A stretch of DNA of 64,000 bases. Source: Karstenula rhodostoma CBS 690.94. Taxonomy: Eukaryota > Ascomycota > Dothideomycetes > Pleosporales > Didymosphaeriaceae. Where the stretch lies: NCBI GenBank assembly GCA_010093485.1, contig MU001499.1:1751397-1815396 (forward strand), given 5' to 3'. Each line of letters begins with the position of its first letter. The first letter of the stretch is position 1. Made by a program: the position numbers and the translations under genes. The notes below the pieces were generated by a model. That model had not been told where the DNA came from and made no database searches. It saw only the letters and a list, made by a program, of their open reading frames with translations. Shown one piece after another: positions 1 through 64,000 of the stretch.

Positions 1-1450
1 TTTCGTAGTTCCCCAACCACGTCAAACGCCCCATTAGCGCGTACGCTAGATATAAATACCCCCACCCGACTTTCTCTTCTCTCTACACACTCACATCGAG
101 CTCCTAGTCTGGGACTAGAAAGCAATCCCAGCTGGCTCTATGGCTTTTCTCGCGGTTCAAAAGATGGCGCGGGTGGCTCTTATGGGCTTGCCAAAACCTC
201 AGAAATACATTGTTGTGTTATCTTTCCTCTGCACACATGTATACTCGGTTCCCGGTTTGGGACTAAAAGGCCCATTGGGAGAAACTATGGTCGTGCTCTC
301 GCGGCCGTGATATCTCGAGGAAATCCACCCATAGGCTTGCTAAACCCTCAAAGATGCGACCTAAATGGGCTGTCTCTTTTTGCTACAGACGCACATCTAG
401 TTTCCAGACTGTGAATAAAAACCGGAGCGAGACCCGTTCGTGGTTGTGCTCTCGCGGTCTAAATTCATAAGTGATGGCCGACATGGGCTTGCCAAAACCT
501 GAATAACGCCTACCTCATGGGCTGTCCAGCAGGGGAAGCCGCCGTTATCTGTGGAGTAGGAACATGTAAAACAGCGCGAGCCTCCTTTATGGGATTCGTT
601 CCGCACTCATCGTTTTAAAGCAGAGGCAGTAGCAAATTGATTTGTTGGAACTTGGATGATGCTTTATCTATGGGCTGTCTAAAAGAAGACACGGTACACT
701 TCATGGGTTGGGTTGTGTCAAATTGCGCAGGACTCCTTCACGGTGTTCTTTCTAAATTCCTAAAACAACGCACGGAAATCGGCCTCGTGCCTTGCTCGCG
801 GGCTAAGAAACCCACAATGCCACCCATGGGTTGCCGAAAGTAGAGGCCACCAGTGTTCATGGAGGTGTATTGTATACGATCACTATGGGGGCGGGTAAAT
901 CAATGAAGCTAGGGGGACAAAAAGGCGCGTTGTGCTTTGCTAATGCACGAACAAAAGGGGATCAAAAAAGCGGCTAAGGCTTGCCCAGCGTCTGTGCGCA
1001 GGCTAACCAAAAAGGGCATAGCGCCAAGCGATCCGAAACGGGACTAGCGCGAGGCTAGCCGATCATGGAGGTGTTTGTATAAAACTGCGCGGGCTTCGTT
1101 TATGGGGTGCATTCTGCCTTCACGGGCTCTTCAAAAATTATAAACCCCAAGGATCATGGGGTGAGGTATGCATGAATGTGCAGGTCTCATCTGTGGGGTT
1201 CGGCTTCTAACTTCAGGGGAAAAGCTACCGAGTAATGTCATTCTGATGGGATGTCACCAGCCCATATTTTTGTCTATCACTTTGCGGGACACCACTTTGT
1301 GGTTCGTGTCAACAATCAGAAGGTCATCTTGGATGTCACAAAGACGCCACCGATGATACTCATGGACTGGTATCGCGTAGAAGCTACACAGGATCTGATT
1401 CATGGGGTCGTTTTAGGGTTGGTGGGAAACACTACCACCGGAGAGATGGC
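1..1450. repeat. Decayed tandem repeat, period about 151 bp
   Basis: Recurrent motifs show the period. A GGGCTTGCC-AAACC motif occurs near 180, 331 and 483 (spacing 151 and 152). A TGGGCTGTC motif occurs near 368, 519 and 670, with a related TGGGTTGCC near 822. CTCGCGG occurs near 147, 298 and 450. Units become hard to align after about 870 but related pieces (CATGGAGGTGT, AAACTGCGCGGGCTTC) continue to about 1450. Short ORFs here are unconvincing and I see no gene. The units differ by scattered substitutions, so this is an old array and not a fresh expansion. Confidence 0.7.
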
Positions 1451-1570
1451 AAGCGATAGTGAAGAGACACCAGTCGTACGATGATCGGCATATGTGGCAT
1501 GCTTGAGAAGCACGTGTTATCACGTTGCGCACTTTAAATAACTGAATCGCATACTCACCCCTATTGTGCG

Positions 1571-1735
1571 GTGTCAATAGGTGGTGCAATAATTATTGAG
1601 CGCTGGTCTGAGCTTGACGCGATTTGCTAGCACCCTATATTCCCTGCGAGATCTGTTCTCCTCTAGTAGAATTAGGGTAGTAAGGTATTAGTTATTATTA
1701 GAGCGCTTAATAATTATTGCACTACCTGTTGGTGT
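1571..1735. mobile_element. Small inverted-repeat element (MITE-like)
   Basis: The left end (1571-1604) and the reverse complement of the right end (1702-1735) align over 34 bp. The core GTGCAATAATTATT is identical. Every difference I see between the arms is a transition, which fits repeat-induced point mutation. The element is about 165 bp and has no coding capacity. No clear target-site duplication is visible, so the exact ends are uncertain. Confidence 0.6.
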
Positions 1736-2765
1736 TGCTTGCCTAATGATGCGCCCGGAAGAAACGGTTCGAGAGTCTGCATATTGAACTGCGACGATTC
1801 CAAGGAGTTTGCCTCTGTGTAGGGGAAGCTTCATTAGTCTACACGAGGAGCGTGTGTAGTAAAGGGCTAGATTCTTTCAATGGAATTCGGGTTTGAAGGT
1901 CACTTTACATGCGGGCGCTGCAGGGTGTTGTCACGTCCGACGCAACCCCTACTAGGGCGAAATACCTTCCCTAGTTTGGCTAGCGGCGGCACATCGCTCG
2001 TCAACCCACTTCTTTACCATCGTCCTCCTGGCATCAGGGACGACTCAAGCAAAGTCGCACACGGCTGTGTACTTACTCGAAAGTCTACAGGTCAACTGGA
2101 CGCCGTTAACAATACCCATCAAGGCAATTTGGAGTGAGTAGGGGCAGCCGATCCCTAGCGAATACCGTCGGGGCCGCAATGAGGGTTCGACCCACCTTCC
2201 GGAGTTCCTGGACACCAAGCAACAACTTCGCTGAGACGTACTGTGTGTGTAGAATTTACTACCTTCAACGTGGTTCTACAAGCAAACTGAGTGGACTTTA
2301 CCGGGCGCAGTCATACCGAACCGTAGTGATAGGCCAGCGAGTATGTCCAAACATACCACCACATCCCGGCAAACGAAGCTTGAAACATGCCCTTCGACCA
2401 TTTCCCAATTCCCACCATGCCAGCCCTGTTGTGTCGGCGGTTGCGACACACTAATACCATTCCGAGCAAGCGTTCACGCTCAGCTGCGCGGTCGGCGGAC
2501 TTCGTACGGTTTCATATTCCCGAACCTAGCGATGCAGCCCCATCCGTAGGCCAATTTACCGTCGCTGCGTAGTCGCTCGCCTTACATGGGTGGGCCAACG
2601 TTTCAACCCACTATTTGACATGAGGCCGCGCATGTTCTGTTGTTCTATAAGAGATAGCTTTGGGGCGTCAGGGCGGAAATAGCCTCACAACGCTTTTGCT
2701 TGCACTTTCATCCGAATTCGAATCCTCCATTCATTACAGTCTCTCGTTCAGTCACTCTTTTCACA
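1736..2765. other. Intergenic region upstream of the GH71 gene
   Basis: I see no convincing gene; the ORFs are short and lack fungal codon or motif support. A TATA-like CTATAAGA lies at about 2646-2653, roughly 115 bp before the GH71 start, and is a candidate core promoter. Confidence 0.5.
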
Positions 2766-4247
2766 ATGCGTTTTCTTGCGGGCTGGTCCGTTGCTGCATT
2801 CGCGGTTTTAGCTTCTTGTGCGCCGAGCGCACCTCTTAATCGGCGCGATTGCACCAGCAAGGGGATGTAAGTGCAGACCAGTCTTATTTTGGGAACTATA
2901 GTTTATGGTGATAGCTTCGCCCACTACATGATTGGAGAGATCTTCGAAGAACACACCAAGAAGGATATTCAAGATGCAATTGACCTTGGTCTGGATGCGT
3001 TCGCTTTGAACATTAGTATGAAACCCATTCTGTCAACATTTGTCAGAGCTAACGTAACAAAGACAGCCTCCAGTCCTGGGCAACCAACACTGTAGAGCAT
3101 CTCTTCAAAAACGCCGACGACCTCGGTTTCAAGCTCTTTTTCTCCTTCGACTTCGGTCCCGACAACTTTGGGGACCCCAGCGAGGTGGTTGACTACCTGA
3201 AGCCTTTCCTTTCGCGACCTTCCTACTACGCTCACAACGGCAAGCAACTCGTCACCACCTTTGGCGGCGAGCAATTCGACGACGGCAAGATCTCGCAGTT
3301 CAAGTCCAACGTCGGCGGCAACGTCCTATTCATCCCCGGCCTCTACAACCTCGCCCCCTCAGCCGACCTCTTCAGCAAGAACCCCAGCTACGACGGCGTC
3401 TTCGGCTGGAACTCGTGGCCAAGCTCATCCGCAGGCAACGTCGAGACAACCCCCGAGACCACCGACGATGCCGTCTGGGCCCAGGCCGTTAGCAACTCGC
3501 CCGGCAAGCTGCGCATCGCCGGTCTATCCCCCGTCAACTTCAAGCACTACGCCGGGCAGAACTGGTACCGCCGCGGCGAGCAGAACCTCGAAGTGCGCAT
3601 GGCGGCGCTCCTCAAAGACCAGGCCGACATGATCGAGATCCAGACGTGGAACGACGCTCCGGAGAGCCACTACATCGGCAACATCTGGGACGAGCCGAAC
3701 ACCGGGAACACTGAGGCGCAGGGCTGGTACAAGGGCTTCGACCACACGGGCTACCAGCAGGTCATCAAGGCGTTCGCGAAGGCGTGGCATAACTGCGAGA
3801 GCGCGGAGAACATGGTTCCCACGAACGGAAAGAGCGTCCAGGGCGCGTTCTGGCACCACACGCTCACCGTTGACGGCGATTGCAGCGCCGACCCCAAGGG
3901 CAAGCCTAATCCGCTGCCTGCCGAGGACTCTGTCAGCGGTGTTGTGCTGGCTGCGAAGGGCAGTGCGGGGCTTGTTGCTGTGGTTAACAATGGCGATAAG
4001 GAGCTGGGCAAGCTGACGTTGAAAGAGGGGTACAACAGTTTTAAGTTCGACAACCTCAGTGCTGGAAAGGTCCAGCTTGAAGTTTGTGAGTGTCCCCCCG
4101 AGTCGGAGATTCTGAAGGTTTTGCTAACGAAGTGCGGATAAAGGGGACGGCAGCAACCTAGTTGGTGGTGGTTACAGCAACCAGGATGTGCAGACGAGCT
4201 CGGATATCTGCAACTACAACTTCCAGGTCGTTGGATTCCCGGGATAG
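2766..4247 (+). CDS. GH71 alpha-1,3-glucanase (mutanase), secreted
   Basis: GH71 enzymes hydrolyse alpha-1,3-glucan, a fungal wall polymer, outside the cell. Four exons fit: 2766-2866, 2915-3015, 3063-4085 and 4144-4247, giving about 442 aa, normal for the family. The protein starts with a signal peptide (MRFLAGWSVAAFAVLASCA). Family hallmarks follow: FAHYMIG across the first junction, DAFALNI before the second, then FFSFDFGPDNF, FIPGLYN and FGWNSWP. The third intron (4086-4143, GTGAGT donor, TTGCTAACG branch) avoids an early stop at 4139-4141 and adds a tail containing CNYNFQVVGFPG, typical of the family C terminus. It is the leftmost gene of the island. Exon boundaries are inferred from frame and splice signals; the family call is firm. 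Confidence 0.93.
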
Positions 4248-4617
4248 GTGCTTCGCGCGTGTGGTATTGTGTGCTGGACTTGATTCGGATAGAGTGTGCG
4301 TGTCGATCGATATTTGGTGTCGACACTTTCTGTACATACAATATCAAATTTGAAATTTGATACTTCGCGCGCTTGGGCAAGCCGCGCTGTACATACAATA
4401 TTCCTACATACCTGTTTCAAAACGTACAAATGCGACAGCGGTCTGCGCCGACATTCCGTGCTCCATAATGGTGCGATCCCGACACGTAGTGCTCCCGATA
4501 ATGGTCAAGGCGATGCTGAGCCTAACGCCGAAATATCCAACCCAGCCCTGATGCCCTAAACGCCAGCCCATCGATGCCGTCTGAAAGAAAGAAAGAACTT
4601 TTGGTGGTATTAAAGTC
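4248..4617. other. Intergenic region between GH71 and PC4 genes
   Basis: Convergent 3' regions of two genes. The only structured feature seen is the short retroposed insertion at 4330-4401; otherwise I see nothing. Confidence 0.6.
4330..4401 (-). mobile_element. Ultra-short retroposon copy A, with flanking duplications
   Basis: A 42-bp insert (4345-4386) lies between two identical 15-bp direct repeats, CTGTACATACAATAT, at 4330-4344 and 4387-4401. Read on the minus strand, the insert starts exactly at the base of the shared hairpin (CGCGGCTT-GCCC-AAGC-G-CGCG) and ends in a doubled CAAATTT tail. It is shorter at the 5' end than the copies at 27.7 and 61.3 kb, which fits incomplete reverse transcription. 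It has no coding capacity. Confidence 0.75.
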
Positions 4618-5247
4618 TTACTCCTCGTCTTCGTCTTCCTCGTCCTCATTCTTGGCCTTGACGCCGGCGTCTTGCTCCTTGTCACCCTCCTTTGCCTCAA
4701 CAGGCTTCGCACCCTCTCCATCATACTTCGGTCTCACAGTCTTCTCTTCTCTCTCTGCAAGAACAGTTTCAAGAAGCGGTGCGGCAGCGAGTAGCGCGTT
4801 GTACTGATCAATTGGTAGCGAAATTCCCTGTGCAACTTCATTAGCTTCCTTCCTCGACGTACCCACAACAACCTACCTTCTTCCCTGGCTTCATCTGCCC
4901 ACTCTCCTTGTCCTCATAGTACTCCCGAATACTAACGAGCGTCTGCCCCTTGAAGTCGCTGACTGTGACGCGTCGCGTGCCGTTCGCTTTGAGCTGTTTC
5001 CAGTCAGCCTTTTTGTTCCTTCCTCTCACCGTACATGATGATTCGTGCCATTACTCACAGCAACAAAAGGATTCTTGTCATCGTCGGTGTCTAGCGCTAG
5101 AACGAGTGGTTCGTCTTCGGCATCGTTCTTCGCTTTCTTGGATGCGGGCGCGGACTCGTCGTCCGAGGGTGAGGCGCGCTTTTTGTTGAAGGGCTTTTTG
5201 GTGGTGTTGGCGCTGCGGAAGCCGCCGCGGCCGCGTTTGGCGTACAT
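4618..5247 (-). CDS. SUB1: PC4/Sub1-type transcriptional coactivator
   Basis: PC4/Sub1 proteins bind single-stranded DNA and support RNA polymerase II transcription in the nucleus. Three exons fit: 5059-5247, 4877-4993 and 4618-4827, giving 171 aa. The N-terminal third is basic and Ser/Asp-rich ([15 protein letters not shown]), like a nuclear signal plus an acidic segment. The PC4 fold spans both introns: [20 protein letters not shown], then [17 protein letters not shown] and DQYNALL. The C terminus is Lys/Glu-rich and ends in a run of Glu and Asp. Introns have GTGAGT and GTAGGT donors and CAG acceptors. The start at [10 protein letters not shown] was chosen because residues further upstream look non-coding. 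It is divergent from the thioesterase gene. Confidence 0.92.
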
Positions 5248-5693
5248 TGTGGATGGTCCGGGTAGGTGAGGCTTCGTCGAAAAAGGCGGTTCGTTGTAGC
5301 TGAGGGAGGACTGAAGCTTGTTTGCGATGACGCGCGGAGGTGGAGCTCGGCGCGACGCGACTGAACGCGCTAACCCGGTGTCACGTGAGCCTTCCCCCTC
5401 CATGGACCTTGCTCATGGTGGGCAAGAGTGATTTGGTCCCTCACATGTGTCATCCTGAGCTACTACATCGCTCGTTATGCAGATGGCATATTGTGAAATC
5501 AGACTTAGAGAAGTGCGGTATGGAAAGAGGTGGAAGACATCAACCTCGGCTATCGCGCTGCCCGACTCGAAAGCGGATTGGCATTGCTGTGAATGCGATT
5601 TGCCGTAGGTACATACGGAATTTCCATGATACAAAACGTTCTTGCCCGATTGTAACACAACCCAACCTCGATAACTCGATATAATCACACACA
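5248..5693. promoter_or_regulatory. Divergent intergenic region (PC4 / thioesterase)
   Basis: About 446 bp separate the starts of the divergent PC4 and thioesterase genes, so it should hold both promoters. I see no strong TATA box or recognisable operator. Confidence 0.4.
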
Positions 5694-6200
5694 ATGCAGA
5701 GGGATCTGCCGCTAGGTGTCTCTCAATCAACCCTAGACCATTTCTCCGCCGTACCCTGGACGCACAGCACTCTCAACGATCACGCCTTCCGCATCGTCCC
5801 CCAGTCCCGCACCGTAACGCATGATGGAATCGGCCACACGCTCACAGGGAAAACTTGGAACACTGATGGCACGATCAAAGAGCTTCTTTCGTTCTGGCGC
5901 CCGTCCTCGTCTTCCTCTCATACAGTTCCACCCCAGGATGCATCGCAACGAGCAGAACTAAGACGCTTCTACACTTTCGGCGGCGACCTCAATGCTCATC
6001 CGGGACTTCTACATGGAGGCGTTATGGGTTGTATTCTGGATAGTAGCATGGGGGGCTGTGTGGGGATGGTTACACATGGTCCCCAAGAAGCGTTCGCGCT
6101 ATTTACTGCGCAATTGAACATCAGCTACAAGAGACCTGTGGGATACATTCGTCATCTGCCCGAAAGACGAGATGGACGAGCAAGTGCAGACTTTCACTGA
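5694..6200 (+). CDS. Hotdog-fold thioesterase-like protein, apparently truncated
   Basis: The first 145 or so residues resemble fungal hotdog (4HBT/PaaI-like) acyl-CoA thioesterases: HPGLLHGGVMGCILDSSMGG, then FTAQLNISYKRPV. In these enzymes the strand after the RPV position continues for another 40 or so residues. Here the frame changes character after about 6138, adds about 20 unrelated residues and stops. The DNA after the break matches another gene family in a different frame (next entry), so this is probably a rearranged, truncated gene. It is 168 aa with no intron seen. The start at 5694 is the first ATG. It may be non-functional. Confidence 0.7.
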   Translation: MQRDLPLGVSQSTLDHFSAVPWTHSTLNDHAFRIVPQSRTVTHDGIGHTLTGKTWNTDGTIKELLSFWRPSSSSSHTVPPQDASQRAELRRFYTFGGDLNAHPGLLHGGVMGCILDSSMGGCVGMVTHGPQEAFALFTAQLNISYKRPVGYIRHLPERRDGRASADFH

Positions 6201-6323
6201 GCGCTTGAGCCCCGACATCATCTACAAGCATTGCGTGCGTTTCGAGGACATGGACCACGGCTGACTGAGCGCAAGAGGCGAAGGTGTCGCCTTGTCCTCG
6301 ACTTCTTCCATGAACATCTGTGA
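6139..6323 (+). pseudogene. 3' remnant of a dienelactone hydrolase-family gene
   Basis: In a frame different from the thioesterase, 6139-6264 reads like the last part of a dienelactone hydrolase (alpha/beta-hydrolase): WDTFVICPKDEMDEQVQTF, then RFEDMDHG. A TGA stands where the family usually has an aromatic residue after HG, followed in frame by LSARG, matching the usual HG-x-x-x-RG pattern. After a further frame change, 6261-6323 encodes LVLDFFHEHL and a stop, matching the family's usual end. A stop from TGG to TGA is a G-to-A change of the RIP type. No 5' part is present. The family call rests on motif memory. Confidence 0.55.
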
Positions 6324-6537
6324 ACCGGGTGTAACACATGCTGGAAGGAGGATTGAGCTGAACAAAGGACTAACACCATAGCTATGCATTGAAGTAACTT
6401 CTCTATAATATGATATCACAATAAAACGAATGCTACCATTCCCAACCGCACCCCTAAAGTCCAACGAAGCGAAAAGGGTATATAAATCCCCGTACATAAT
6501 CTCCAAACCTCATCCTCAGTATTCATCAGCATCGAGC

Positions 6538-9500
6538 TTACAACATCAACATAGCAAGGAAAGCAAGGAGGACTGCGCTCATGGTTGGCAGCATGGTGGA
6601 TGCCGCGCCGGGGAACTCAGCGGGCGTGGAGGGGACGGGTGGCGTAGCGGTGCCTGTGGGCTCGTAGGCTGTGCCTGTGGGCTCGTAGGCGGGTGTGCTG
6701 GTGTTGTAGGGCAGCGTCACCGTGATGGTGGTGCCGGTGGTGCACGGTGTGCTGGTTGGCGGCGCCGGAGGAGGAGTCTCAGTCGTGCAGGGGGCGGTGG
6801 TGTTATCTGCAGGCGGTGACGGCGGGACGCTGCTTGACTCGGCGGGCGTGGTCACCGGAGGGGGAGGGATGTCGGAGCTGGTTGACTCGACGACAGTGGT
6901 CTCCGGGGGTGGCGGGGGAACCTCGCTGCTGGACTCGACGGCCCCGGTGCTGCTGGACTCAACGACGGGAGGAGTGGCAGAGGACTCAACAACAGGAGGG
7001 GGAGTGGCAGAGGACTCGCAAGGGGTCGAGGTAGAGGGGGTAGGCGTAGGAGTGGGTGTGGGGGTAGCCTCAGTGTAGGGCGGGATGGCAACACCATATC
7101 CGTACTGGCGCCTCTTCAGCTTGAAGTCGGTGGAGTTACGCTCAGGGACATTGGTGAACTTGGGCTTGCCAGCAGTTGGAGCGGCAGCGCCAATTGTGCC
7201 AACGCCAGTTCCGATGGTGCCAACGCCAGTTCCGATAGTGCCCACGTCAGTCTCAACTGGGTCGGTGTAGACATCAGTGGCAGGACGGAAGCCCTTCTCA
7301 GGAGCAAGGCAGAGAGTGGGCATGGTCTTGACGGTCGTGTAGACGTGCTTGTGCTTGCGGATAGGCTTGAACGGGTTGAGCGCATTGGTGTCGACACCAG
7401 GGATGACCATGGGCATAGCAGGAAGGACGAAGTTGAAGCCGAGGTTGACAGACATGGACACGTTCCACTCGATGTAGACGAGCGACAGCTTGTCGGGCTG
7501 GGTGCTGTTGGTGCCATTGGTGAGAGGGAAAGGCGCTGCGTTCTGGCGCTTGAGGTTGCGAACACGCGTAGCCTGAACAGAAGCTGGGGCGCGGCGGGCC
7601 TTGGAAGCGCGACGGATGGCCTTGACGCTGCGCTTAGCAACAGATCGCTTAGTTTCGCTGGCCTCCTCATCGGTTGTGCCGTCCTCGGTTTCGTCAAGCT
7701 CGGCGTCTTCGGTCTCGTCGCCAGTCTCGGTCGCTGTGTCTTCAGTTTCGTCACCAGTTTCAGTGTCGTCAAGTTCGCTGGTCTCATCGGTTGCGCCCTC
7801 CTCAGTTCCGTCGGTCTCGCCAGTCGTTTCATCAGTCGTACCATCCTCGGTTTCGCCAGTTTCGCTGGTCTCCTCATCGGTTGCGCCCTCCTCGGTCTCG
7901 CCAGTCTCCTCGTCGGTTGTACCCTCTTCAGTCTCGCTAGTCTCCTCATCAGTCGTACCCTCAGTCTCTTCCTCGGTCTCTTCATCACCCTCGACTTCCT
8001 CTTCATCCTCGTAGCTAAGGTCATTGCACTGAGTGTCGGCATCGTCAATCGTAGAGATAAGTGCATCGAGACGAGGAAGGTCCAGCTCAGCCTCAACACC
8101 GACGTCAAGAACGGACAGGAACTTGAAACCAATGGGGATAGACGGAACCATCGCCACACTGACGAAAGCATCGAGCTGCTTCTTCTTGAAGTTGAACGGG
8201 AGAGGAGTAAGGGTGGCGTCCTGGAAACCGGTGACGCCCGTCTTGGACATGTCGCCAAGGTCAATGCGCATGGTGGAGTTGCTTGGAACCTGCGGTTGTT
8301 AGTTTACGCGGATATGGGGAAAGGATTGATGCGATGCGTACCTCAAGGTTCATACCGTAGCTCATCTCGAAGCCACCATCCATCTCGTAGTCGGCCTCAA
8401 GGAGCGCCTCGAAAACGGCACCAGCACGTCCAACACCAGGGAGAACGAAACCAAGAATGGGCAGCTCGAAGACACGGAAAGTGAAGTAACCGGTACCCTT
8501 GGGCTTCGCACCAAGCTCGAAGTAGGCTTCCAGACCGTTGGCCTTGAGCTCAACAAACCCGCCGGTGACAACCTTGCCCAAGTCGAAGTCGACACCGCGC
8601 TTGGCCATCTTGGTGCGGCGGTCGAAGGGGTTCAAGTCAATGTCAGGAAGCTTGGTAGGGAGGGGGATACTGTCGACGATACTATCGACCTTGGAGTGAG
8701 CGACGTCGGCAATGCTGGTAATGGCAGCGATAGCAGTTTCGGCGACGCTCTCAACCTTGGAAGGAACTGCGTCAACGACACTGGTGACATGGTCCACAGC
8801 ATCGCCAAGTTTGCTGGTGACTTTGTCGGCAGCTTCGTCGGCCTTGCTCTTTAGCTTGTCGGCGGCCTCGTCCATCTTTTGGGGGATCTCATTGATCAAG
8901 CTAGGAATGGCGCTGGCAACCATGCCAGGAATCTCCTTGAGCTTATCGGGAATGGCCTTGAGGGCTGCGGTGTCGATCTGAATGTTACCCTGCGAGAGAA
9001 TGATCTCACCCCTGGTCAAGCACTTCTTGCACGTGAGCTCGAGGGGGAGGTTGGCGATGTTGGTAAGAGTAAAGCCAACGGGAAGACCAGCGAGGAACTG
9101 GTCGGGCTTGAACGTCTTGTTGGTCACCTCCCAGTTGATGTCGAACTTGGCATCGTGGACGTTGGGGTCCGAATTCTCAGGAACCTTGCTTAGGACCTCA
9201 GTGACATTCTTCGCGCCCTTTGCCATGCCCTCGGCGGTCTCGACGTCTGCCGCAACACCCTCGGCGGTGGCTACCGCGCCCTCCAGCCTTGCCAGCTGGC
9301 GCCTGCGGAGCTTGAGATCGGAGTGCTCCCGAATGGAGTGGTGTTCTTCAGTATGACCGAAACCAACCTCGAGGCGGTCAAAGGCGTGCTCGAATAGGGA
9401 TTTCGCAACGTCGAGCTCAAGGATCGACCCGTCGCCACTTGCCGAAGCACCGTGAACACTACACACGTTAGCAGGGAACTCTCTTTTGTGCTTGTGTTGG

Positions 9501-10000
9501 CTTACGTGTAAACTGATCGCTCGCCCTCCGGATTGCAGCCAAGGTGCGATGTGACGACAATACCGCCTTCGGGGCCGTGGCACGCCAACCGAGCATCGAT
9601 GGCGGACGATGTATCGGCGAACTTCAGGGTGACCTTTCCATCCACACACTGGACATCCTCAAGATGGTGCTCAATGTCTTCCAAGTTAAGAATCGGCTTC
9701 TTAGAAGCAACCTTCAACTGCGAAGCGAAAATGGAGTGACCATTGTATCTTGTGGGCTCTGTTATCTTGTGAGTTGACACTCCTACGGCCCGATGGAGCC
9801 AATTTACCTTCAACATATGGCAGATCAAGTTCGAACGTCGGCTCGATCTTAAATGAGCGCTTGTGAGCGGACCTCTTCGTCCCCGCACGCAACACCCTGT
9901 CGTTACCAGTGGGAGTGCGAGCCGCAACGCTCGCCGCCTCCGCACCCATCGACCCCACCAACAACAGCGCCGTCGCGGCCTTGTAAACGCTGAAGACCAT
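6538..10000 (-). CDS. Large GPI-type cell-surface protein with acidic repeats
   Basis: Four exons fit: 9808-10000, 9506-9758, 8342-9458 and 6538-8289, with introns of 47-52 nt, giving about 1104 aa. Visible parts in order: a signal peptide (MVFSVYKAATALLLVGSMGAEA); a region with NLEDIEHHLEDV and paired Cys; an amphipathic Ala/Lys/Asp-rich stretch (around residues 330-390, coiled-coil-like); a globular beta-rich part with CKKC; an extremely acidic repeat (about residues 613-734, units such as EEGTTDEETSETE); a basic segment with several KR pairs (possible Kex2-type sites); a Pro/Ser/Thr-rich stalk; and a C-terminal hydrophobic end (STMLPTMSAVLLAFLAMLML) as in GPI-anchored proteins. It resembles fungal secreted proteins of unknown function. 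No enzymatic motif is seen. A second in-frame ATG lies at 10018. Confidence 0.85.
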
Positions 10001-12734
10001 GATGTAGAATGCTTTCAAATGTGTATCTCAATGTGGTAAAGTTGGGTATAAGAAAAGACTGTGAATGGAGTACCTCGCAGAGAGTACTGTAGAGCGAATG
10101 GACGTAAAGCTACCCTTTCGGGATGAAGCCCTAGGGCAAAAGAATGACTGAATGAAAAAAGAGAGAACGCAACACACCCAAGTGCAATGCAAAAAGCCTG
10201 TGAGATCACGTCCAGCCCGGGAGGCAACGGCGTTTGTATAATGTCCTCATGGCGGCGCAGTAGGCTACTGGCTGATGATCCACCGGACAAGATCCTGCTC
10301 GGTATTGCTTGCGTCCATCTGAACCAAAGTCCATCTTACAGGGTATACGCCCCAGGGCTCGAGCTAGCCAATGTGCGAACTGGATGCCCTACAAAATGCC
10401 ATGCGCAGGCCCGTTTCATGGGTCCGAAACGAGATTAGCGCAAAGGGCAGAACGTCCGGAGGCACGGTCGGACGCATGCTCACGACAGCTATTATTGGGC
10501 CGAAGTGGGTCGCTGTAGGAAACAGGTACACTAATGGAGAAAGGATGAAAGATCAAACGTGAGCGATCTCTGCGGCTTCCATGCGCGCTTCGGAGCTAGT
10601 GGTGAATAGGGTCAAGTGCACTCGCTTCGTCTGCCATGCGGGGTCTGGGGCTGAGAACCCCGACCCTTCAACTTTGCAAACCCGACGACACAGCGATGTC
10701 AAGAATACTGTCAACACGCCGTCGCATGGCTGATTGGTTTTCCTACATCCATGCTTCTCATTGTGATCTCACCTAGGAAATGCTTTGCTCGCTATCAACA
10801 GTTGGCAGCAGCGTAACAGTGCCGGACCAGCCAAACCTTCGGACATGGCGCCGCCACCGCCGTCGGACTTCGCAGGCTCATCTTAGCTGTCCTTCACTCG
10901 CCTGCCACATTTATATCTCCGGTCGGATAAGCCTGCCCCGCCTGGGCCATCTAATCTCCATAGCTTTCGACCATGCAACCCCATCGCGCCATGCGTTTCG
11001 CACAGCCTCCTTGCATCTTCCCATTCGCGACATAAACCTTCTTATCCAGCGGCCCTCCGCCGTTTCACACGGTGCTCACTCAGAATGCGAAATCGCGAAG
11101 CATCTCCCCTGTTAGGATGTTGAAGATCGGCTTACATCCGCAGACCTGCCGTGCGCCAACATGGCCTTGCAACGTTGGTACCTCCGCCAAGCTCAGGCAG
11201 GAAATTCTAGAGGTGATTTCGAACCTTTCTCCACATCAGATAGACACGGGCGCCATGGCGATGACCTCCTCGAGACCGACTCGACGAAATTTCTACTGCA
11301 CGAATTCTTGGCGTGCCATCCCGGACTTCATCTGGCCCCAGGGTGACCTTGGCTGAGATGTCACGGCACTTGGCGACTGCGCTCACGTGCTTGTGCGGAC
11401 TTCGCATTGCGCATAGACACTTGGTCGCACCGTGTATGGGAAATGTCCGTAACTTTGTTGAACGTTGTTGCTCTTGAAAATGAGTGAGATTGTCCAAAGC
11501 GCCCAATACGAAGCTTCATAAGCATACCGTATAATTTCACCGATAAGGGCTCCGACCGTCTATACGACCTAGCTCTATTAGAAGTAGTATCTACCCATGA
11601 AAGAGTAGTCCTTCTTTTTTTAAGTAGTTTTTACCTTTTAGAAAATACCTTTTACTTTTCAGAAGATAATATATATTTTAGCTATACGTAAAAAGCTATA
11701 CCTTACTTTAGAAGGCTAATATTCTAGATGGTGAGAAACCCTATCAGTGAAACTATGCCGCGGCTTATAGAAGTTCGCGAAGAGTTAACAGTTAATCGGT
11801 GAAACTATACAGTAGTTCCCTATAAGCTAACAGCATTTGATACACTCCGCAAGCGATTACCGTAATTATTACTAATACTCCCACTATATAGCGCTTGTTC
11901 ACCCACCAAGCGTAGCTTTACGGCGAGCTTTCCAGTGCGGTAGAAGTCCTCGCATCCACCCCGTTAGCTGGCATCATCGTGTGGGAGGGGAGCTGGAGTT
12001 TCAATATAGGGGTTTAATATGTGGATTTAATATGTGAATTTAACCTGGGGAGTAAAGGTAGAGACTAGGCCTAGGACTTTAATGCGCGGGGTTGAGCTGT
12101 AGACTCGAGGTGTATGATTAACCTGATGTTTACTTTTAGTATGTAACCCACTACTATCCAACCTACTAACCCCCAACCTCCCAGCCTCCCATTCTTTACC
12201 CATCCAACCTCCCACCACCCATCCCCCACTATCAAACCAAACCTACCCTCCTCACCTACGCACCCCACCACCCCCCAACGCACTACCATCCCCGATTAAT
12301 GAATCCCAACCATATCACAAACATGCACGAGGAACACAGCCCAACATCCCACACTAGCAAACGCCATTCAGTCCAGTTCAATCCAGTCCAAGTCAATACT
12401 ATTCATTACATACATCATAACCTCATGACATGACTGCATAAAGCCACGGCCCCGCTGCTACTACACCCCATCTCGCCATCTCATCCCATATACACACGTT
12501 CCTTTCTTTCTTTCTTCCAGCCCGTCCCTCGTATGTATCGTACCCAGCTCCAGCCCCTTCTTTCCTATCGTACAAGCCCCACAAAATACTTATCCGAAGA
12601 AGAAAAACAACAACAACGCTGGTATACAAAGGAATTTCCAAAGACAGTAGAAACGGAACGGCATCGCATCGCATGGCGTTGGTATCATGAGCGCAAATCG
12701 AATCACTCACCCCCGCCCCCTGCTCTTCCTCTTC
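10001..12734. other. Intergenic region, 2.7 kb
   Basis: I see no supportable gene; ORFs here are short and without domain motifs. It includes the AT-rich pocket at about 11570-11910 and a small TTTAATATGTGAATTTAA repetition at about 12010-12045. The first few hundred bases upstream of 10000 are the promoter of the large surface protein. Confidence 0.5.
11570..11910. repeat. AT-rich, TA-rich pocket, probably a RIP-decayed repeat
   Basis: The stretch is markedly richer in A, T and TpA steps than its GC-balanced surroundings. It carries two partial direct copies of a TCRGTGAAACTAT motif near 11743 and 11800. No ORF of note survives. In Pezizomycotina such islands are commonly old transposon copies mutated by RIP; no transposon protein can be recognised. 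Confidence 0.45.
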
Positions 12735-14778
12735 CTATATAAACGCCCCACTCGCCTTCCTCACATCAAACTCCTTGTCATCGTCCATCCCCCACTCCTC
12801 AGTCTCGGTATCCACGCGCCGCAGCGGAACCCCCTGGCTGCTCCCCCGCCCGGGACTCGTCGCGCGCTCCGGCGACCCGCTCCGCACGCCGAGCCACTCA
12901 TCCTCGACATCAGAGTACCCGGGCGGACTGCCCTCGCGACTGTCTCGGCTCGGAATCGGGCCTAGAGTGCGGGAGTCGCCCTTGACGAGTCCCAGCCGCT
13001 CTTCCTCTGTCGCCTCCTTCGTGCCGTGGCTGCCCTTGCGGCTGTGCCTGCTGACGGGGCGGCTGGCGATGGAACTACCGGCGGCCGAGGTGGAGCGCTT
13101 GCGGTTGAAGACGTTCTGGAAGGAGAATTGGCGCTTTGCCGTGTGCAGGGGTGGGCGCGGGGGGTGTAGTTGGCCGGGAGCGTCTTCGAAGTTGGGGTCT
13201 TGGGGGTGCGGTGGATGGGGTAGGGTGCCGAACTGGATGGTCGTTTCGTGCGGCTTGTAGGATGTGTCCGTCTGTAGGTAACTTTTGGAGGAGCCGTCGG
13301 TGGTAGTGGGTGATAGGGATTCGAGGTCCATCGGGGGGTTGGAGCTGTTTTGCGACTTGGCGCGCGAGCGTAGTCGCTGGAAGAACCCGGGGTGGTAGGC
13401 TGTTTCGTCGTCGGAATCGTCGTCGGGGAAGTACGACATGCCCAGCGGCGGATGCAAGCTCTTGTGGACGACAGTAGCGCTTCGCGTGGGCGGGCGGTTG
13501 GGATCGAGCACGGTTTTTCGTCTGCGCAGGCCGTCGAATTCGACCGTTTCGCCTTCGCCAATGGACTGCATGTGCTCCTCCTGCAATCTCCTCGCTTCCT
13601 GGAGCTGTTTCTCGCTCCTCGCTTTGGAGATGGACCGCAAGATGGCACCACCACCACGGATGGTGTCTGCTCTTGGTTCGTATTCGGGCTCTTCTTGTTC
13701 AGCCACGGTGCGCACTTGGTCGAGATCGCCTTTGAATACAGCAGCATCGGGTACGTCTTTGGCGGATTTGGAGAGTTGCAGCAGGACTACGCCCGTGCAT
13801 ATTTGTAGGAAGCCCATGATGATGGTGGTGATGGAGATAACTGTGCCCTTGAAACCTTGGAAGAGGATGGCGGAGGTGACGATGGTGGCGGATGTGAAGA
13901 AGACATAGTAGGTGGGAGTGACCAGGGCTGCGTTGAAAAGGTTCAGCGCTTTCTAGGAGATGTTAGTATGGACTTGAGGTATGACCACGGTAAAGGCTTA
14001 CATTGAGGTATATGATCTCGGTGAGCAGGGTACTGATGACGAATACGAGTAAGAGGTATAAAAACCATTCTTTGAACTGGGACTGGCCGTTGATTTGAGC
14101 AATGATGGCGGCTCCGAGGCCCTGCGTCGCAACGACACTGAGGCCGCCGATCAGACTGCAGATGGTAAGATATACCATCATAGATTTTTTTCCGTATTTG
14201 GGCCCTAGCCAGAGGGCAATAACGACACTGGCAACAATGACGAGTCCACCATAAACGAGAAAGCCAGGCGCAATGACCAGTCTCTTCATGTCCTGGATGT
14301 TGTTTACAGCAGACTGCTGCGGAGCATTGAGCGCGATAACGATGGAGCCAATGATGCAGTTGACGCAGCCGATCTTTCCGACGAAACTCAAGCGCTCTTT
14401 CAGGAAGATGGCAGACAGGATGGCGGCCACCACGACGGTCAGGGCGCCCATGGGGGTGACGAGGATGGCGTCGACAAAGGCGTATGCGACAAAGTTGCAG
14501 ATCTCGCCGATGATCATGAGGGTCATGCCGGACCACCACCAGAAGTTCTTGAGGTAGCCGTAGCCCTCGCCGGCGGCTTCATTGTACTTTTCGTTTGCCT
14601 TGAGCAGGCCGTGCTTTTTCAAGACGAAGGACACGCCGATGAACAGACCCGAGGAGATGGCGAGGATGATGCCGACGATTTTGTAGGCGGGCGGGCGGGA
14701 CGAGGTGTCGCCGCCCATGCCGCCGGAGCGATTGTATAGGTGGTGGGCATCGTGGAGGAGCTGGCCGGCGGAGTCCAT
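12735..14778 (-). CDS. NIPA-family magnesium transporter
   Basis: NIPA (DUF803) proteins are multi-pass membrane Mg2+ transporters. Two exons fit: 14002-14778 and 12735-13952 (GTAAGC donor, CTAG acceptor), giving 664 aa. The N-terminal 330 or so residues hold about nine hydrophobic segments with family motifs: GLFIGVSFVLKKHGL, FWWWSGMTLMIIGEICNFVAY, VTPMGALTVVVAAILSA, FLKERLS and ALVTPTYYVFFTSATI just after the intron. The remaining half is a hydrophilic Ser/Pro/Arg-rich cytosolic tail without a known domain, much longer than in animal NIPAs but common in fungi. The gene is divergent from COG4, with about 780 bp between starts. Confidence 0.92.
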
Positions 14779-15557
14779 GGCAACGAGCGGGCGGGCGGCG
14801 GTCGATGCTCGCAGCGCAATCGGAGCACCGCGTCTGGGCGGCAGCGAGGAAGCACGAGTGTCAGGATAGCGACGGCGCTGTCGAAGGCATGTGTAGGAAA
14901 ACTGCGATTGCGTGTCTCAGCGTCGTCGTGGCGCTCGTGGGCACAGACGCGGGCTTGGACGTAACGGGTACTGTGTTGTCGGACGGGCCGTCGCACGAGC
15001 CCGTGGTTGCGCAGCGTCGAGGGGAGACGATTGCGAGTCGGAGCAGGTCGAGAGCGGTGCTTGAGCTTGAGCGACGTTTGTATGCTTCGGGTGTTCGCTG
15101 TTCCGCTGTTCTCGACTTGGCGGGCACTGCGCCTTCTTCGTAACGGTGGCCAGTAGCGGTGCGGCGCATGCACGGCGGAGGTCTGGACGTGGGGTCCGCT
15201 AGGCGCAGCTGTAAACAGCAGCGGTAGAGGTAGCAGATGGCAGATAGCAGCGGTCAAAGGTGTTTCGGCTGCAGCAGGGTGTAAATGCGATGCCAAACAA
15301 ACAAGCGATTTATGTGGGTATAGCAACGGCAGTAGGGGCAGGGCACAGGGAGCGGACTGTGTCTGGCACGGCAGAACAGGACGAGGTTTCGTGGGCGACG
15401 GGCGATGGGCGATGGGCGGCCCCTGCAGCAGCGCCCTCCGCCGTCGTCATCCAAGCAACCCAGCAACCATCGAATAGCCGCCCGCCCACCGCCCACCGCC
15501 AACCGCCCACCGCCAACACGCAAACCGCACCCGCACCCGCACCCGCTGTCCTCGACC
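14779..15557. promoter_or_regulatory. Divergent intergenic region (NIPA / COG4)
   Basis: About 780 GC-rich bases between two divergent starts. ORFs crossing it on both strands are low-complexity and look like by-products of composition. It should contain both promoters and 5' UTRs; no specific element is recognised. Confidence 0.4.
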
Positions 15558-17954
15558 ATGGAGCACGGTGGTGTCTCCCTCGCGCCCGCGCCCGCCCCCG
15601 CGCACCATGTCTACGCCGCCACGTCCGTCGCCGAGATCCACGCCGCACTCGCGGAGCTGCACCAGCACGAAGCCCACGTGACGCAGCGCCTCAACGACCT
15701 CATTGCCTCGCAAAAGGACCTCTCTCGCGAGCTCGGCCGCCTCGACCTGCTCCGCGCCCACCTCGGCACCCAGGCCATCAACACGCGCGCCATCAGCCAT
15801 GCCATGCTCTCCGACGCCGCCTCGACCGCGAACCGCATCTCGAGCGCCGTGAAGCGCCTGGACTACGAGCAGTCCAACGTAAAGGCCACCCTCGACGTCG
15901 TCGAGCAGGTCGCCGAGCTGAAGGCATGCGTGCTGGGCGTGCATGGCTCCATGGGCGCCCCGCAGGACTGGGAGACGGCCGCCGGCTACCTCAGCCGCGC
16001 CTCCAACATACCAGACGACGTCATGGACGGCAGCTTCGCCGAAGAGATAGTCCCTACAGCAGACGTCCCCGATCCTCCGCGCCAGACGCTCAACGCCGCC
16101 GCCGAATCGCTGTGTGGCCTCTTCCTGCGCGAGTTCGACAAGGCCGCCACCGACGGCGACGGCTCGCGCGTCACGAGATTCTTCAAGCTGTTCCCCTTGA
16201 TTGGGCGGACAGACACGGGGCTCGATGCATACGGCCGCTATGTCTGCCAGGGCGTCGCTGCACGAGCCCGCACAAACTTCAACGCCGCCCCGCTGGCCCA
16301 GAGGCAAGAGACGTACTTTTACGGCCAGACCCTCACCAAGCTGTTTGAGCACATCGCCCAGATTGTCGACGGCCACGCGCCGCTAGTAGAACGCCATTAC
16401 GGCCCAGGCATGATGGCAAAGGTCATCGAGCGCCTGCAGGTTGAGGCCGATGTCCAAGGCGGCATCGTGTTAGACACGTGGCACGATGAGCGCAGCATTG
16501 ACCGTAAACTGACTGACATCAAATCATATGCTTTTTCCTTTCTTTTGCAGAGCTTCAAGCCCGCCACGGGAACGCCCCGATCCAATTCACCCGCTAATGC
16601 TGCTGGACGTACTAGCGAAGATGAAGGCGTTGATATGAAGGAGGTCGATGGCCTACTCGCAGAGAGCGCCCTCATGCTCGGCCGATGGGCTCTCTACTCC
16701 CGCTTCATCTCGGACAAGTGCGCAGTAGGTTGTTCTTTCCCTCTCGTGCCATCTCTCTTACGTCTCTAGCCTACCGAGCCTGAAGATCGCATCGATCATG
16801 GTCTCGTGATGCCGCAATTCCTAGCCACTAGCAACCTCCACCGAAAGGTTTCCAGTCACTTGGTTGAGCCTTTCAACTTCATGACCACCTTCTTCTTCAG
16901 ACGGTCCGTAGAAAAGGCTTTCCAGATGGACCAGTCGCCCTCCGGTCTCAACCTCAACCCGGTCAAGCCCCTAAGTGCGGAACCGCCCTTCATCACCACT
17001 GCAGTCGACACCGTCATGTACATCCTGAACCAAGTGCTGCAGCGCGCATTAGCCACCTCACAGCGTGACGTCATCGCCAACGTTGTCCCTACCGTCGGCA
17101 GTCTCCTTGGAACCGACTTCATCGGCATGATCCAACGCAAGATGCGTGACGAGAGCTACCCCCGACCCGTCATACAAGGCGGTCTCCCCCCAGAGGACAA
17201 AGTCATCGCCTTCCTCGTCCTTATCAACAACCTAGACGTCTCCAATGACTACATCAAGCGCATCGTCGAGCAGCAGCTCGGCGGCCCTCCCTCCGAGTCC
17301 TCAAATTCCCCCCTGGAAAACCTCTTCCCCTTTGGCCACGATGCGAAATTCGTACACACAAAACTAAGAAATCTCGAGCATTCCTTTGCTGTGAACAGCG
17401 GCGAGTTGCTCAACGACGGCATTCAGGTCGCTTTCCACACCGTCCTGAAACCCCGCGTCAGGCCCATCCTGGCCGAAGCCTTCCGCGATATAAACTACCG
17501 CCCTTCGGAGGACGAAACGAATGGCGACGACGGGGAGGAAGACGACACAGATCTGGTAAAGTCGCGCTTTGATCGCGGCTGGGGTGCGCTGATCAGACCT
17601 ATCAAGCGCATTCTCACCACCGCGAACTTCGACAGGTTGCTTTCGGTCGCGCTGGCGTATCTAGCCAGTGCCTTGGAGAAGAGAATCAAAGGGCAGCACG
17701 GGTTAGTGAACGAGCTGGGGGCGGTACGTCTCGAGCGTGATATATCCGGCATCGTTACAGCAGCGGTGGGAGGCGGCAAGTACGCGCTGCGAGACGCATT
17801 CACCAAGTGCATACAGATGACGCTCATCATGAACATGGAGGACGACGAGTGGGAGGAAGTGTCGACTGAAGAGACAGGCGACTCGGGCATCGCGTGGGTC
17901 TTGACCGCCGACGAGAGAAGCTTTGCCAGGAGCATCGTCAAGGGACCGAGATGA
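15558..17954 (+). CDS. COG4: COG4, subunit 4 of the conserved oligomeric Golgi complex
   Basis: COG tethers retrograde vesicles at the Golgi. Two exons fit: 15558-16724 and 16770-17954, separated by a 45-nt intron (GTAGGT donor, TCTAG acceptor), giving 783 aa, the usual COG4 size. The N-terminal region is helical (EIHAALAELHQHEAHVTQRL). The COG4 core follows: RVTRFFKLFPLIG, GLDAYGRYVCQGVAARAR, then YFYGQTLTKLFEHIAQIVD. After the intron come MPQFLATSNLHRKVS and FIGMIQRKMRDESYP. The start at 15558 (CGACCATGG) has good context; an in-frame ATG at 15405 would add a low-complexity extension. It is co-directional with the following GH125 gene but 490 bp away. Confidence 0.95.
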
Positions 17955-18446
17955 AGTGATAGTACAAAGACAATCTTGAGCACAATCGGCCTAGAAATCA
18001 TCGCCTACGCAGAGTCAACGTGCTGTATCCCGACTTTGGTCCAGGCGCCGGATCCGATACAGGGATACGAGGTCTTGGCAATCAATATATGCAGCCAAGC
18101 CGAGAAGGAATGCATTCCGCGCACGTTAACCTTCCCCATGATGTCTACTCTCGACTTCCCCAAGCGATCTGTTTCGAGCTTAACAGCACGTCGTTCGTCC
18201 CTCGCTTTAGCGCCCGTTTTTCCCTTCCCTAGCGCGTTTGAATATTCACCACCAGCGGTTATTTGACCCGCTCCGGGCTTGGCAGCATCAAGCCACCTTG
18301 CACTCTGTGCACCTGGCACGAGGTCTCGTCTCAAGTCTGTGTCACAGCAGCAAATTCTGTGTTAACAACAGTTCTCACGCCTCCATCCGCCAAACAATGC
18401 CCCTTCGGTAACCCGACCCAGCGATCCGGCACCTCCCCTGGACAAG
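17955..18446. other. Intergenic region between COG4 and GH125
   Basis: It should contain the COG4 terminator and the GH125 promoter. A 109-codon minus-strand ORF (18005-18334) has no recognisable motif and is not called. Confidence 0.4.
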
Positions 18447-20087
18447 ATGTGGATCCCGCCCCCTGGATCCCTGCTCCTGCTCACCCTCACCTCCACTCTC
18501 GTCCAGCCCGTCTCTTCACAATGCCCCATATACACAGGTTATGCCTACCACAAGCATCTCCCTCTATCCACGGGGAAATGGCAACTCGCCTCCATGCGGC
18601 CCATCCCGCCGTGCCGCACGTTCAAGAGCCGGGAGGTCGAGGAGACGATTGAGCGCTTGAGGAACGTGATTGTGGACCCAGATCTGTTCCGCCTGTTTGA
18701 AAACACGTGGCCGTCAACGCTGGACACGACGGTTGCGTGGACGGGGGTGGCCAATAAAAGCGTGATTGTGGAGCTGGATCCCGTGATGAATAAAACAGTT
18801 ACCTGGGATGCGTCTCACAAGTTCCAGCTCACCCCCGAAGACGTGAAAAAATTAGAGGACGAGGAAGAGGAGGAGTTGAGCTTCGTCATCACCGGGGATA
18901 TAGAGGCCATGTGGCTCCGCGACAGCGCGAACCAGCTGCAGGCGTACACCTCGGTGCTGCGCGCATCCAAGGAAAAAGGTAGTCTGGCGAGTCTATTCAG
19001 AGGCGCGATAAACCTCCAAGCGCGGTATATCCTAGGCGACCCCTTCTGCAATGCCTTCCAGGCCCCCATCGAAAGCAAGATCCCGCGCAAGAGTTCCGCA
19101 AACAGCGACACCATCTCCCCGTCGTACGACTACATGGCCGTCTTCAGCTGCCAGTGGGAGCTCGACAGCGTGGCATCCTTCCTCCAGCTCTCGGCCGACT
19201 ACGCGCGCATGACGGGCGACGTCGCTTTCTTCGGGAAACACGCGTGGGCCGCGGCCGTGCGGAAAGTCCTCGACATCACGCAGAGCATGACGGTGGGGAG
19301 CTACGACGCCGCCGGCACCTGGATGCACACGCCATACACATACTGCGCGCCGTACGGCGGGACGCCCATCAACGACTGCAACGGCTCGCCCCACCGCGCC
19401 ATCGGCCTCGTGCGCAGCTTCCACCGGCCCAGCGACGACAGTTGCATCTACCAGTATCTCATCCCGAGCAACATGATGTACGCCGTTGCGCTCAACGCGT
19501 CGGCGCCCATCATGGCGGCCGTCCAGCCCCACGCGTCAAACCTCACTGCCTGGATGACGGCCATGTCGTCCTCCATCACCACCGCCATCGCCGCCCACGC
19601 CGTCGTCCGGGACCCAACCCACGGTCCCATCTTCGCCTACGAAATCGACGGCTACGGCTCCGCAATCCTAATGGACGATCCCAACGTCCCCTCCCTGCTC
19701 TCCGCGCCGTACTTGAACTTCACTTCCCCCTCCAACCCTGTCTACGCCAACACCCGTCGCAAGATTCTAAGCAGAGATAACCCGTACTTCACATGGGGCC
19801 CCGTGATCGAGGGCGTAGGCAGCATGCACACGCTGCCCGGCCGCGCATGGCCAATGGCGAACATCATGGCCATCCTCACGTCGTCCGACGACGTGGAGAT
19901 CGCGCGGCATCTGCGGTGGCTGGTGCAGAGCACTGATGGGTATGGGTTGATGCATGAGAGCGTGCACAGCCAGACGGAGGGCGTGTGGAGCAGGCAGTGG
20001 TTCAGCTGGGCGAACGGGCTCTTCGGGCAGGCGATTCTCGACCTCGAGCGGAGGAAGCCGTGGATTCTGAGGATGGGGTTCCAGTGA
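18447..20087 (+). CDS. GH125 exo-alpha-1,6-mannosidase, secreted
   Basis: GH125 enzymes remove alpha-1,6-linked mannose without a metal ion and act on mannoproteins or N-glycans. It is a single exon of 546 aa. A signal peptide (LLLLTLTSTLVQPVSS) precedes the mature protein. Family motifs are ERLRNVIVDPDLFRLFENTWPSTLD (broken here at N and C for length), GDIEAMWLRDSANQL, YDYMAVFSCQWELDSV, CAPYGGTPI, RSFHRPSDD, MMYAVAL, GPVIEGVGS and, near the end, HESVHSQTEGVWSRQWFSWANG. The ORF is complete and shows no disruption. The length agrees with fungal homologues. The family call is firm; the natural substrate is not determinable from sequence. Confidence 0.94.
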   Translation: MWIPPPGSLLLLTLTSTLVQPVSSQCPIYTGYAYHKHLPLSTGKWQLASMRPIPPCRTFKSREVEETIERLRNVIVDPDLFRLFENTWPSTLDTTVAWTGVANKSVIVELDPVMNKTVTWDASHKFQLTPEDVKKLEDEEEEELSFVITGDIEAMWLRDSANQLQAYTSVLRASKEKGSLASLFRGAINLQARYILGDPFCNAFQAPIESKIPRKSSANSDTISPSYDYMAVFSCQWELDSVASFLQLSADYARMTGDVAFFGKHAWAAAVRKVLDITQSMTVGSYDAAGTWMHTPYTYCAPYGGTPINDCNGSPHRAIGLVRSFHRPSDDSCIYQYLIPSNMMYAVALNASAPIMAAVQPHASNLTAWMTAMSSSITTAIAAHAVVRDPTHGPIFAYEIDGYGSAILMDDPNVPSLLSAPYLNFTSPSNPVYANTRRKILSRDNPYFTWGPVIEGVGSMHTLPGRAWPMANIMAILTSSDDVEIARHLRWLVQSTDGYGLMHESVHSQTEGVWSRQWFSWANGLFGQAILDLERRKPWILRMGFQ

Positions 20088-20723
20088 TGGAGACGCGTCT
20101 TCTGCAGATTATATACGGCTTCCCGAGTGCCCCCAGGGAGGGGGCTTGTAGCTGGCTGCGTGCAGTGCACGGCGAGCCGTGTTGCGTAGGGTTCTAAGAC
20201 AGACCGACTACCACGACGGTAGGACGCGGCTGAGCTCGATGTCCTGGGCTTGGCGAGGGAGTCTGAACAGCCGTGGATATCGCAGCTGGCGAAGCCCACA
20301 CATCCGATCCGATGTGCAGGGTCAACGGTGTGGTCTAGTCTGTGTAACGTGCCCAAGGCGATCACTTCCCGCGATAGGAAAGTCAGCATCGTAATACGAT
20401 ACGAGCGTGCCACGCGATCCTACACCGTGCACGGGACACGGCGAGCGAACGGTGAAGAGGTTTTCTCGGCTTAGGGTTTAAAGAAAATTGAGTACAGTGG
20501 TCAGTTGTATTGGATTGGATTTAATTCGTGGTATCGTAACACGTGGTATTTAGCTGAAAACAACGCTGGAAGCAACGCTAGAAAAAAGCGCTTCGTCGTA
20601 GTCGTACGAGGTGTCCGTCATGGTCGTACACCTCCCAGACGGACGCGCCCCTCCGTCGTCCATCCCAAACCTCCCCATCTTGAAATGAAATCATACACTT
20701 CCCCGTCCCCTTCTCCCATCCCA
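20088..20723. other. Intergenic region, convergent 3' ends
   Basis: About 640 bp between the GH125 stop and the stop of the small Ser-rich gene. I see no gene and no clear repeat. Confidence 0.4.
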
Positions 20724-21122
20724 TCACAGCCCCAACCAAACCCCAAACCCCACAACCCCAAGCTCCAGCACGACGACGTTCGACTTCAACGCTGCGGCGG
20801 CGCTGTCGGAGTCGTTTCCGCTCTTGCTGCCTTTGGTGCCGGATTTGCTGCCTGAGCTGCTTTTGCCGCCGGAATTCCCGCCGGAACTGCTGCTGCTGGA
20901 GCTGGAGCTGGAGCTGCCGCTTTTGGGGGCGCGGGGGGCGAGGAAGGCGGTTTCGGGGGCGCGGGCGAGGGAGAGGGAGGGTGTGTTGAGGGGTTCGAGG
21001 GCGGGTTCTGCGAAGGGTTCTGCGAAGGGGTTGGGTGCGGGGGTGGCGAGGGTGGTGGTTGTGGGGAGGAGGGCGAGGGCGAGGGCGAGGGTGACGGTGA
21101 CGGTGAGTGGTGTGGGGCGCAT
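20724..21122 (-). CDS. Small secreted Ser-rich, GPI-type protein
   Basis: A single-exon ORF of 132 aa that I cannot assign to a named family. It starts with a hydrophobic signal peptide (TVTVTLALALALLPTTTTLA). Next comes a short region with imperfect repeats (NPFAEPFAEPALEPL), then a polyserine and Ser/Gly/Lys segment (residues about 70-105), and a C-terminal hydrophobic stretch ending VVVLELGVVGFGVWLGL, as expected for GPI attachment. Such proteins coat fungal walls. The low-complexity composition means the ORF could be partly fortuitous, but the signal plus anchor architecture argues it is real. Confidence 0.6.
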   Translation of the reverse strand: MRPTPLTVTVTLALALALLPTTTTLATPAPNPFAEPFAEPALEPLNTPSLSLARAPETAFLAPRAPKSGSSSSSSSSSSSGGNSGGKSSSGSKSGTKGSKSGNDSDSAAAALKSNVVVLELGVVGFGVWLGL

Positions 21123-23010
21123 TTTGGATGTGGTGTGGTTTCAAGGTTTTGTTTTGTTTTGAAGTGGGAGGTTGAGTTGGGGTTGAGGTTGGTGGTAGGA
21201 CCGCTTCAAGATGGGAGGTTGAGGAGTAAGTAGGGTTGGAATGCAGATAGATAGATAGATAGATAGATAGACGGCAAGCTCCTCTTGAAGGTAAGGCAAG
21301 CGTTAAGTATAGAACAGTTGCAGTTGGGTGTGCAGTAGCCCTCAAGTCACCCACACCTTATATACCATACCAACCCCAAACCTATCTATGACTTCAGCTC
21401 TGCACAACCCAGAATCCTACACACCTACCCGCAGCGATCGGTCGCACAGCCAGCACAGCACAGCACGTCACAGGCAACGGACGGATATTACTTCGCACCA
21501 TGCATGGGCGTTGGAGGTAGGCTGCTGCGCAATGACGTCTTGCGGCCCCGGGCCAATCAGCGCTGCGGACCCCATGTTGTCGGGTGCTTGGCGCGTGGTT
21601 AGGGGGCTCGGCGGAGCGCGGAACAAGCCTGCGCTGCTGCGCTGGGCTGAGCTGGAAGCTTGATGACGACAGCCTTGCGCCTGCAGTGTTTCTTCCTGGT
21701 TGGGAGAGAGAATATGCGATGTGTGAGCGGGGGAACAGTGTCTGTGCTTGGGTTGATGCAGGTTCCTTGGATTGAATCGATGAGGCCGTTGACGGCGTGG
21801 CGTTAGGGTGCTCGCTGGTTGGGGTCCGATTCTAGGGGAGCGGATCTGAAGGGCGTCTGGATTACATGGGCAGGGAGTGAGCGCTGTGAAGACGGTGGAA
21901 GGGGGGGTAGTTTCGAAGAGCACACGGCGGCATCTTGGTTGTGGTTGAGTAAGCTTACCTGCTAGGGTCTATGTTGAGATGCATGCAGCAAACTGTGGCG
22001 ATGCTTCTCCCGCGAAATATCATATTGTGCAAGGTCTGACAGTATCCTGAACATTCGGGCGCTGGCTGTCAGGTATGGTTCCGTCCAATATCGCTGCCAG
22101 TCACTAATCTATTAAATTTGCATAAGACAAGAACACATCCCAGGCATAACGGACTCGTTTCTTTTGGCTTGTTCGCACGTGGCTTAGGCAGGAACAACGT
22201 CAGCGCTTTGGGAAATGAAATAATTTGAAAGATGTTGTGCAAAAGCGCGCGAAGAGTCAACAATCGATCGAGACGTGACAGACTCAATGAAATCACTACT
22301 ACTCATGTTAGGACAAACCAACATGTTCCTTGTGATATACCACGGCTAATGTGTATCGACAATAAGGGCGGATGGGGAAAGACGGCGGTAGGTTGGAGGC
22401 CGGAGAGATGATGAGGAAGGTACAAAGTGGAGGCTGAGCTTTGCCTGATCACCCTAGCCGCTTTCGGTGACCCCGCATTTTCGCTTCCAGTATCCACATT
22501 CACGGTCTTTCTCTCCCCACCGCACCTTCCGTCACATCACAAGCCAGAGACGTCCAATAGCTCGGAGTCTAGGGAATAATCTTCTTTGGTCGATTAAGTT
22601 GTTTCGGCGGATGGTTTACCAAGCTCACATGGGCCCAGGCCACCGGTCTTACCGCAACGTCACATACAAGGAAGTAATATACCAGTATATGATCAAGATG
22701 CAACTTCGGAACCAGACCCACCCATGCAAAGGTATTCTGCAGTCTATGACCTGGATGTAAGATATATTGGTTCGTCATTTGACCGTTCATCAAAGTCATA
22801 TTAGCCAGAGCCTGCTGATCTCAACCGTTATTAGTACCGTTCAAATACCTCGCAAAACACGGAGAGGCAATAATTCAAGTAGATTGATGCCGGACCGATG
22901 GATCGTAGGAGATATATGCAGAGATGACCCATGTGGTTGGTGGTTTCGCCGCCAGGCCGCCTTGATCTCACTCTGTGCACCTCAGTAGAGTCAATCGTAA
23001 CGAAACTCCA
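21123..23010. other. Intergenic region, 1.9 kb
   Basis: No supportable gene. It contains an ATAG microsatellite at 21245-21270. The part from about 22700 to 23010 should hold the promoter of the AA9 gene. A 97-codon ORF at 22467-22760 shows no motif and is not called. Confidence 0.4.
21245..21270. repeat. ATAG microsatellite
   Basis: A perfect GATA tetranucleotide run of about 6.5 units upstream of the small Ser-rich gene. It looks intact, unlike the decayed arrays elsewhere in the window, so it is young or length-variable. Confidence 0.85.
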
Positions 23011-23856
23011 ATGATGATGGTTCCACATTCGTTCTTTCTATTGGCATCATGGATACCTCTTGCTCTCGGTCACAGTATGGTTTACGACATCTGGGCCAAC
23101 GGGCGACGCTACAACGGATGGAACGCGAACGGCGACCTGAAAGCCTATCCAACCGACACGCCGGCTTGGTTTACCACTAATGCTGGCGGAGGACCTCTTC
23201 ACCCTTCCGATGCGGACCAACCGCAAATCATCTGCGCGAAAGGCGGATCAAACGCTAACATGAGTGCTCCGGTCGCTGCCGGCGCTGATGTGCGGTTACG
23301 GTGGTGGATGGTCGACCAGGCATGGCCTGTAGGACATCATGGACCTATACTCAGCTACTTGGCGTCTTGTAATGGCCCTTGCGCAAGCGTGAATGTGACT
23401 GCGTTGAAGTTCGTCAAGCTCGAGGAACGGGGATGGCTCAACAGCTCGACCTACCAGGAGGGGTACTGGGCTTCTGACGAGATGATTGCCAACAATGGGA
23501 CCTGGTATGCTATGATACTAAATATTTATACCCTTGCGACTGACTGCGTTGAACGCAGGACTATACGAATACCTCCGAAACTTGCGCCCGGCGAGTATGT
23601 ACTGCGTCACGAGATCATCGCTCTGCACGTTGCATTTACAAGCACGGGCCCATACTCTCTTGATGGGGCGGAGTTCTATCCCCAGTGCGTGAGCTTGCAG
23701 GTTGAAGGAACCGGAACGAAGACTATTACCGGTGGAGTCGATGCGAGGACGTTGTATAAGGGAAACGAGCCAGGCTTGACACTCAACATTCATACATCAC
23801 CCGAGCACATGGGATACATTATACCAGGACCTCCTGTGTGGACAGGCGCCGATTAA
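23011..23856 (+). CDS. AA9 lytic polysaccharide monooxygenase
   Basis: AA9 enzymes are secreted copper monooxygenases that oxidatively cleave cellulose and related glucans. Two exons fit: 23011-23504 and 23559-23856, giving about 263 aa. The 54-nt intron is a multiple of three without a stop, so reading through it would insert 18 residues between NNGTW and TIRIPPKL. A signal peptide ends at ALG, leaving His as residue 1 of the mature protein (HSMVYDIW), the first copper ligand. Other hallmarks are PQIICAKGG, HHGPILSYLASC (second copper His), LRHEIIALH and EFYPQC (axial Tyr). The protein ends after the catalytic domain (YIIPGPPVW), with no cellulose-binding module. The start is the first of three consecutive ATGs; 22975 is an in-frame alternative. 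Confidence 0.93.
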   Translation: MMMVPHSFFLLASWIPLALGHSMVYDIWANGRRYNGWNANGDLKAYPTDTPAWFTTNAGGGPLHPSDADQPQIICAKGGSNANMSAPVAAGADVRLRWWMVDQAWPVGHHGPILSYLASCNGPCASVNVTALKFVKLEERGWLNSSTYQEGYWASDEMIANNGTWYAMILNIYTLATDCVERRTIRIPPKLAPGEYVLRHEIIALHVAFTSTGPYSLDGAEFYPQCVSLQVEGTGTKTITGGVDARTLYKGNEPGLTLNIHTSPEHMGYIIPGPPVWTGAD

Positions 23857-24276
23857 AAGCAATTGCCAGCAGACCGTCATCGGGTCTTGACACGGAAACG
23901 CAATCATCAAAGATTCTTGTAGATACTCACGCGTATTTTCAACAAGTCTTAACAAAACCCATGGTAACCCACGCCCTATCACGTGCCTAATTTTGCAATA
24001 TATATCTTCAAGTAGACATGGAGTAGACCTTTGACTATTTCAAGTTCTTCTTTCGGACTCTGGGGACATAACTGGCGGCGAGGGTGTTGACGTGGCTGTG
24101 CGAAGCGTACGGCATGGGTGGTCAAGTGCGATCACGAGCCATCAATTCACCGGCGCAAGCTCCTTTCACTTATAGGATACGCGCATGGTTTTCCCTCTCC
24201 CATATTAATAAAATGACCTCACTCCGCACCCAGCAGTGCTCAACATCATCGCACACGAACTCCAACTGCGCATGCC
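23857..24276. other. Intergenic region
   Basis: About 420 bp containing the AA9 3' region and the promoter of the next gene. I see nothing else. Confidence 0.4.
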
Positions 24277-25329
24277 ATGGCTGCATCCAACGAGTCGTTC
24301 AGCCACGACGGAGAGACGTTCGCCATGGACATACATCGACGGGACCAGACCAAGGATCTTACGTCCGACCACACCGATATCCCATCAGACATATCTGCGA
24401 CTGATCGTGAGCGTGAGCCCAAAGGCTTGTTCAAGCTACCCGCCGAGCTCCGAAACAAAGTCTACAAATATGTCTTAACGTCGGACAATCCTCTCTCGTG
24501 TATCGTGTCACCGGGCATCAATACCAATAGGAAACCGAAGATCATACCCTCCCAGTCGAACATCCGTAGGATCGAGCTCCGAACGGCTGCAGCACGCCCG
24601 TCATTCAACCAGCTCCAATTCGTCAATCGCCAGCTGCACCATGAGACCGCTAGCCTTGAACTGAAGTTCAATCCTATTCGCTTCCCCCTCAACGTTGTGG
24701 GTAGGCGCACAGACACAACTCCTATGCAAAGCCTACTCGCTTTACGCGCTGCATACTCGCCTGCGAAGTTCTCCTGGCTCAGCGACGTTCGTCTACGATC
24801 ACTCGATGCCTTGGCACAGTGGAAGCTCGAGCCCTGGAGGTCCTCGTACGGAGTCTTGCCCGTCGCTGAATTCTGCAAAGAGCATCCGCACATCAACGTC
24901 CAGTACATGCTGGACGCCTTTGCCACTTGGCGTGATGGCGAGCAGCGTATCCTCATCGGACACTTCTTCCAGATGGGTGCTGCATTGATGCTCGCGCTGA
25001 AAAACGACCGCAGCGCTTTGATTGAGTGTCTGCCCGATGCTGGGGCTCTTATAATCAAGGACGCTATGTGGGTCGAGAAAACCGTGCACTTCCTTCTGTT
25101 CAAGGGGCATGACACGTCATCCGTCTCTGATCGCTTGGACGAAGTCTTCTCCGGAATTGGCAACCTTCGCATATTTCCTTCTGTGGAACGCGTTGACAAA
25201 GAGGCGTTTGCTGACTATCGCTATGGCACATACATGACGCCCGTGAGCGACTTTACCGAGCTGCAACAGGAGAACTGGCTGAAGTGGGCGCTGTCATGGA
25301 TCAAGGATGGGATCAAGCCGAACCTGTGA
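24277..25329 (+). CDS. LPxELRNxIY-family protein (F-box-like), unknown function
   Basis: A single-exon ORF of 350 aa. The motif FKLPAELRNKVYKYVL (about residues 52-67) defines a very large fungal family, mostly of unknown function and sometimes described as F-box-like. It is followed by NQLQFVNRQLHHETASLEL, also typical. The rest is mixed helix without other domains. The start at 24277 (GCCATGGCT) has strong context. A truncated relative lies at 27145-27504, on the other side of the prolyl aminopeptidase gene, so the locus may have arisen by local duplication. No signal peptide or membrane segment is seen. Confidence 0.8.
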   Translation: MAASNESFSHDGETFAMDIHRRDQTKDLTSDHTDIPSDISATDREREPKGLFKLPAELRNKVYKYVLTSDNPLSCIVSPGINTNRKPKIIPSQSNIRRIELRTAAARPSFNQLQFVNRQLHHETASLELKFNPIRFPLNVVGRRTDTTPMQSLLALRAAYSPAKFSWLSDVRLRSLDALAQWKLEPWRSSYGVLPVAEFCKEHPHINVQYMLDAFATWRDGEQRILIGHFFQMGAALMLALKNDRSALIECLPDAGALIIKDAMWVEKTVHFLLFKGHDTSSVSDRLDEVFSGIGNLRIFPSVERVDKEAFADYRYGTYMTPVSDFTELQQENWLKWALSWIKDGIKPNL

Positions 25330-25660
25330 GAGGTGTATGATACTGAAGGGTGTTCAAGGTGGTGGCAATACAATGTCCTAGGTCTTTCCTATCCTGGCGT
25401 AACACACAGTACTCAACGTTGAGGAGCAGCGCTGGTCATTGGATGCTGATGGAGTCAGGGCGCGCGAGTAGGTCCACGTGGTACTTCGGATGCATGTGGG
25501 AAAAGGACGGGCAAGATAATGTATGGCAATCGGCGTGAACGGCATCAGACAATTGCGCATGAAGTTTACTCGATGGGAATGGGGATATTTGTAGGATTCA
25601 GAAAGCCATGGTGATACCCAAACTATGGAGCTCTCCTACCCACTTCTTATTCCATCTCCA
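25330..25660. other. Intergenic region, convergent 3' ends
   Basis: About 330 bp between two convergent stops. Nothing recognised. Confidence 0.4.
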
Positions 25661-26814
25661 TCACAAATGCAAATTCTCCTGTCCTAGCTCATCGCAAAAG
25701 TCAACCAGTTTGTTCAAGGTATCTGGCTCCTACGGAAAAACGTTAGGCACGGATGTACAAAGCCATATCAACAGGATATCTACTTACCATAGCAGTATGT
25801 CCGGCTTTCGGCAACCAATGCAACTCGCTGTTCGGCAAGCGCTTGTGGATCTCATACGCGGCTCGAGGAGGACATATGAAGTCAAGACGTCCCTGCGCAA
25901 TACGTGCTGTTCATAGTTAGTCTAAAGTTGACTTTACATGCATCTTCTCGACTCACTTGGAATATGTTGGATCTTCTCACATCCGTCAACCAGCTGAGTA
26001 GGTCCCAAGAAGCTTTCGTGTAACATATAGTGGGTACAGATGATCGCAGAGGTCATCAGCTCCACTTTCTCTTGGAGAGCCTTTTCGACGTCATCGTCAT
26101 CTTGTTCCTCCTGAACACTCCTAAACGTAGTTTCTGGTCTGTCCCACTCATAAGCCGCTTCGCGAGCAACGGCAGGATCCTTCGATGTGAGCAGCTCGTG
26201 GTACGCTGCTGCGATGTTGCCTCTTTTTTCTGGTGCAACGTAGTTCACAAAGCGATCGTATATCTCTGGGAAGATCATGGAAGTAGAAAGCGCATGTCTG
26301 TCGTTTTCTTCTTTTGTTCCCAGAAAGACACCGCGGATGACCAGCGAGCCGCATTTGTCTGGGTGCGTCTGCGCGTACGCAAGACTCAACGCAGATCCCC
26401 ACGACCCTCCAAACACCATGTGCCATTTTTCGACACCGACGTGCTTGCGCAGTGCTTCGATGTCGGACACGAGAGCTTGCGTGGTGTTCTCGCGTGTCTC
26501 GCCGCGCGGGGTAGATAAACCTGTACCCCGCTGGTCTAGAAGAACCACGCGATAGATTTTTGGGTCGAAGAAGACGGTGTTTTGCTTCTTGCAGCCTGTG
26601 CCGGGCCCTCCGTGGAGGAAAATGACTGTCCACTATCAGCCCTTACGTCCATTTCTTCATTCGTACGTCTGCGATTGCGACAGGTTTCGGAAAGCTTACC
26701 TGGCTTTCCATCTTCCTTGCCATATTGATAGTAATGCACTTTGTGAAGGTCGCTCACTTCCAGATAGCTATCGTCGAACGCATCGTCGTGCAAGTATCCC
26801 GTTTTCAAAGCCAT
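25661..26814 (-). CDS. Prolyl aminopeptidase (proline iminopeptidase)
   Basis: These alpha/beta-hydrolases remove N-terminal proline from peptides, usually in the cytosol. Four exons fit: 26700-26814, 25957-26625, 25788-25906 and 25661-25729, giving 323 aa, the normal length. Motifs in order: VIFLHGGPG (oxyanion region) straight after intron 1; LLDQRGTGLSTP; GGSWGSALSLAYAQTHP with the nucleophile Ser; EWDRPE; then IAQGRLDFICPP with the catalytic Asp in exon 3; and AGHTAM with the catalytic His. The last exon encodes only about 22 residues. No signal peptide is present. Introns 1, 2 and 3 have GTAAGC, GTGAGT and GTAAGT donors. It lies between two LPxELRN-family genes. Confidence 0.93.
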
Positions 26815-27144
26815 GTCGTGTTGAGCGAACCGGGAAGATAGCGAGGGAGAGTATGAAAGTACTTTCGTTGAGTGCTGGGGAATATTGACTTTATACCGGC
26901 CGACAGGTAGTTGGAAACGGCTTTAAACGAAAAGCGAGAATGTAAGCTGATGAGATTTCGGAGGGCGGCCTCGCAGGCAACGAGGTCACGTGTCGACATC
27001 TCAATGCCGCAACCTGAACATATCTTTTCTCGGCTTAGTCTTCGTATATATGACTGTTCCTTGATGTATTAATAATAGACACCAGTACGTTTAGTAAGCA
27101 TGGTGCATTTACCACGTTAGAAGAATTGAGGTATTAGACGTTGT
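26815..27144. other. Intergenic region
   Basis: About 330 bp upstream of the prolyl aminopeptidase start (its promoter side) and beyond the stop of the truncated LPxELRN gene. Nothing else recognised. Confidence 0.35.
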
Positions 27145-27504
27145 TCACGAAACACAAAGATAAGAAAAACGTTGAAACAACGATGCATCGCAGTTGAATT
27201 TCAGCTCTAGGCCCTTGGTCTCGTGGAAAATTTGCTTATTGGCGAGTTTGAGTTGGTTGTAGGAGTGACGCTGATGGTCATGGTCACAGCTGCGTTCGGT
27301 GGTTGGAGGTGTAATGCTGTGATCGGCGATTTCGGGGTGTTTCTCATCTGGCGGAAGGTAGAGCACGGGCCGAGTGCGATTGCCGGTAGATATATACGTT
27401 ACGAGGGGGCGCGAAGTTGTAGGCGCGAATTCGTAAATGTGATTACGGAGCTCGCCTGGGAGTTGCAGGAGAGGCGAGGTGATATCGTTGGTTGGGGAGG
27501 ACAT
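27145..27504 (-). pseudogene. Truncated LPxELRNxIY-family paralogue
   Basis: The frame encodes LQLPGELRNHIYEF and, further on, YNQLKLANKQIFHETKGLELKFN. Both blocks align with the intact gene at 24277-25329 and with the same spacing order. It stops about 15 residues after the ELKFN block, where the intact gene has another 230 residues. From the MSSPTND start it is 119 aa; a longer in-frame start exists at 27633. It could be a short expressed protein, but a 3'-truncated copy is more likely. Confidence 0.55.
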
Positions 27505-28199
27505 TTTGCGTTTGCAGTTGTAAAGGGGATGAAGATTTGATTTTTTTACAGTTGGTTGAGGGTTTTTTTCTGGGTTGTTGTCAGAATTCCTGGGTGGGGA
27601 CGTTTTATGTTTACGTGTAAGCAAGTCCTCCACAATGAAGATTACCCTTCAGTTAGGTGGACACAAGACCAAGCATGTATCTTCATTATACACGCACGGA
27701 GATACACCCCGCCGAGTTCCTTTACTGTGTTTTGCCGCGGCTTGCCCGAGCGCGCGAAGTATCAAATTTGACGCACGGAGATAAGGAATGATTCACACGG
27801 TACATTGTTTTTAGATTAGTCTAAAAGAATTATAGAGGGTATCATATCGCCGAGCATATCCTACAAAACGAAGGAAAACCGCCTCGTGTATACACAACAC
27901 AACGTCGGACTGGCGACGCCAAAGCGTTAACGGTACCAAGACAAGCGGCAGCGATACCGGCGCGTCGCATGCAAGTGAGCGCTCGGTAGTACGTCCAGGA
28001 TATGGAATCGCTGCGGCGTAATCAGTACCATGCCCGAGCTCCCTAGCTGCACGAAGACTTACCGCACAAGCTATATCTTGCTCAACACCGCTTCAGTTGC
28101 CCAAGTCTTCGGAAGAAAGAGAGTTTGAGTACATCGTGTTACCCAGGAAAGGCATCACAGTGCCGACACTTGAGATCCAGTACTGGGTGGTGACCTCTC
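27505..28199. other. Intergenic region with retroposon copy B
   Basis: About 700 bp without a gene. The only structured feature recognised is the short insertion at 27692-27783. Confidence 0.45.
27692..27783 (+). mobile_element. Ultra-short retroposon copy B, with flanking duplications
   Basis: A 66-bp insert (27705-27770) lies between identical 13-bp direct repeats, ACGCACGGAGATA, at 27692-27704 and 27771-27783. It shares its first 38 or so bases almost perfectly with copy D at 61.3 kb (one difference) and its 3' half with all other copies. The hairpin is CGCG-GCTT-GCCC-GAGC-G-CGCG at 27736-27756. The 3' end is AAGTATCAAATTTG. No coding capacity. Confidence 0.8.
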
Positions 28200-29084
28200 T
28201 CATTTCTCATCGCCAGAGATGAAGAAACTCCGCATCCCACTCAGCCGCTTCGATTTACGCCCATCATACACCTTGGTCAACCACTCCATCCCAGACCAAT
28301 CCATATTGCTCTGTCTTCTCTCCGCATCATCCCTATCCGCAATCACCGCAGCAGGCGGAGGCGCCACACCGCTCGCCCCTTCGCCCTCCGCCCCATCCCT
28401 CCCCCTAATCTTCTTCTCCTCATCCTCAACCTCCATCGCCCCCCGACAAAACCAGCTCTTCCGATCAAACCAGCTGTTAACATTCGGCGGCCGCTCCTGC
28501 GTTGAATACAAACTCTTCCCCGTCGTCTTCGCGCTCGCGGCGCTCTTCCGGTACGCAGTCGCTATCGACGACTTGCGGTTGGAGTAGAAGCTCTTGCACT
28601 CGATCGACGCTGCGCTTGGTGGCCTCCGCGGCGACGCCAGTCCCATCTCGAAGGCGGCTTTCTCCGTCGTCGCGGATAGCTCGAGGAATGTTGGCTTCTC
28701 CTCTAGAGGCGAGGGGAGTTCCGCGACGCGGGGCTGCACTTCCACGGGTGAGAGTTCTGGGAGTGCGCTCGAGTGCATCTGGATGGGGGAGCTGATGCGG
28801 CTTTTCAGCATGTCGGTGTCGATGGGGTGGGCTCTTTCGTGGGGCGAGATCGGACCGAGGGGTGCGCGCCAGCAGAACCATGAGCCTGTTCGGCCGCGCT
28901 GGACGCCTAGGTAGAATATGATGGATGCAACAAGTAGGATGGATATGGCTATTGCGAAGCCGATGCCGGTATTGCGTGGCGAAGCCGAGCGCTTGTGGAG
29001 GAGATATGTTTCTGGAGTGATAGGTGAGGCTGCGGCTGGGAGGATTGCAGCGAGAAGTAGGAGAAGTGATGGTGGGAGCGACAT
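28200..29084 (-). CDS. Single-pass membrane protein, unknown function
   Basis: A single-exon ORF of 294 aa. The N terminus is a signal peptide (MSLPPSLLLLLAAILPAAAS), then a short luminal or extracellular stretch, a transmembrane segment (FAIAISILLVASIIFYLGV, about residues 43-61), and a long cytosolic tail. The tail is Ser-, Pro- and charge-rich with blocks such as KSFYSNRKSSIATAYRKSA, likely disordered and phosphorylatable. There is no recognisable domain. The organisation is common among small fungal type I membrane proteins. I cannot assign a role. Confidence 0.7.
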   Translation of the reverse strand: MSLPPSLLLLLAAILPAAASPITPETYLLHKRSASPRNTGIGFAIAISILLVASIIFYLGVQRGRTGSWFCWRAPLGPISPHERAHPIDTDMLKSRISSPIQMHSSALPELSPVEVQPRVAELPSPLEEKPTFLELSATTEKAAFEMGLASPRRPPSAASIECKSFYSNRKSSIATAYRKSAASAKTTGKSLYSTQERPPNVNSWFDRKSWFCRGAMEVEDEEKKIRGRDGAEGEGASGVAPPPAAVIADRDDAERRQSNMDWSGMEWLTKVYDGRKSKRLSGMRSFFISGDEK

Positions 29085-30407
29085 TTTCTCGGACGGTGCG
29101 ATGGCTGTCGTGTAGGCGTGAAGGGTGATCGCAGGGGTTCAAGCACTGAAGCCCTACAGTCGAGTCTAAACATTAGATTATAGTGATAGATAGATTTCAA
29201 CACTTGTAGAGCGAGGCGGAAGCTCCCCTTACATATCGAGACAACGTCCAACCTTGCTGGGCCGTGCAGGATGGTTCGGCGATGGATAACTGCTCCTTCT
29301 AGTTAGCTTGTACCCGGGGTAGGTGATTCTGCAAGGCTGACGTTGGATCCAACCCACAAAGAGGCGAGACACGACCAATAATTGCGGCACCGTTAGACCC
29401 CTGCGAGAAGGCTGTTCCCGAGTAGGATGAGGATTTTGTGGCATTACTAGATGGGGGCTGGGCGTTGCCCAAGCCTACTCGTTTGGGGGCAGTGCGGCTT
29501 GGTGTCTTGCACCAACAAAGAATGTTGAGTAGCAAAACATGGTCGGAATGTACGGTTCACGACTTTGCAATCGTTCTGCTAGCGCACGACAGCTCTTCCT
29601 GGGGTAGCATAATGTACTTGGAGAATTTGGGAATAGTAAATGTGTGCACAGAATGATCGACAGCCTTGGCCTGCCAACAATTAGAAAACACCCGGATCGG
29701 CCTACGGCGTGCGGCGCTCAGGTACATGTGGCTGCTCATTGGACCGCGCACGAGCTTGCTATGCATATACGGGCCTTGTCCCCTGGACCCAAAAGGGGAA
29801 TTCGGGCATGTGGCCGTCAGAGTGGCTAACCGCATTGAGATAAACGATGCCCGACGTGCAGACCTGGTTCCCGGATAGTACGACGACCTAACACACAGCC
29901 TCTCGTACCTGCATACTGGGCATCGCACAGGCTACCTTGCGCGCTATGTTTCAAGTCATGGCGTGGGCAAGGAATGTCAGCTTAGGACGATCACAAAGAA
30001 AGGAATGTCGGAACAACTGAGATTAGGCACTATGGAATGGACATTCTGAGAGAGCATGACACGTACATAGGTCTTAAGAAAGAAAACGAGTAAGAAGCAT
30101 ACATTAAACAAAGGCTTGCGAAAGGGAATGACAGACAATTCGCTGTCCCGAAGTATGCTGTGCCGTGCAGGAACGAACTGTTGAGAACATGACCGAAAAA
30201 CACGATTGTGGGAGTCCGACGCCGCAGCACGCGGATCAAGCACCGACGGCTGCCGGTGATGAAATAAATTGCGCCGAAAGCCTCCGAAGACTCAGTGGCA
30301 GCAAGGTCTTTCCAGTGTTGTCAGCGGGTGGCGAATACAACGGGTCTAAGCTTTCACTACATCGATTGTCAGCGATGTTTCAGCCTAATGTCGCTAGAAG
30401 AATGTAC
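29085..30407. other. Intergenic region, 1.3 kb
   Basis: No supportable gene. ORFs up to 123 codons are present but have no motif or fungal coding character. I see no repeat. Confidence 0.4.
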
Positions 30408-31484
30408 TCACATCTGCATAAGATCGCTAGGGGAAGGCGAGTTCTCCTCATTCGTTTTTTCGACGTCCTTATCCATGTTGAAAGTGAAGTAGTCGCCCTT
30501 TGTCCTGAAAGGATTTGCTGTCGCTGTTGACGTTTCATGCACGCTAGGTGTTGGTGGGATTGTTGTCAACATAGTGTGGGGATGGTCCGTGTACGTGGAC
30601 ATCTTCGTTGGACACGAACCGCTCATGCTAAGCCGCAATGTCCTCGGGTTCGCGTTAGGTACGGAGAGCGAGTTAATGCGGCCAGGTTTAGGAGCAGCCG
30701 GAGGTGGCGTGCCCATGTTATGAGACTGGCTGAAGGCTCTTTTGATCAAGCCAGCGAAAGCGGATGCAGTAGAAGAGTTCCTGCTGCGAAAGCTACTCGC
30801 ACTACCCTCTGAGCCTACTATTGAAGAGACACTGAGGTTGCGCGAGAAATTTGTTGAGAGATGTGAGCGCTCCATGAGACTAAATATACCACGCAACGCT
30901 GAAATTGCAGCATCGACAGAGCTCTGAATGCTATTCCAGGAGTATTCGAGACGGATGAAATCATCTAGGTTGTCTTCGATGGCTTCCATCTCGTTCAAGC
31001 AGACGCAGACTGCGTCGGCCATGATGGTCGTTCCTGTTATCCAAGCGTTGGCGACGGCATCTTGACAGTGGACAGGCTGGTCATGGATGAGCTGGACCGC
31101 TGAGTTGGCGGTCTTGTCGATGGCATGGTCTGCCATGTCGCGTTGTTGGCAGATGTCGACTCGCAGGAGGGATCGTCGGCTGACAGGGGAGTTGTCGGCC
31201 TTGTACATGGTAGACTTTGCGCCGTCATAGACTGCTTTGAAGGCATCTTGGTGCACGTAGGCGATCCCGGCATTGAGGTTGTCGAGCGTTGAAAGGACTG
31301 AATCCGCATCATTCCCAAGGAAGGAGTGGAGAATTGCCACGTGATCTGTTCCATCAATGATGGCGTGTGCCTGAAGTGTCTTGAAGAAGGTGAAGTCGTT
31401 GGTTCGACGGGCTGCATGGAGGTTGTGTCTGACGAGCGCTATACGTTGAGTCCAGTGCAGCCGAAGCGTTGTGTCAATGCCCAT
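30408..31484 (-). CDS. Conserved-looking hypothetical protein, 358 aa
   Basis: A single-exon ORF I cannot name. The first half is alpha-helical and alternates hydrophobic and charged residues (FFKTLQAHAIIDGTDHVAIL, then LSTLDNLNAGIAYVHQDAF), without signal peptide or membrane segment. The second half is Ser/Pro/Thr-rich and likely disordered (GSEGSASSFRSRNSSTASAF; FRTKGDYFTFNMDKDVEK). This folded-helical plus disordered-tail layout is common in fungal proteins of unknown function. Codon use looks genuine over the first half. A small 3' exon downstream cannot be excluded. Confidence 0.6.
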   Translation of the reverse strand: MGIDTTLRLHWTQRIALVRHNLHAARRTNDFTFFKTLQAHAIIDGTDHVAILHSFLGNDADSVLSTLDNLNAGIAYVHQDAFKAVYDGAKSTMYKADNSPVSRRSLLRVDICQQRDMADHAIDKTANSAVQLIHDQPVHCQDAVANAWITGTTIMADAVCVCLNEMEAIEDNLDDFIRLEYSWNSIQSSVDAAISALRGIFSLMERSHLSTNFSRNLSVSSIVGSEGSASSFRSRNSSTASAFAGLIKRAFSQSHNMGTPPPAAPKPGRINSLSVPNANPRTLRLSMSGSCPTKMSTYTDHPHTMLTTIPPTPSVHETSTATANPFRTKGDYFTFNMDKDVEKTNEENSPSPSDLMQM

Positions 31485-33217
31485 TATTGAGACACTTGTT
31501 TGTTGTGGTCAGCCAGCGTGCTGCAGATGCTGTACAGGACCAGTCAGACTGAAGCCTAGAATTGTGGAGTGCTATGGTGGAGGTAGGGAAGCGGGCAATT
31601 ATGTATCTCGTCCTCCAGCCTGAAATAAACCGATGCTACATCTCGATGGGCTAGCAACAAAGTATGCGTTCATCGACGATGGTATTCTCGGAAGTTCCGT
31701 CTATCGCAAAGGATAAGCGAGGCACTTCGTAAAGCAATGGTGACACCAAGAACAACATCTTGAGAGACAGTGCGAACTCACCAGCGGAGGGGAAATCCGT
31801 TCTATCGTCACGATGCATCTGGAAGTCACCTCTTTGTTCTCTACATAAAAGGAACGCCACGTAGCATCCCATACGCTCGATGATGCGACTTATCTGAGGC
31901 TGGTCACGTCTGTCTCATACACATTGGCTGTCATCGTAGCATGGCATGTTCTGGACATGCATAGGGCTGAAACATTTCGCGTCTAGTCCGCGCTAGCACG
32001 GGTAAGGTGACTAAACAAAGACACATGAGATCAGCCCAAGTCAAAAACAATAGACAAGTCGAATGTTGCTCTTGTGCCGGCGTCGTGTTTTTCGATCGAG
32101 ACTGTCTACTGACTTCACTCTGAGTCGTCGAATCTGCTTCCGGGACAATGGGAAAATAGTTGAATGAGGCGGGGACAACTAAGAATTTCATGCGTAGCCT
32201 GTGATGCATCCTTGAATTGAATCAGTACCTCAGTACAGTGTTCGGTTACAAGTGTGGGTACTGCATTGCTCCTCCTGGGGTAAGTACATTGGACTCGGAT
32301 TTTCTTCACCTGTAGCGCGGCAAGAAGAATGCGGAGAAGCGGGTCTCCCGGTATGTACGACATCGGCTTGGTCATAACCTGGATCATAACTTGACCACGT
32401 CGCAAAGATGTCGTAGTATTTGGCATATCCGCGATGTCACAAGTCGCTGATGGTCCGAGACAGGTTGCGTTGTTGACGTTAACTTCAGCCTTTTGGGATT
32501 TGTGGCAGCTGCCGTCGACCATTCGGGGTGATGAATAAATGACAGATGGTCATGCGAGTGAGTCAACTTCGATAACAGTATACTGGCCGCGGCCGCAGCC
32601 GACGGAAAGATGGAGACGAAAACACGATGGCCCCGGGAATTGTGGTTAAATTCGGCCAAGCCGGGGTTAGTCATTTCCGCGGATGAGCCGCACTAGTATT
32701 GCCAAGACCAGCAAGCTCCTCACATCGCAAGCTTATTTGCTAGCCATTGCAGAATTTTCGGATACCTGCAAGAAATGCTACGCAACGACGCCGCCATGGC
32801 ATGCCTTTGCCTGTTCCCGGCCATCGCGGGTGGGATGGATTGCGCTTAGGCGTGGCGACCCGCTCGTAACCGACGCGTACCTTGCCGATTTTTCATTGCC
32901 GGCGGCCATCATCACGCCTCGAGTTCTGACGGCCTCCAGTAAGGCCACGGTGGGACCACCATGAAGAAATTTTCAGAAGGGAATCTAAGGTTTCTACGCG
33001 AACCCATGGTGTTATGGACCGAGATAGTGGCGGCACATTATCCGGGGTTACATGGACGGAGACTCTGAAATAGACCTGAGCTCTCCTCCGAGAGTCGTGC
33101 ATCATTCATCGCTGACTCGACCAAATTATCCCGACCTTAAGTGGATCAAGCTCCCAAAGCTGCGGTGTCTCCCATCTCTTTGGCATCGTCCCCAAGACCA
33201 GCTGGATCAGGAGCATC
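31485..33217. other. Intergenic region, 1.7 kb
   Basis: No supportable gene. Minus-strand ORFs of 92-135 codons (for example 32115-32522) have no recognisable motif. The last 300 or so bases should hold the permease promoter. Confidence 0.4.
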
Positions 33218-34896
33218 ATGATGGAGAGCATCACGCCGAAGATGGACAATGTGTCGGACAAGTCGCAGACGTTTTCGTCGGGCGATGCTGAGAAGCAGGG
33301 CTCACCCCCCGAAGAAGCACAGTTGCAGAGGAAGCTGTCAAGTCGTCACCTGCAATTCGTTGCCATTGGTATGTCTTCTACATGTCTCACGTCATCTTGC
33401 GCTGCTAACAGTAGACAGGTGGCACTGTCGGTACCGGTATCTTCATCGCCTCGGGAAAGAGTATCGCGACCGCGGGACCCGCAGGAGCCCTCCTCGCCTA
33501 TGTCTTCATTGGAACCCTCGTATACGCCGTCATGCAAGCGCTTGCCGAAATGTCGACCTACCTACCAATCTCTGGCGCTTTCACGCAGTACGCATCTCGC
33601 TTTGTGGACCCCAGTCTCGGATTTGCGATGGGTTGGATATACTGGTTCAGTTGGAGCATTACCTACGCCCTGGAGCTCAGCGCTGCCGGTCTGATTATCC
33701 AATGGTGGGCTGCCGACCTCAACATTGCCATATTTATCTCCATCTTCTGGGTCCCCATCACTCTAGTGAACTTTTTGCCCGTCGACGTATTCGGCGAGTT
33801 TGAGTTCTGGTTCGCTTCGCTGAAGGTCTTGGCTTTGGTCGGTTTCATGATCTTCTCTATCTGCATCAACGCTGGTGCAGGTGACCAAGGCTACATTGGT
33901 TTCAAATACTGGAGGGAACCGGGCGCGTTCGCCCCGTATCTGACCGAGGGACCGAAAGCGAAGTTCGTCAGCTTTTGGGCGGTGTTAGTAGCGGCTGCGT
34001 TCTCGTTCCAGGGAGCTGAATTGGTGGCAGTGGGCGCTGGTGAAAGCGCAAACCCCAGGGTGACGATGCCCAAGGCTATCCGCAGGACTTTCTGGAGCAT
34101 CTTCCTGCTCTTTGTTTTTACCATCTTCTTCATCGGAATCGTCATACCCTACGACAATGAGTCACTTCTCATCGGAGAAACCAATGCCAGCTCCTCACCA
34201 TTGGTCATCGCTGCGCAGCTCGCGGGCGTGCAAGTGCTCCCACACATCATCAACGCTGTCCTCTTGACGGCTGTACTATCCGCTGCCAGCTCGAACGTCT
34301 ACTCTGGAAGTCGTATTCTAGTCGGTCTGTCCGAGCAACAGTGCGCGCCCAAGATCCTGCAACTCACGTCCAAGCGCGGTGTTCCCTACGTTGCAGTTTC
34401 CGTTACGGCTGCCGTTGGCGCGTTGGGTTACTTGAACTGCTCCTCCAGTGGCACCGAAGCGTTCAACTGGCTGTTGAACATCACCAGTGTGGCTGGGCTG
34501 ATCGCGTGGTGCTGCATTTTCATCTGCTACCTCGCGTTCACCAAGGCTCTCCGGGCGCACAACATTGACCGTGACAACCTTCCATACAGGGCGTGGGGAG
34601 GTGACTGGTTCGCTACCTACGGACTTGTGTTCTGCGTCATCATCACTCTCACCCAAGGCTTCACCGCGTTCGTGCCCTGGAACGTTGAAGATTTCTTCAT
34701 CGCCTATGTTAGCTTGATCCTCTTCGCGGTCATGTACATTGGCCACAAGATCTCTACCCGGTCCAAGTTTATCACCTCGGCGGAAGCGGACATTATTACT
34801 GGCAAGTTCCAGAGTGACGGAGAGACGGCCGAATACTGGGACGAGAGCTCCAGAAGCATGTGGACCAAGGGTTTCAATGCCATTTTCCGGAGGTGA
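33218..34896 (+). CDS. Amino-acid permease (YAT/APC family)
   Basis: Fungal APC permeases import amino acids with protons across the plasma membrane. Two exons fit: 33218-33368 and 33419-34896 (GTATGT donor, GCTAAC branch, GACAG acceptor), giving 542 aa. The intron splits the hallmark first-helix motif, giving FVAIGGTVGTGIFIASG. Then come about twelve hydrophobic segments with family blocks such as YVFIGTLVYAVMQALAEM, FSFQGAELVAVGAGES and LSAASSNVYSGSRILVGLSE. Both termini are hydrophilic and cytosolic; the C terminus ends near the aromatic-containing EYWDESSRSMW. Substrate cannot be assigned. The start is the first of two adjacent ATGs. Confidence 0.94.
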
Positions 34897-36858
34897 AGTT
34901 CTGTTCTTGATGAAGCGTTGTTTCGATCTGCATTGCATAGCATGGCTGGGGTTCATATTGCTGTAATGTATCGCATATTCTGTTCTAGGCGCGTCGGGCT
35001 GCTCGATACCTGAAGTGTAAAACACCTTCTCCATTCAAAACTCGGATCTGCTATTTTTGAACGTGCTTGTCGATCTCAGCGTTGGGTACGATGGCGATGG
35101 CATGGCTGAAACGGCAGCTATAGTGGGCGCAGTGAACACCCCGACGCTTTTGGCAAGAATCCACACAGCACCTACTGCGTTCCTTGACTGCGCTTCTGTC
35201 AGTTCTGCCAACCGTTTCAAGTGAATCCTCGTGCCCAGTATGGCAATGTGGCTGACGGCAGCCAAGCTCAGGAAGATGAGCCTTCATGCCACTGCCATTA
35301 CCCGACAAGAAGAAGAAACTTTGCTATAGATTAATACAAGCTTGCAATTGGATGATTATCAAGAAAGCCACCCTCGATGATGTAAATCACATCGCGGATT
35401 AGCACTGCCAGGCACAGCTGGGGCGGCACAGGTGTGACGTCGGTCGGGCCAAACGGGCAGTGACGTGAGCCGCCATGTGGGCCGTGGCTTCCCGCCAACA
35501 ACGCTTTCGCATCCCAGGCGAACCGAATCCCAGCTTTCGCAACAACACCATGCATTCTTGCCACAATCCCATCTCGTTGCGTGCAAAACGCCACCGCAGT
35601 CACGACCCCAATGTAACCATCACCGCCTCACATCCAGGGCTCGAGAACGCTGCATGACGCAGGGAAACATGCGCAAGCCCTAACCGATGTCTCGTCCTCG
35701 GGGTTTCAGCCCTATAGCAAAACCCCGGTCCTATATCATGTCGCTTTCACAGGCTTGGAATTAGCCTGCAATTGGCTTGTAGTCGGCCGGGCATCTAGAA
35801 GAAATTGATAGCACACTGACGTTAGACTCTGACCGTGACGGCTGTCAGCGCTTTGCGAACGGTTCGGCGGCTCTCCGCTCCACTCAGGACGTTTCAACGG
35901 CGCGCAACTGCGGGGAATCCCACCATGAACCGTCTTCGCCACTTCACCGGTTGGACCAATAGCCACTACTGAACGAGCGAGTTCAATTCAAAAAAGCTAT
36001 TGAATCTGCACCCAAAGTCCACCAACAGCCACAACTCGCCGCCATGCCGACAACCCTTGCATCTTGCTGGTACCTGAACCTGATTCGTGAAACCGTGTTC
36101 TCCTTTTGCCAGCATTAGCATGGGTACCATGCCGACCGCCAGGTTCGCTGCTCACGGCCCCGCACGTTTTCTCACACGCTCGCCCTCGGAGATGACCACT
36201 TCATGCTGCTTGCTGGCAGTGCAGTTCGACGTCATGAAGTTGGCCATTCAGCGCCAATTCGCAATGCGATGTTCGACTTCCATGCAGATTCTCAACAAGT
36301 TCTTGCAGCCTTGAGGAGATCACTGCTTAGTAGAACGTACCGCCACTGGTCCAGCGAAGCCGGCTACAGTTGCCAACACACTTGGAAGTGGCACCAAACC
36401 ACAGCAGCCGATCACCCTGTCAAGTATGTCCCTGCCCGATGCAGCCCTTTCTCCGAGATGGATCGACATGGCCGGATGCTTGTTCCTCTAAGTATAGTCC
36501 TCCGAACTTCACCTCACGATACCCGCGTCTTAATGCCAGCCTTAGTCGCTGTTTTATATCTAAGAGACCAGTTAACATGCCAATCAGAACGCTTTGAAGG
36601 CTGATGTATGACGACCAGCACAAGCCCCTCCTAGTCTTGAGTTGTAAATAGGCAGAATACTATCTTGATTCGCCCCTGGACAGTTACGTTTCTAACAGTT
36701 GGCGTTGTTTTGTGTCGCTTCGCATGAATATCGATGTCGATCTTGGTCGAGAGGAGAGGTTCCTGATGACGACGTCGTGGAAGACTCTTGGGCAGAGCAG
36801 GCTTGGAAGCGTTGAACAGACCCCTTACGAAAGGACCCACAGCAACAGCTTCCAAAGG
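34897..36858. other. Intergenic region, about 2 kb
   Basis: No supportable gene between the permease and the hydrophobin promoter. ORFs up to 133 codons have no motif. No clear repeat is seen. Confidence 0.4.
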
Positions 36859-36864
36859 TATAAA
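36859..36864 (+). promoter_or_regulatory. TATA box of the hydrophobin gene
   Basis: TATAAA lies 131 bp before the hydrophobin ATG. It is followed by a pyrimidine/adenine-rich leader (TCCAATCTTCTCTCCACC), as in strongly expressed fungal genes. Confidence 0.6.
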
Positions 36865-36994
36865 GAGGAGGTCAATGTCGCAAGAACCGAACATCATCAC
36901 AACACATCAATCCAAAGCATCTACTCCACTACCAATCATATTCCCATACAATCCAATCTTCTCTCCACCAAACACCTTCTCAACAACTATCAAA

Positions 36995-37359
36995 ATGCAG
37001 TTCTTCACCGTCATCGCCTTCGCTGCCGCCGCCGCCGCCGCCCCGGCTCTCGAGTCTCGCCAGCTCCCCGTCTGCACCGGCGGCTCTCCCCTCTGCTGCG
37101 CTACCGACGTCCTCAACCTCGCTGACCTCGATTGCGCTACTCGTACGTTCCCCTGCAAGCTCATCAACAAGATTTCCTCCCTTGCTAACGCTACCCAGCT
37201 GCCACCACCCCCACCAGCACCAACCAGTTCATCGACATCTGCTCCACCGCTGGCCAGCAGGCCAAGTGCTGCATCCTGCCCATCCTCGGCCAGGCCTTGT
37301 TCTGCTCCGATGTCAACCCCACTGCCGACACCACCGTCGTCACTGCTCCCTCTTCTTAA
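36995..37359 (+). CDS. Class II hydrophobin
   Basis: Hydrophobins are small secreted proteins that assemble at air-water interfaces and coat hyphae and spores. Two exons fit: 36995-37142 and 37199-37359, giving 102 aa. The 56-nt intron has GTACGT, TTGCTAACG and CCCAG. A signal peptide (MQFFTVIAFAAAAAAAPA) precedes eight Cys in the order C-CC-C-C-CC-C. Spacing is 6, 11, 16, 8, 10 and then 8 to the end; apart from the short first gap this is the class II pattern. Reading through the intron destroys the Cys pattern, which confirms the splice. The promoter carries a TATA box. Confidence 0.94.
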
Positions 37360-38741
37360 GCGGATCGATACGATGAGATGAGATCTGTATAATGTCTTGT
37401 ACAGTATGAGGTGGAATTGTTTGGTGTATATCACATGGGCGTTAAGGTCGCCGAGCGGAATGTACGACTATTAGGTCAATGGTTTTCTTCTCCTCACGAG
37501 GGGATTCGACAGCCAATGGGTTGTAGCTGTCTAGAGCCTAATACGCAATGATATCTCGTTTGTGAGAATGACTCTCGAGGCACAATCGTGATGGTGTTCC
37601 ATTCGTGCCTTGCAGCTCTTGCACCAACATTGTCGATGACTGTGGAACTGGCCCGTGAGTGAAAGGCTTAACCAGTTCTTCGCATACCCTGGAGTAACTC
37701 GCACTACAATGAGCGACCAAACTTGCGATATGATGCTCTATGTTGATGCGTGCGCAGGACCGCCGCCGCCAAAGTCTTCCACCCACTGTACCTCTGTCCC
37801 AATCGTCACCGTGACTGGCAGGCTCATGAAAGGCAGATGAGTCTTAGAAGTCCACGAACAGAGGCGAGAAACGAGCTTGCACTGTGAAGTTGGCGAAAGT
37901 CAAATTAAGCTCTTCGTATGATGCGACGTATGTATGGGTCTTTACGATCCTGGGTGCGCATCCCTTCCGACAAGCACGTTAGGGCAAGGGACGATGATGC
38001 GAGTCGCTATTTCCTTCGCGGAGTGGCTGGGTTGCGTCGCTCCAGCTTCTCCAGCTAGCTATAGCGACGAGACGGGACGAGGTCCGGCTTGAAAACGACA
38101 AGTCTCGGAAAAGGCGCATTGAACATCGCATCGTGAACAAGCGGTTGTGGGTACCCCGCTAGCGAACGGTGTGGCAGCGGCGGCTCCCGCGGCGCTCTTT
38201 CCTCCGATCATCCTCCACGCAACGCGACGCTCTTCGGCCCTTGCATCAACTCCCCATCCTCGTCAACGTCCGCGAGGAGTGCGCACATACTCGACTCTCT
38301 GGCTTGCGCGCAACCACGCCGATCCCGTAGCCTAGCCTCGCAGTCGTCACTGATCATCGTATTGCCTTTTTGTGCAGGCAGACAAGCTGAACGAGATATA
38401 CATCATCCAGGACTGCGCTGTCGCTGCGCTGTCGCTGCGCTCGTGGGGCGAAGTGCAGCGTGTGTCGCCTAACATGCAGTTTTCATTCGTCACGGCAATG
38501 CTCCGAGCAATCAACTCGAGGCTACACGCGCTTGAAAATGCGCCTCGCAGCGTCTGGTCGTCGGAGGCCGGGCTGTGCCGCAACGCAGGGGTGAGGCTTA
38601 TCGTTTCGCGGGACGGGACGAACAAATAGCCTCGAATGCCAATGCTGCCTGCGATGCTTGACTTTTCAGACGAGCAAGACTGAATTGTTGTTTACAAAAT
38701 CCAGACGTCTCGTTGGAACGTGGGACCAACCTAAGCACACC
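37360..38741. other. Intergenic region, 1.4 kb
   Basis: No confident gene. An 85-codon ORF (38372-38629) follows a good acceptor (CTTTTTGTGCAG at about 38365) and could be a stray 3' exon, but I cannot find a matching upstream exon. Confidence 0.35.
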
Positions 38742-39401
38742 ATGGCACCAACTCCACAAGCCAGCGGGGCTTCTTCTGCACCATCACCAACACCGGAGCC
38801 GCAAGCGCCTTCGGTTCTTCCCGGTCTCAAGCGCGGCATCGCAGTGGGGGTGGCATCGTCTGTATGTCTCATCCTCATCGCGCTTCTGGCTTTCTTCGTT
38901 CTGCGCCGCCGCCGCAAGCAGCGCAAGACACAGCACCGACAGGATCATTCCCCAGACATCAAAGAGCTTCCTGCGTGGGCAGAAGGAACCAGGACGCCAA
39001 CCCTACCAGAGAAGAACTGGATACACATACCACCACCTCCCATCGAGGCCGACACGCAGGCCATATACGAACTGGACGCCAGCCTGGTACCCGAACTACC
39101 CACCAAGATCCATGTTCCTGGGGCGCAAGAGCTGGACGCGGAGAATGCTAGCGAAAGCGCGATTGATGTCAAGCGGACGAGTCTTACGACTAGAGAAAGT
39201 GTTGAGCGTTATGGAGCAAGCGAGCCACGGCACAGTCATGTACCGATTTTGCGCATCTCACCGCCTGAGATGTCGCCTTTGAGCACAACGTCGCTGCTTG
39301 CTATCAGTCCTCTGACCGTGAGCCCTCTTGAAGAGGCATACTTCCCGCAGTCGCCACATTCTCCGCGATCTCCTCAACTTTCTCCACAGCATTGGATATG
39401 A
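38742..39401 (+). CDS. Single-pass membrane protein, unknown function
   Basis: An ORF of 219 aa from the ATG at 38742 (CACCATGGC, good context; an in-frame ATG at 38658 would extend it). A short Pro/Ser-rich N-terminal part precedes a transmembrane helix (GIAVGVASSVCLILIALLAFFVL, broken here only by charge at RRRRKQRK after it). The Arg/Lys block marks the cytosolic side. The tail is acidic, then Ser/Pro-rich with repeated SP motifs (SPPEMSPLS, SPLTVSPLE, SPHSPRSPQLSP), possible proline-directed phosphorylation sites. No domain is recognised. The next gene begins only 24 bp downstream. Confidence 0.65.
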   Translation: MAPTPQASGASSAPSPTPEPQAPSVLPGLKRGIAVGVASSVCLILIALLAFFVLRRRRKQRKTQHRQDHSPDIKELPAWAEGTRTPTLPEKNWIHIPPPPIEADTQAIYELDASLVPELPTKIHVPGAQELDAENASESAIDVKRTSLTTRESVERYGASEPRHSHVPILRISPPEMSPLSTTSLLAISPLTVSPLEEAYFPQSPHSPRSPQLSPQHWI

Positions 39402-39425
39402 GCGGCCTTCCAGCTAGCGTCAACT

Positions 39426-40160
39426 ATGAGCCCAATACAACCAGCTTCAGAAAGCAGCTATCCTTGGCGTATAACAAGACTGATAATAGAAATTGCCCTT
39501 TCCCTAACGAGAGATCTTGAAGGGCGACAGGTTATGCGAGAGATTTGGTCATTGCAGCTCGTAAACCGTTCGCTATCACGACGGACCTCAAAAACAAAGC
39601 TAGGACTCTTGGACCTTCCGAACGAGCTTGTCCTTCTTATCCTCGAAGCAGCAGCGGTCTCGGCGCCAGGCACTCTCCATGCTACGTTGCGCGTCAACCG
39701 CGTCCTGCGATTTCTGACCTTGTACACCCTCAAGGACGCAATGGACCCACTGTCTTTCAAACATTTCAAGACTCCCACAGACGAGGCCTTGGATTGTTTT
39801 TCTGTGTATAGGTGGATGCCTAACGAATTCCAGTCAATGAATCACTACCAGTACTTCAACGCCAAGCTCATCAACCTGCGTCGCAGGTGGCGTCGGCCTC
39901 ACGGCGAGGGATCCGCCTCGAAGAGAACGATTGTCGATATTTGCGTACACCTCCCCAGCGTTGAGATGCTTGTTCATTTTGGTTGTTGCTGCCTCAATAC
40001 AACGCTTTTGGTCGCTGAGGATGCGATGGACTGGGGGCCGGTCATAATGCGGGTCTTGTTCCTCATGTGGGAGCGGGATAGGCGGGCGGTTACAATCGTC
40101 CACGAGAGGAAGACCTTGTGGGAGTCGTCCGTAAGTGATCTTATGACGCCTCCGTTTTAG
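39426..40160 (+). CDS. F-box-like protein, unknown function
   Basis: An ORF of 244 aa. The motif LGLLDLPNELVLLILEAAA at about residues 59-77 is the start of an F-box-like helix set, which in fungi usually links substrates to SCF ubiquitin ligase. The following residues (LRVNRVLRFLTLYTLKDAM) are consistent. The C-terminal half has hydrophobic helices without another domain. It begins 24 bp after the previous stop on the same strand, so an internal start nearer the F-box is possible and the 5' boundary is uncertain. Confidence 0.65.
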   Translation: MSPIQPASESSYPWRITRLIIEIALSLTRDLEGRQVMREIWSLQLVNRSLSRRTSKTKLGLLDLPNELVLLILEAAAVSAPGTLHATLRVNRVLRFLTLYTLKDAMDPLSFKHFKTPTDEALDCFSVYRWMPNEFQSMNHYQYFNAKLINLRRRWRRPHGEGSASKRTIVDICVHLPSVEMLVHFGCCCLNTTLLVAEDAMDWGPVIMRVLFLMWERDRRAVTIVHERKTLWESSVSDLMTPPF

Positions 40161-40725
40161 CAGTTTCCATCAGCCAACAGCATGCGCTAGGGGTGTTGAT
40201 GCAACGCTTCGAGGATAAGTTGGACATGTGCTAGGCGGTCAGAAAGCGAGGTGGGCAGTTGGAATGATTGGAACGTGGGGTAGCATGGGGTAACATGGAA
40301 GATGGGATAGCACGAGGCAACACAGGGTATTGGAATTTATGATAGCACCAGTGTCGTAGGCACGCGAGGGTTGACTTGCGGTGTGTTGGCATCGTGAGTT
40401 CGAGGTGGCAAGGAAAGTACGGGATGACGCTAAAGCTGTCACGTAGGAAGTGGGGTTTTTTGGTAGCTCTTGATGAAGCGGAGTAGAACTTGGGTGCATA
40501 TGTGCGTTATGTCTGCTTCTTCACTGCAGTGGTTGGACGCATCACTGTTGAAGTACGGTAGCTGGGTCTGATAAGACCGTATGATTTATGAATAGATGAA
40601 ACAAAGTACGATGACACGCGACGCGTCTGGGCACGGACCCTCGAAATTTTGGAAAGCCCCGCCGCCGTTTCCCCTCCACCGCAGCATCAACATGGCGCAA
40701 CAACACCCCAAACGCCTCTTTCACA
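40161..40725. other. Intergenic region
   Basis: About 565 bp. Short imperfect repetition of GGGATAGCAYGRGGYAACA-type words around 40280-40330 is visible; otherwise nothing. Confidence 0.35.
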
Positions 40726-41595
40726 ATGTCCGTCTGCGTCGCATGCCAGAAGCCGCTCGAGGTTGAGTTTGAACCGGAAGACTACGAGGAAGATGTCCAG
40801 ATGGGCGGCTCCTCAAGCAAAGCCCCCGTCGCAGCGCCAGACATGGTACCCGACGACGTGCATCTGAACTGCGGGTGTCATTTTCACTGGTAAACCTTTC
40901 CTTCCTTTTCTCTCTAAAATATTTACTAAACAATTCTCAGGGACTGCCTCCTAGAAGCCTACCAAGTCACCGAATGCCCCTCGTGCGGCAAGAACATCGC
41001 CTCCAGCTCCGCGACCGGCGCACAGCAAGTCCTCGTCAACCTCAACAACGAAGGCGGCCTGCAGGAGAACCTCGACATCCTGCCCCTCCTCACCGAAGAG
41101 TTCTACCTCAAAGCCTACCCCGCCGACCGCAAGTGCCGCGCCTTCCTCGAGTTCTGCCGCGAAGGCGACATGTCCGCCATCATCGGAATGCTGCAGGGCG
41201 ACAACGAGTCCGAGTCCGACTCCGACGACGAAATGGCTGACGAGGGGGACAACGCAGACGGCGAGGACACGGCAGACGTCGGCATCGACGCGCTCCTGCG
41301 CTACCAGGACCCCATCGGCGACATGCAGTCCGGGCTGCACGCGGCAGTGCACGCGCAGAGCCGCGAAGTCGCGTGGCTGCTCCTGCTGCTCGCGAGTAAC
41401 CTCCCACTACTGGAGTTCCCGCCCGAGGTCTTCCAGGAGGCCGAGGCGCTGGGCATCATGCGCGGGTTGACCGAGGACAAGACGGATATTCGGAGCATGC
41501 GGGACGCGAATGGGAAGACGGCGGAGGATGTGGCGAGGGAGGTTGGGGGCGTGTGGGCGACGGGGTGGATTGGGACAGGGAAGTTGGCGATTTAG
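40726..41595 (+). CDS. RING-like zinc-finger protein, possible ubiquitin-related
   Basis: Two exons fit: 40726-40889 and 40941-41595, giving 272 aa. The N-terminal 80 residues hold a RING-like Cys/His set: CVAC near residue 4, then CGCHFHWDC across the intron junction, then ECPSCGK. An acidic loop (EPEDYEEDVQMGG) lies between the first and second pairs. The middle contains an acidic stretch (NESESDSDDEMADEGD). The C-terminal part (GLHAAVHAQSREVAWLLLLL, then DANGKTAEDVAREVGG) looks like one or two ankyrin-type helical repeats. RING proteins often act as E3 ligases; this is inferred only. The splice is supported by restoring WDCLLEAYQ. Confidence 0.8.
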
Positions 41596-43133
41596 GGGGG
41601 ATAATCTTCCTGTGCGTGAGGGAAGGTTTGAACGATGTTGATGATACCACAAAAGTTATATCGGCGTCCTGCTTGGGATGGATAGTCGGAAGTGCTTGAC
41701 TTGAGGGATCCCCATCCCAGGGCTGGTGAACTTTCCAATTCAAAAGAAGAATACAATCCACGCGTCATCGCTGGCACCTGTAAATCGTACTCGCATTATA
41801 ACAACCAATTCTAGCCTCTTGCTCAAACACATGGAATTGCAATATACCATGTCAAACAGTACCAATTCATCGAAAAACACCCGTGCCATCTCCCCGCTCA
41901 AGCCCCCACCCCCCTCGAAACGACATACGCTCACAGCTTGCACGCAGCCAGCCTCACCCTCACTACCGCAGTGTCTTGGGTCGTAACGAAATAAAACTAA
42001 ACTCGTCCATCTGCCTGCGCTGTTGGGAGTTACTATACGGTATTACAGTTGTCCCGGGTGGGGCTTGTTCGTTTTTACACCTTGGGTAGGTGGGGTGGAT
42101 GGGAGTGGGGAGAGGGATAGAGCGGTGGGGCGGAGATGGCTGGGATGGTGGGTGGATGGTGCAGTCGATCGAGGGCGCGTTGGGTACATGGCATGGCATG
42201 GCTGTTAAAAACGACGTTCTTCGGGTTATGCATGGTGTGTGGTAAGAGGTGTGCTGCGCTAGACTTTACGGCAGAGCACCTCGACGGTCGACTGTCGCGT
42301 CCGTTCACCCGCTATTTCTGCTGGTACTATGTGTGCTTGACTAGCGCGGGTAGCTGCGGGTGCAGATGCATGGCGTGCGACGTAGAGCTTCGGGGCCTTG
42401 TTTGGGAACTAGGCTCCGCGGCTTGGTGTCGTTTCCTAGCGCTATGTTGGTAGGATGCGAGTACATATGTATGCTGTATTTACTAAGAGGAAACAAAGAG
42501 GTCCCTGTATTATTCTGTGGTATGCTAGATTTATCCGTAACGGTAGTTGCCTTCACCAAAAGTGATTGTAGTCATGTTCAATGTGGCAGCAGGGATTCTT
42601 CCAGATAAACCATGCGCGGTCTTCTCGGAGAGGTCTCTGTAGCCTAGTGCATGATGAATCTCTTTTCGAACGTTGCTTTTCCCGGGAAACGACAGTGCAG
42701 CGTTACCTCGGCAGTCCCTAACTCGTGATCCGATGTGTGACCAGGGTCAAGAACAGCCCTGAAACGATCCTCTTCGCTTCATTCGTCAGTGCCTTGCGGG
42801 GTATCGGACCGACGTTTTTTATGGGTAGAAATGGGAGCGGGTGATACCGACTGGAAGGATTTCATACGTCACACTCTCCTGACTGCACAGCTGTTACTTC
42901 TATGTTTACCTCTGGTGAAGGTGAGATGTTTTGTGGGACCGGGCTTGAACTTAGCATAACCTTATTTTCCCGTTTCAGCTCCACAAAAATGGTATCGCAT
43001 TGAGTAAAATGAGGGTGTTATGAATAGGAACTACACTGAGCAAGCCAGGATCACGATTCTAACGCGACCTAATGCTCCGAGGTCGAGCTCGGTGTGAAGT
43101 TTCCGAAGGGTGTCTGGTTCCTGCGCGAGACAA
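41596..43133. other. Intergenic region, 1.5 kb
   Basis: No supportable gene between the RING-like gene and the cutinase promoter. No clear repeat. Confidence 0.4.
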
Positions 43134-43140
43134 CATAAAA
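43134..43140 (+). promoter_or_regulatory. TATA-like box of the cutinase gene
   Basis: CATAAAA lies about 125 bp before the cutinase ATG, at a spacing similar to the hydrophobin TATA box. Confidence 0.4.
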
Positions 43141-43263
43141 GAGGACGATTCAATGCGGTAGAGTGTGGCCCATCGTTCGTCTACCATCGTCCGCCAAACA
43201 GCCTATCGTTCTCAAAACACCCATCAGGACTTAGCACCTTCGACCGAGCCGACTACCTTCAAG

Positions 43264-44197
43264 ATGGTCTCAGCACTCCAGTTCCAGCGGACAGCAGGCC
43301 TACTCGGCATGTCAGCTATTTCCTGCGGGTTGCTCGTCCAGGCCCTCCCCTCGTCCGCACCCATATATGAGCGGGGCGCGGTGGATTCTCTTTCGCTCGA
43401 CCTACGGGCGGACATCCCCGATGCGCTGGCCAAGTTCCCATCGGGCCCCTTGAACCAGTTTCTCAAGATCATCAGCAGCCTACCACAGGGCGCGGCTGCG
43501 CTCGATGCAGTCGGCAAGGTTTTAACTCCCCTGCAGCAAGGCCTGGCTGATGCAGTTGGCATCGAAACGACAAGGAACGATTTGGCAACGAACGCGCCCT
43601 GTGCCGATGTTACTGTTGTGTTCGCCCGGGGAACGACCGAGCCAGGGAATGTGGGATTGGTGACGGGACCACCGTTCTTCGACGCTTTGAAAGAGAAGTT
43701 GGGAGACGATACTCTTGCTGTTCAGGGCGTCGAGTATCCTGCTACCTTCGCCGGGTTTAACAAGAACGGCACGGAAGGTGTACCGAGCATGTAAGTCATT
43801 GGACTGGCTTACGATACACCCGTAGCCTGGGTTTGATCGTCTTGTTTCTCAGCTGACTCCGCGACTAAGGACCGCCTTCATCAACCAGGCCCTCACAGAG
43901 TGTCCCAACACCAAGGTGGCCATGTCCGGCTACTCCCAGGGCGCGCTCGTCGTTCGTGCCACTGCCGCCGCACTGCCGGCTGCCACAATGGCCAAGATCA
44001 GCTCCGTCGTAACGTTCGGAGACCCGAAGAATCAGACTGATATCATAGGTGCGGCGGGCAAGACCTTGACCATATGCCACGCGAATGATGCGGTGTGCGC
44101 CGGGGGCTTCATCACGATTGACCATCTGACGTATGCGGATGATGCGAATACGGCCGCGCAGTTTGTTGCGGGAAAAGCTGGCGATGCCAACGATTGA
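43264..44197 (+). CDS. Cutinase (alpha/beta-hydrolase), secreted
   Basis: Cutinases hydrolyse the plant cuticle polyester. Two exons fit: 43264-43790 and 43870-44197 (GTAAGT donor), giving 284 aa. A signal peptide-like N terminus is followed by about 80 residues before the catalytic domain, longer than the classic small cutinases. Motifs: CADVTVVFARGTTEPGNVG; VAMSGYSQGALVV with the nucleophile Ser; CHANDAVC with the catalytic Asp and flanking Cys; and DHLTYADDA with the catalytic His. The 79-nt intron is between VPSM and TAFINQAL; the acceptor at 43869 is the one that keeps frame. The start at 43264 was chosen because the upstream in-frame extension lacks a signal peptide. Confidence 0.93.
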
Positions 44198-45339
44198 GTT
44201 GGGTGTGCTGAGTGTTACCGGAGTCGTCTCTTGGATATTTAACAACATCCCTCAGTCTTTGTCCAGTATAGTTGCTACTTCTCGTCAGCGTTCCGAATCT
44301 TCTAGTAACATATTTCTGGAGAATGAACCTGGGATTCCAGTTTGTTTGCATCTGGCGTATGCTTTGTGTATGACAAGGGCGATCTTTTCTTGCAAGTGCG
44401 TTTACAGACTCCTACATCATCGCCGTAAACTTACAGAAAGCAACTTAATCAACAACACCCCTCTTCTCCGACATCCAACGCTACTTGCTGAATAAGACAG
44501 CCCAAGAACCATCATACTTCATGAGCTGAGTAACAGCGGCGCCGCACCCGCTCGGTCTATGCTGTGTTCGATAGGCGCAGGCGCACGACTTTATTCAGCT
44601 CCGGTGCCAACGCGCAAGGTCGCAGAGGGTCCGAGATGTGGCTGTAAGGATGCGGCTGCGACTTGTGGGGTTCTTTATACGCGTCGTGGATTATTCAAAG
44701 ATTGTTCTGTCTTGTAACTTTCTTACCTTCGCAGTTCGGTTTGATACTGCACTTCGAACCGCTTCCAGTTTGATTAGTTTGATACAAGTCTTCCCACCCA
44801 CCAATTGAGAGCGCATGTTCACCACCATCGCCAAGAAAACACCTACACCTGGGCGGGCACCCGATTTTCGTGGCGTTGGCGGGCGCGTGGCCGTGGTGTC
44901 ACATGGAGAAAAGGCAGGAGCGGAGGAGGCATGAGCGTGAGGAGTTATTTTTGCGGAGAAGGGGGAGCGGGAGGGGAGGCATGGGAGTGGGTATTCTTGA
45001 CGTACGGGGCTGAGTTGGAAGTGTGAGCGGTGGACTGACACTCTGGGCGGACGCAGTGTACGTACCTTTTAATACGGTGCTATAGATCAAGTGTTGCTTA
45101 GGTTTAGGTTTAGGTGAGTTTGAGGCTGGATGGTGACGCATCAGCAGGCGCTTTGAATAGTGGTAGGTCGCAATGTAATGATATATGACTCCGTCATGTG
45201 CCGTATCTAGACCGTGTCGAGAAACTTACCTATGGTGGCACACGTAATGCGAAGACAAAAACTCCGTTCTTGTGGGCGATGAATTGGGTACCGAAAGATG
45301 CGAGTGTAGCAACGGCACCGCTCCAGGTAACAGAATTGG
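44198..45339. other. Intergenic region, convergent 3' ends
   Basis: About 1.1 kb between two convergent stops. No supportable gene; ORFs on both strands around 44800-45040 are low-complexity. Confidence 0.4.
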
Positions 45340-46090
45340 TTACGCCAGCAAAACGACGAGAGGGATCATTCCGAACACGACGGCTAGGACATAAGTTCCC
45401 AGAACCGATCCGGCACCAGTGAAGGCTGAACTCGGCGCAGAGGTCGTTGCGCTTGGGATTGTAGCCGTCCCGTTGATTGCAGGAGACGTGATAGAAGCCA
45501 TTGGTGACGCCTGGAACTCCGACGATGCGCTCAGTGTGGGTGAGACAGAAGCCGTCTCTGCCCCAGCAGAGCCAGACGCTGTGCTCACCGCAGTGGAGCC
45601 TAGGCCCTCCACGCTCGACGTATCTGTAGTTTCTCCCTCTATACTCCCGACCACTGTAGCAGCACCTTGACCCCCCCCACGCCCCCTCAAACCCGTCGCA
45701 AACAAACGCCATAGCTCTATACTCTCCCCCAGGCGCCACACACGTCCCATCCGCATCCGGATCCTCAGACTTATATAACGCCCCAGGCTCAAAAGATCGA
45801 ATCAACCCTGCGCATGCCTCATCACGGTAGAGATTCAGATCCGGCCTCGAGCCATTGTCGCACCATGGTCGCTCGTTGAGGATGTAGGACTGGAAGGGTA
45901 CGTCTACGGGCGAAGAAGCGATTTTGTCTAGTTTGGCGCAGAAGTCGCGGCCTAGGTTCCAGGAATTGAGGAAGATGGGGTCGGAGCAGGTAGTGTCGGA
46001 GAAAAGTGTGATGTTGCCGATGCGGGTAAGGGAGGCGGTGACGGCGGAGGCTGCCAAGGCGAGTGCTGCTGAGGCAGCGCAAGACCGCAT
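45340..46090 (-). pseudogene. Cys-rich, Ser/Thr-rich GPI-type protein, broken at a homopolymer
   Basis: The 5' frame (46090 to about 45680) encodes a signal peptide (CAASAALALAASAVTASLTR) and a region with seven Cys (SDTTCSDPIFL, RDFCAKLD, PWCDNG, RDEACAGL, GTCVAPGG, FVCDGFEG). At a run of eight C on the plus strand (45671-45678) this frame turns into an unlikely sequence. The overlapping frame continues with a Ser/Thr-rich stalk (TASGSAGAETASVSPTLSAS) and a hydrophobic end (GTYVLAVVFGMIPLVVLLA) typical of GPI-anchored wall proteins, stopping at 45340. Loss of one base in the run would join them. It may be an assembly error, a real mutation or a slippage site. The function is unknown. Confidence 0.65.
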
Positions 46091-46568
46091 TAGGTTATCA
46101 TTCAGTGGTATGGGCGGGACAGGGATGTGGACAAGCAGGTGACGCAAAAGTTCGATGTCAGGGGTTCTGCCGTAGGATTAGACCGAAAGTAGAACAATTG
46201 CACCCTTTCTCTATTTACGAGTGACAGCCCGCCCTTGGTCACGCGAGACTTCTGTCGTTCGAACTTGCGATTCTTCTTGCCTTAGTTTAGTTTCCGTCGT
46301 GCTTCAGGGGCAATCGTCGCGAACAACGCACCTATGCTCGTTTACCCTGTGCGATGGAAGCCTCGAATAAGACCTGTCCTACCTTCTACCACGCTTATGA
46401 GAAAACGTGAAGCTAGCAACTTCGGATAGGATGACTCGCAAAGAATAATGTTGCGTTCCACACGAGTGGCATCGTGAGAAGACAAACGAGCTAGGTCTCG
46501 GTGCGTTCTGAAGCTTCACAAAGACGCTACCAGGTCTTGCGAGAAAGCCGAACATTCACACAACCATC
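46091..46568. other. Intergenic region
   Basis: About 480 bp between the divergent Cys-rich gene and the SDR remnant. Nothing recognised. Confidence 0.4.
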
Positions 46569-46825
46569 ATGGCGGCATCCGCAAAGCTCCCGGGCGCATT
46601 TCACGTGGGGTCGAAGATCGACTTCAGTCAGTCAACAAGAGCACGATGAAGGGCCAGTATATACTGGTCACCGGAGGCGCAAGCGGCATCGGACTCGTTG
46701 CGTGAATGCCTTCGCTGAAGCAGGGTAAGTCAACTCTTTACACCTCACCTCACCCACGATCACACGGCCCTGGTGATAGCAACTTCGATCTCGAGGAGGA
46801 CTGGGAGGAGCTGGAGGTAGGCGCG
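46569..46825 (+). pseudogene. 5' remnant of a short-chain dehydrogenase/reductase gene
   Basis: The segment reads as an SDR N terminus broken by frame changes. MAASAKLPGAFHVGSKIDFS leads to a stop near 46647; a second frame gives MKGQYILVTGGASGIGLVA, with the TGxxxGIG cofactor-binding motif, and stops at TGA. A third frame continues VNAFAEAG and reaches a GTAAGT donor at 46726. After a plausible intron, GDSNFDLEEDWEELE fits the next part of such proteins. Nothing of the catalytic YxxxK half is found; the sequence passes into the 78-bp array region. It is a dead fragment. Confidence 0.65.
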
Positions 46826-47169
46826 TTGGTCGACCGTAAGTGGCTCGAGGCTAAAGATTGTTGCAAGTGTTGTGCTCCTCGGATGTGGCTCCAAATTATT
46901 CAGCGCCCTGCGTTAGAGCTGCTGGGAGCTACATATCAGAGTGTTGGTGACGGACCCACCATTCACATGCATAATGCCGCTCATCACGGTGCAGCTTTAG
47001 CGTCTCACCAACACCTCCCGCCCCACCTATCAGACATATTATTCACGAATTATTCAGCGCCCCCACCTCATAGTGATTATCTACAATATAGCACGCATCA
47101 TCTGACTCGACTTCAGCCAATCATCAACTTGCACTACTGCAGGGTGGACAGAAGTGAACAGTCCTCCGC
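46826..47169. other. Transition between SDR remnant and tandem array
   Basis: No gene seen. Two direct copies of an ATTATTCAGCGCCC word occur near 46896 and 47050, about 155 bp apart, suggesting another decayed repeat. Confidence 0.35.
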
Positions 47170-48910
47170 AATCCACGGTTTTCAAAATTCCCCAATTGGG
47201 AAGTTTGATCTCGCACGTTGCCTCTCGCAATCAACAACTGTCGCACTACTGCTGCGGTGCAATGCACTAACAGATCCGTGTTGCAGTAGAAGGTATGTAC
47301 GCTCCAGTTCAATGCACGGTGTTAGGTCCGCAATCTACACTTTTCACGACTACCTAATGCGGTAGTTTGCACTCACCGGCGCTCCCTGATCACCACGCCG
47401 CACTACTGCACTCCACTCCACCCTAAGCGAAGGGGGTGTGATAGCGACTTTGATTCCCACTTTCGACGCATTCTAAAATTACTCAATTAGGAAGGTTGAC
47501 TCACCGCTAGATTCTCAAGTGACAACACCTACAACGATCGACGTATTTCAAAAACCCCCAATTAGGTAGTTTGACTTTCCCACGCCAGGTTCTTTTGTGA
47601 CAAGACCTACCACAATCAACACTGTTTAGAACTGCCTACTTAGGAAGGTTGACCTTTCACTGTCAGAATCCGAGGTGAAAAACCCCTACGGTAATCGATG
47701 TATTCCAAAATTACCCGATTAGGAAGGTTGACCTTTTATTACTAGAGTCCTAAGTGACAACACCCACATTAATCGACACTACTCCAAGTTTCCTAATTAG
47801 GGTGGTTGACTTTTCCCACACGAGGTCCTTCAGTGTCAACACCTACTGCAATCAACACTGCTCGAGATTTCCTAGTTAGGAAGGTTACTCTTTCATTTCC
47901 ACCCGATTTCGAGGTGACAGATCCTACAGCAACTAATGCCATTCAGAATTCCTTATTTAGGCAGTTTGATCATGCGACTTTTCCCACACCTTTTGCCAGG
48001 CTCGGAGGTGGCAGATCCCACAGTAATCAACGCTGTTGAAAATTGTCTAATTAGGCAGTTTGACCCTACACCTTTTGCCACGCTCTTTAGTGAAAGTTCC
48101 TACAGTAATCCACGCCGTTTAAGATTACCTGATTAGGAAGGTTTACATTTCCTCTAATTGCGGGTTCTCAAGTGACAACACCTGCCGCAATCGACGTTGT
48201 TCAGGGTTACCCAATTAGGAAGGTTAATCTTTCTCTTGCTAGCAAGTGACAGCACCTACCACAATCAACACTACCCAAACCTACCTAATTAGGAAGTTTA
48301 ACCCTTCACCTTTCACTTCCAGATTCAGCTTCTATGTGGACCCCAATCGACGCTTTTCAAAATTACTGGAATAGGCATTTTAAACTTAGCGTGCACGGTT
48401 GAGTTGGAAATGTCACTATAATCGACACCTTCATTCACCTGCCTTATCCGGAAGTCTAATCACTGCATCGTGCCACTATTGAACTTAGCGTGTACGGTTG
48501 AGTTGGAAATGTCACTACAATCGACGCTCTTCAAAATGACTCAATTAGGCAGTTTAGACTTAGCGTACAGTTGAGGTAGAAATGTCACTACAATCGACAC
48601 CTTTATTCAACTACCTTATCCGGAAGTCCAATTACTTGTGCCACTGTTGAAAATGTCACTGCAATCGACACCTTTATTCACCTGCCTCATCCAGAAGTCC
48701 AATCATTGCATCGTTCCACTGCACGGATCGCTTGAGCTAGCATAGCAATTAATGACTTTTGCGAAATACCTGATGCGGAAGGTTGATGTTCCCATCGCAC
48801 GCTCTACTGTACCGCGATCGATGAGTTCTGATGTTGCCCTTTTGGAAAGGTTGGATACTTCTAAACGATCGATGGGCTTGGCGAGTTGCCCGTTTGAGAA
48901 AGTTGAAGTT
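47170..48910 (+). repeat. Decayed 78-bp tandem array, about 21 units
   Basis: Each unit carries a core like ATTAGGAAGGTTGAC, a GTGACAACACCTAC-like word and a CAATCGACAC-like word. Cores start at 47486, 47561, 47639, 47718, 47796, 47875, 47956, 48050, 48132, 48214 and 48288, so spacings are 74-94 with a mode of 78. Less similar units continue on both sides. Units are too diverged for a recent expansion. Parts of several units translate similarly (FLVRKV, NSLFRQFD, CLIRQFD, YLMRKVD), so the array might derive from a 26-codon repeat, but the frame is not maintained. Confidence 0.8.
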
Positions 48911-49094
48911 GCAGACGGCGTCGCTGTCGTACAGACTTCTCCAAGCCCAAGTCGTTTATTCCAAAAGCGTAAAATATCGTACATTTACAATCGTGCTATA
49001 TGTGTAACCATGCGCATCATCCCAACACATTCCCACCCCAACCCAACGCCAGCGCCAGCAATGCACACCACCACACCTTGCTCCCCCACCCAGC

Positions 49095-52000
49095 CTACTG
49101 CGTCACCCCCTTCAGCGCCTGCAGCATAACCCCAAAAACCACACCCCTTGCAACCCGCGCATCCTGCAGCGCATCAAACACTTTCCCCAGCGCCTCCCCG
49201 CTCGCCGCCTGACCCATGACACTTGTCAGCGCCTGCGGCATCCCCCTCTCCACCAACGCCTTTCTCGCCTTCACCCTCAACCTCTCTTTCTCTTCCTCAC
49301 CCATCTCGCCGCCCACCCACCCCTTTTTCTGACACTCACTCTCCCACTGCGCACTCTCCGTCTCCGTCGGCAGCGCATTTGCGCGGATCTTGCGGATGTG
49401 GTACGCGAGCCCGTCGTCCGAGGTATTCGCGTCGAGCACGGTCGACTGCATGAGTGTTTGGATGGAGGTGAGCTGGGGGTTTCCGGGGCGCAGAAGGAAG
49501 GTTTTTGCGGCGTTGAGGAGCGTGCGGCGGAGGGACCAGGCGGAGGAGAGGGTGTAGAGTTCGTTGATGGTGGCGAAGAAGAGCTCGATGAGGACGGTGG
49601 TTTCGGGCTCGGAGAGGGGCGCGTGTGCGGCTTTGGATTTTCTCTTGGACGGGGAAGAGGCGGCGGCTGTGGTTATGGGCGCGGTGTGGGAGGAAGTGAG
49701 GGATGTGGCTGAGGGCCGGCGCGGTAGAGGAGGTACGGGGGGCGCCTCGGTAGTGACGGGTATGGAGGTGGTGGATGCGCGGGAAGTATGCCGGCTGTGG
49801 ACGGGGTCAGTGTAGTAGTCGTCTGATATCTCGGAGGGCATTGGTGGGAGGTCTGTTTTACGTCAGTATTTTGGCGCCTTCGTTCTTGAAATGGAGAACT
49901 TACTCATGAGTTGGTCGCCGCCCATCGTAGGCGACAAATCCATACTCTCCCTCACGCTCGCGGCCCGACTTGCACTTCTGGACCCGCCGAACAGACTGCT
50001 CGGACCCGAGGGTTTACCATCGCCGTCGGGGTTGTAGCTCGGACGACGCTCCATGGGTGCCTCTCTTTGCGGCTGCTGGTCTATTATTGGGGAATTGGCG
50101 GTGCGGAGAGATTCTGTGGATGTGCGCTTCGCGGCAAAGGACAGCGTGCTTTCAGATCGAATGTGCGTCGGGAGCTCGGAAACTGTGCTCTCAGCGCGGC
50201 CATGCCGATTTGTAATCGGAGCATTCTGAGATATGGTCGAGGTGCGAGACACGCTTGGGCTTCTCGACGCAGAATCAGCGCGCTTCTTCCCGCTGAATGG
50301 GGTGGTGACGCTGCCCAACACGCCTGTTACACCACCGAAGAGCGCTTTGCCGCCACCCGCAACCTCTTTGGGTGCTTGAGTGAGCACATTCATCATGCCT
50401 TTACCCATCGTCTCGAATGCTTGGCTAGGCCAGATGCCACCTGCGCCGGGAGATTTGCCGTTTCCAATTTCTTTATCGAGGAAGCGTTTCATGCCTTCGC
50501 TCTCGGCGAGGGGTCTGTACTGCACAGCATCGTTCAAGTACCTCTCAAGCTCACCCCGAAGCGACGCTTTGGTATGATTCTTCCACGTCGGCAGGTCCTT
50601 GTGTGCTTCCACGAAACCCATTGAGCCTGTTATGGACGCTATCCGGCGCAACACCTCGTGGAGGGTCTCAAAGTCGGTATACTTCTTTGCGGACATCCAA
50701 CCCTTGTAGTAGTCCAGCGAGGGTTCGATCTGGATCAGGTACTCTGCGAGGGGTTTGCTCTTGATAACTCCCTTTTCGCCCGGCATAGAGTCGTCGAAGA
50801 TGGTCATCTTACAGTTGTGGAGCGTCAGCGGTGGAGGTGCAGGTGGCGGGTTGTCCATCAGTGCTGTGGGAGGGGCATTCGACATGAGTTGGTCAAAGCT
50901 GGTGAAAGCTTCTTTGCGCGGCTGCGCGTTTTCTTGGGTTGTAGATGGCGTGTCGGATACCTGCGAGGAATGAGTAGGCATATTTGAGATGCCAAAGGCA
51001 GACATGTCGTTCTCTGCGAGGGTTTCGCTTTGCGATGAAGTCGGGGTGACTACGCCCTGCGTAGTGCTTTCGGACTGGTCGTCGGCCAAGGAAGAACTCG
51101 ACATGTGTCGTTGCTCTTTCAGTTGCCTGGCATCCTGCATTCGCATTAGTAACGTGTCCTTATTTTCGAAGTCGACTTCGCGAGGCGGCACATCTGGGAG
51201 GAAGTCGAGCAATACTGATTGCTGATTCAACTTACCTCGTCGGCAATCATCTGGTTCAACCGCTGCGCTTCCTGCATAGCCTCGTCCATCGCTTGCTGTG
51301 CCCTGCTTACAACGCGCTTGTGCTTCTTGAACTCCTCATCACGCTCCCGTCTCTCGGCGTTCTCTTTGGTGTTCCCTAGTGGCGATGCCTCGACGCCGGC
51401 ATCGATGGCTTCCATAAGCTCCGGTTCGCCATCCTCAAGAGCGTGGACAATCCAGCCGTTGATCCACTCGGGCTTGGAACACGTTGCGACGATCATCTCC
51501 AGCACCACCTTGGCCAAGATCTGGTGCAGGAATTCCCGTGCTGGCTTGCAGTTGTACGTCTTGGGCTCCAGGTAATTCTGCAAGATGTCTTCCGCGACAC
51601 CGCCTAGCTGCTTTGTCTGAAAGTCTGTGTCGAGGATCGTCGCCAGCGTGCTATCGCGCTTCATCTTCAGGTACAGGTCCACAGCTTCAGGCGCGCTGTC
51701 GCCTGGGTTCGCCAAAACGGCATTGGCGAGCTCAGAGAAGAAGATGATCATGAACGACGAGGATTTGGTCACAAAGTCGACAAAGGCATCGGCGGGTCGC
51801 TTGCGGGAGAGGTGCGAGGACATGGAGATGATGAAAGCAGTCAATGTCTGTCGGGACGAGTTTGGAAAGAGAGTTTCGTTTGGAATGATGGGGTTGTACC
51901 ACCACCTGCATTGCATTAGACATATACATGGACAAAAGCAGTTCGCGAGTCCGAGCATACTTGACATAGTCGCGAATCACCGCGTCCGTCAGCTCCGTCA

Positions 52001-52538
52001 GCGCAGCCGCCGTCTCCGGGCGGAAGTCTGAGAAATCCAGCTCCTGGCCCGAGTACAGCTTGACACTGAGGTCGGCATCATCGTCGTCTTGATCGTTGGC
52101 TTTGTCTCGTTTTTCCCGCCACGAGAGTACCCTGTGTGCAATGTCTACCCCCAGCTCCTTCCGCCGCAGCTCCTGGCTCTTCTCTGGGCCATGATGGCCG
52201 TGCGCATGGCCTTCCCACGTCGCATGGAGGGCCACGCCGCCGACCACGCCGATGAGTATCAGGCCCACTCGTCCCAGTATCAGGTACGTCCCCACGCCTA
52301 GACCGACCAAGCATGCGCCCAGCGTCTCGTTGCTCGCAGTCGACAGGAACACCAGCGCGCGGTCCAGCAGCGCTCTCCAGTCTAGAGGCGACGCATTCGC
52401 AGCGTCTTTGGGGGCTTCCTCGCGAGGAGGTGTCTCTTCGGCGGCATCGGGCGCGTCTGGCACGGGCACAAGCGGGTCGGTGGGTGCAGCGGGCGGAGGA
52501 TCGCGGAGGCTCGGCACGGGCTCAATAGGGTCGCTCAT
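49095..52538 (-). CDS. PXA-PX-nexin-C protein (sorting nexin/Mdm1-like)
   Basis: Such proteins tether or sort membranes between the ER, endosome and vacuole. Four exons fit: 51961-52538, 51236-51905, 49904-51158 and 49095-49852, giving about 1086 aa. An acidic Pro-rich N terminus precedes one or two membrane segments (LGACLVGLGVGTYLILGRVG, then LILIGVVGGVALHATW). The PXA domain spans intron 1 (AVIRDYVKWWYNPIIPNE) and ends near FLHQILAKVVLEMIVATCSK. A coiled segment follows. The PX domain is divergent (AEYLIQIEPSLDYYKGWMSA; ELERYLNDAVQYRPLAESEG). The last exon is the nexin C-terminal domain (LIELFFATINELYTLSSAW). No RGS domain is seen between PXA and PX. The acceptor of intron 2 (51159) is my least certain boundary. 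Confidence 0.88.
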
Positions 52539-52842
52539 TGTGTCGTCGCTAGGGCATGCGCGCACATGGACGGATGTCGAAGACAGCAGCACCAGCAGCC
52601 CAGCGGAATTGAGCAGCGTCGAGTGTGTCTCCTGGGGGGCAGCGATCTGGCTACAAGTGCGGGATGTTCTGGAATCAGCGACGTTTCACGCCCGTTGGCG
52701 CAGGCTTATTCGGGGACGCGAGGTCGCACCTGCCCCTGCGCCCGCGGCCCGGCAAAACCATTGCGCCGGCCGCTCTTTCTTTTCCTGGGCCGATCGCACT
52801 TTCGGATGCCGTTCCCACTCCACCACATCCCCCGATCTGACA
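52539..52842. promoter_or_regulatory. Divergent promoter region (PXA-PX / thioesterase)
   Basis: About 300 bp between two divergent ATGs, so both genes probably share a bidirectional promoter. An open frame continues leftward from the thioesterase but is antisense to the PXA gene and lacks thioesterase features. Confidence 0.5.
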
Positions 52843-53298
52843 ATGGCCGCCCCCGCCAACGACCCCGAGCTCCTGTCTTTTGTCGAGGAATACTGGGCTG
52901 GCCGCCTGCCGCACAGTGCCATCTACCAACTCGTCCTCTCCGACGTCAAATTCACCCACGCGTCCAAGGGCGTCGTGCGGGCGCGTGTGACCCTGGCTAA
53001 GAACCATGTCAATTCGCATGGCGGCATCCATGGTTCGACGTCAGCCACGTTCTTTGACTGGGTAGGCGGCATGGCCATCGCGGTGTGGGACAAGCGCTCC
53101 AAGACTGGCGTCAGCACCGACATCCACGTGACGTACCAGAGCTCGGCGCGGGAAGGCGACGAGGTTGAGATCGAGGGCATAGCGACCAAGGTCGGCGGGA
53201 CCCTCGCGTTCACAAAGTGCAGTATCTACAAAGTCGTCGACGGGGAGCGAGGCGCTGTAATTGCGGACGGAAGCCACACCAAGTTTGTCAAGGTTTGA
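52843..53298 (+). CDS. Hotdog-fold acyl-CoA thioesterase (ACOT13-like)
   Basis: ACOT13-type enzymes hydrolyse acyl-CoA thioesters in mitochondria or cytosol. It is a single exon of 151 aa, the usual size. The hotdog core shows NSHGGIHGSTSATFFDWVGG (the HGG-containing active-site helix) and STDIHVTYQSSAREGDEVEI, then GTLAFTKCSIYKV and a short C terminus ending HTKFVKV. The start at 52843 (CAATGGCC) gives a family-like N terminus; the in-frame extension to 52252 is rejected. It is intact, unlike the other thioesterase-like gene at 5694. Confidence 0.9.
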   Translation: MAAPANDPELLSFVEEYWAGRLPHSAIYQLVLSDVKFTHASKGVVRARVTLAKNHVNSHGGIHGSTSATFFDWVGGMAIAVWDKRSKTGVSTDIHVTYQSSAREGDEVEIEGIATKVGGTLAFTKCSIYKVVDGERGAVIADGSHTKFVKV

Positions 53299-53639
53299 AG
53301 GGGATGCTTTCCCGGCATACGACGATGCAGATGACGCATAGCGAGCTGCTGCGTGGTCCAACTACATACGCCATCTTCTTTGGGCTATCATTCTGCGCTC
53401 CATGAATGACGGATTCCACTCGGATGGCGGAGAGAAACATACCTTCGCTTTAGAACTTGTGCCGAGCCTCGCGGCTACGACTGTATGAGAATATAAAGGG
53501 TTGACATACACATACACGCAGAATAGATGTAAATCGCGAATCAAAATTATCCACAATTCACACTTCACTCATCACTGTGCAATGACGCACATCACCGACC
53601 GAGGAAACATGGTCCGCTCTCCATATCAAAAATAAGTCA

Positions 53640-56600
53640 TGCCAGGCAGGTTGATGAATGCTAGATAGCGCAAACAACGCGCTCGCATGAACTCGAACTC
53701 GACGTGATATTTTCCCCGCCCCGACGACTCCCTCTCACACCAACACTGCTCCATATTCTGCGATGGAGACATCATTCAGTCCACCAACTCGTCCACATAC
53801 TCCTTTATCTCCATCGTTTTGTCCACCCCAACTCGTCCACATCGCACCCCAGGCAAAAGGCTTTTAGTCCACCACATATCTTTTGATATGGGCTGCTTTT
53901 AGCCCACCACAACGAAGCGTGAACCCTAATGATAGAAGACTAAGTGAGAATTTATACCTGAGTTTACGGTAGTCCCGCTCGGACGCACCACCGATTGAAT
54001 GGCTCTCTAGATCTTCTAGTCTCCCACATGGGTTCTTCACATCTGCACTTTCAGTCCACCCCATGCTCAGCTCCGTTGACTTGTTTTAGACCATCGCAGA
54101 AAAGCTTGGACTCCAATCATGAAAGATGGTGTGAGGTTTAATGTCTGAGCGTTAGGCTGACCCTGCTTGGACGCACCGCCCATTGTTTTGTGCGGAAGGT
54201 CTTTTCGGTCCACGCCAGTATACCTACATCATGTGTACTTCAATAGATTTTGAGTCTACTCCCTGTAGAATATCATCATCGTCTTTTAGCATCCAGGAAG
54301 GCAGTATAAACCACTGATAGAGATAAGTTATGTAAGCTTTTATACCAAAGCCTCGCTTACTGGCCCTGCTCCGACGTACCACCTATCAAAGATGACTCAA
54401 ATTCTTTTAGTCTCCGCAAGCGCACCCACATGGCCAAGTTCCTTACGACTTCTTAGTCCACTCCCCATGCATTGAAACGTTTCCCATTCCTAGGTATAGA
54501 TGGCAGTGTATCCCAGCGAGAGTAAATCGAGTGAGTTCTTATACTTACTCGAATGCAGCACCCATCACGGTGTTGTGTTTCTTCTTTGGAAACCCGCGAC
54601 CAATCCAACATTAACTTGACCTCGCAGATCTTGTGCTGGGTCTATACGGACGCACCACTCATCGAGTTGCTGCAAAAGTGGTGTGGATCGTTAAGACTAA
54701 TCTGAGCACGCACCGCTCCATGTGGTGAAGATTTGTCGGTTTGGAGTCCCCACCGGCGCAATCATATCAAAGACTTCTTGGACCGTTTTTATTCCAGAGC
54801 ATAGTCATTGAGTGTCTCGTTTTTAGTCCAGAGGAAGGAAGTGTGAAACCCAGAAACAGCGAGCTGGGTGAGGTTTTATACACAGGTCTCGCTCGCGCTA
54901 CTTCCACTTGACAGCTCTTATCTCATCACTGTGCACAAGATAAGGGTCTGGTACAGACTCGCCTTCAAGCCCAAGCTGCTCTATGTACGTGCGCACAAAG
55001 AATTTTTAGTCCACACCAGGCCACCCACGTTGAAGAGACGTCCAATAGTGTTTAGTCCGCTCCCCATTTTGAGTTTGGAGAGAAGAAAGTGTGCTCCAAA
55101 AAGCGAATTAGTAGAGCTTTATATACAATTCCGCTCATCAGTCTCGCCCAGACGCATACCGTGTATTGCTGCAAAACAATGATGTTCTGGTTACGCTCGC
55201 TCCCGAGTCCGCTCACTCCATGCGGAATTGTCTGTCGGGAATTTAGTCCAGCCCAGGACACCCGTATATATACCTGCATTGCCATTTTTAGTCCAATCTC
55301 TATGTATTTAGTCAATTAGGCTTTTGGAACGCAGGCAAACAAGTGTTTAGAAGCTGGTATTGCAGAACGGGAAAAGGTCGTACCTCACTCCCCTAACAGT
55401 GCGTCCAGACGTACTGCCCATCGTAACGCAGGATGTAAACTTTGGGTCCAAACTGGGTCTTGAGCGTAATATGCGTCATGATGTTACAGCAAAAAGGTTT
55501 TTAGTCTCCCGCAGCTTACCAACATGAAATTGCTGTATACGGGGTTTTGTTTTACCCCAGGACACCCTCATAGTATCTTTTGACCCCAGCGTTTAGTTCA
55601 ATCCCTATAATGACGGTCAATCTCGCGTTTTGGGCGAAAGAAGCCAAGTATACAGAAGCTGGTACTGCAGAATAGAGAGTCTTTCTATAACTGGTACCTA
55701 ACGACAGTCTCATTTAGATATATCATCTGTCGTTGTGGAACAGTTAAACTTTCATCAAAACATTCAGAAGCCGGCAAAACTCCATTTAATGCTACCGGAA
55801 AGCTTCGGGGTCATCCACAATCCACCCATTTGATACTCGGTGTAGCTTTCAGTCCACCACAGGTCGTCCACATGGCTCCTGGACCGGTCACTTTTAGTCA
55901 ACCACATAGTGGTGTTGGAGTCCATTTTTTTGTGTGTGAAAGAACAAAGCGTGCAGAGCTTGCCTGGTAAAACAAGCGAAATTTATACTGAGGATACACG
56001 ATAGTCTCGCTCGAGAGGTCCATTCATCGCAACGAAACAGGATAACTTTGGTTTGGCAGAGTCTCCAGCACGCGATCCTCCATGCGATCCCGGTTGTACC
56101 GTTTTTTGGTGCGCCTAGCTCGTCCACATGATATCTTTCGGGGAGTGTTTTGGGCCACCACAGATCGTCCTCATCAATGTCATCCATGTGCCCTTTAGTC
56201 CACCACATAATTCCTTATTAGAAAGATTTTTAGAGCAGAGGGAGGAAGTGTGCAGGCCCACGACAAATGGCAGACAGGAAGCTCTTATCTCTTCCTACCC
56301 GCGTCTTGCGTAGAAGTACCACCCATGCATGTTTAACGGCAAGGTTTTTTGGGTGTAGTAAGACTCCGCGCTGCTCCATACACGTGGAGTTTGAATAGTT
56401 CTACTCCACCAAAGCTCGTCCACATTGATTTCGGCCATGTTAGTCTTTAGTCTCCCTCATGGCTTGCCGAATCGGTAGTTTTTGAGTCTAAAGTAACCAA
56501 GTGGGCAGAGCTTGCATAGTAGAACAGCTAGGTTTCATATCTTACATTCCGCCCTTTCTCTGTGGACGCACCGCACATTATTATGCTTCCGGCAGTGTTC

Positions 56601-58600
56601 TAGTCGGGACACCACGATTCCGCGCTTCTCCATTTATCAGCGATGTGATCATTTTGAGTCCACCACGAATCGTCCACATAAGCTCTCTGCAAAGGTATTT
56701 TTGGTCCGCCCCATAAGCCTTAGTCCACCAGTCTTCTGGTGACTAGGTGACAAGATGTGTAGACGTCGGACTAGAAATGCGAGCAAGCTTTTATACCTCG
56801 CTTCTGCGCTAGTTTTGCTCGGATACACGGCCTATCACTGCCAGAGATAAAGACTTCCTTTGAACCAGCCTCCCCAGAGCCCACGCTGCTTCATTTCAAT
56901 GTCGCCAGTGTGATTCCTTTCTCCCCAGCTTTCCCACATGAAACGTTCTGCGTGGTATTTTGGTCTGTCCCATCATATTAATGCAAATGGCTAGTGAGCC
57001 GCAGCCTATGATGTGAGCACACAATTGGAACTGTGCAGAAGCCATAGATAGGTCCGATGGAAGCGTTGTGCATGAACCTCTTACTCGTCTAAATTTGGCG
57101 TGATTCAATGACATCCTTGCCAACTTCACCAACGATGCCAGTCCTAGACTCGGAGACGTAGACAGTCGACATGCCCTGTATCGTGAACAGTTTATAGATT
57201 AGCTAGTTAGATGTTAATAGTTTTGCGGTAATCTTCTTACGTAGAGCTAAGTTATCCTTTCCCTAGAACTTCCCCTTCTAGTAGCAGTAGGTCTCGTTAA
57301 TTCTATCGGCGTCTATGCCGATGTCCAACGCTTCAACGTCTGTGCCAGCCCAGAAAGTAGAGAGGTAGTTGTTCGTCGAATAGGCGTTTTGCCGGACGTT
57401 GAATGTATAATTCATGAACAGGATTACGATCGGTGGTCTTCCAACTGTGAAGGGGTGACGCTCATCAAAGTATTTCAACGGCGAAGACCGGGCTGCTTCA
57501 TCAAGGTCCAGGAGCGCAATTTTGAGCCGCGCCCAGCTTCCACATCATATTTTGCTTTCAATCTCTTTTTAAAAAACCCTGTAATGGCCTTTTTCCAAGC
57601 CGTAAGGAAGAATAGGAGTGCAGTGCGACGGCGAAGGGATGAACAGCTTCTATACACAACCCCCTACCGACTCTGTTCCGTGGTTGGGATTGAGGATGGG
57701 ATGGTTATGCAGGAAGTGGTGGCCAAATCTATCTTTTTCCTTGAAAGAAACATGAAGAGAAGTTTGCCCCGTGGGAATCGGGGGAGAGGGGTTGCTTTAT
57801 GAAAGAGTTGGCTCTCACACCACACATCATATTTGTCTTCGGTTTTTTTTTAGCCCAGCCCTATGTTGAGCAATGCACACATATTTGAATTCATAGTAGC
57901 CAAGCGTGACTGTGAATAGTTACGATAGAGTATTCAGTGTCTCTTACATAAATCTCCTGCTAATATAGGACGGATATCAGCTTGGGGCATCAATAGTTCT
58001 ACCCGGAAAAGGGTGGTGAGGGTCATAATCATTCTGACGAAAGAATGGTGTAGGTTATGGCCATGTCTTGGGTAGCTGGTAAGAGGCGTTCGGGAGATGT
58101 TCGTGGAATAGCTCACGCATGGTCAAGTTCCCCATAGCTTTTAGTCCGGCTTATTCCAATTTTAAATCGTAAGTTCTGGTGCGGGGTGAGAGAAGTGTGC
58201 AGCTGTATGAGAGTGGAACATTTCGCTTTTAAATAAGTCCCCGTCAGCATGCTCCTTGAACGGCTCCGGAACTTTATGGTTCTGCGAAGGAAATGGTGGT
58301 GAAAGACATTATCATCCCGACCAACGACCCGCGTGATCCATATTCGTCTCTCGTGCGGCTTGTGGGAGACCTTCCACGAGAGCTTACACATGGGTGAGTC
58401 CGGAAGGAGTTTTTGGTCCAACTCCCGTAAGGTGGTGGAACGCGATTTTTATTTCCAGAGTAGGAAACTGTACAATGATGGGAGGGAAACGCTTGCAGCT
58501 CGCTCACACGGAGATTGAGATACAGTGTTTTATTCTGGCTCCCATAATGTTGTTGTAACGACCGTTTAGTGGAGTAAAAGAGAAAGTGTGTGAAAGAAGG
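53640..58600. repeat. Decayed long-period satellite, about 200-300 bp units
   Basis: Three modules recur in order. The first is a TTTATACC-like block followed by GCTCGGACGCACCACCCATC (near 53950-53990, 54145-54180, 54335-54380, 54640-54660, 55117-55160, 55410-55425, 56560-56580, 56790-56840). The second is TTTTAGTCCACCACA with CGTCCACAT (near 53863, 54052, 55004, 55845, 56195, 56655). The third is AGAAAGTGTGCAGAG (near 55090, 55930, 56245). Spacing between successive copies of the first module is about 185-305 bp. Units have diverged strongly, and no telomere repeat is present. Confidence 0.65.
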
Positions 58601-58845
58601 GATTGGAACATACAACAGGACTTATAACCCGTTCCCCATACTTTGGCTGCTGATTCTTTTTATCTTTACTCGATGGCAAAGACCGGTTTCCTCCACAGTC
58701 GTCTCTCTTTCGCACTTTGGAAACCTCAACTCAGCCCGCCGCATGTAGGCAAGGATGTGGGAATCTACTCCGTCTCACATCATCTGTTGGGTCATCTGCT
58801 TTTGTACGAAGCATAGAAGTGCGATAGGCGAGAAGATGTGATTAA

Positions 58846-58863
58846 GGGGATATATATATCCCC
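58846..58863. other. Perfect 18-bp palindrome
   Basis: GGGGATATATATATCCCC reads the same on both strands. It lies in the gene desert with no neighbouring gene, so it is not a terminator of anything seen. The AT-alternating centre makes a chance origin plausible. Confidence 0.5.
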
Positions 58864-61001
58864 AAAATTCCACGCCATGCATGGTTGGCTACTAGAGTTG
58901 GCGCTAACGGTGGTTATCATCGCCATCATACATGCAGGGCACAGATCACCGGTTTTAGACTGCTACCCATGCACTCGAAGATATATATCTTCTAGAGTAC
59001 AGGGAAAAGCGTGAGGTGCAAGAGGAAGCCAGTTTGGGGGGGAGGCATTTAAAAACAAGTTTTTGCTAGTTCAGGTGCTTAATCATGATTATCCTCAGGA
59101 ATTGATGGTAATGATCCTCGTGGCGCGCTGAAAGACTGATGTCCTACTTCACGTTATAATGCCACCCATCTTTCGTGCCATCCAGGCACAGCTCCGCATG
59201 CGTTGGTATCTCGTCGCGTTTTGGTTCATTTTCCATAGCAGAAGCCTACAACATCTTTTTGTGCGGGGCAGCTGAGTATGAGTAAAAAAGGGGCACGAGA
59301 TCGACACATATCTAAACCTGAATACCACATAAGAATGTTCAATCACCCCACAAATGGGGCAGGCCATTCAAATTGCGCAGGTATATTTCGTTTCGCTGTG
59401 AAATGGTGATGCATCAGCTTCGGGTGTGGAATCATTCCAAAGAGAGTAATGCTCTACCACATGGGATGGTGCGGCACTAATTTCTGGTGCAACTGGGACA
59501 CATGGAAGTTTTTCAAGCTGTTCGTAAACCTGGTTCCAAGGCGTACTCCCCAAACATGAATGCGTGACCTGTTGAATTTGCTTCTATGACGTCCATTCTT
59601 TGGTGTTTTTAACATAGAACAGCGAAGTGTGAAGAAGATGATAAAGGGAGACAGGGAAATATTAATATATTAGCTAGAATACAGGAGCCTGGGATTATTA
59701 GCAGTCTTGCTGCTCCTTCGTCTAATGGTGGTTGACTCAGTTCGAAACCGCTTCTCGGCTGTAGGAGGTGGATGGTATGTGCATTTTTGGTGTCTCCGAC
59801 CACACAACATGGCCATTCTGTGCTGTTTTCAAACCGCGTCTCACGATGAGGCTTATTAAAGAAATCAAGGGTCTCAGGAGCAGATGCGAAGCAAAGAGAA
59901 GGTACTTCTACGGGTTCCTTTGTTGTAACCGCTATGAAGATGCTTTGTTACTGGAGCTCTAAACGAATAACTCTATAGGCCTGTACCACTTTAATGATGC
60001 TAATCGATATTGAAATTGACTTGGAAACTCTAGCTGTCCATTTATGTTCCAAATCACCTATTTATGCCCTATGAAGTTGACCCTGCTTCACTCTGAATCG
60101 CACCCAGCTCGCCGACATGGCGGTGACGTTGTCAAACGTTTGGTCCATCTCCCATAGCTTTTTCTATCTTGTTCTTTTATATAGAATCTCGTATCGTGAC
60201 GATGAAAGTATTAGAGAGGTGAGCACAATTTGGGCCTGAACGTCTAGGAGCTGTGATTCCCGATGTCACGTGACCTACCAACACCCAACTTATCGAAGCA
60301 ACAGTGTGCTCTCGTATTAAAGTAACATCACTAATTGATCATAAAAGTCCCCGTTAGCACTCCATCAGGCCTAATATGTCAGAGCGGCATTTCTATGCTC
60401 TTCTGGATTCTCAATTCTGAAACATTGAAGTCGCCCGGGTCCACGAGCGAGACATGCCACGTTCACCTGTTAAGCTTGGTAACTTTTTTCCTTAGCCGTA
60501 GATGGTGCCGTCATCCATATGGAGAGATAGAGGCTGAGTTTAGTGTCTAGAAATCAGGCTATGTGACCACCCAGGCCAGATCACGTGATAACATCCGGAG
60601 TTGCGCATCGACACGAAACTCCTTCCAGGATACGATGTTAGGGAGAATATGATCTATAGATCCAGGTCTATCTGCTACATTCCACCTAATACTCAGTTAA
60701 GTATCTTCTCGTTCGCTCTGCCTTGAGGTCGTGTTTGCGGGTCCAGTTTTCCGAGCGACAGGTGTTGTACATTACAGAGCTTTAGCACTAAGCGCGGCGC
60801 TACTTGGGGGCGGCGCGCAAAATTAGATCGTCAGAGGAACTACCCAAACGGGCCTAGAAGGGAGCAGAACGCGTTACAGGGCTAAAGAGCTTATTTTAAT
60901 CACAATCGCGTCTCTAGCGGGTAAGAACTTAAAATTTCAATAGCAGGCTACACACGTTGATGAATTGAGGGTTATTCTATTATGAAAGCAACAAGCATCA
61001 T

Positions 61002-61066
61002 TTTCCTCGTTCATCAAATATGATACTTCACGAGCTTCTTGAAGCCGCGGCAATTTCCTGGTTCAT
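61002..61066 (-). mobile_element. Ultra-short retroposon copy C, with flanking duplications
   Basis: A 39-bp insert (61015-61053) lies between 13-bp direct repeats TTTCCTCGTTCAT (61002-61014) and TTTCCTGGTTCAT (61054-61066), differing at one base. Read on the minus strand it begins TTGCCGCGGCTT, so it is shorter at the 5' end than copies B and D. Its hairpin is CGCG-GCTT-CAAG-AAGC-T-CGTG and it ends ATCATATTTG. Confidence 0.75.
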
Positions 61067-61246
61067 ATTACCTAACACTTATTCTTGATCGCGGTACATG
61101 CAATTATCTGGACCCAGGACTGGCAGTATAACTCTACGTTTTCCGTTCCGCAAACATTATTATGGCTACCCCTGGCGGAGAACCGCTGTGTCTTTAGTAT
61201 AAATTTGCGTGTAATTAATTGATTACCATCTCCATCTCCGCCATCT

Positions 61247-61346
61247 GTTTACTTATGGTCTTTGGCACCCCACCGAGTTCCTTTACTGTGTTTTGCCGCG
61301 GCTTCCAGAAGCTTGCGAAGTGTCATATTTGGTTTACTTATGGTCT
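61247..61346 (+). mobile_element. Ultra-short retroposon copy D, longest copy
   Basis: A 70-bp insert (61262-61331) lies between identical 15-bp direct repeats GTTTACTTATGGTCT at 61247-61261 and 61332-61346. It is the longest copy seen, starting TTGGCACCCCACCGAG, four bases further 5' than copy B. The hairpin is CGCG-GCTT-CCAG-AAGC-T-TGCG at 61297-61317 and the end is GTCATATTTG. It lies 0.2 kb from copy C in the opposite orientation. Confidence 0.8.
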
Positions 61347-64000
61347 AATCCTCCATGATAATGTTTGTCACTAGAAATTTAGAGATATGGAGGCAAGACG
61401 AGTGTTGTGCAAAGAGATGAGGACAGATCAACAAAGGAAGGGATTGTAACTACGGATGAATGTGAATGCAGCCTATCTCGAAAGATAATTCATAGCCTAG
61501 TAACCAAGGATTTGGTCGCAATATTACGGATAAATGCGAGGTTTCCGCATGTGAAGCTTCAGAAGTTTGTACTCTAAACTAGATATGGGGTTCGTAGAGG
61601 GGTTCGTAGATCCCACGACTGTCGATGGTTTTGTTTTCTCCACCTCCAAACGACGCTTTCGGTATCTACATATTTGTGCATACAATATATATGAGTTTCA
61701 AAGCGCGCGAACCCCGCTAGTTAATCGGCTTTGTAGTAGGCTCGTCGTTCAGCAAATTCAGCCCACAGGATCGGAGAAAATGACCTGGGATCTAGCAAAC
61801 ATCCAAGGATCCACCATGTTGGATCTTATTACCTTCGAACTGGTAAACTTGTCTTAGGTTTAAAACTTATGGGTGATCTCACTGGCTGTTTGCGGTGCTT
61901 GGTGACGATAGTACTTCTAGGATTGATGGTAGCCTCGGTCCCCCTTTATCACAATTCGAGGAAACATGCATCCAATCATTCAAATGGCTACATGGCGCTC
62001 AGTAAGTAGTATCGTACCGGTCCGAAACCACAATATCAAGAGGACCAGTCCAGGAAGAGCAGGGTTTGCCTTAACAGCGAATCGCGATGAGCGGAAAGCA
62101 TTCGCCCCGCAGCAAGATGACTCTGATAATGGCTCAACATGGTTCTAGGCACTAGAAAAGGGTTTGAAAGGTTTAATCACCATCGTTGTTATTTCGATAG
62201 CCATCAGTGGTCAGAGCCATTAGATGCCTACTAAGGTCACGTACAGAGCTTGGACGTTCTCTCCACTACCCATAATCAGTTAATTGTTCCACGTGGTGAG
62301 AAGGTGCACGTTATACAGATTCATAGTACCATTTCATTAGACGCTTAGTGCAATAGGTGTTCTGCACGAAGAAGCGCATTTCAACTTTTCAAGTGTTTCC
62401 TGGCTTTCAACCTGTAATATTGTGTGCTTCTTGTTTCGACAGTCTATATGAAGAGTTTCCTTAAGGGCTTCTCGAGTCTTCGGCACACGAGAGCACATAA
62501 CGGGCCAATCGATAACTTTTAATCCACAGCCCATGTCAAGCTCTTGGTGGAGTTTTGGTGGAAAGGTGTTAAGCGTGTAGAGCAGTGACTGTAACATCCC
62601 CTGGCAGTTCTTATACCCCACCGCTTGCAGATGGATACAATCACAGCTCCTGGATTAAAGCTATCCAAGGTATTGGTGCTGGGTGAAGCTAGCGTGAACT
62701 ACCAAGCGTTTATATCCACATTTTCGGCGCACATGACTGCATGGCTAGCTTTGCGGTCACCTTTAGCTTTAGTGCCTAAGATAAAGTCCTGAAAAATCTC
62801 AGTGCACTGGCACGCAGTGGTTGATATCTTTTTTTGTGGCCCTGCACACGCGCACATCGACAACGATTGTTTCGGGTTTGGTTTAAAGTCTATGACTTAA
62901 CTGTTACATTGCTGTTAGGTCAATGATGAAGAATAGAAGACGTCCCAGGGTCTGCCTCTCCTTACTTTTCTCACATCATGTATATATGGTACTCGGGGTC
63001 TTCAATGAGGGTCACGCCGAGCTCTCCTGCTCCATGACATGATAGTTGAGGGCGTTTTGATTCCCTTGCGCCCACGCTCACATACTGGTCATAAGAATGC
63101 CTTTGAATCCACACGCTGTATGCCATGTGTTTGTTAACTTCACAGCTGCTCATGGCGGCTATGCAAATGGACTTTTAGTCTCTGCCACGCGCACGCGCAC
63201 ACACATGTAATAGAGTCGAGGTAACTTCGCGTACCTCATGGTACTGCGCAAGCAGTTGTTTCAGTCCACAGCAGAGAAGCGCGGAGTGGAAAGGGGTGGA
63301 GAGTCTTAGCTCTATTTATGCGTGAGGCTTTCATATCCATGGTGCTCTGCGTCATCATTGGGTACCGCCTATGGTAATACTACCGTCACTCACAAGGGTA
63401 TGGTAGTTTTCATTTGCCTGTCAGGCACGGGAATACGCGCTCGTGTTACATGACGCCTTTCAGCCCACATCCTAAAGCGACCTCTTCAACACGGCTCCAT
63501 CGTATGGACGTGGCAATACGTTCAGTATCCGCGACATTCCTGAGAGCCAGTTCTGATTTTCGATAGATCTTTCTTTCAGAATCCATCAAAGTCTCGTCAT
63601 CGTCTTTTCTTCTACAGGAGGCCAGCGTGTAGAAGAAGAAGGGTGGAAAGCTTCAAGTGCCTTTTATGCTCCTCAGCTTACACACGACCATAAGATAGAT
63701 ACATGTAATCGTAGTTTACAATCCTGATACCCCATCAATGTAATAACTGATTACTTCAGAATCCACGCGCACGCATGCTCAGCGTGCGCTTCCCATAATT
63801 TTGCCACAAAATCGCTCCAGTAGTTACCATGAGAAACAGGTGCAACACCGCCACATGGGATAGAGCCTGGAGTATTTTGGTTCCCCCCGGAAGCACCAAA
63901 CAAGCAGCCATGTACTTTTTCTGTTCATTTTTGAGACCACCCCATATGACTAAATTTGTTAGCTTTTAGTCAAGAGCGAACAGGTGTGCAGAACCCCACG

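What the first reader, a model, noticed from the sequence alone, without database searches (positions are those of the whole stretch)
61247..61346. A family of 39-70 bp insertions, each with its own 13-15 bp target duplication
Four loci (4345-4386, 27705-27770, 61015-61053, 61262-61331) carry the same short sequence. Each is bracketed by a different direct repeat: 15 bp identical, 13 bp identical, 13 bp with one mismatch, and 15 bp identical. Variable-length duplications, a constant 3' end (ATTTG) and 5' ends at different points are the marks of target-primed reverse transcription, as for LINEs and SINEs. The unit is far shorter than typical SINEs and has no visible tRNA-like boxes. Either these are all truncated tails of a longer element, or it is a very small retroposed RNA. 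I know of no description of such an element.
Basis: partly seen in the sequence, partly recalled or inferred. Interest (0 to 1): 0.88.

Follow-up and report, generated by a model that had tools for sequence, protein, structure and literature searches.

The report
Tiny retroposons from a spliced RNA
Short scraps of DNA scattered through this (probably fungal) genome are cut-short copies of an RNA about 250 letters long, pasted in by a LINE-like copying machine; the one locus that looks like their source still carries introns that the pasted copies lack, which suggests that a spliced, apparently non-coding RNA became a mobile element.

Summary
The 3' hairpin core has 561 matches in the 44-Mb genome against 0 for the reversed pattern. 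Of 20 exact-core copies fetched without regard to length, 14 have strong flanking duplications against 1 of 600 mispaired controls. The 3' end is fixed, 5' ends vary (29-246 nt), duplications are mostly 13-15 bp, and the cut site is T|A with a T-rich stretch about ten bases upstream. One insertion has gap-free empty sites. This is target-primed reverse transcription.
The tiny copies are 5'-truncated pieces of an element of about 246 nt: 14 of 15 longer copies continue into the same non-LINE sequence. One locus (C17) carries that sequence split by three GT-AG introns absent from the other copies compared, and copies differ exactly at those junctions. So the source is most likely a spliced RNA recognised by its 3' hairpin, without poly(A) and without detected tRNA or Rfam features. 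A second short family (326 matches) shares the duplications. The partner LINE was not identified. A new variant of SINE/processed retrocopy.

The parts
4330..4344 (.). Copy A, left target-site duplication CTGTACATACAATAT
   Evidence: sequence
4345..4386 (-). Copy A, 42-nt insertion (hairpin and 3' tail; tail partly duplicated)
   Evidence: profile match 4353-4386
4387..4401 (.). Copy A, right target-site duplication (15/15)
   Evidence: sequence
11743..11756 (.). Copy E, left target-site duplication ATCAGTGAAACTAT
11757..11794 (+).
   Evidence: profile E 1.3e-05; repeat
11795..11808 (.). Copy E, right target-site duplication ATCGGTGAAACTAT (13/14)
22238..22266 (+). Possible sixth copy F, 29 nt, no flanking repeat seen
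   Evidence: profile E 0.0074
27692..27704 (.). Copy B, left target-site duplication ACGCACGGAGATA
   Evidence: sequence
27705..27770 (+). Copy B, 66-nt insertion
27771..27783 (.). Copy B, right target-site duplication (13/13)
   Evidence: sequence
61002..61014 (.). Copy C, left target-site duplication
   Evidence: sequence
61015..61053 (-). Copy C, 39-nt insertion
61054..61066 (.). Copy C, right target-site duplication (12/13)
   Evidence: sequence
61247..61261 (.). Copy D, left target-site duplication GTTTACTTATGGTCT
   Evidence: sequence
61262..61331 (+). Copy D, 70-nt insertion
61297..61317 (+). Conserved 3' hairpin in copy D: CGCGGCTT-CCAG-AAGC-T-TGCG
   Evidence: alignment of 51 distinct tails; position
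61332..61346 (.). Copy D, right target-site duplication (15/15)
   Evidence: sequence
1258..1321 (+). Copy of the second short family (ACCACTTTGTGGT hairpin, end GTCAACAATCAGAA); flanking repeat only imperfect, by eye

Best explanation
The insertions are 5'-truncated copies of a small non-autonomous retroposon of about 246 nt, inserted by target-primed reverse transcription by a LINE-type enzyme. The enzyme nicks at T|A, starts copying at a fixed 3' end marked by a conserved hairpin (not poly(A)), usually falls off within about 30-150 nt, and leaves the copy between 13-15 bp duplications. The template is most likely a spliced, apparently non-coding RNA made at the C17 locus (C17:1027329-1028300, minus strand) or relatives of it. 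SHOWN here: family, fixed 3' and variable 5' ends, duplications, target motif, one empty site, the longer form, the three GT-AG inserts of C17 that the other copies compared lack, and copy differences at the same junctions. INFERRED: that C17 is transcribed and spliced, that it or a close relative is the source, that transcription is by Pol II, that the hairpin is what the enzyme recognises, and that a LINE supplies the enzyme.
For: Duplications: 45/75 copies vs 6/750 mispaired; 14/20 vs 1/600. Target, from 48 copies with score >=9: A at +1 in 40, T at -1 in 28, T at -11..-9 in 25-27; 37 of 45 duplications with at most one mismatch are 13-15 bp; insert lengths 29-246, 41 different ones. Empty site: joined flanks of the C5:118664 insertion match three other places without a gap and a fourth (window 1258-1321) with two gaps. 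Of 15 duplication-bearing copies longer than 105 nt, 14 match the same head sequence. C17 has three inserts of 49, 48 and 47 nt, GTAAGT..TAG, GTGAGG..TAG and GTAAGT..CAG, which the 11 other sequences aligned lack wherever they cover the site; an 850-base stretch holding two of the introns and nearly all of the third matches elsewhere only at exon pieces. Seven copies reaching the first exon fall into states GAAT|exon3 (4), GAAT|exon2 (2), GAATGTCA|exon2 (1), i.e. exon skipping and two donors 4 nt apart, at C17's intron positions. C17 has no convincing flanking duplication (best score 8 in 6.3 kb upstream), and its last 95 nt differ by one base from five copies that are identical to each other over 88-95 nt. 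tRNA and Rfam searches empty.
Against: No transcript evidence. 30 of 75 copies, and 6 of 20 in the second sample, lack a strong duplication. C17's first-exon motif differs at two bases from the form in four other copies, so it is not the direct source of the older copies. Exon-2-less copies could be a subfamily with a deletion. One copy (L065) carries an extra 76-nt stretch in the third exon; it is flanked by a 12-nt near-repeat (11/12), so I read it as a later insertion, but it was not identified. A sequence GATCGAAT weakly recalls a Pol III B box (recalled consensus, not modelled). No LINE was proven to end in this tail. The hairpin: RNAalifold with default scoring gave no structure, and with ribosum scoring the stem (-22.9); three of four tails folded singly show it; the stem hardly varies, so covariation gives little support.
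Confidence: 0.75

Rival explanations
1. The insertions are dead 3' ends of an autonomous LINE whose 3' UTR is this ~95-nt tail, for example the C4 LINE.
For: The C4 LINE (1243 aa read; Exo_endo_phos_2 and RVT_1) has the tail starting 17 nt after a stop codon, same strand. 10 of 48 insertions are 88-95 nt long, the length of that shared stretch.
Against: 14 of 15 duplication-bearing copies longer than 105 nt continue into the C17-type head, not LINE coding sequence (the fifteenth, L017, is a doubtful repeat call). The C4 coding end has no other match in the genome. The C4 tail is itself flanked by a likely decayed duplication (12 of 15 bases), as if inserted there. No tail was found within about 2-3 kb downstream of the other three LINE-like loci (C17, C20, C26).
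Confidence: 0.12
2. An ordinary unspliced, perhaps Pol III-made, SINE; the C17 copy gained introns after insertion, as part of a host gene.
For: Size ~246 nt, tail hairpin, duplications; GATCGAAT resembles a B-box core (recalled). Only one locus with the introns was found.
Against: Needs three separate gains of GT-AG introns inside ~250 bp, with no match elsewhere; does not explain why intron-free copies vary exactly at C17's splice sites; C17 has no convincing duplication; no tRNA or Rfam match.
Confidence: 0.11
3. Filler DNA from double-strand-break repair, or a MITE-like DNA element.
For: Short size; hairpin.
Against: Fixed 3' end with 41 distinct lengths among 48 copies, regular duplications and a sequence-specific target.
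Confidence: 0.02

Closest known systems
MINE / WEIRD chimeric retroelements of Magnaporthe grisea (PMC2104539; abstract, Background and two Results sections read)
   Same: Fungal retrocopies of a non-coding RNA with 10-20 bp duplications, made by LINE machinery.
   Different: MINE joins full-length WEIRD to MGL LINE ends truncated at varying sites; here the 5' end varies, the head-to-tail join is constant in most copies, no LINE coding sequence was seen joined, and many copies are tens of nt long. In the sections read no intron-bearing WEIRD source is described (no solo WEIRD copy was found).
SINEs of fungi (Mg-SINE, AfuSINE2/3; PMC5063351, abstract start in a listing and passages read)
   Same: Short, non-autonomous, dispersed, with target duplications.
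   Different: Those are tRNA- or 5S-related; here no tRNA or Rfam match was found and the likely source looks spliced.
SINE/LINE pairs with a stringent 3' stem-loop (Ohshima review PMC3747384, passages read)
   Same: Fixed 3' end with a hairpin instead of poly(A).
   Different: The LINE partner with the matching tail was not established here.
Processed pseudogenes / retrogenes (same review, passages)
   Same: Intron-free copies of an intron-bearing locus with duplications.
   Different: No poly(A); hundreds of copies; no evident coding sequence (by eye).
Ylli LINE fragments of Yarrowia lipolytica (PMC5014426, passages read)
   Same: 104 fragments of 30 bp-1 kb in a fungus: very short LINE-made pieces are known.
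   Different: Ylli fragments are pieces of the LINE itself; Ylli is associated with poly(A) tracts and no target duplications were identified.

Membership tests
SINE (canonical) | short, dispersed, non-autonomous, target-site duplications | tested here: met
SINE (canonical) | 5' part from tRNA, 5S or 7SL RNA with Pol III promoter | tested here: not met
   ARAGORN 0 genes and Rfam 0 matches on window and 8 loci; a cryptic A/B box was not modelled
SINE (canonical) | 3' tail shared with a partner LINE | tested here: inconclusive
   C4 LINE carries the tail after a stop codon but probably as a separate insertion
LINE 3' truncations | longer copies extend into LINE coding sequence | tested here: not met
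   14 of 15 longer copies carry the C17-type head; C4 coding end single
Processed retrocopy | copies lack introns of an intron-bearing source | tested here: met
   splicing itself not observed
Processed retrocopy | 3' poly(A) tract | tested here: not met
   duplication follows the fixed tail directly
MINE-type chimera | full-length RNA joined to a LINE end truncated at variable points | tested here: not met
   two of 12 aligned sequences (L034, L057) do have lost middles
DNA transposon / MITE | two fixed ends | tested here: not met
   5' ends vary, 41 lengths in 48 copies
DNA transposon / MITE | terminal inverted repeats | not tested
   none seen by eye; no search made on the copies
Target-primed reverse transcription | fixed 3' end, 5' truncation, endonuclease-like target motif, duplications | tested here: met

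The most novel reading that the evidence does not exclude
A SINE-scale retroposon family that arises from an alternatively spliced, apparently non-coding (presumably Pol II) RNA, recruited by a LINE enzyme through a 3' hairpin rather than poly(A); dispersed copies keep a fossil record of splice isoforms, and a second, unrelated short RNA family uses the same machinery in the same genome.
Probability: 0.55. Interest if true: 0.75.

Novelty: new variant of a known kind. Interest (0 to 1): 0.62.

Why it matters
SINEs are usually explained by Pol III genes that carry their promoter along. If this family comes from a spliced RNA, its copies lack a promoter, so the family must be fed by one or a few source loci. 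That makes the birth of a short retroposon, the rule by which the enzyme picks RNAs (hairpin against poly(A)), and past splice choice directly testable in a small genome. It also warns that insertions of 30-100 bp with duplications, easily missed by repeat annotation (my inference), can be numerous.

Tried and rejected
Pol III origin: tRNA and Rfam searches empty. C4 LINE as source: its coding end matches nothing else and the tail there looks separately inserted. Other RT loci: the C20 (L069), C26 (L071) and C17 LINE-like loci show no tail within about 2-3 kb downstream; all four LINE-like loci are read in more than one open stretch. C15 (L070) looks like TERT and C19 (L072) like a domesticated rvt-type gene (both from recall, untested). 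Most other RVT_1 hits, full of TAA/TAG stops, were taken as decayed Gypsy-type elements by their ~450-nt match length (inference). A look at whether longer copies carry more C>T/G>A changes gave 31 of 101 changes (9 long copies) against 15 of 27 (10 short ones), i.e. no support for the idea that repeat-induced mutation selects for shortness; copies without a duplication or with more than 25 changes were left out. One search was uninformative because minus-strand loci were not turned round; later calls correct this. Pattern GTCCAATTCAGATCGAAT gave 9 matches against 15 for its reversed control, so its count means nothing; seven matches plus C17 were accepted on their flanking sequence, one (L114) rejected. 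First-exon copies were sought only through that motif and the query. One search's duplication for C9:353378 (22 bp, 154-nt insert) is probably an older tandem repeat; one search shows a 14-bp one next to a ~63-nt insert; it is the one miss. In one search copy A scored only 6 because its tail is doubled. DNA searches scored only the best candidates, so lists of copies are lower bounds. Library searches showed in their listings no description of this family; the library holds only open-licence PMC papers.

Full report
Check of the observation. The four insertions and their flanking repeats were read from the window at the stated coordinates. A profile made from 60 copies outside the window recovers all four, a fifth with a 14-bp repeat (13/14) at 11757-11794, and a weak sixth at 22238-22266. 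The window lies in a 44.3-Mb, 29-contig genome. I infer a fungus from its size, small introns and stop-riddled retroelements; the species is not known to me.

Genome-wide family. A 27-base pattern for the hairpin core, two mismatches allowed, has 297 + 264 = 561 matches against 0 for the reversed pattern. Four of the five clear window copies fit this pattern, so the full number is probably somewhat higher. From 68 loci and the window, 75 distinct copies were collected. This set is biased towards copies resembling D or long copies, so 20 more were fetched from the 100 exact-core matches listed, picked by hand along contigs C1-C4 without regard to length. These are biased towards well-preserved cores.

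Duplications. Scoring the best repeat between the base after the 3' end and the upstream flank, 45 of 75 copies reach score 10 or more, against 6 of 750 pairings with the flank of another copy. In the second sample 14 of 20 do, against 1 of 600. The rest do not; divergence or rearrangement are possible reasons, not tested. Among 48 copies with score 9 or more, the first base of the duplication is A in 40, the base before the nick is T in 28, and positions -11 to -9 are T in 25-27; 37 of the 45 duplications with at most one mismatch are 13-15 bp; insert lengths run from 29 to 246 nt, with 41 different lengths.

Empty site. Of 48 sites with flanks joined in a script, one (C5:118664) matches other places: without a gap in L057 on C3 (97.5% over 80 bases), in L043 and at the C13 place (L061/L064/L067), and with two gaps at window 1258-1321. 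All other spanning rows were matches to the site's own filled locus. The matching places are copies of a second short family, into which this copy had inserted. The reverse nesting also exists: in L115 a copy of the second family sits inside a first-family copy between two ATGACCTTTGAGC.

What the longer copies are. Of 15 duplication-bearing copies longer than 105 nt, 14 match one shared head, represented by C17's exon pieces and three other copies; the fifteenth is the doubtful C9:353378. The longest homology starts at CCGAATTGTGAGC in L060 and L061, which have different flanks. L060 is 246 nt between its duplications; L061 has no duplication that I found, so its start rests on where the similarity ends. 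No tRNA and no Rfam family was found in eight long-copy or source loci or in the window.

The intron-bearing locus. In the alignment of 12 sequences the C17 locus is interrupted three times: after GAATGTCA, after CATCGCAC and after CAATGATC. The inserts begin GT, end AG and are 49, 48 and 47 nt. The other aligned sequences that cover a site lack the insert. One of them, L027/L065, has an extra 76-nt stretch shortly after the second site, inside the third exon and flanked by a 12-nt near-repeat, which I take for a later insertion. An 850-base stretch of C17 with two introns and nearly all of the third matches the rest of the genome only at exon pieces. Seven copies reach the first exon: four join GAAT directly to the third exon, two join GAAT to the second, and one joins GAATGTCA to the second. 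In C17 the donor region reads GAATGTCAGTAAGT, so both donors begin with GT. This is what retrocopies of alternatively spliced RNA would look like. C17 shows no convincing duplication in 6.3 kb upstream (best score 8), and its last 95 nt are one base away from five copies that are identical to each other over 88-95 nt; four of these five have perfect duplications. Against C17 as direct source of all: its first exon differs at two bases from the form shared by four other copies. Further introns upstream in C17 look likely by eye but have no copies to test them.

How it probably works. The 3' end can fold into CGCGGCTT-NNNN-AAGC-N-CGCG with a variable tetraloop. The evidence is moderate: RNAalifold with default scoring gave no structure, with ribosum scoring a structure of -22.9 in which 40 to 51 of 51 distinct tails keep each pair; three of four tails folded singly show the stem; the stem hardly varies, so covariation says little. 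With the missing poly(A) and the fixed end this fits an enzyme that recognises a 3' hairpin, as reviewed for stringent LINEs (PMC3747384, passages). Copying then stops early. Two copies (L034, L057) have lost their middle, as if the enzyme jumped within the template. Copy A, and the second-family copy in L115, have a doubled tail.

The partner. RVT_1 hits include four LINE-like loci with stop-free RT stretches, C4, C17, C20 and C26, each read in more than one open stretch. The C4 LINE has endonuclease and RT domains and the tail starting 17 nt after a stop codon, but the tail there has a probable decayed duplication, 12 of 15 bases, and the coding end has no other match. The other three show no tail within about 2-3 kb downstream. 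The partner therefore stays open.

The second family. It ends in AC[CT]ACTTTGT[AG]GTTCGTGTCAACAATCAGAAA; 154 + 172 = 326 matches with three mismatches allowed, control 0. In 20 fetched copies (19 exact, one with a mismatch) 10 have strong duplications against 0 of 600; the 11 with score 9 or more have inserts of 57-124 nt, and 7 of those 11 show T|A at the start of the duplication (counted by eye). The ACC..GGT and ACT..AGT forms are both frequent in the listed matches and keep the stem, a compensatory change. GTCAACAATC also ends the older subfamily of the first, which suggests a shared enzyme (inference).

Comparison with print. Very short LINE-made pieces are known in Yarrowia (PMC5014426, passages), fungal RNA-LINE chimeras in Magnaporthe (PMC2104539, abstract and three sections), and tRNA/5S SINEs in fungi (PMC5063351, passages). 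None of the text read describes a short family from a spliced source without poly(A). The searches behind this statement were made, in one open-licence library.

Verdict. Retroposition by target-primed reverse transcription is close to certain on this evidence; truncation from a ~246-nt element is very likely; a spliced source is the best reading but needs RNA. New variant of a known kind.

Noticed in passing
window 1258-1321; genome-wide: Second, unrelated short retroposon family with its own hairpin (ACC..GGT / ACT..AGT) and similar duplications and target.
   Followed up: partly
L115 (C1:2051800-2052400): Second-family copy inserted into a first-family copy between two ATGACCTTTGAGC; the inserted copy has a doubled tail.
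   Followed up: partly
L065 (C6, about 1791100): A 76-nt stretch inside a long first-family copy, flanked by TATAAGAGACGT / TATAAGAGACAT: possibly a third kind of short insertion.
   Followed up: no
L068 (C4:2658010) and L031 (C17:1033105): Antisense first-family insertions (61 and 32 nt, 15- and 14-bp duplications) at the start-codon region of the C4 LINE and upstream of the C17 LINE-like frame.
   Followed up: partly
L034, L057: Copies with an internal deletion joining the head to the last bases of the tail, as if the enzyme jumped within the template.
   Followed up: no
48 copies: 10 of 48 inserts are 88-95 nt and 5 are 60-64 nt, hinting at preferred stop points of reverse transcription.
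   Followed up: no
L072 (C19:443301-448500): Long open frame with an RT-like domain (HDDLWFWG) that recalls domesticated rvt genes (recalled, untested).
   Followed up: no
L031, upstream of C17:1028300: Further intron-like GT-AG stretches upstream of the part covered by copies; no copies found that reach them.
   Followed up: no
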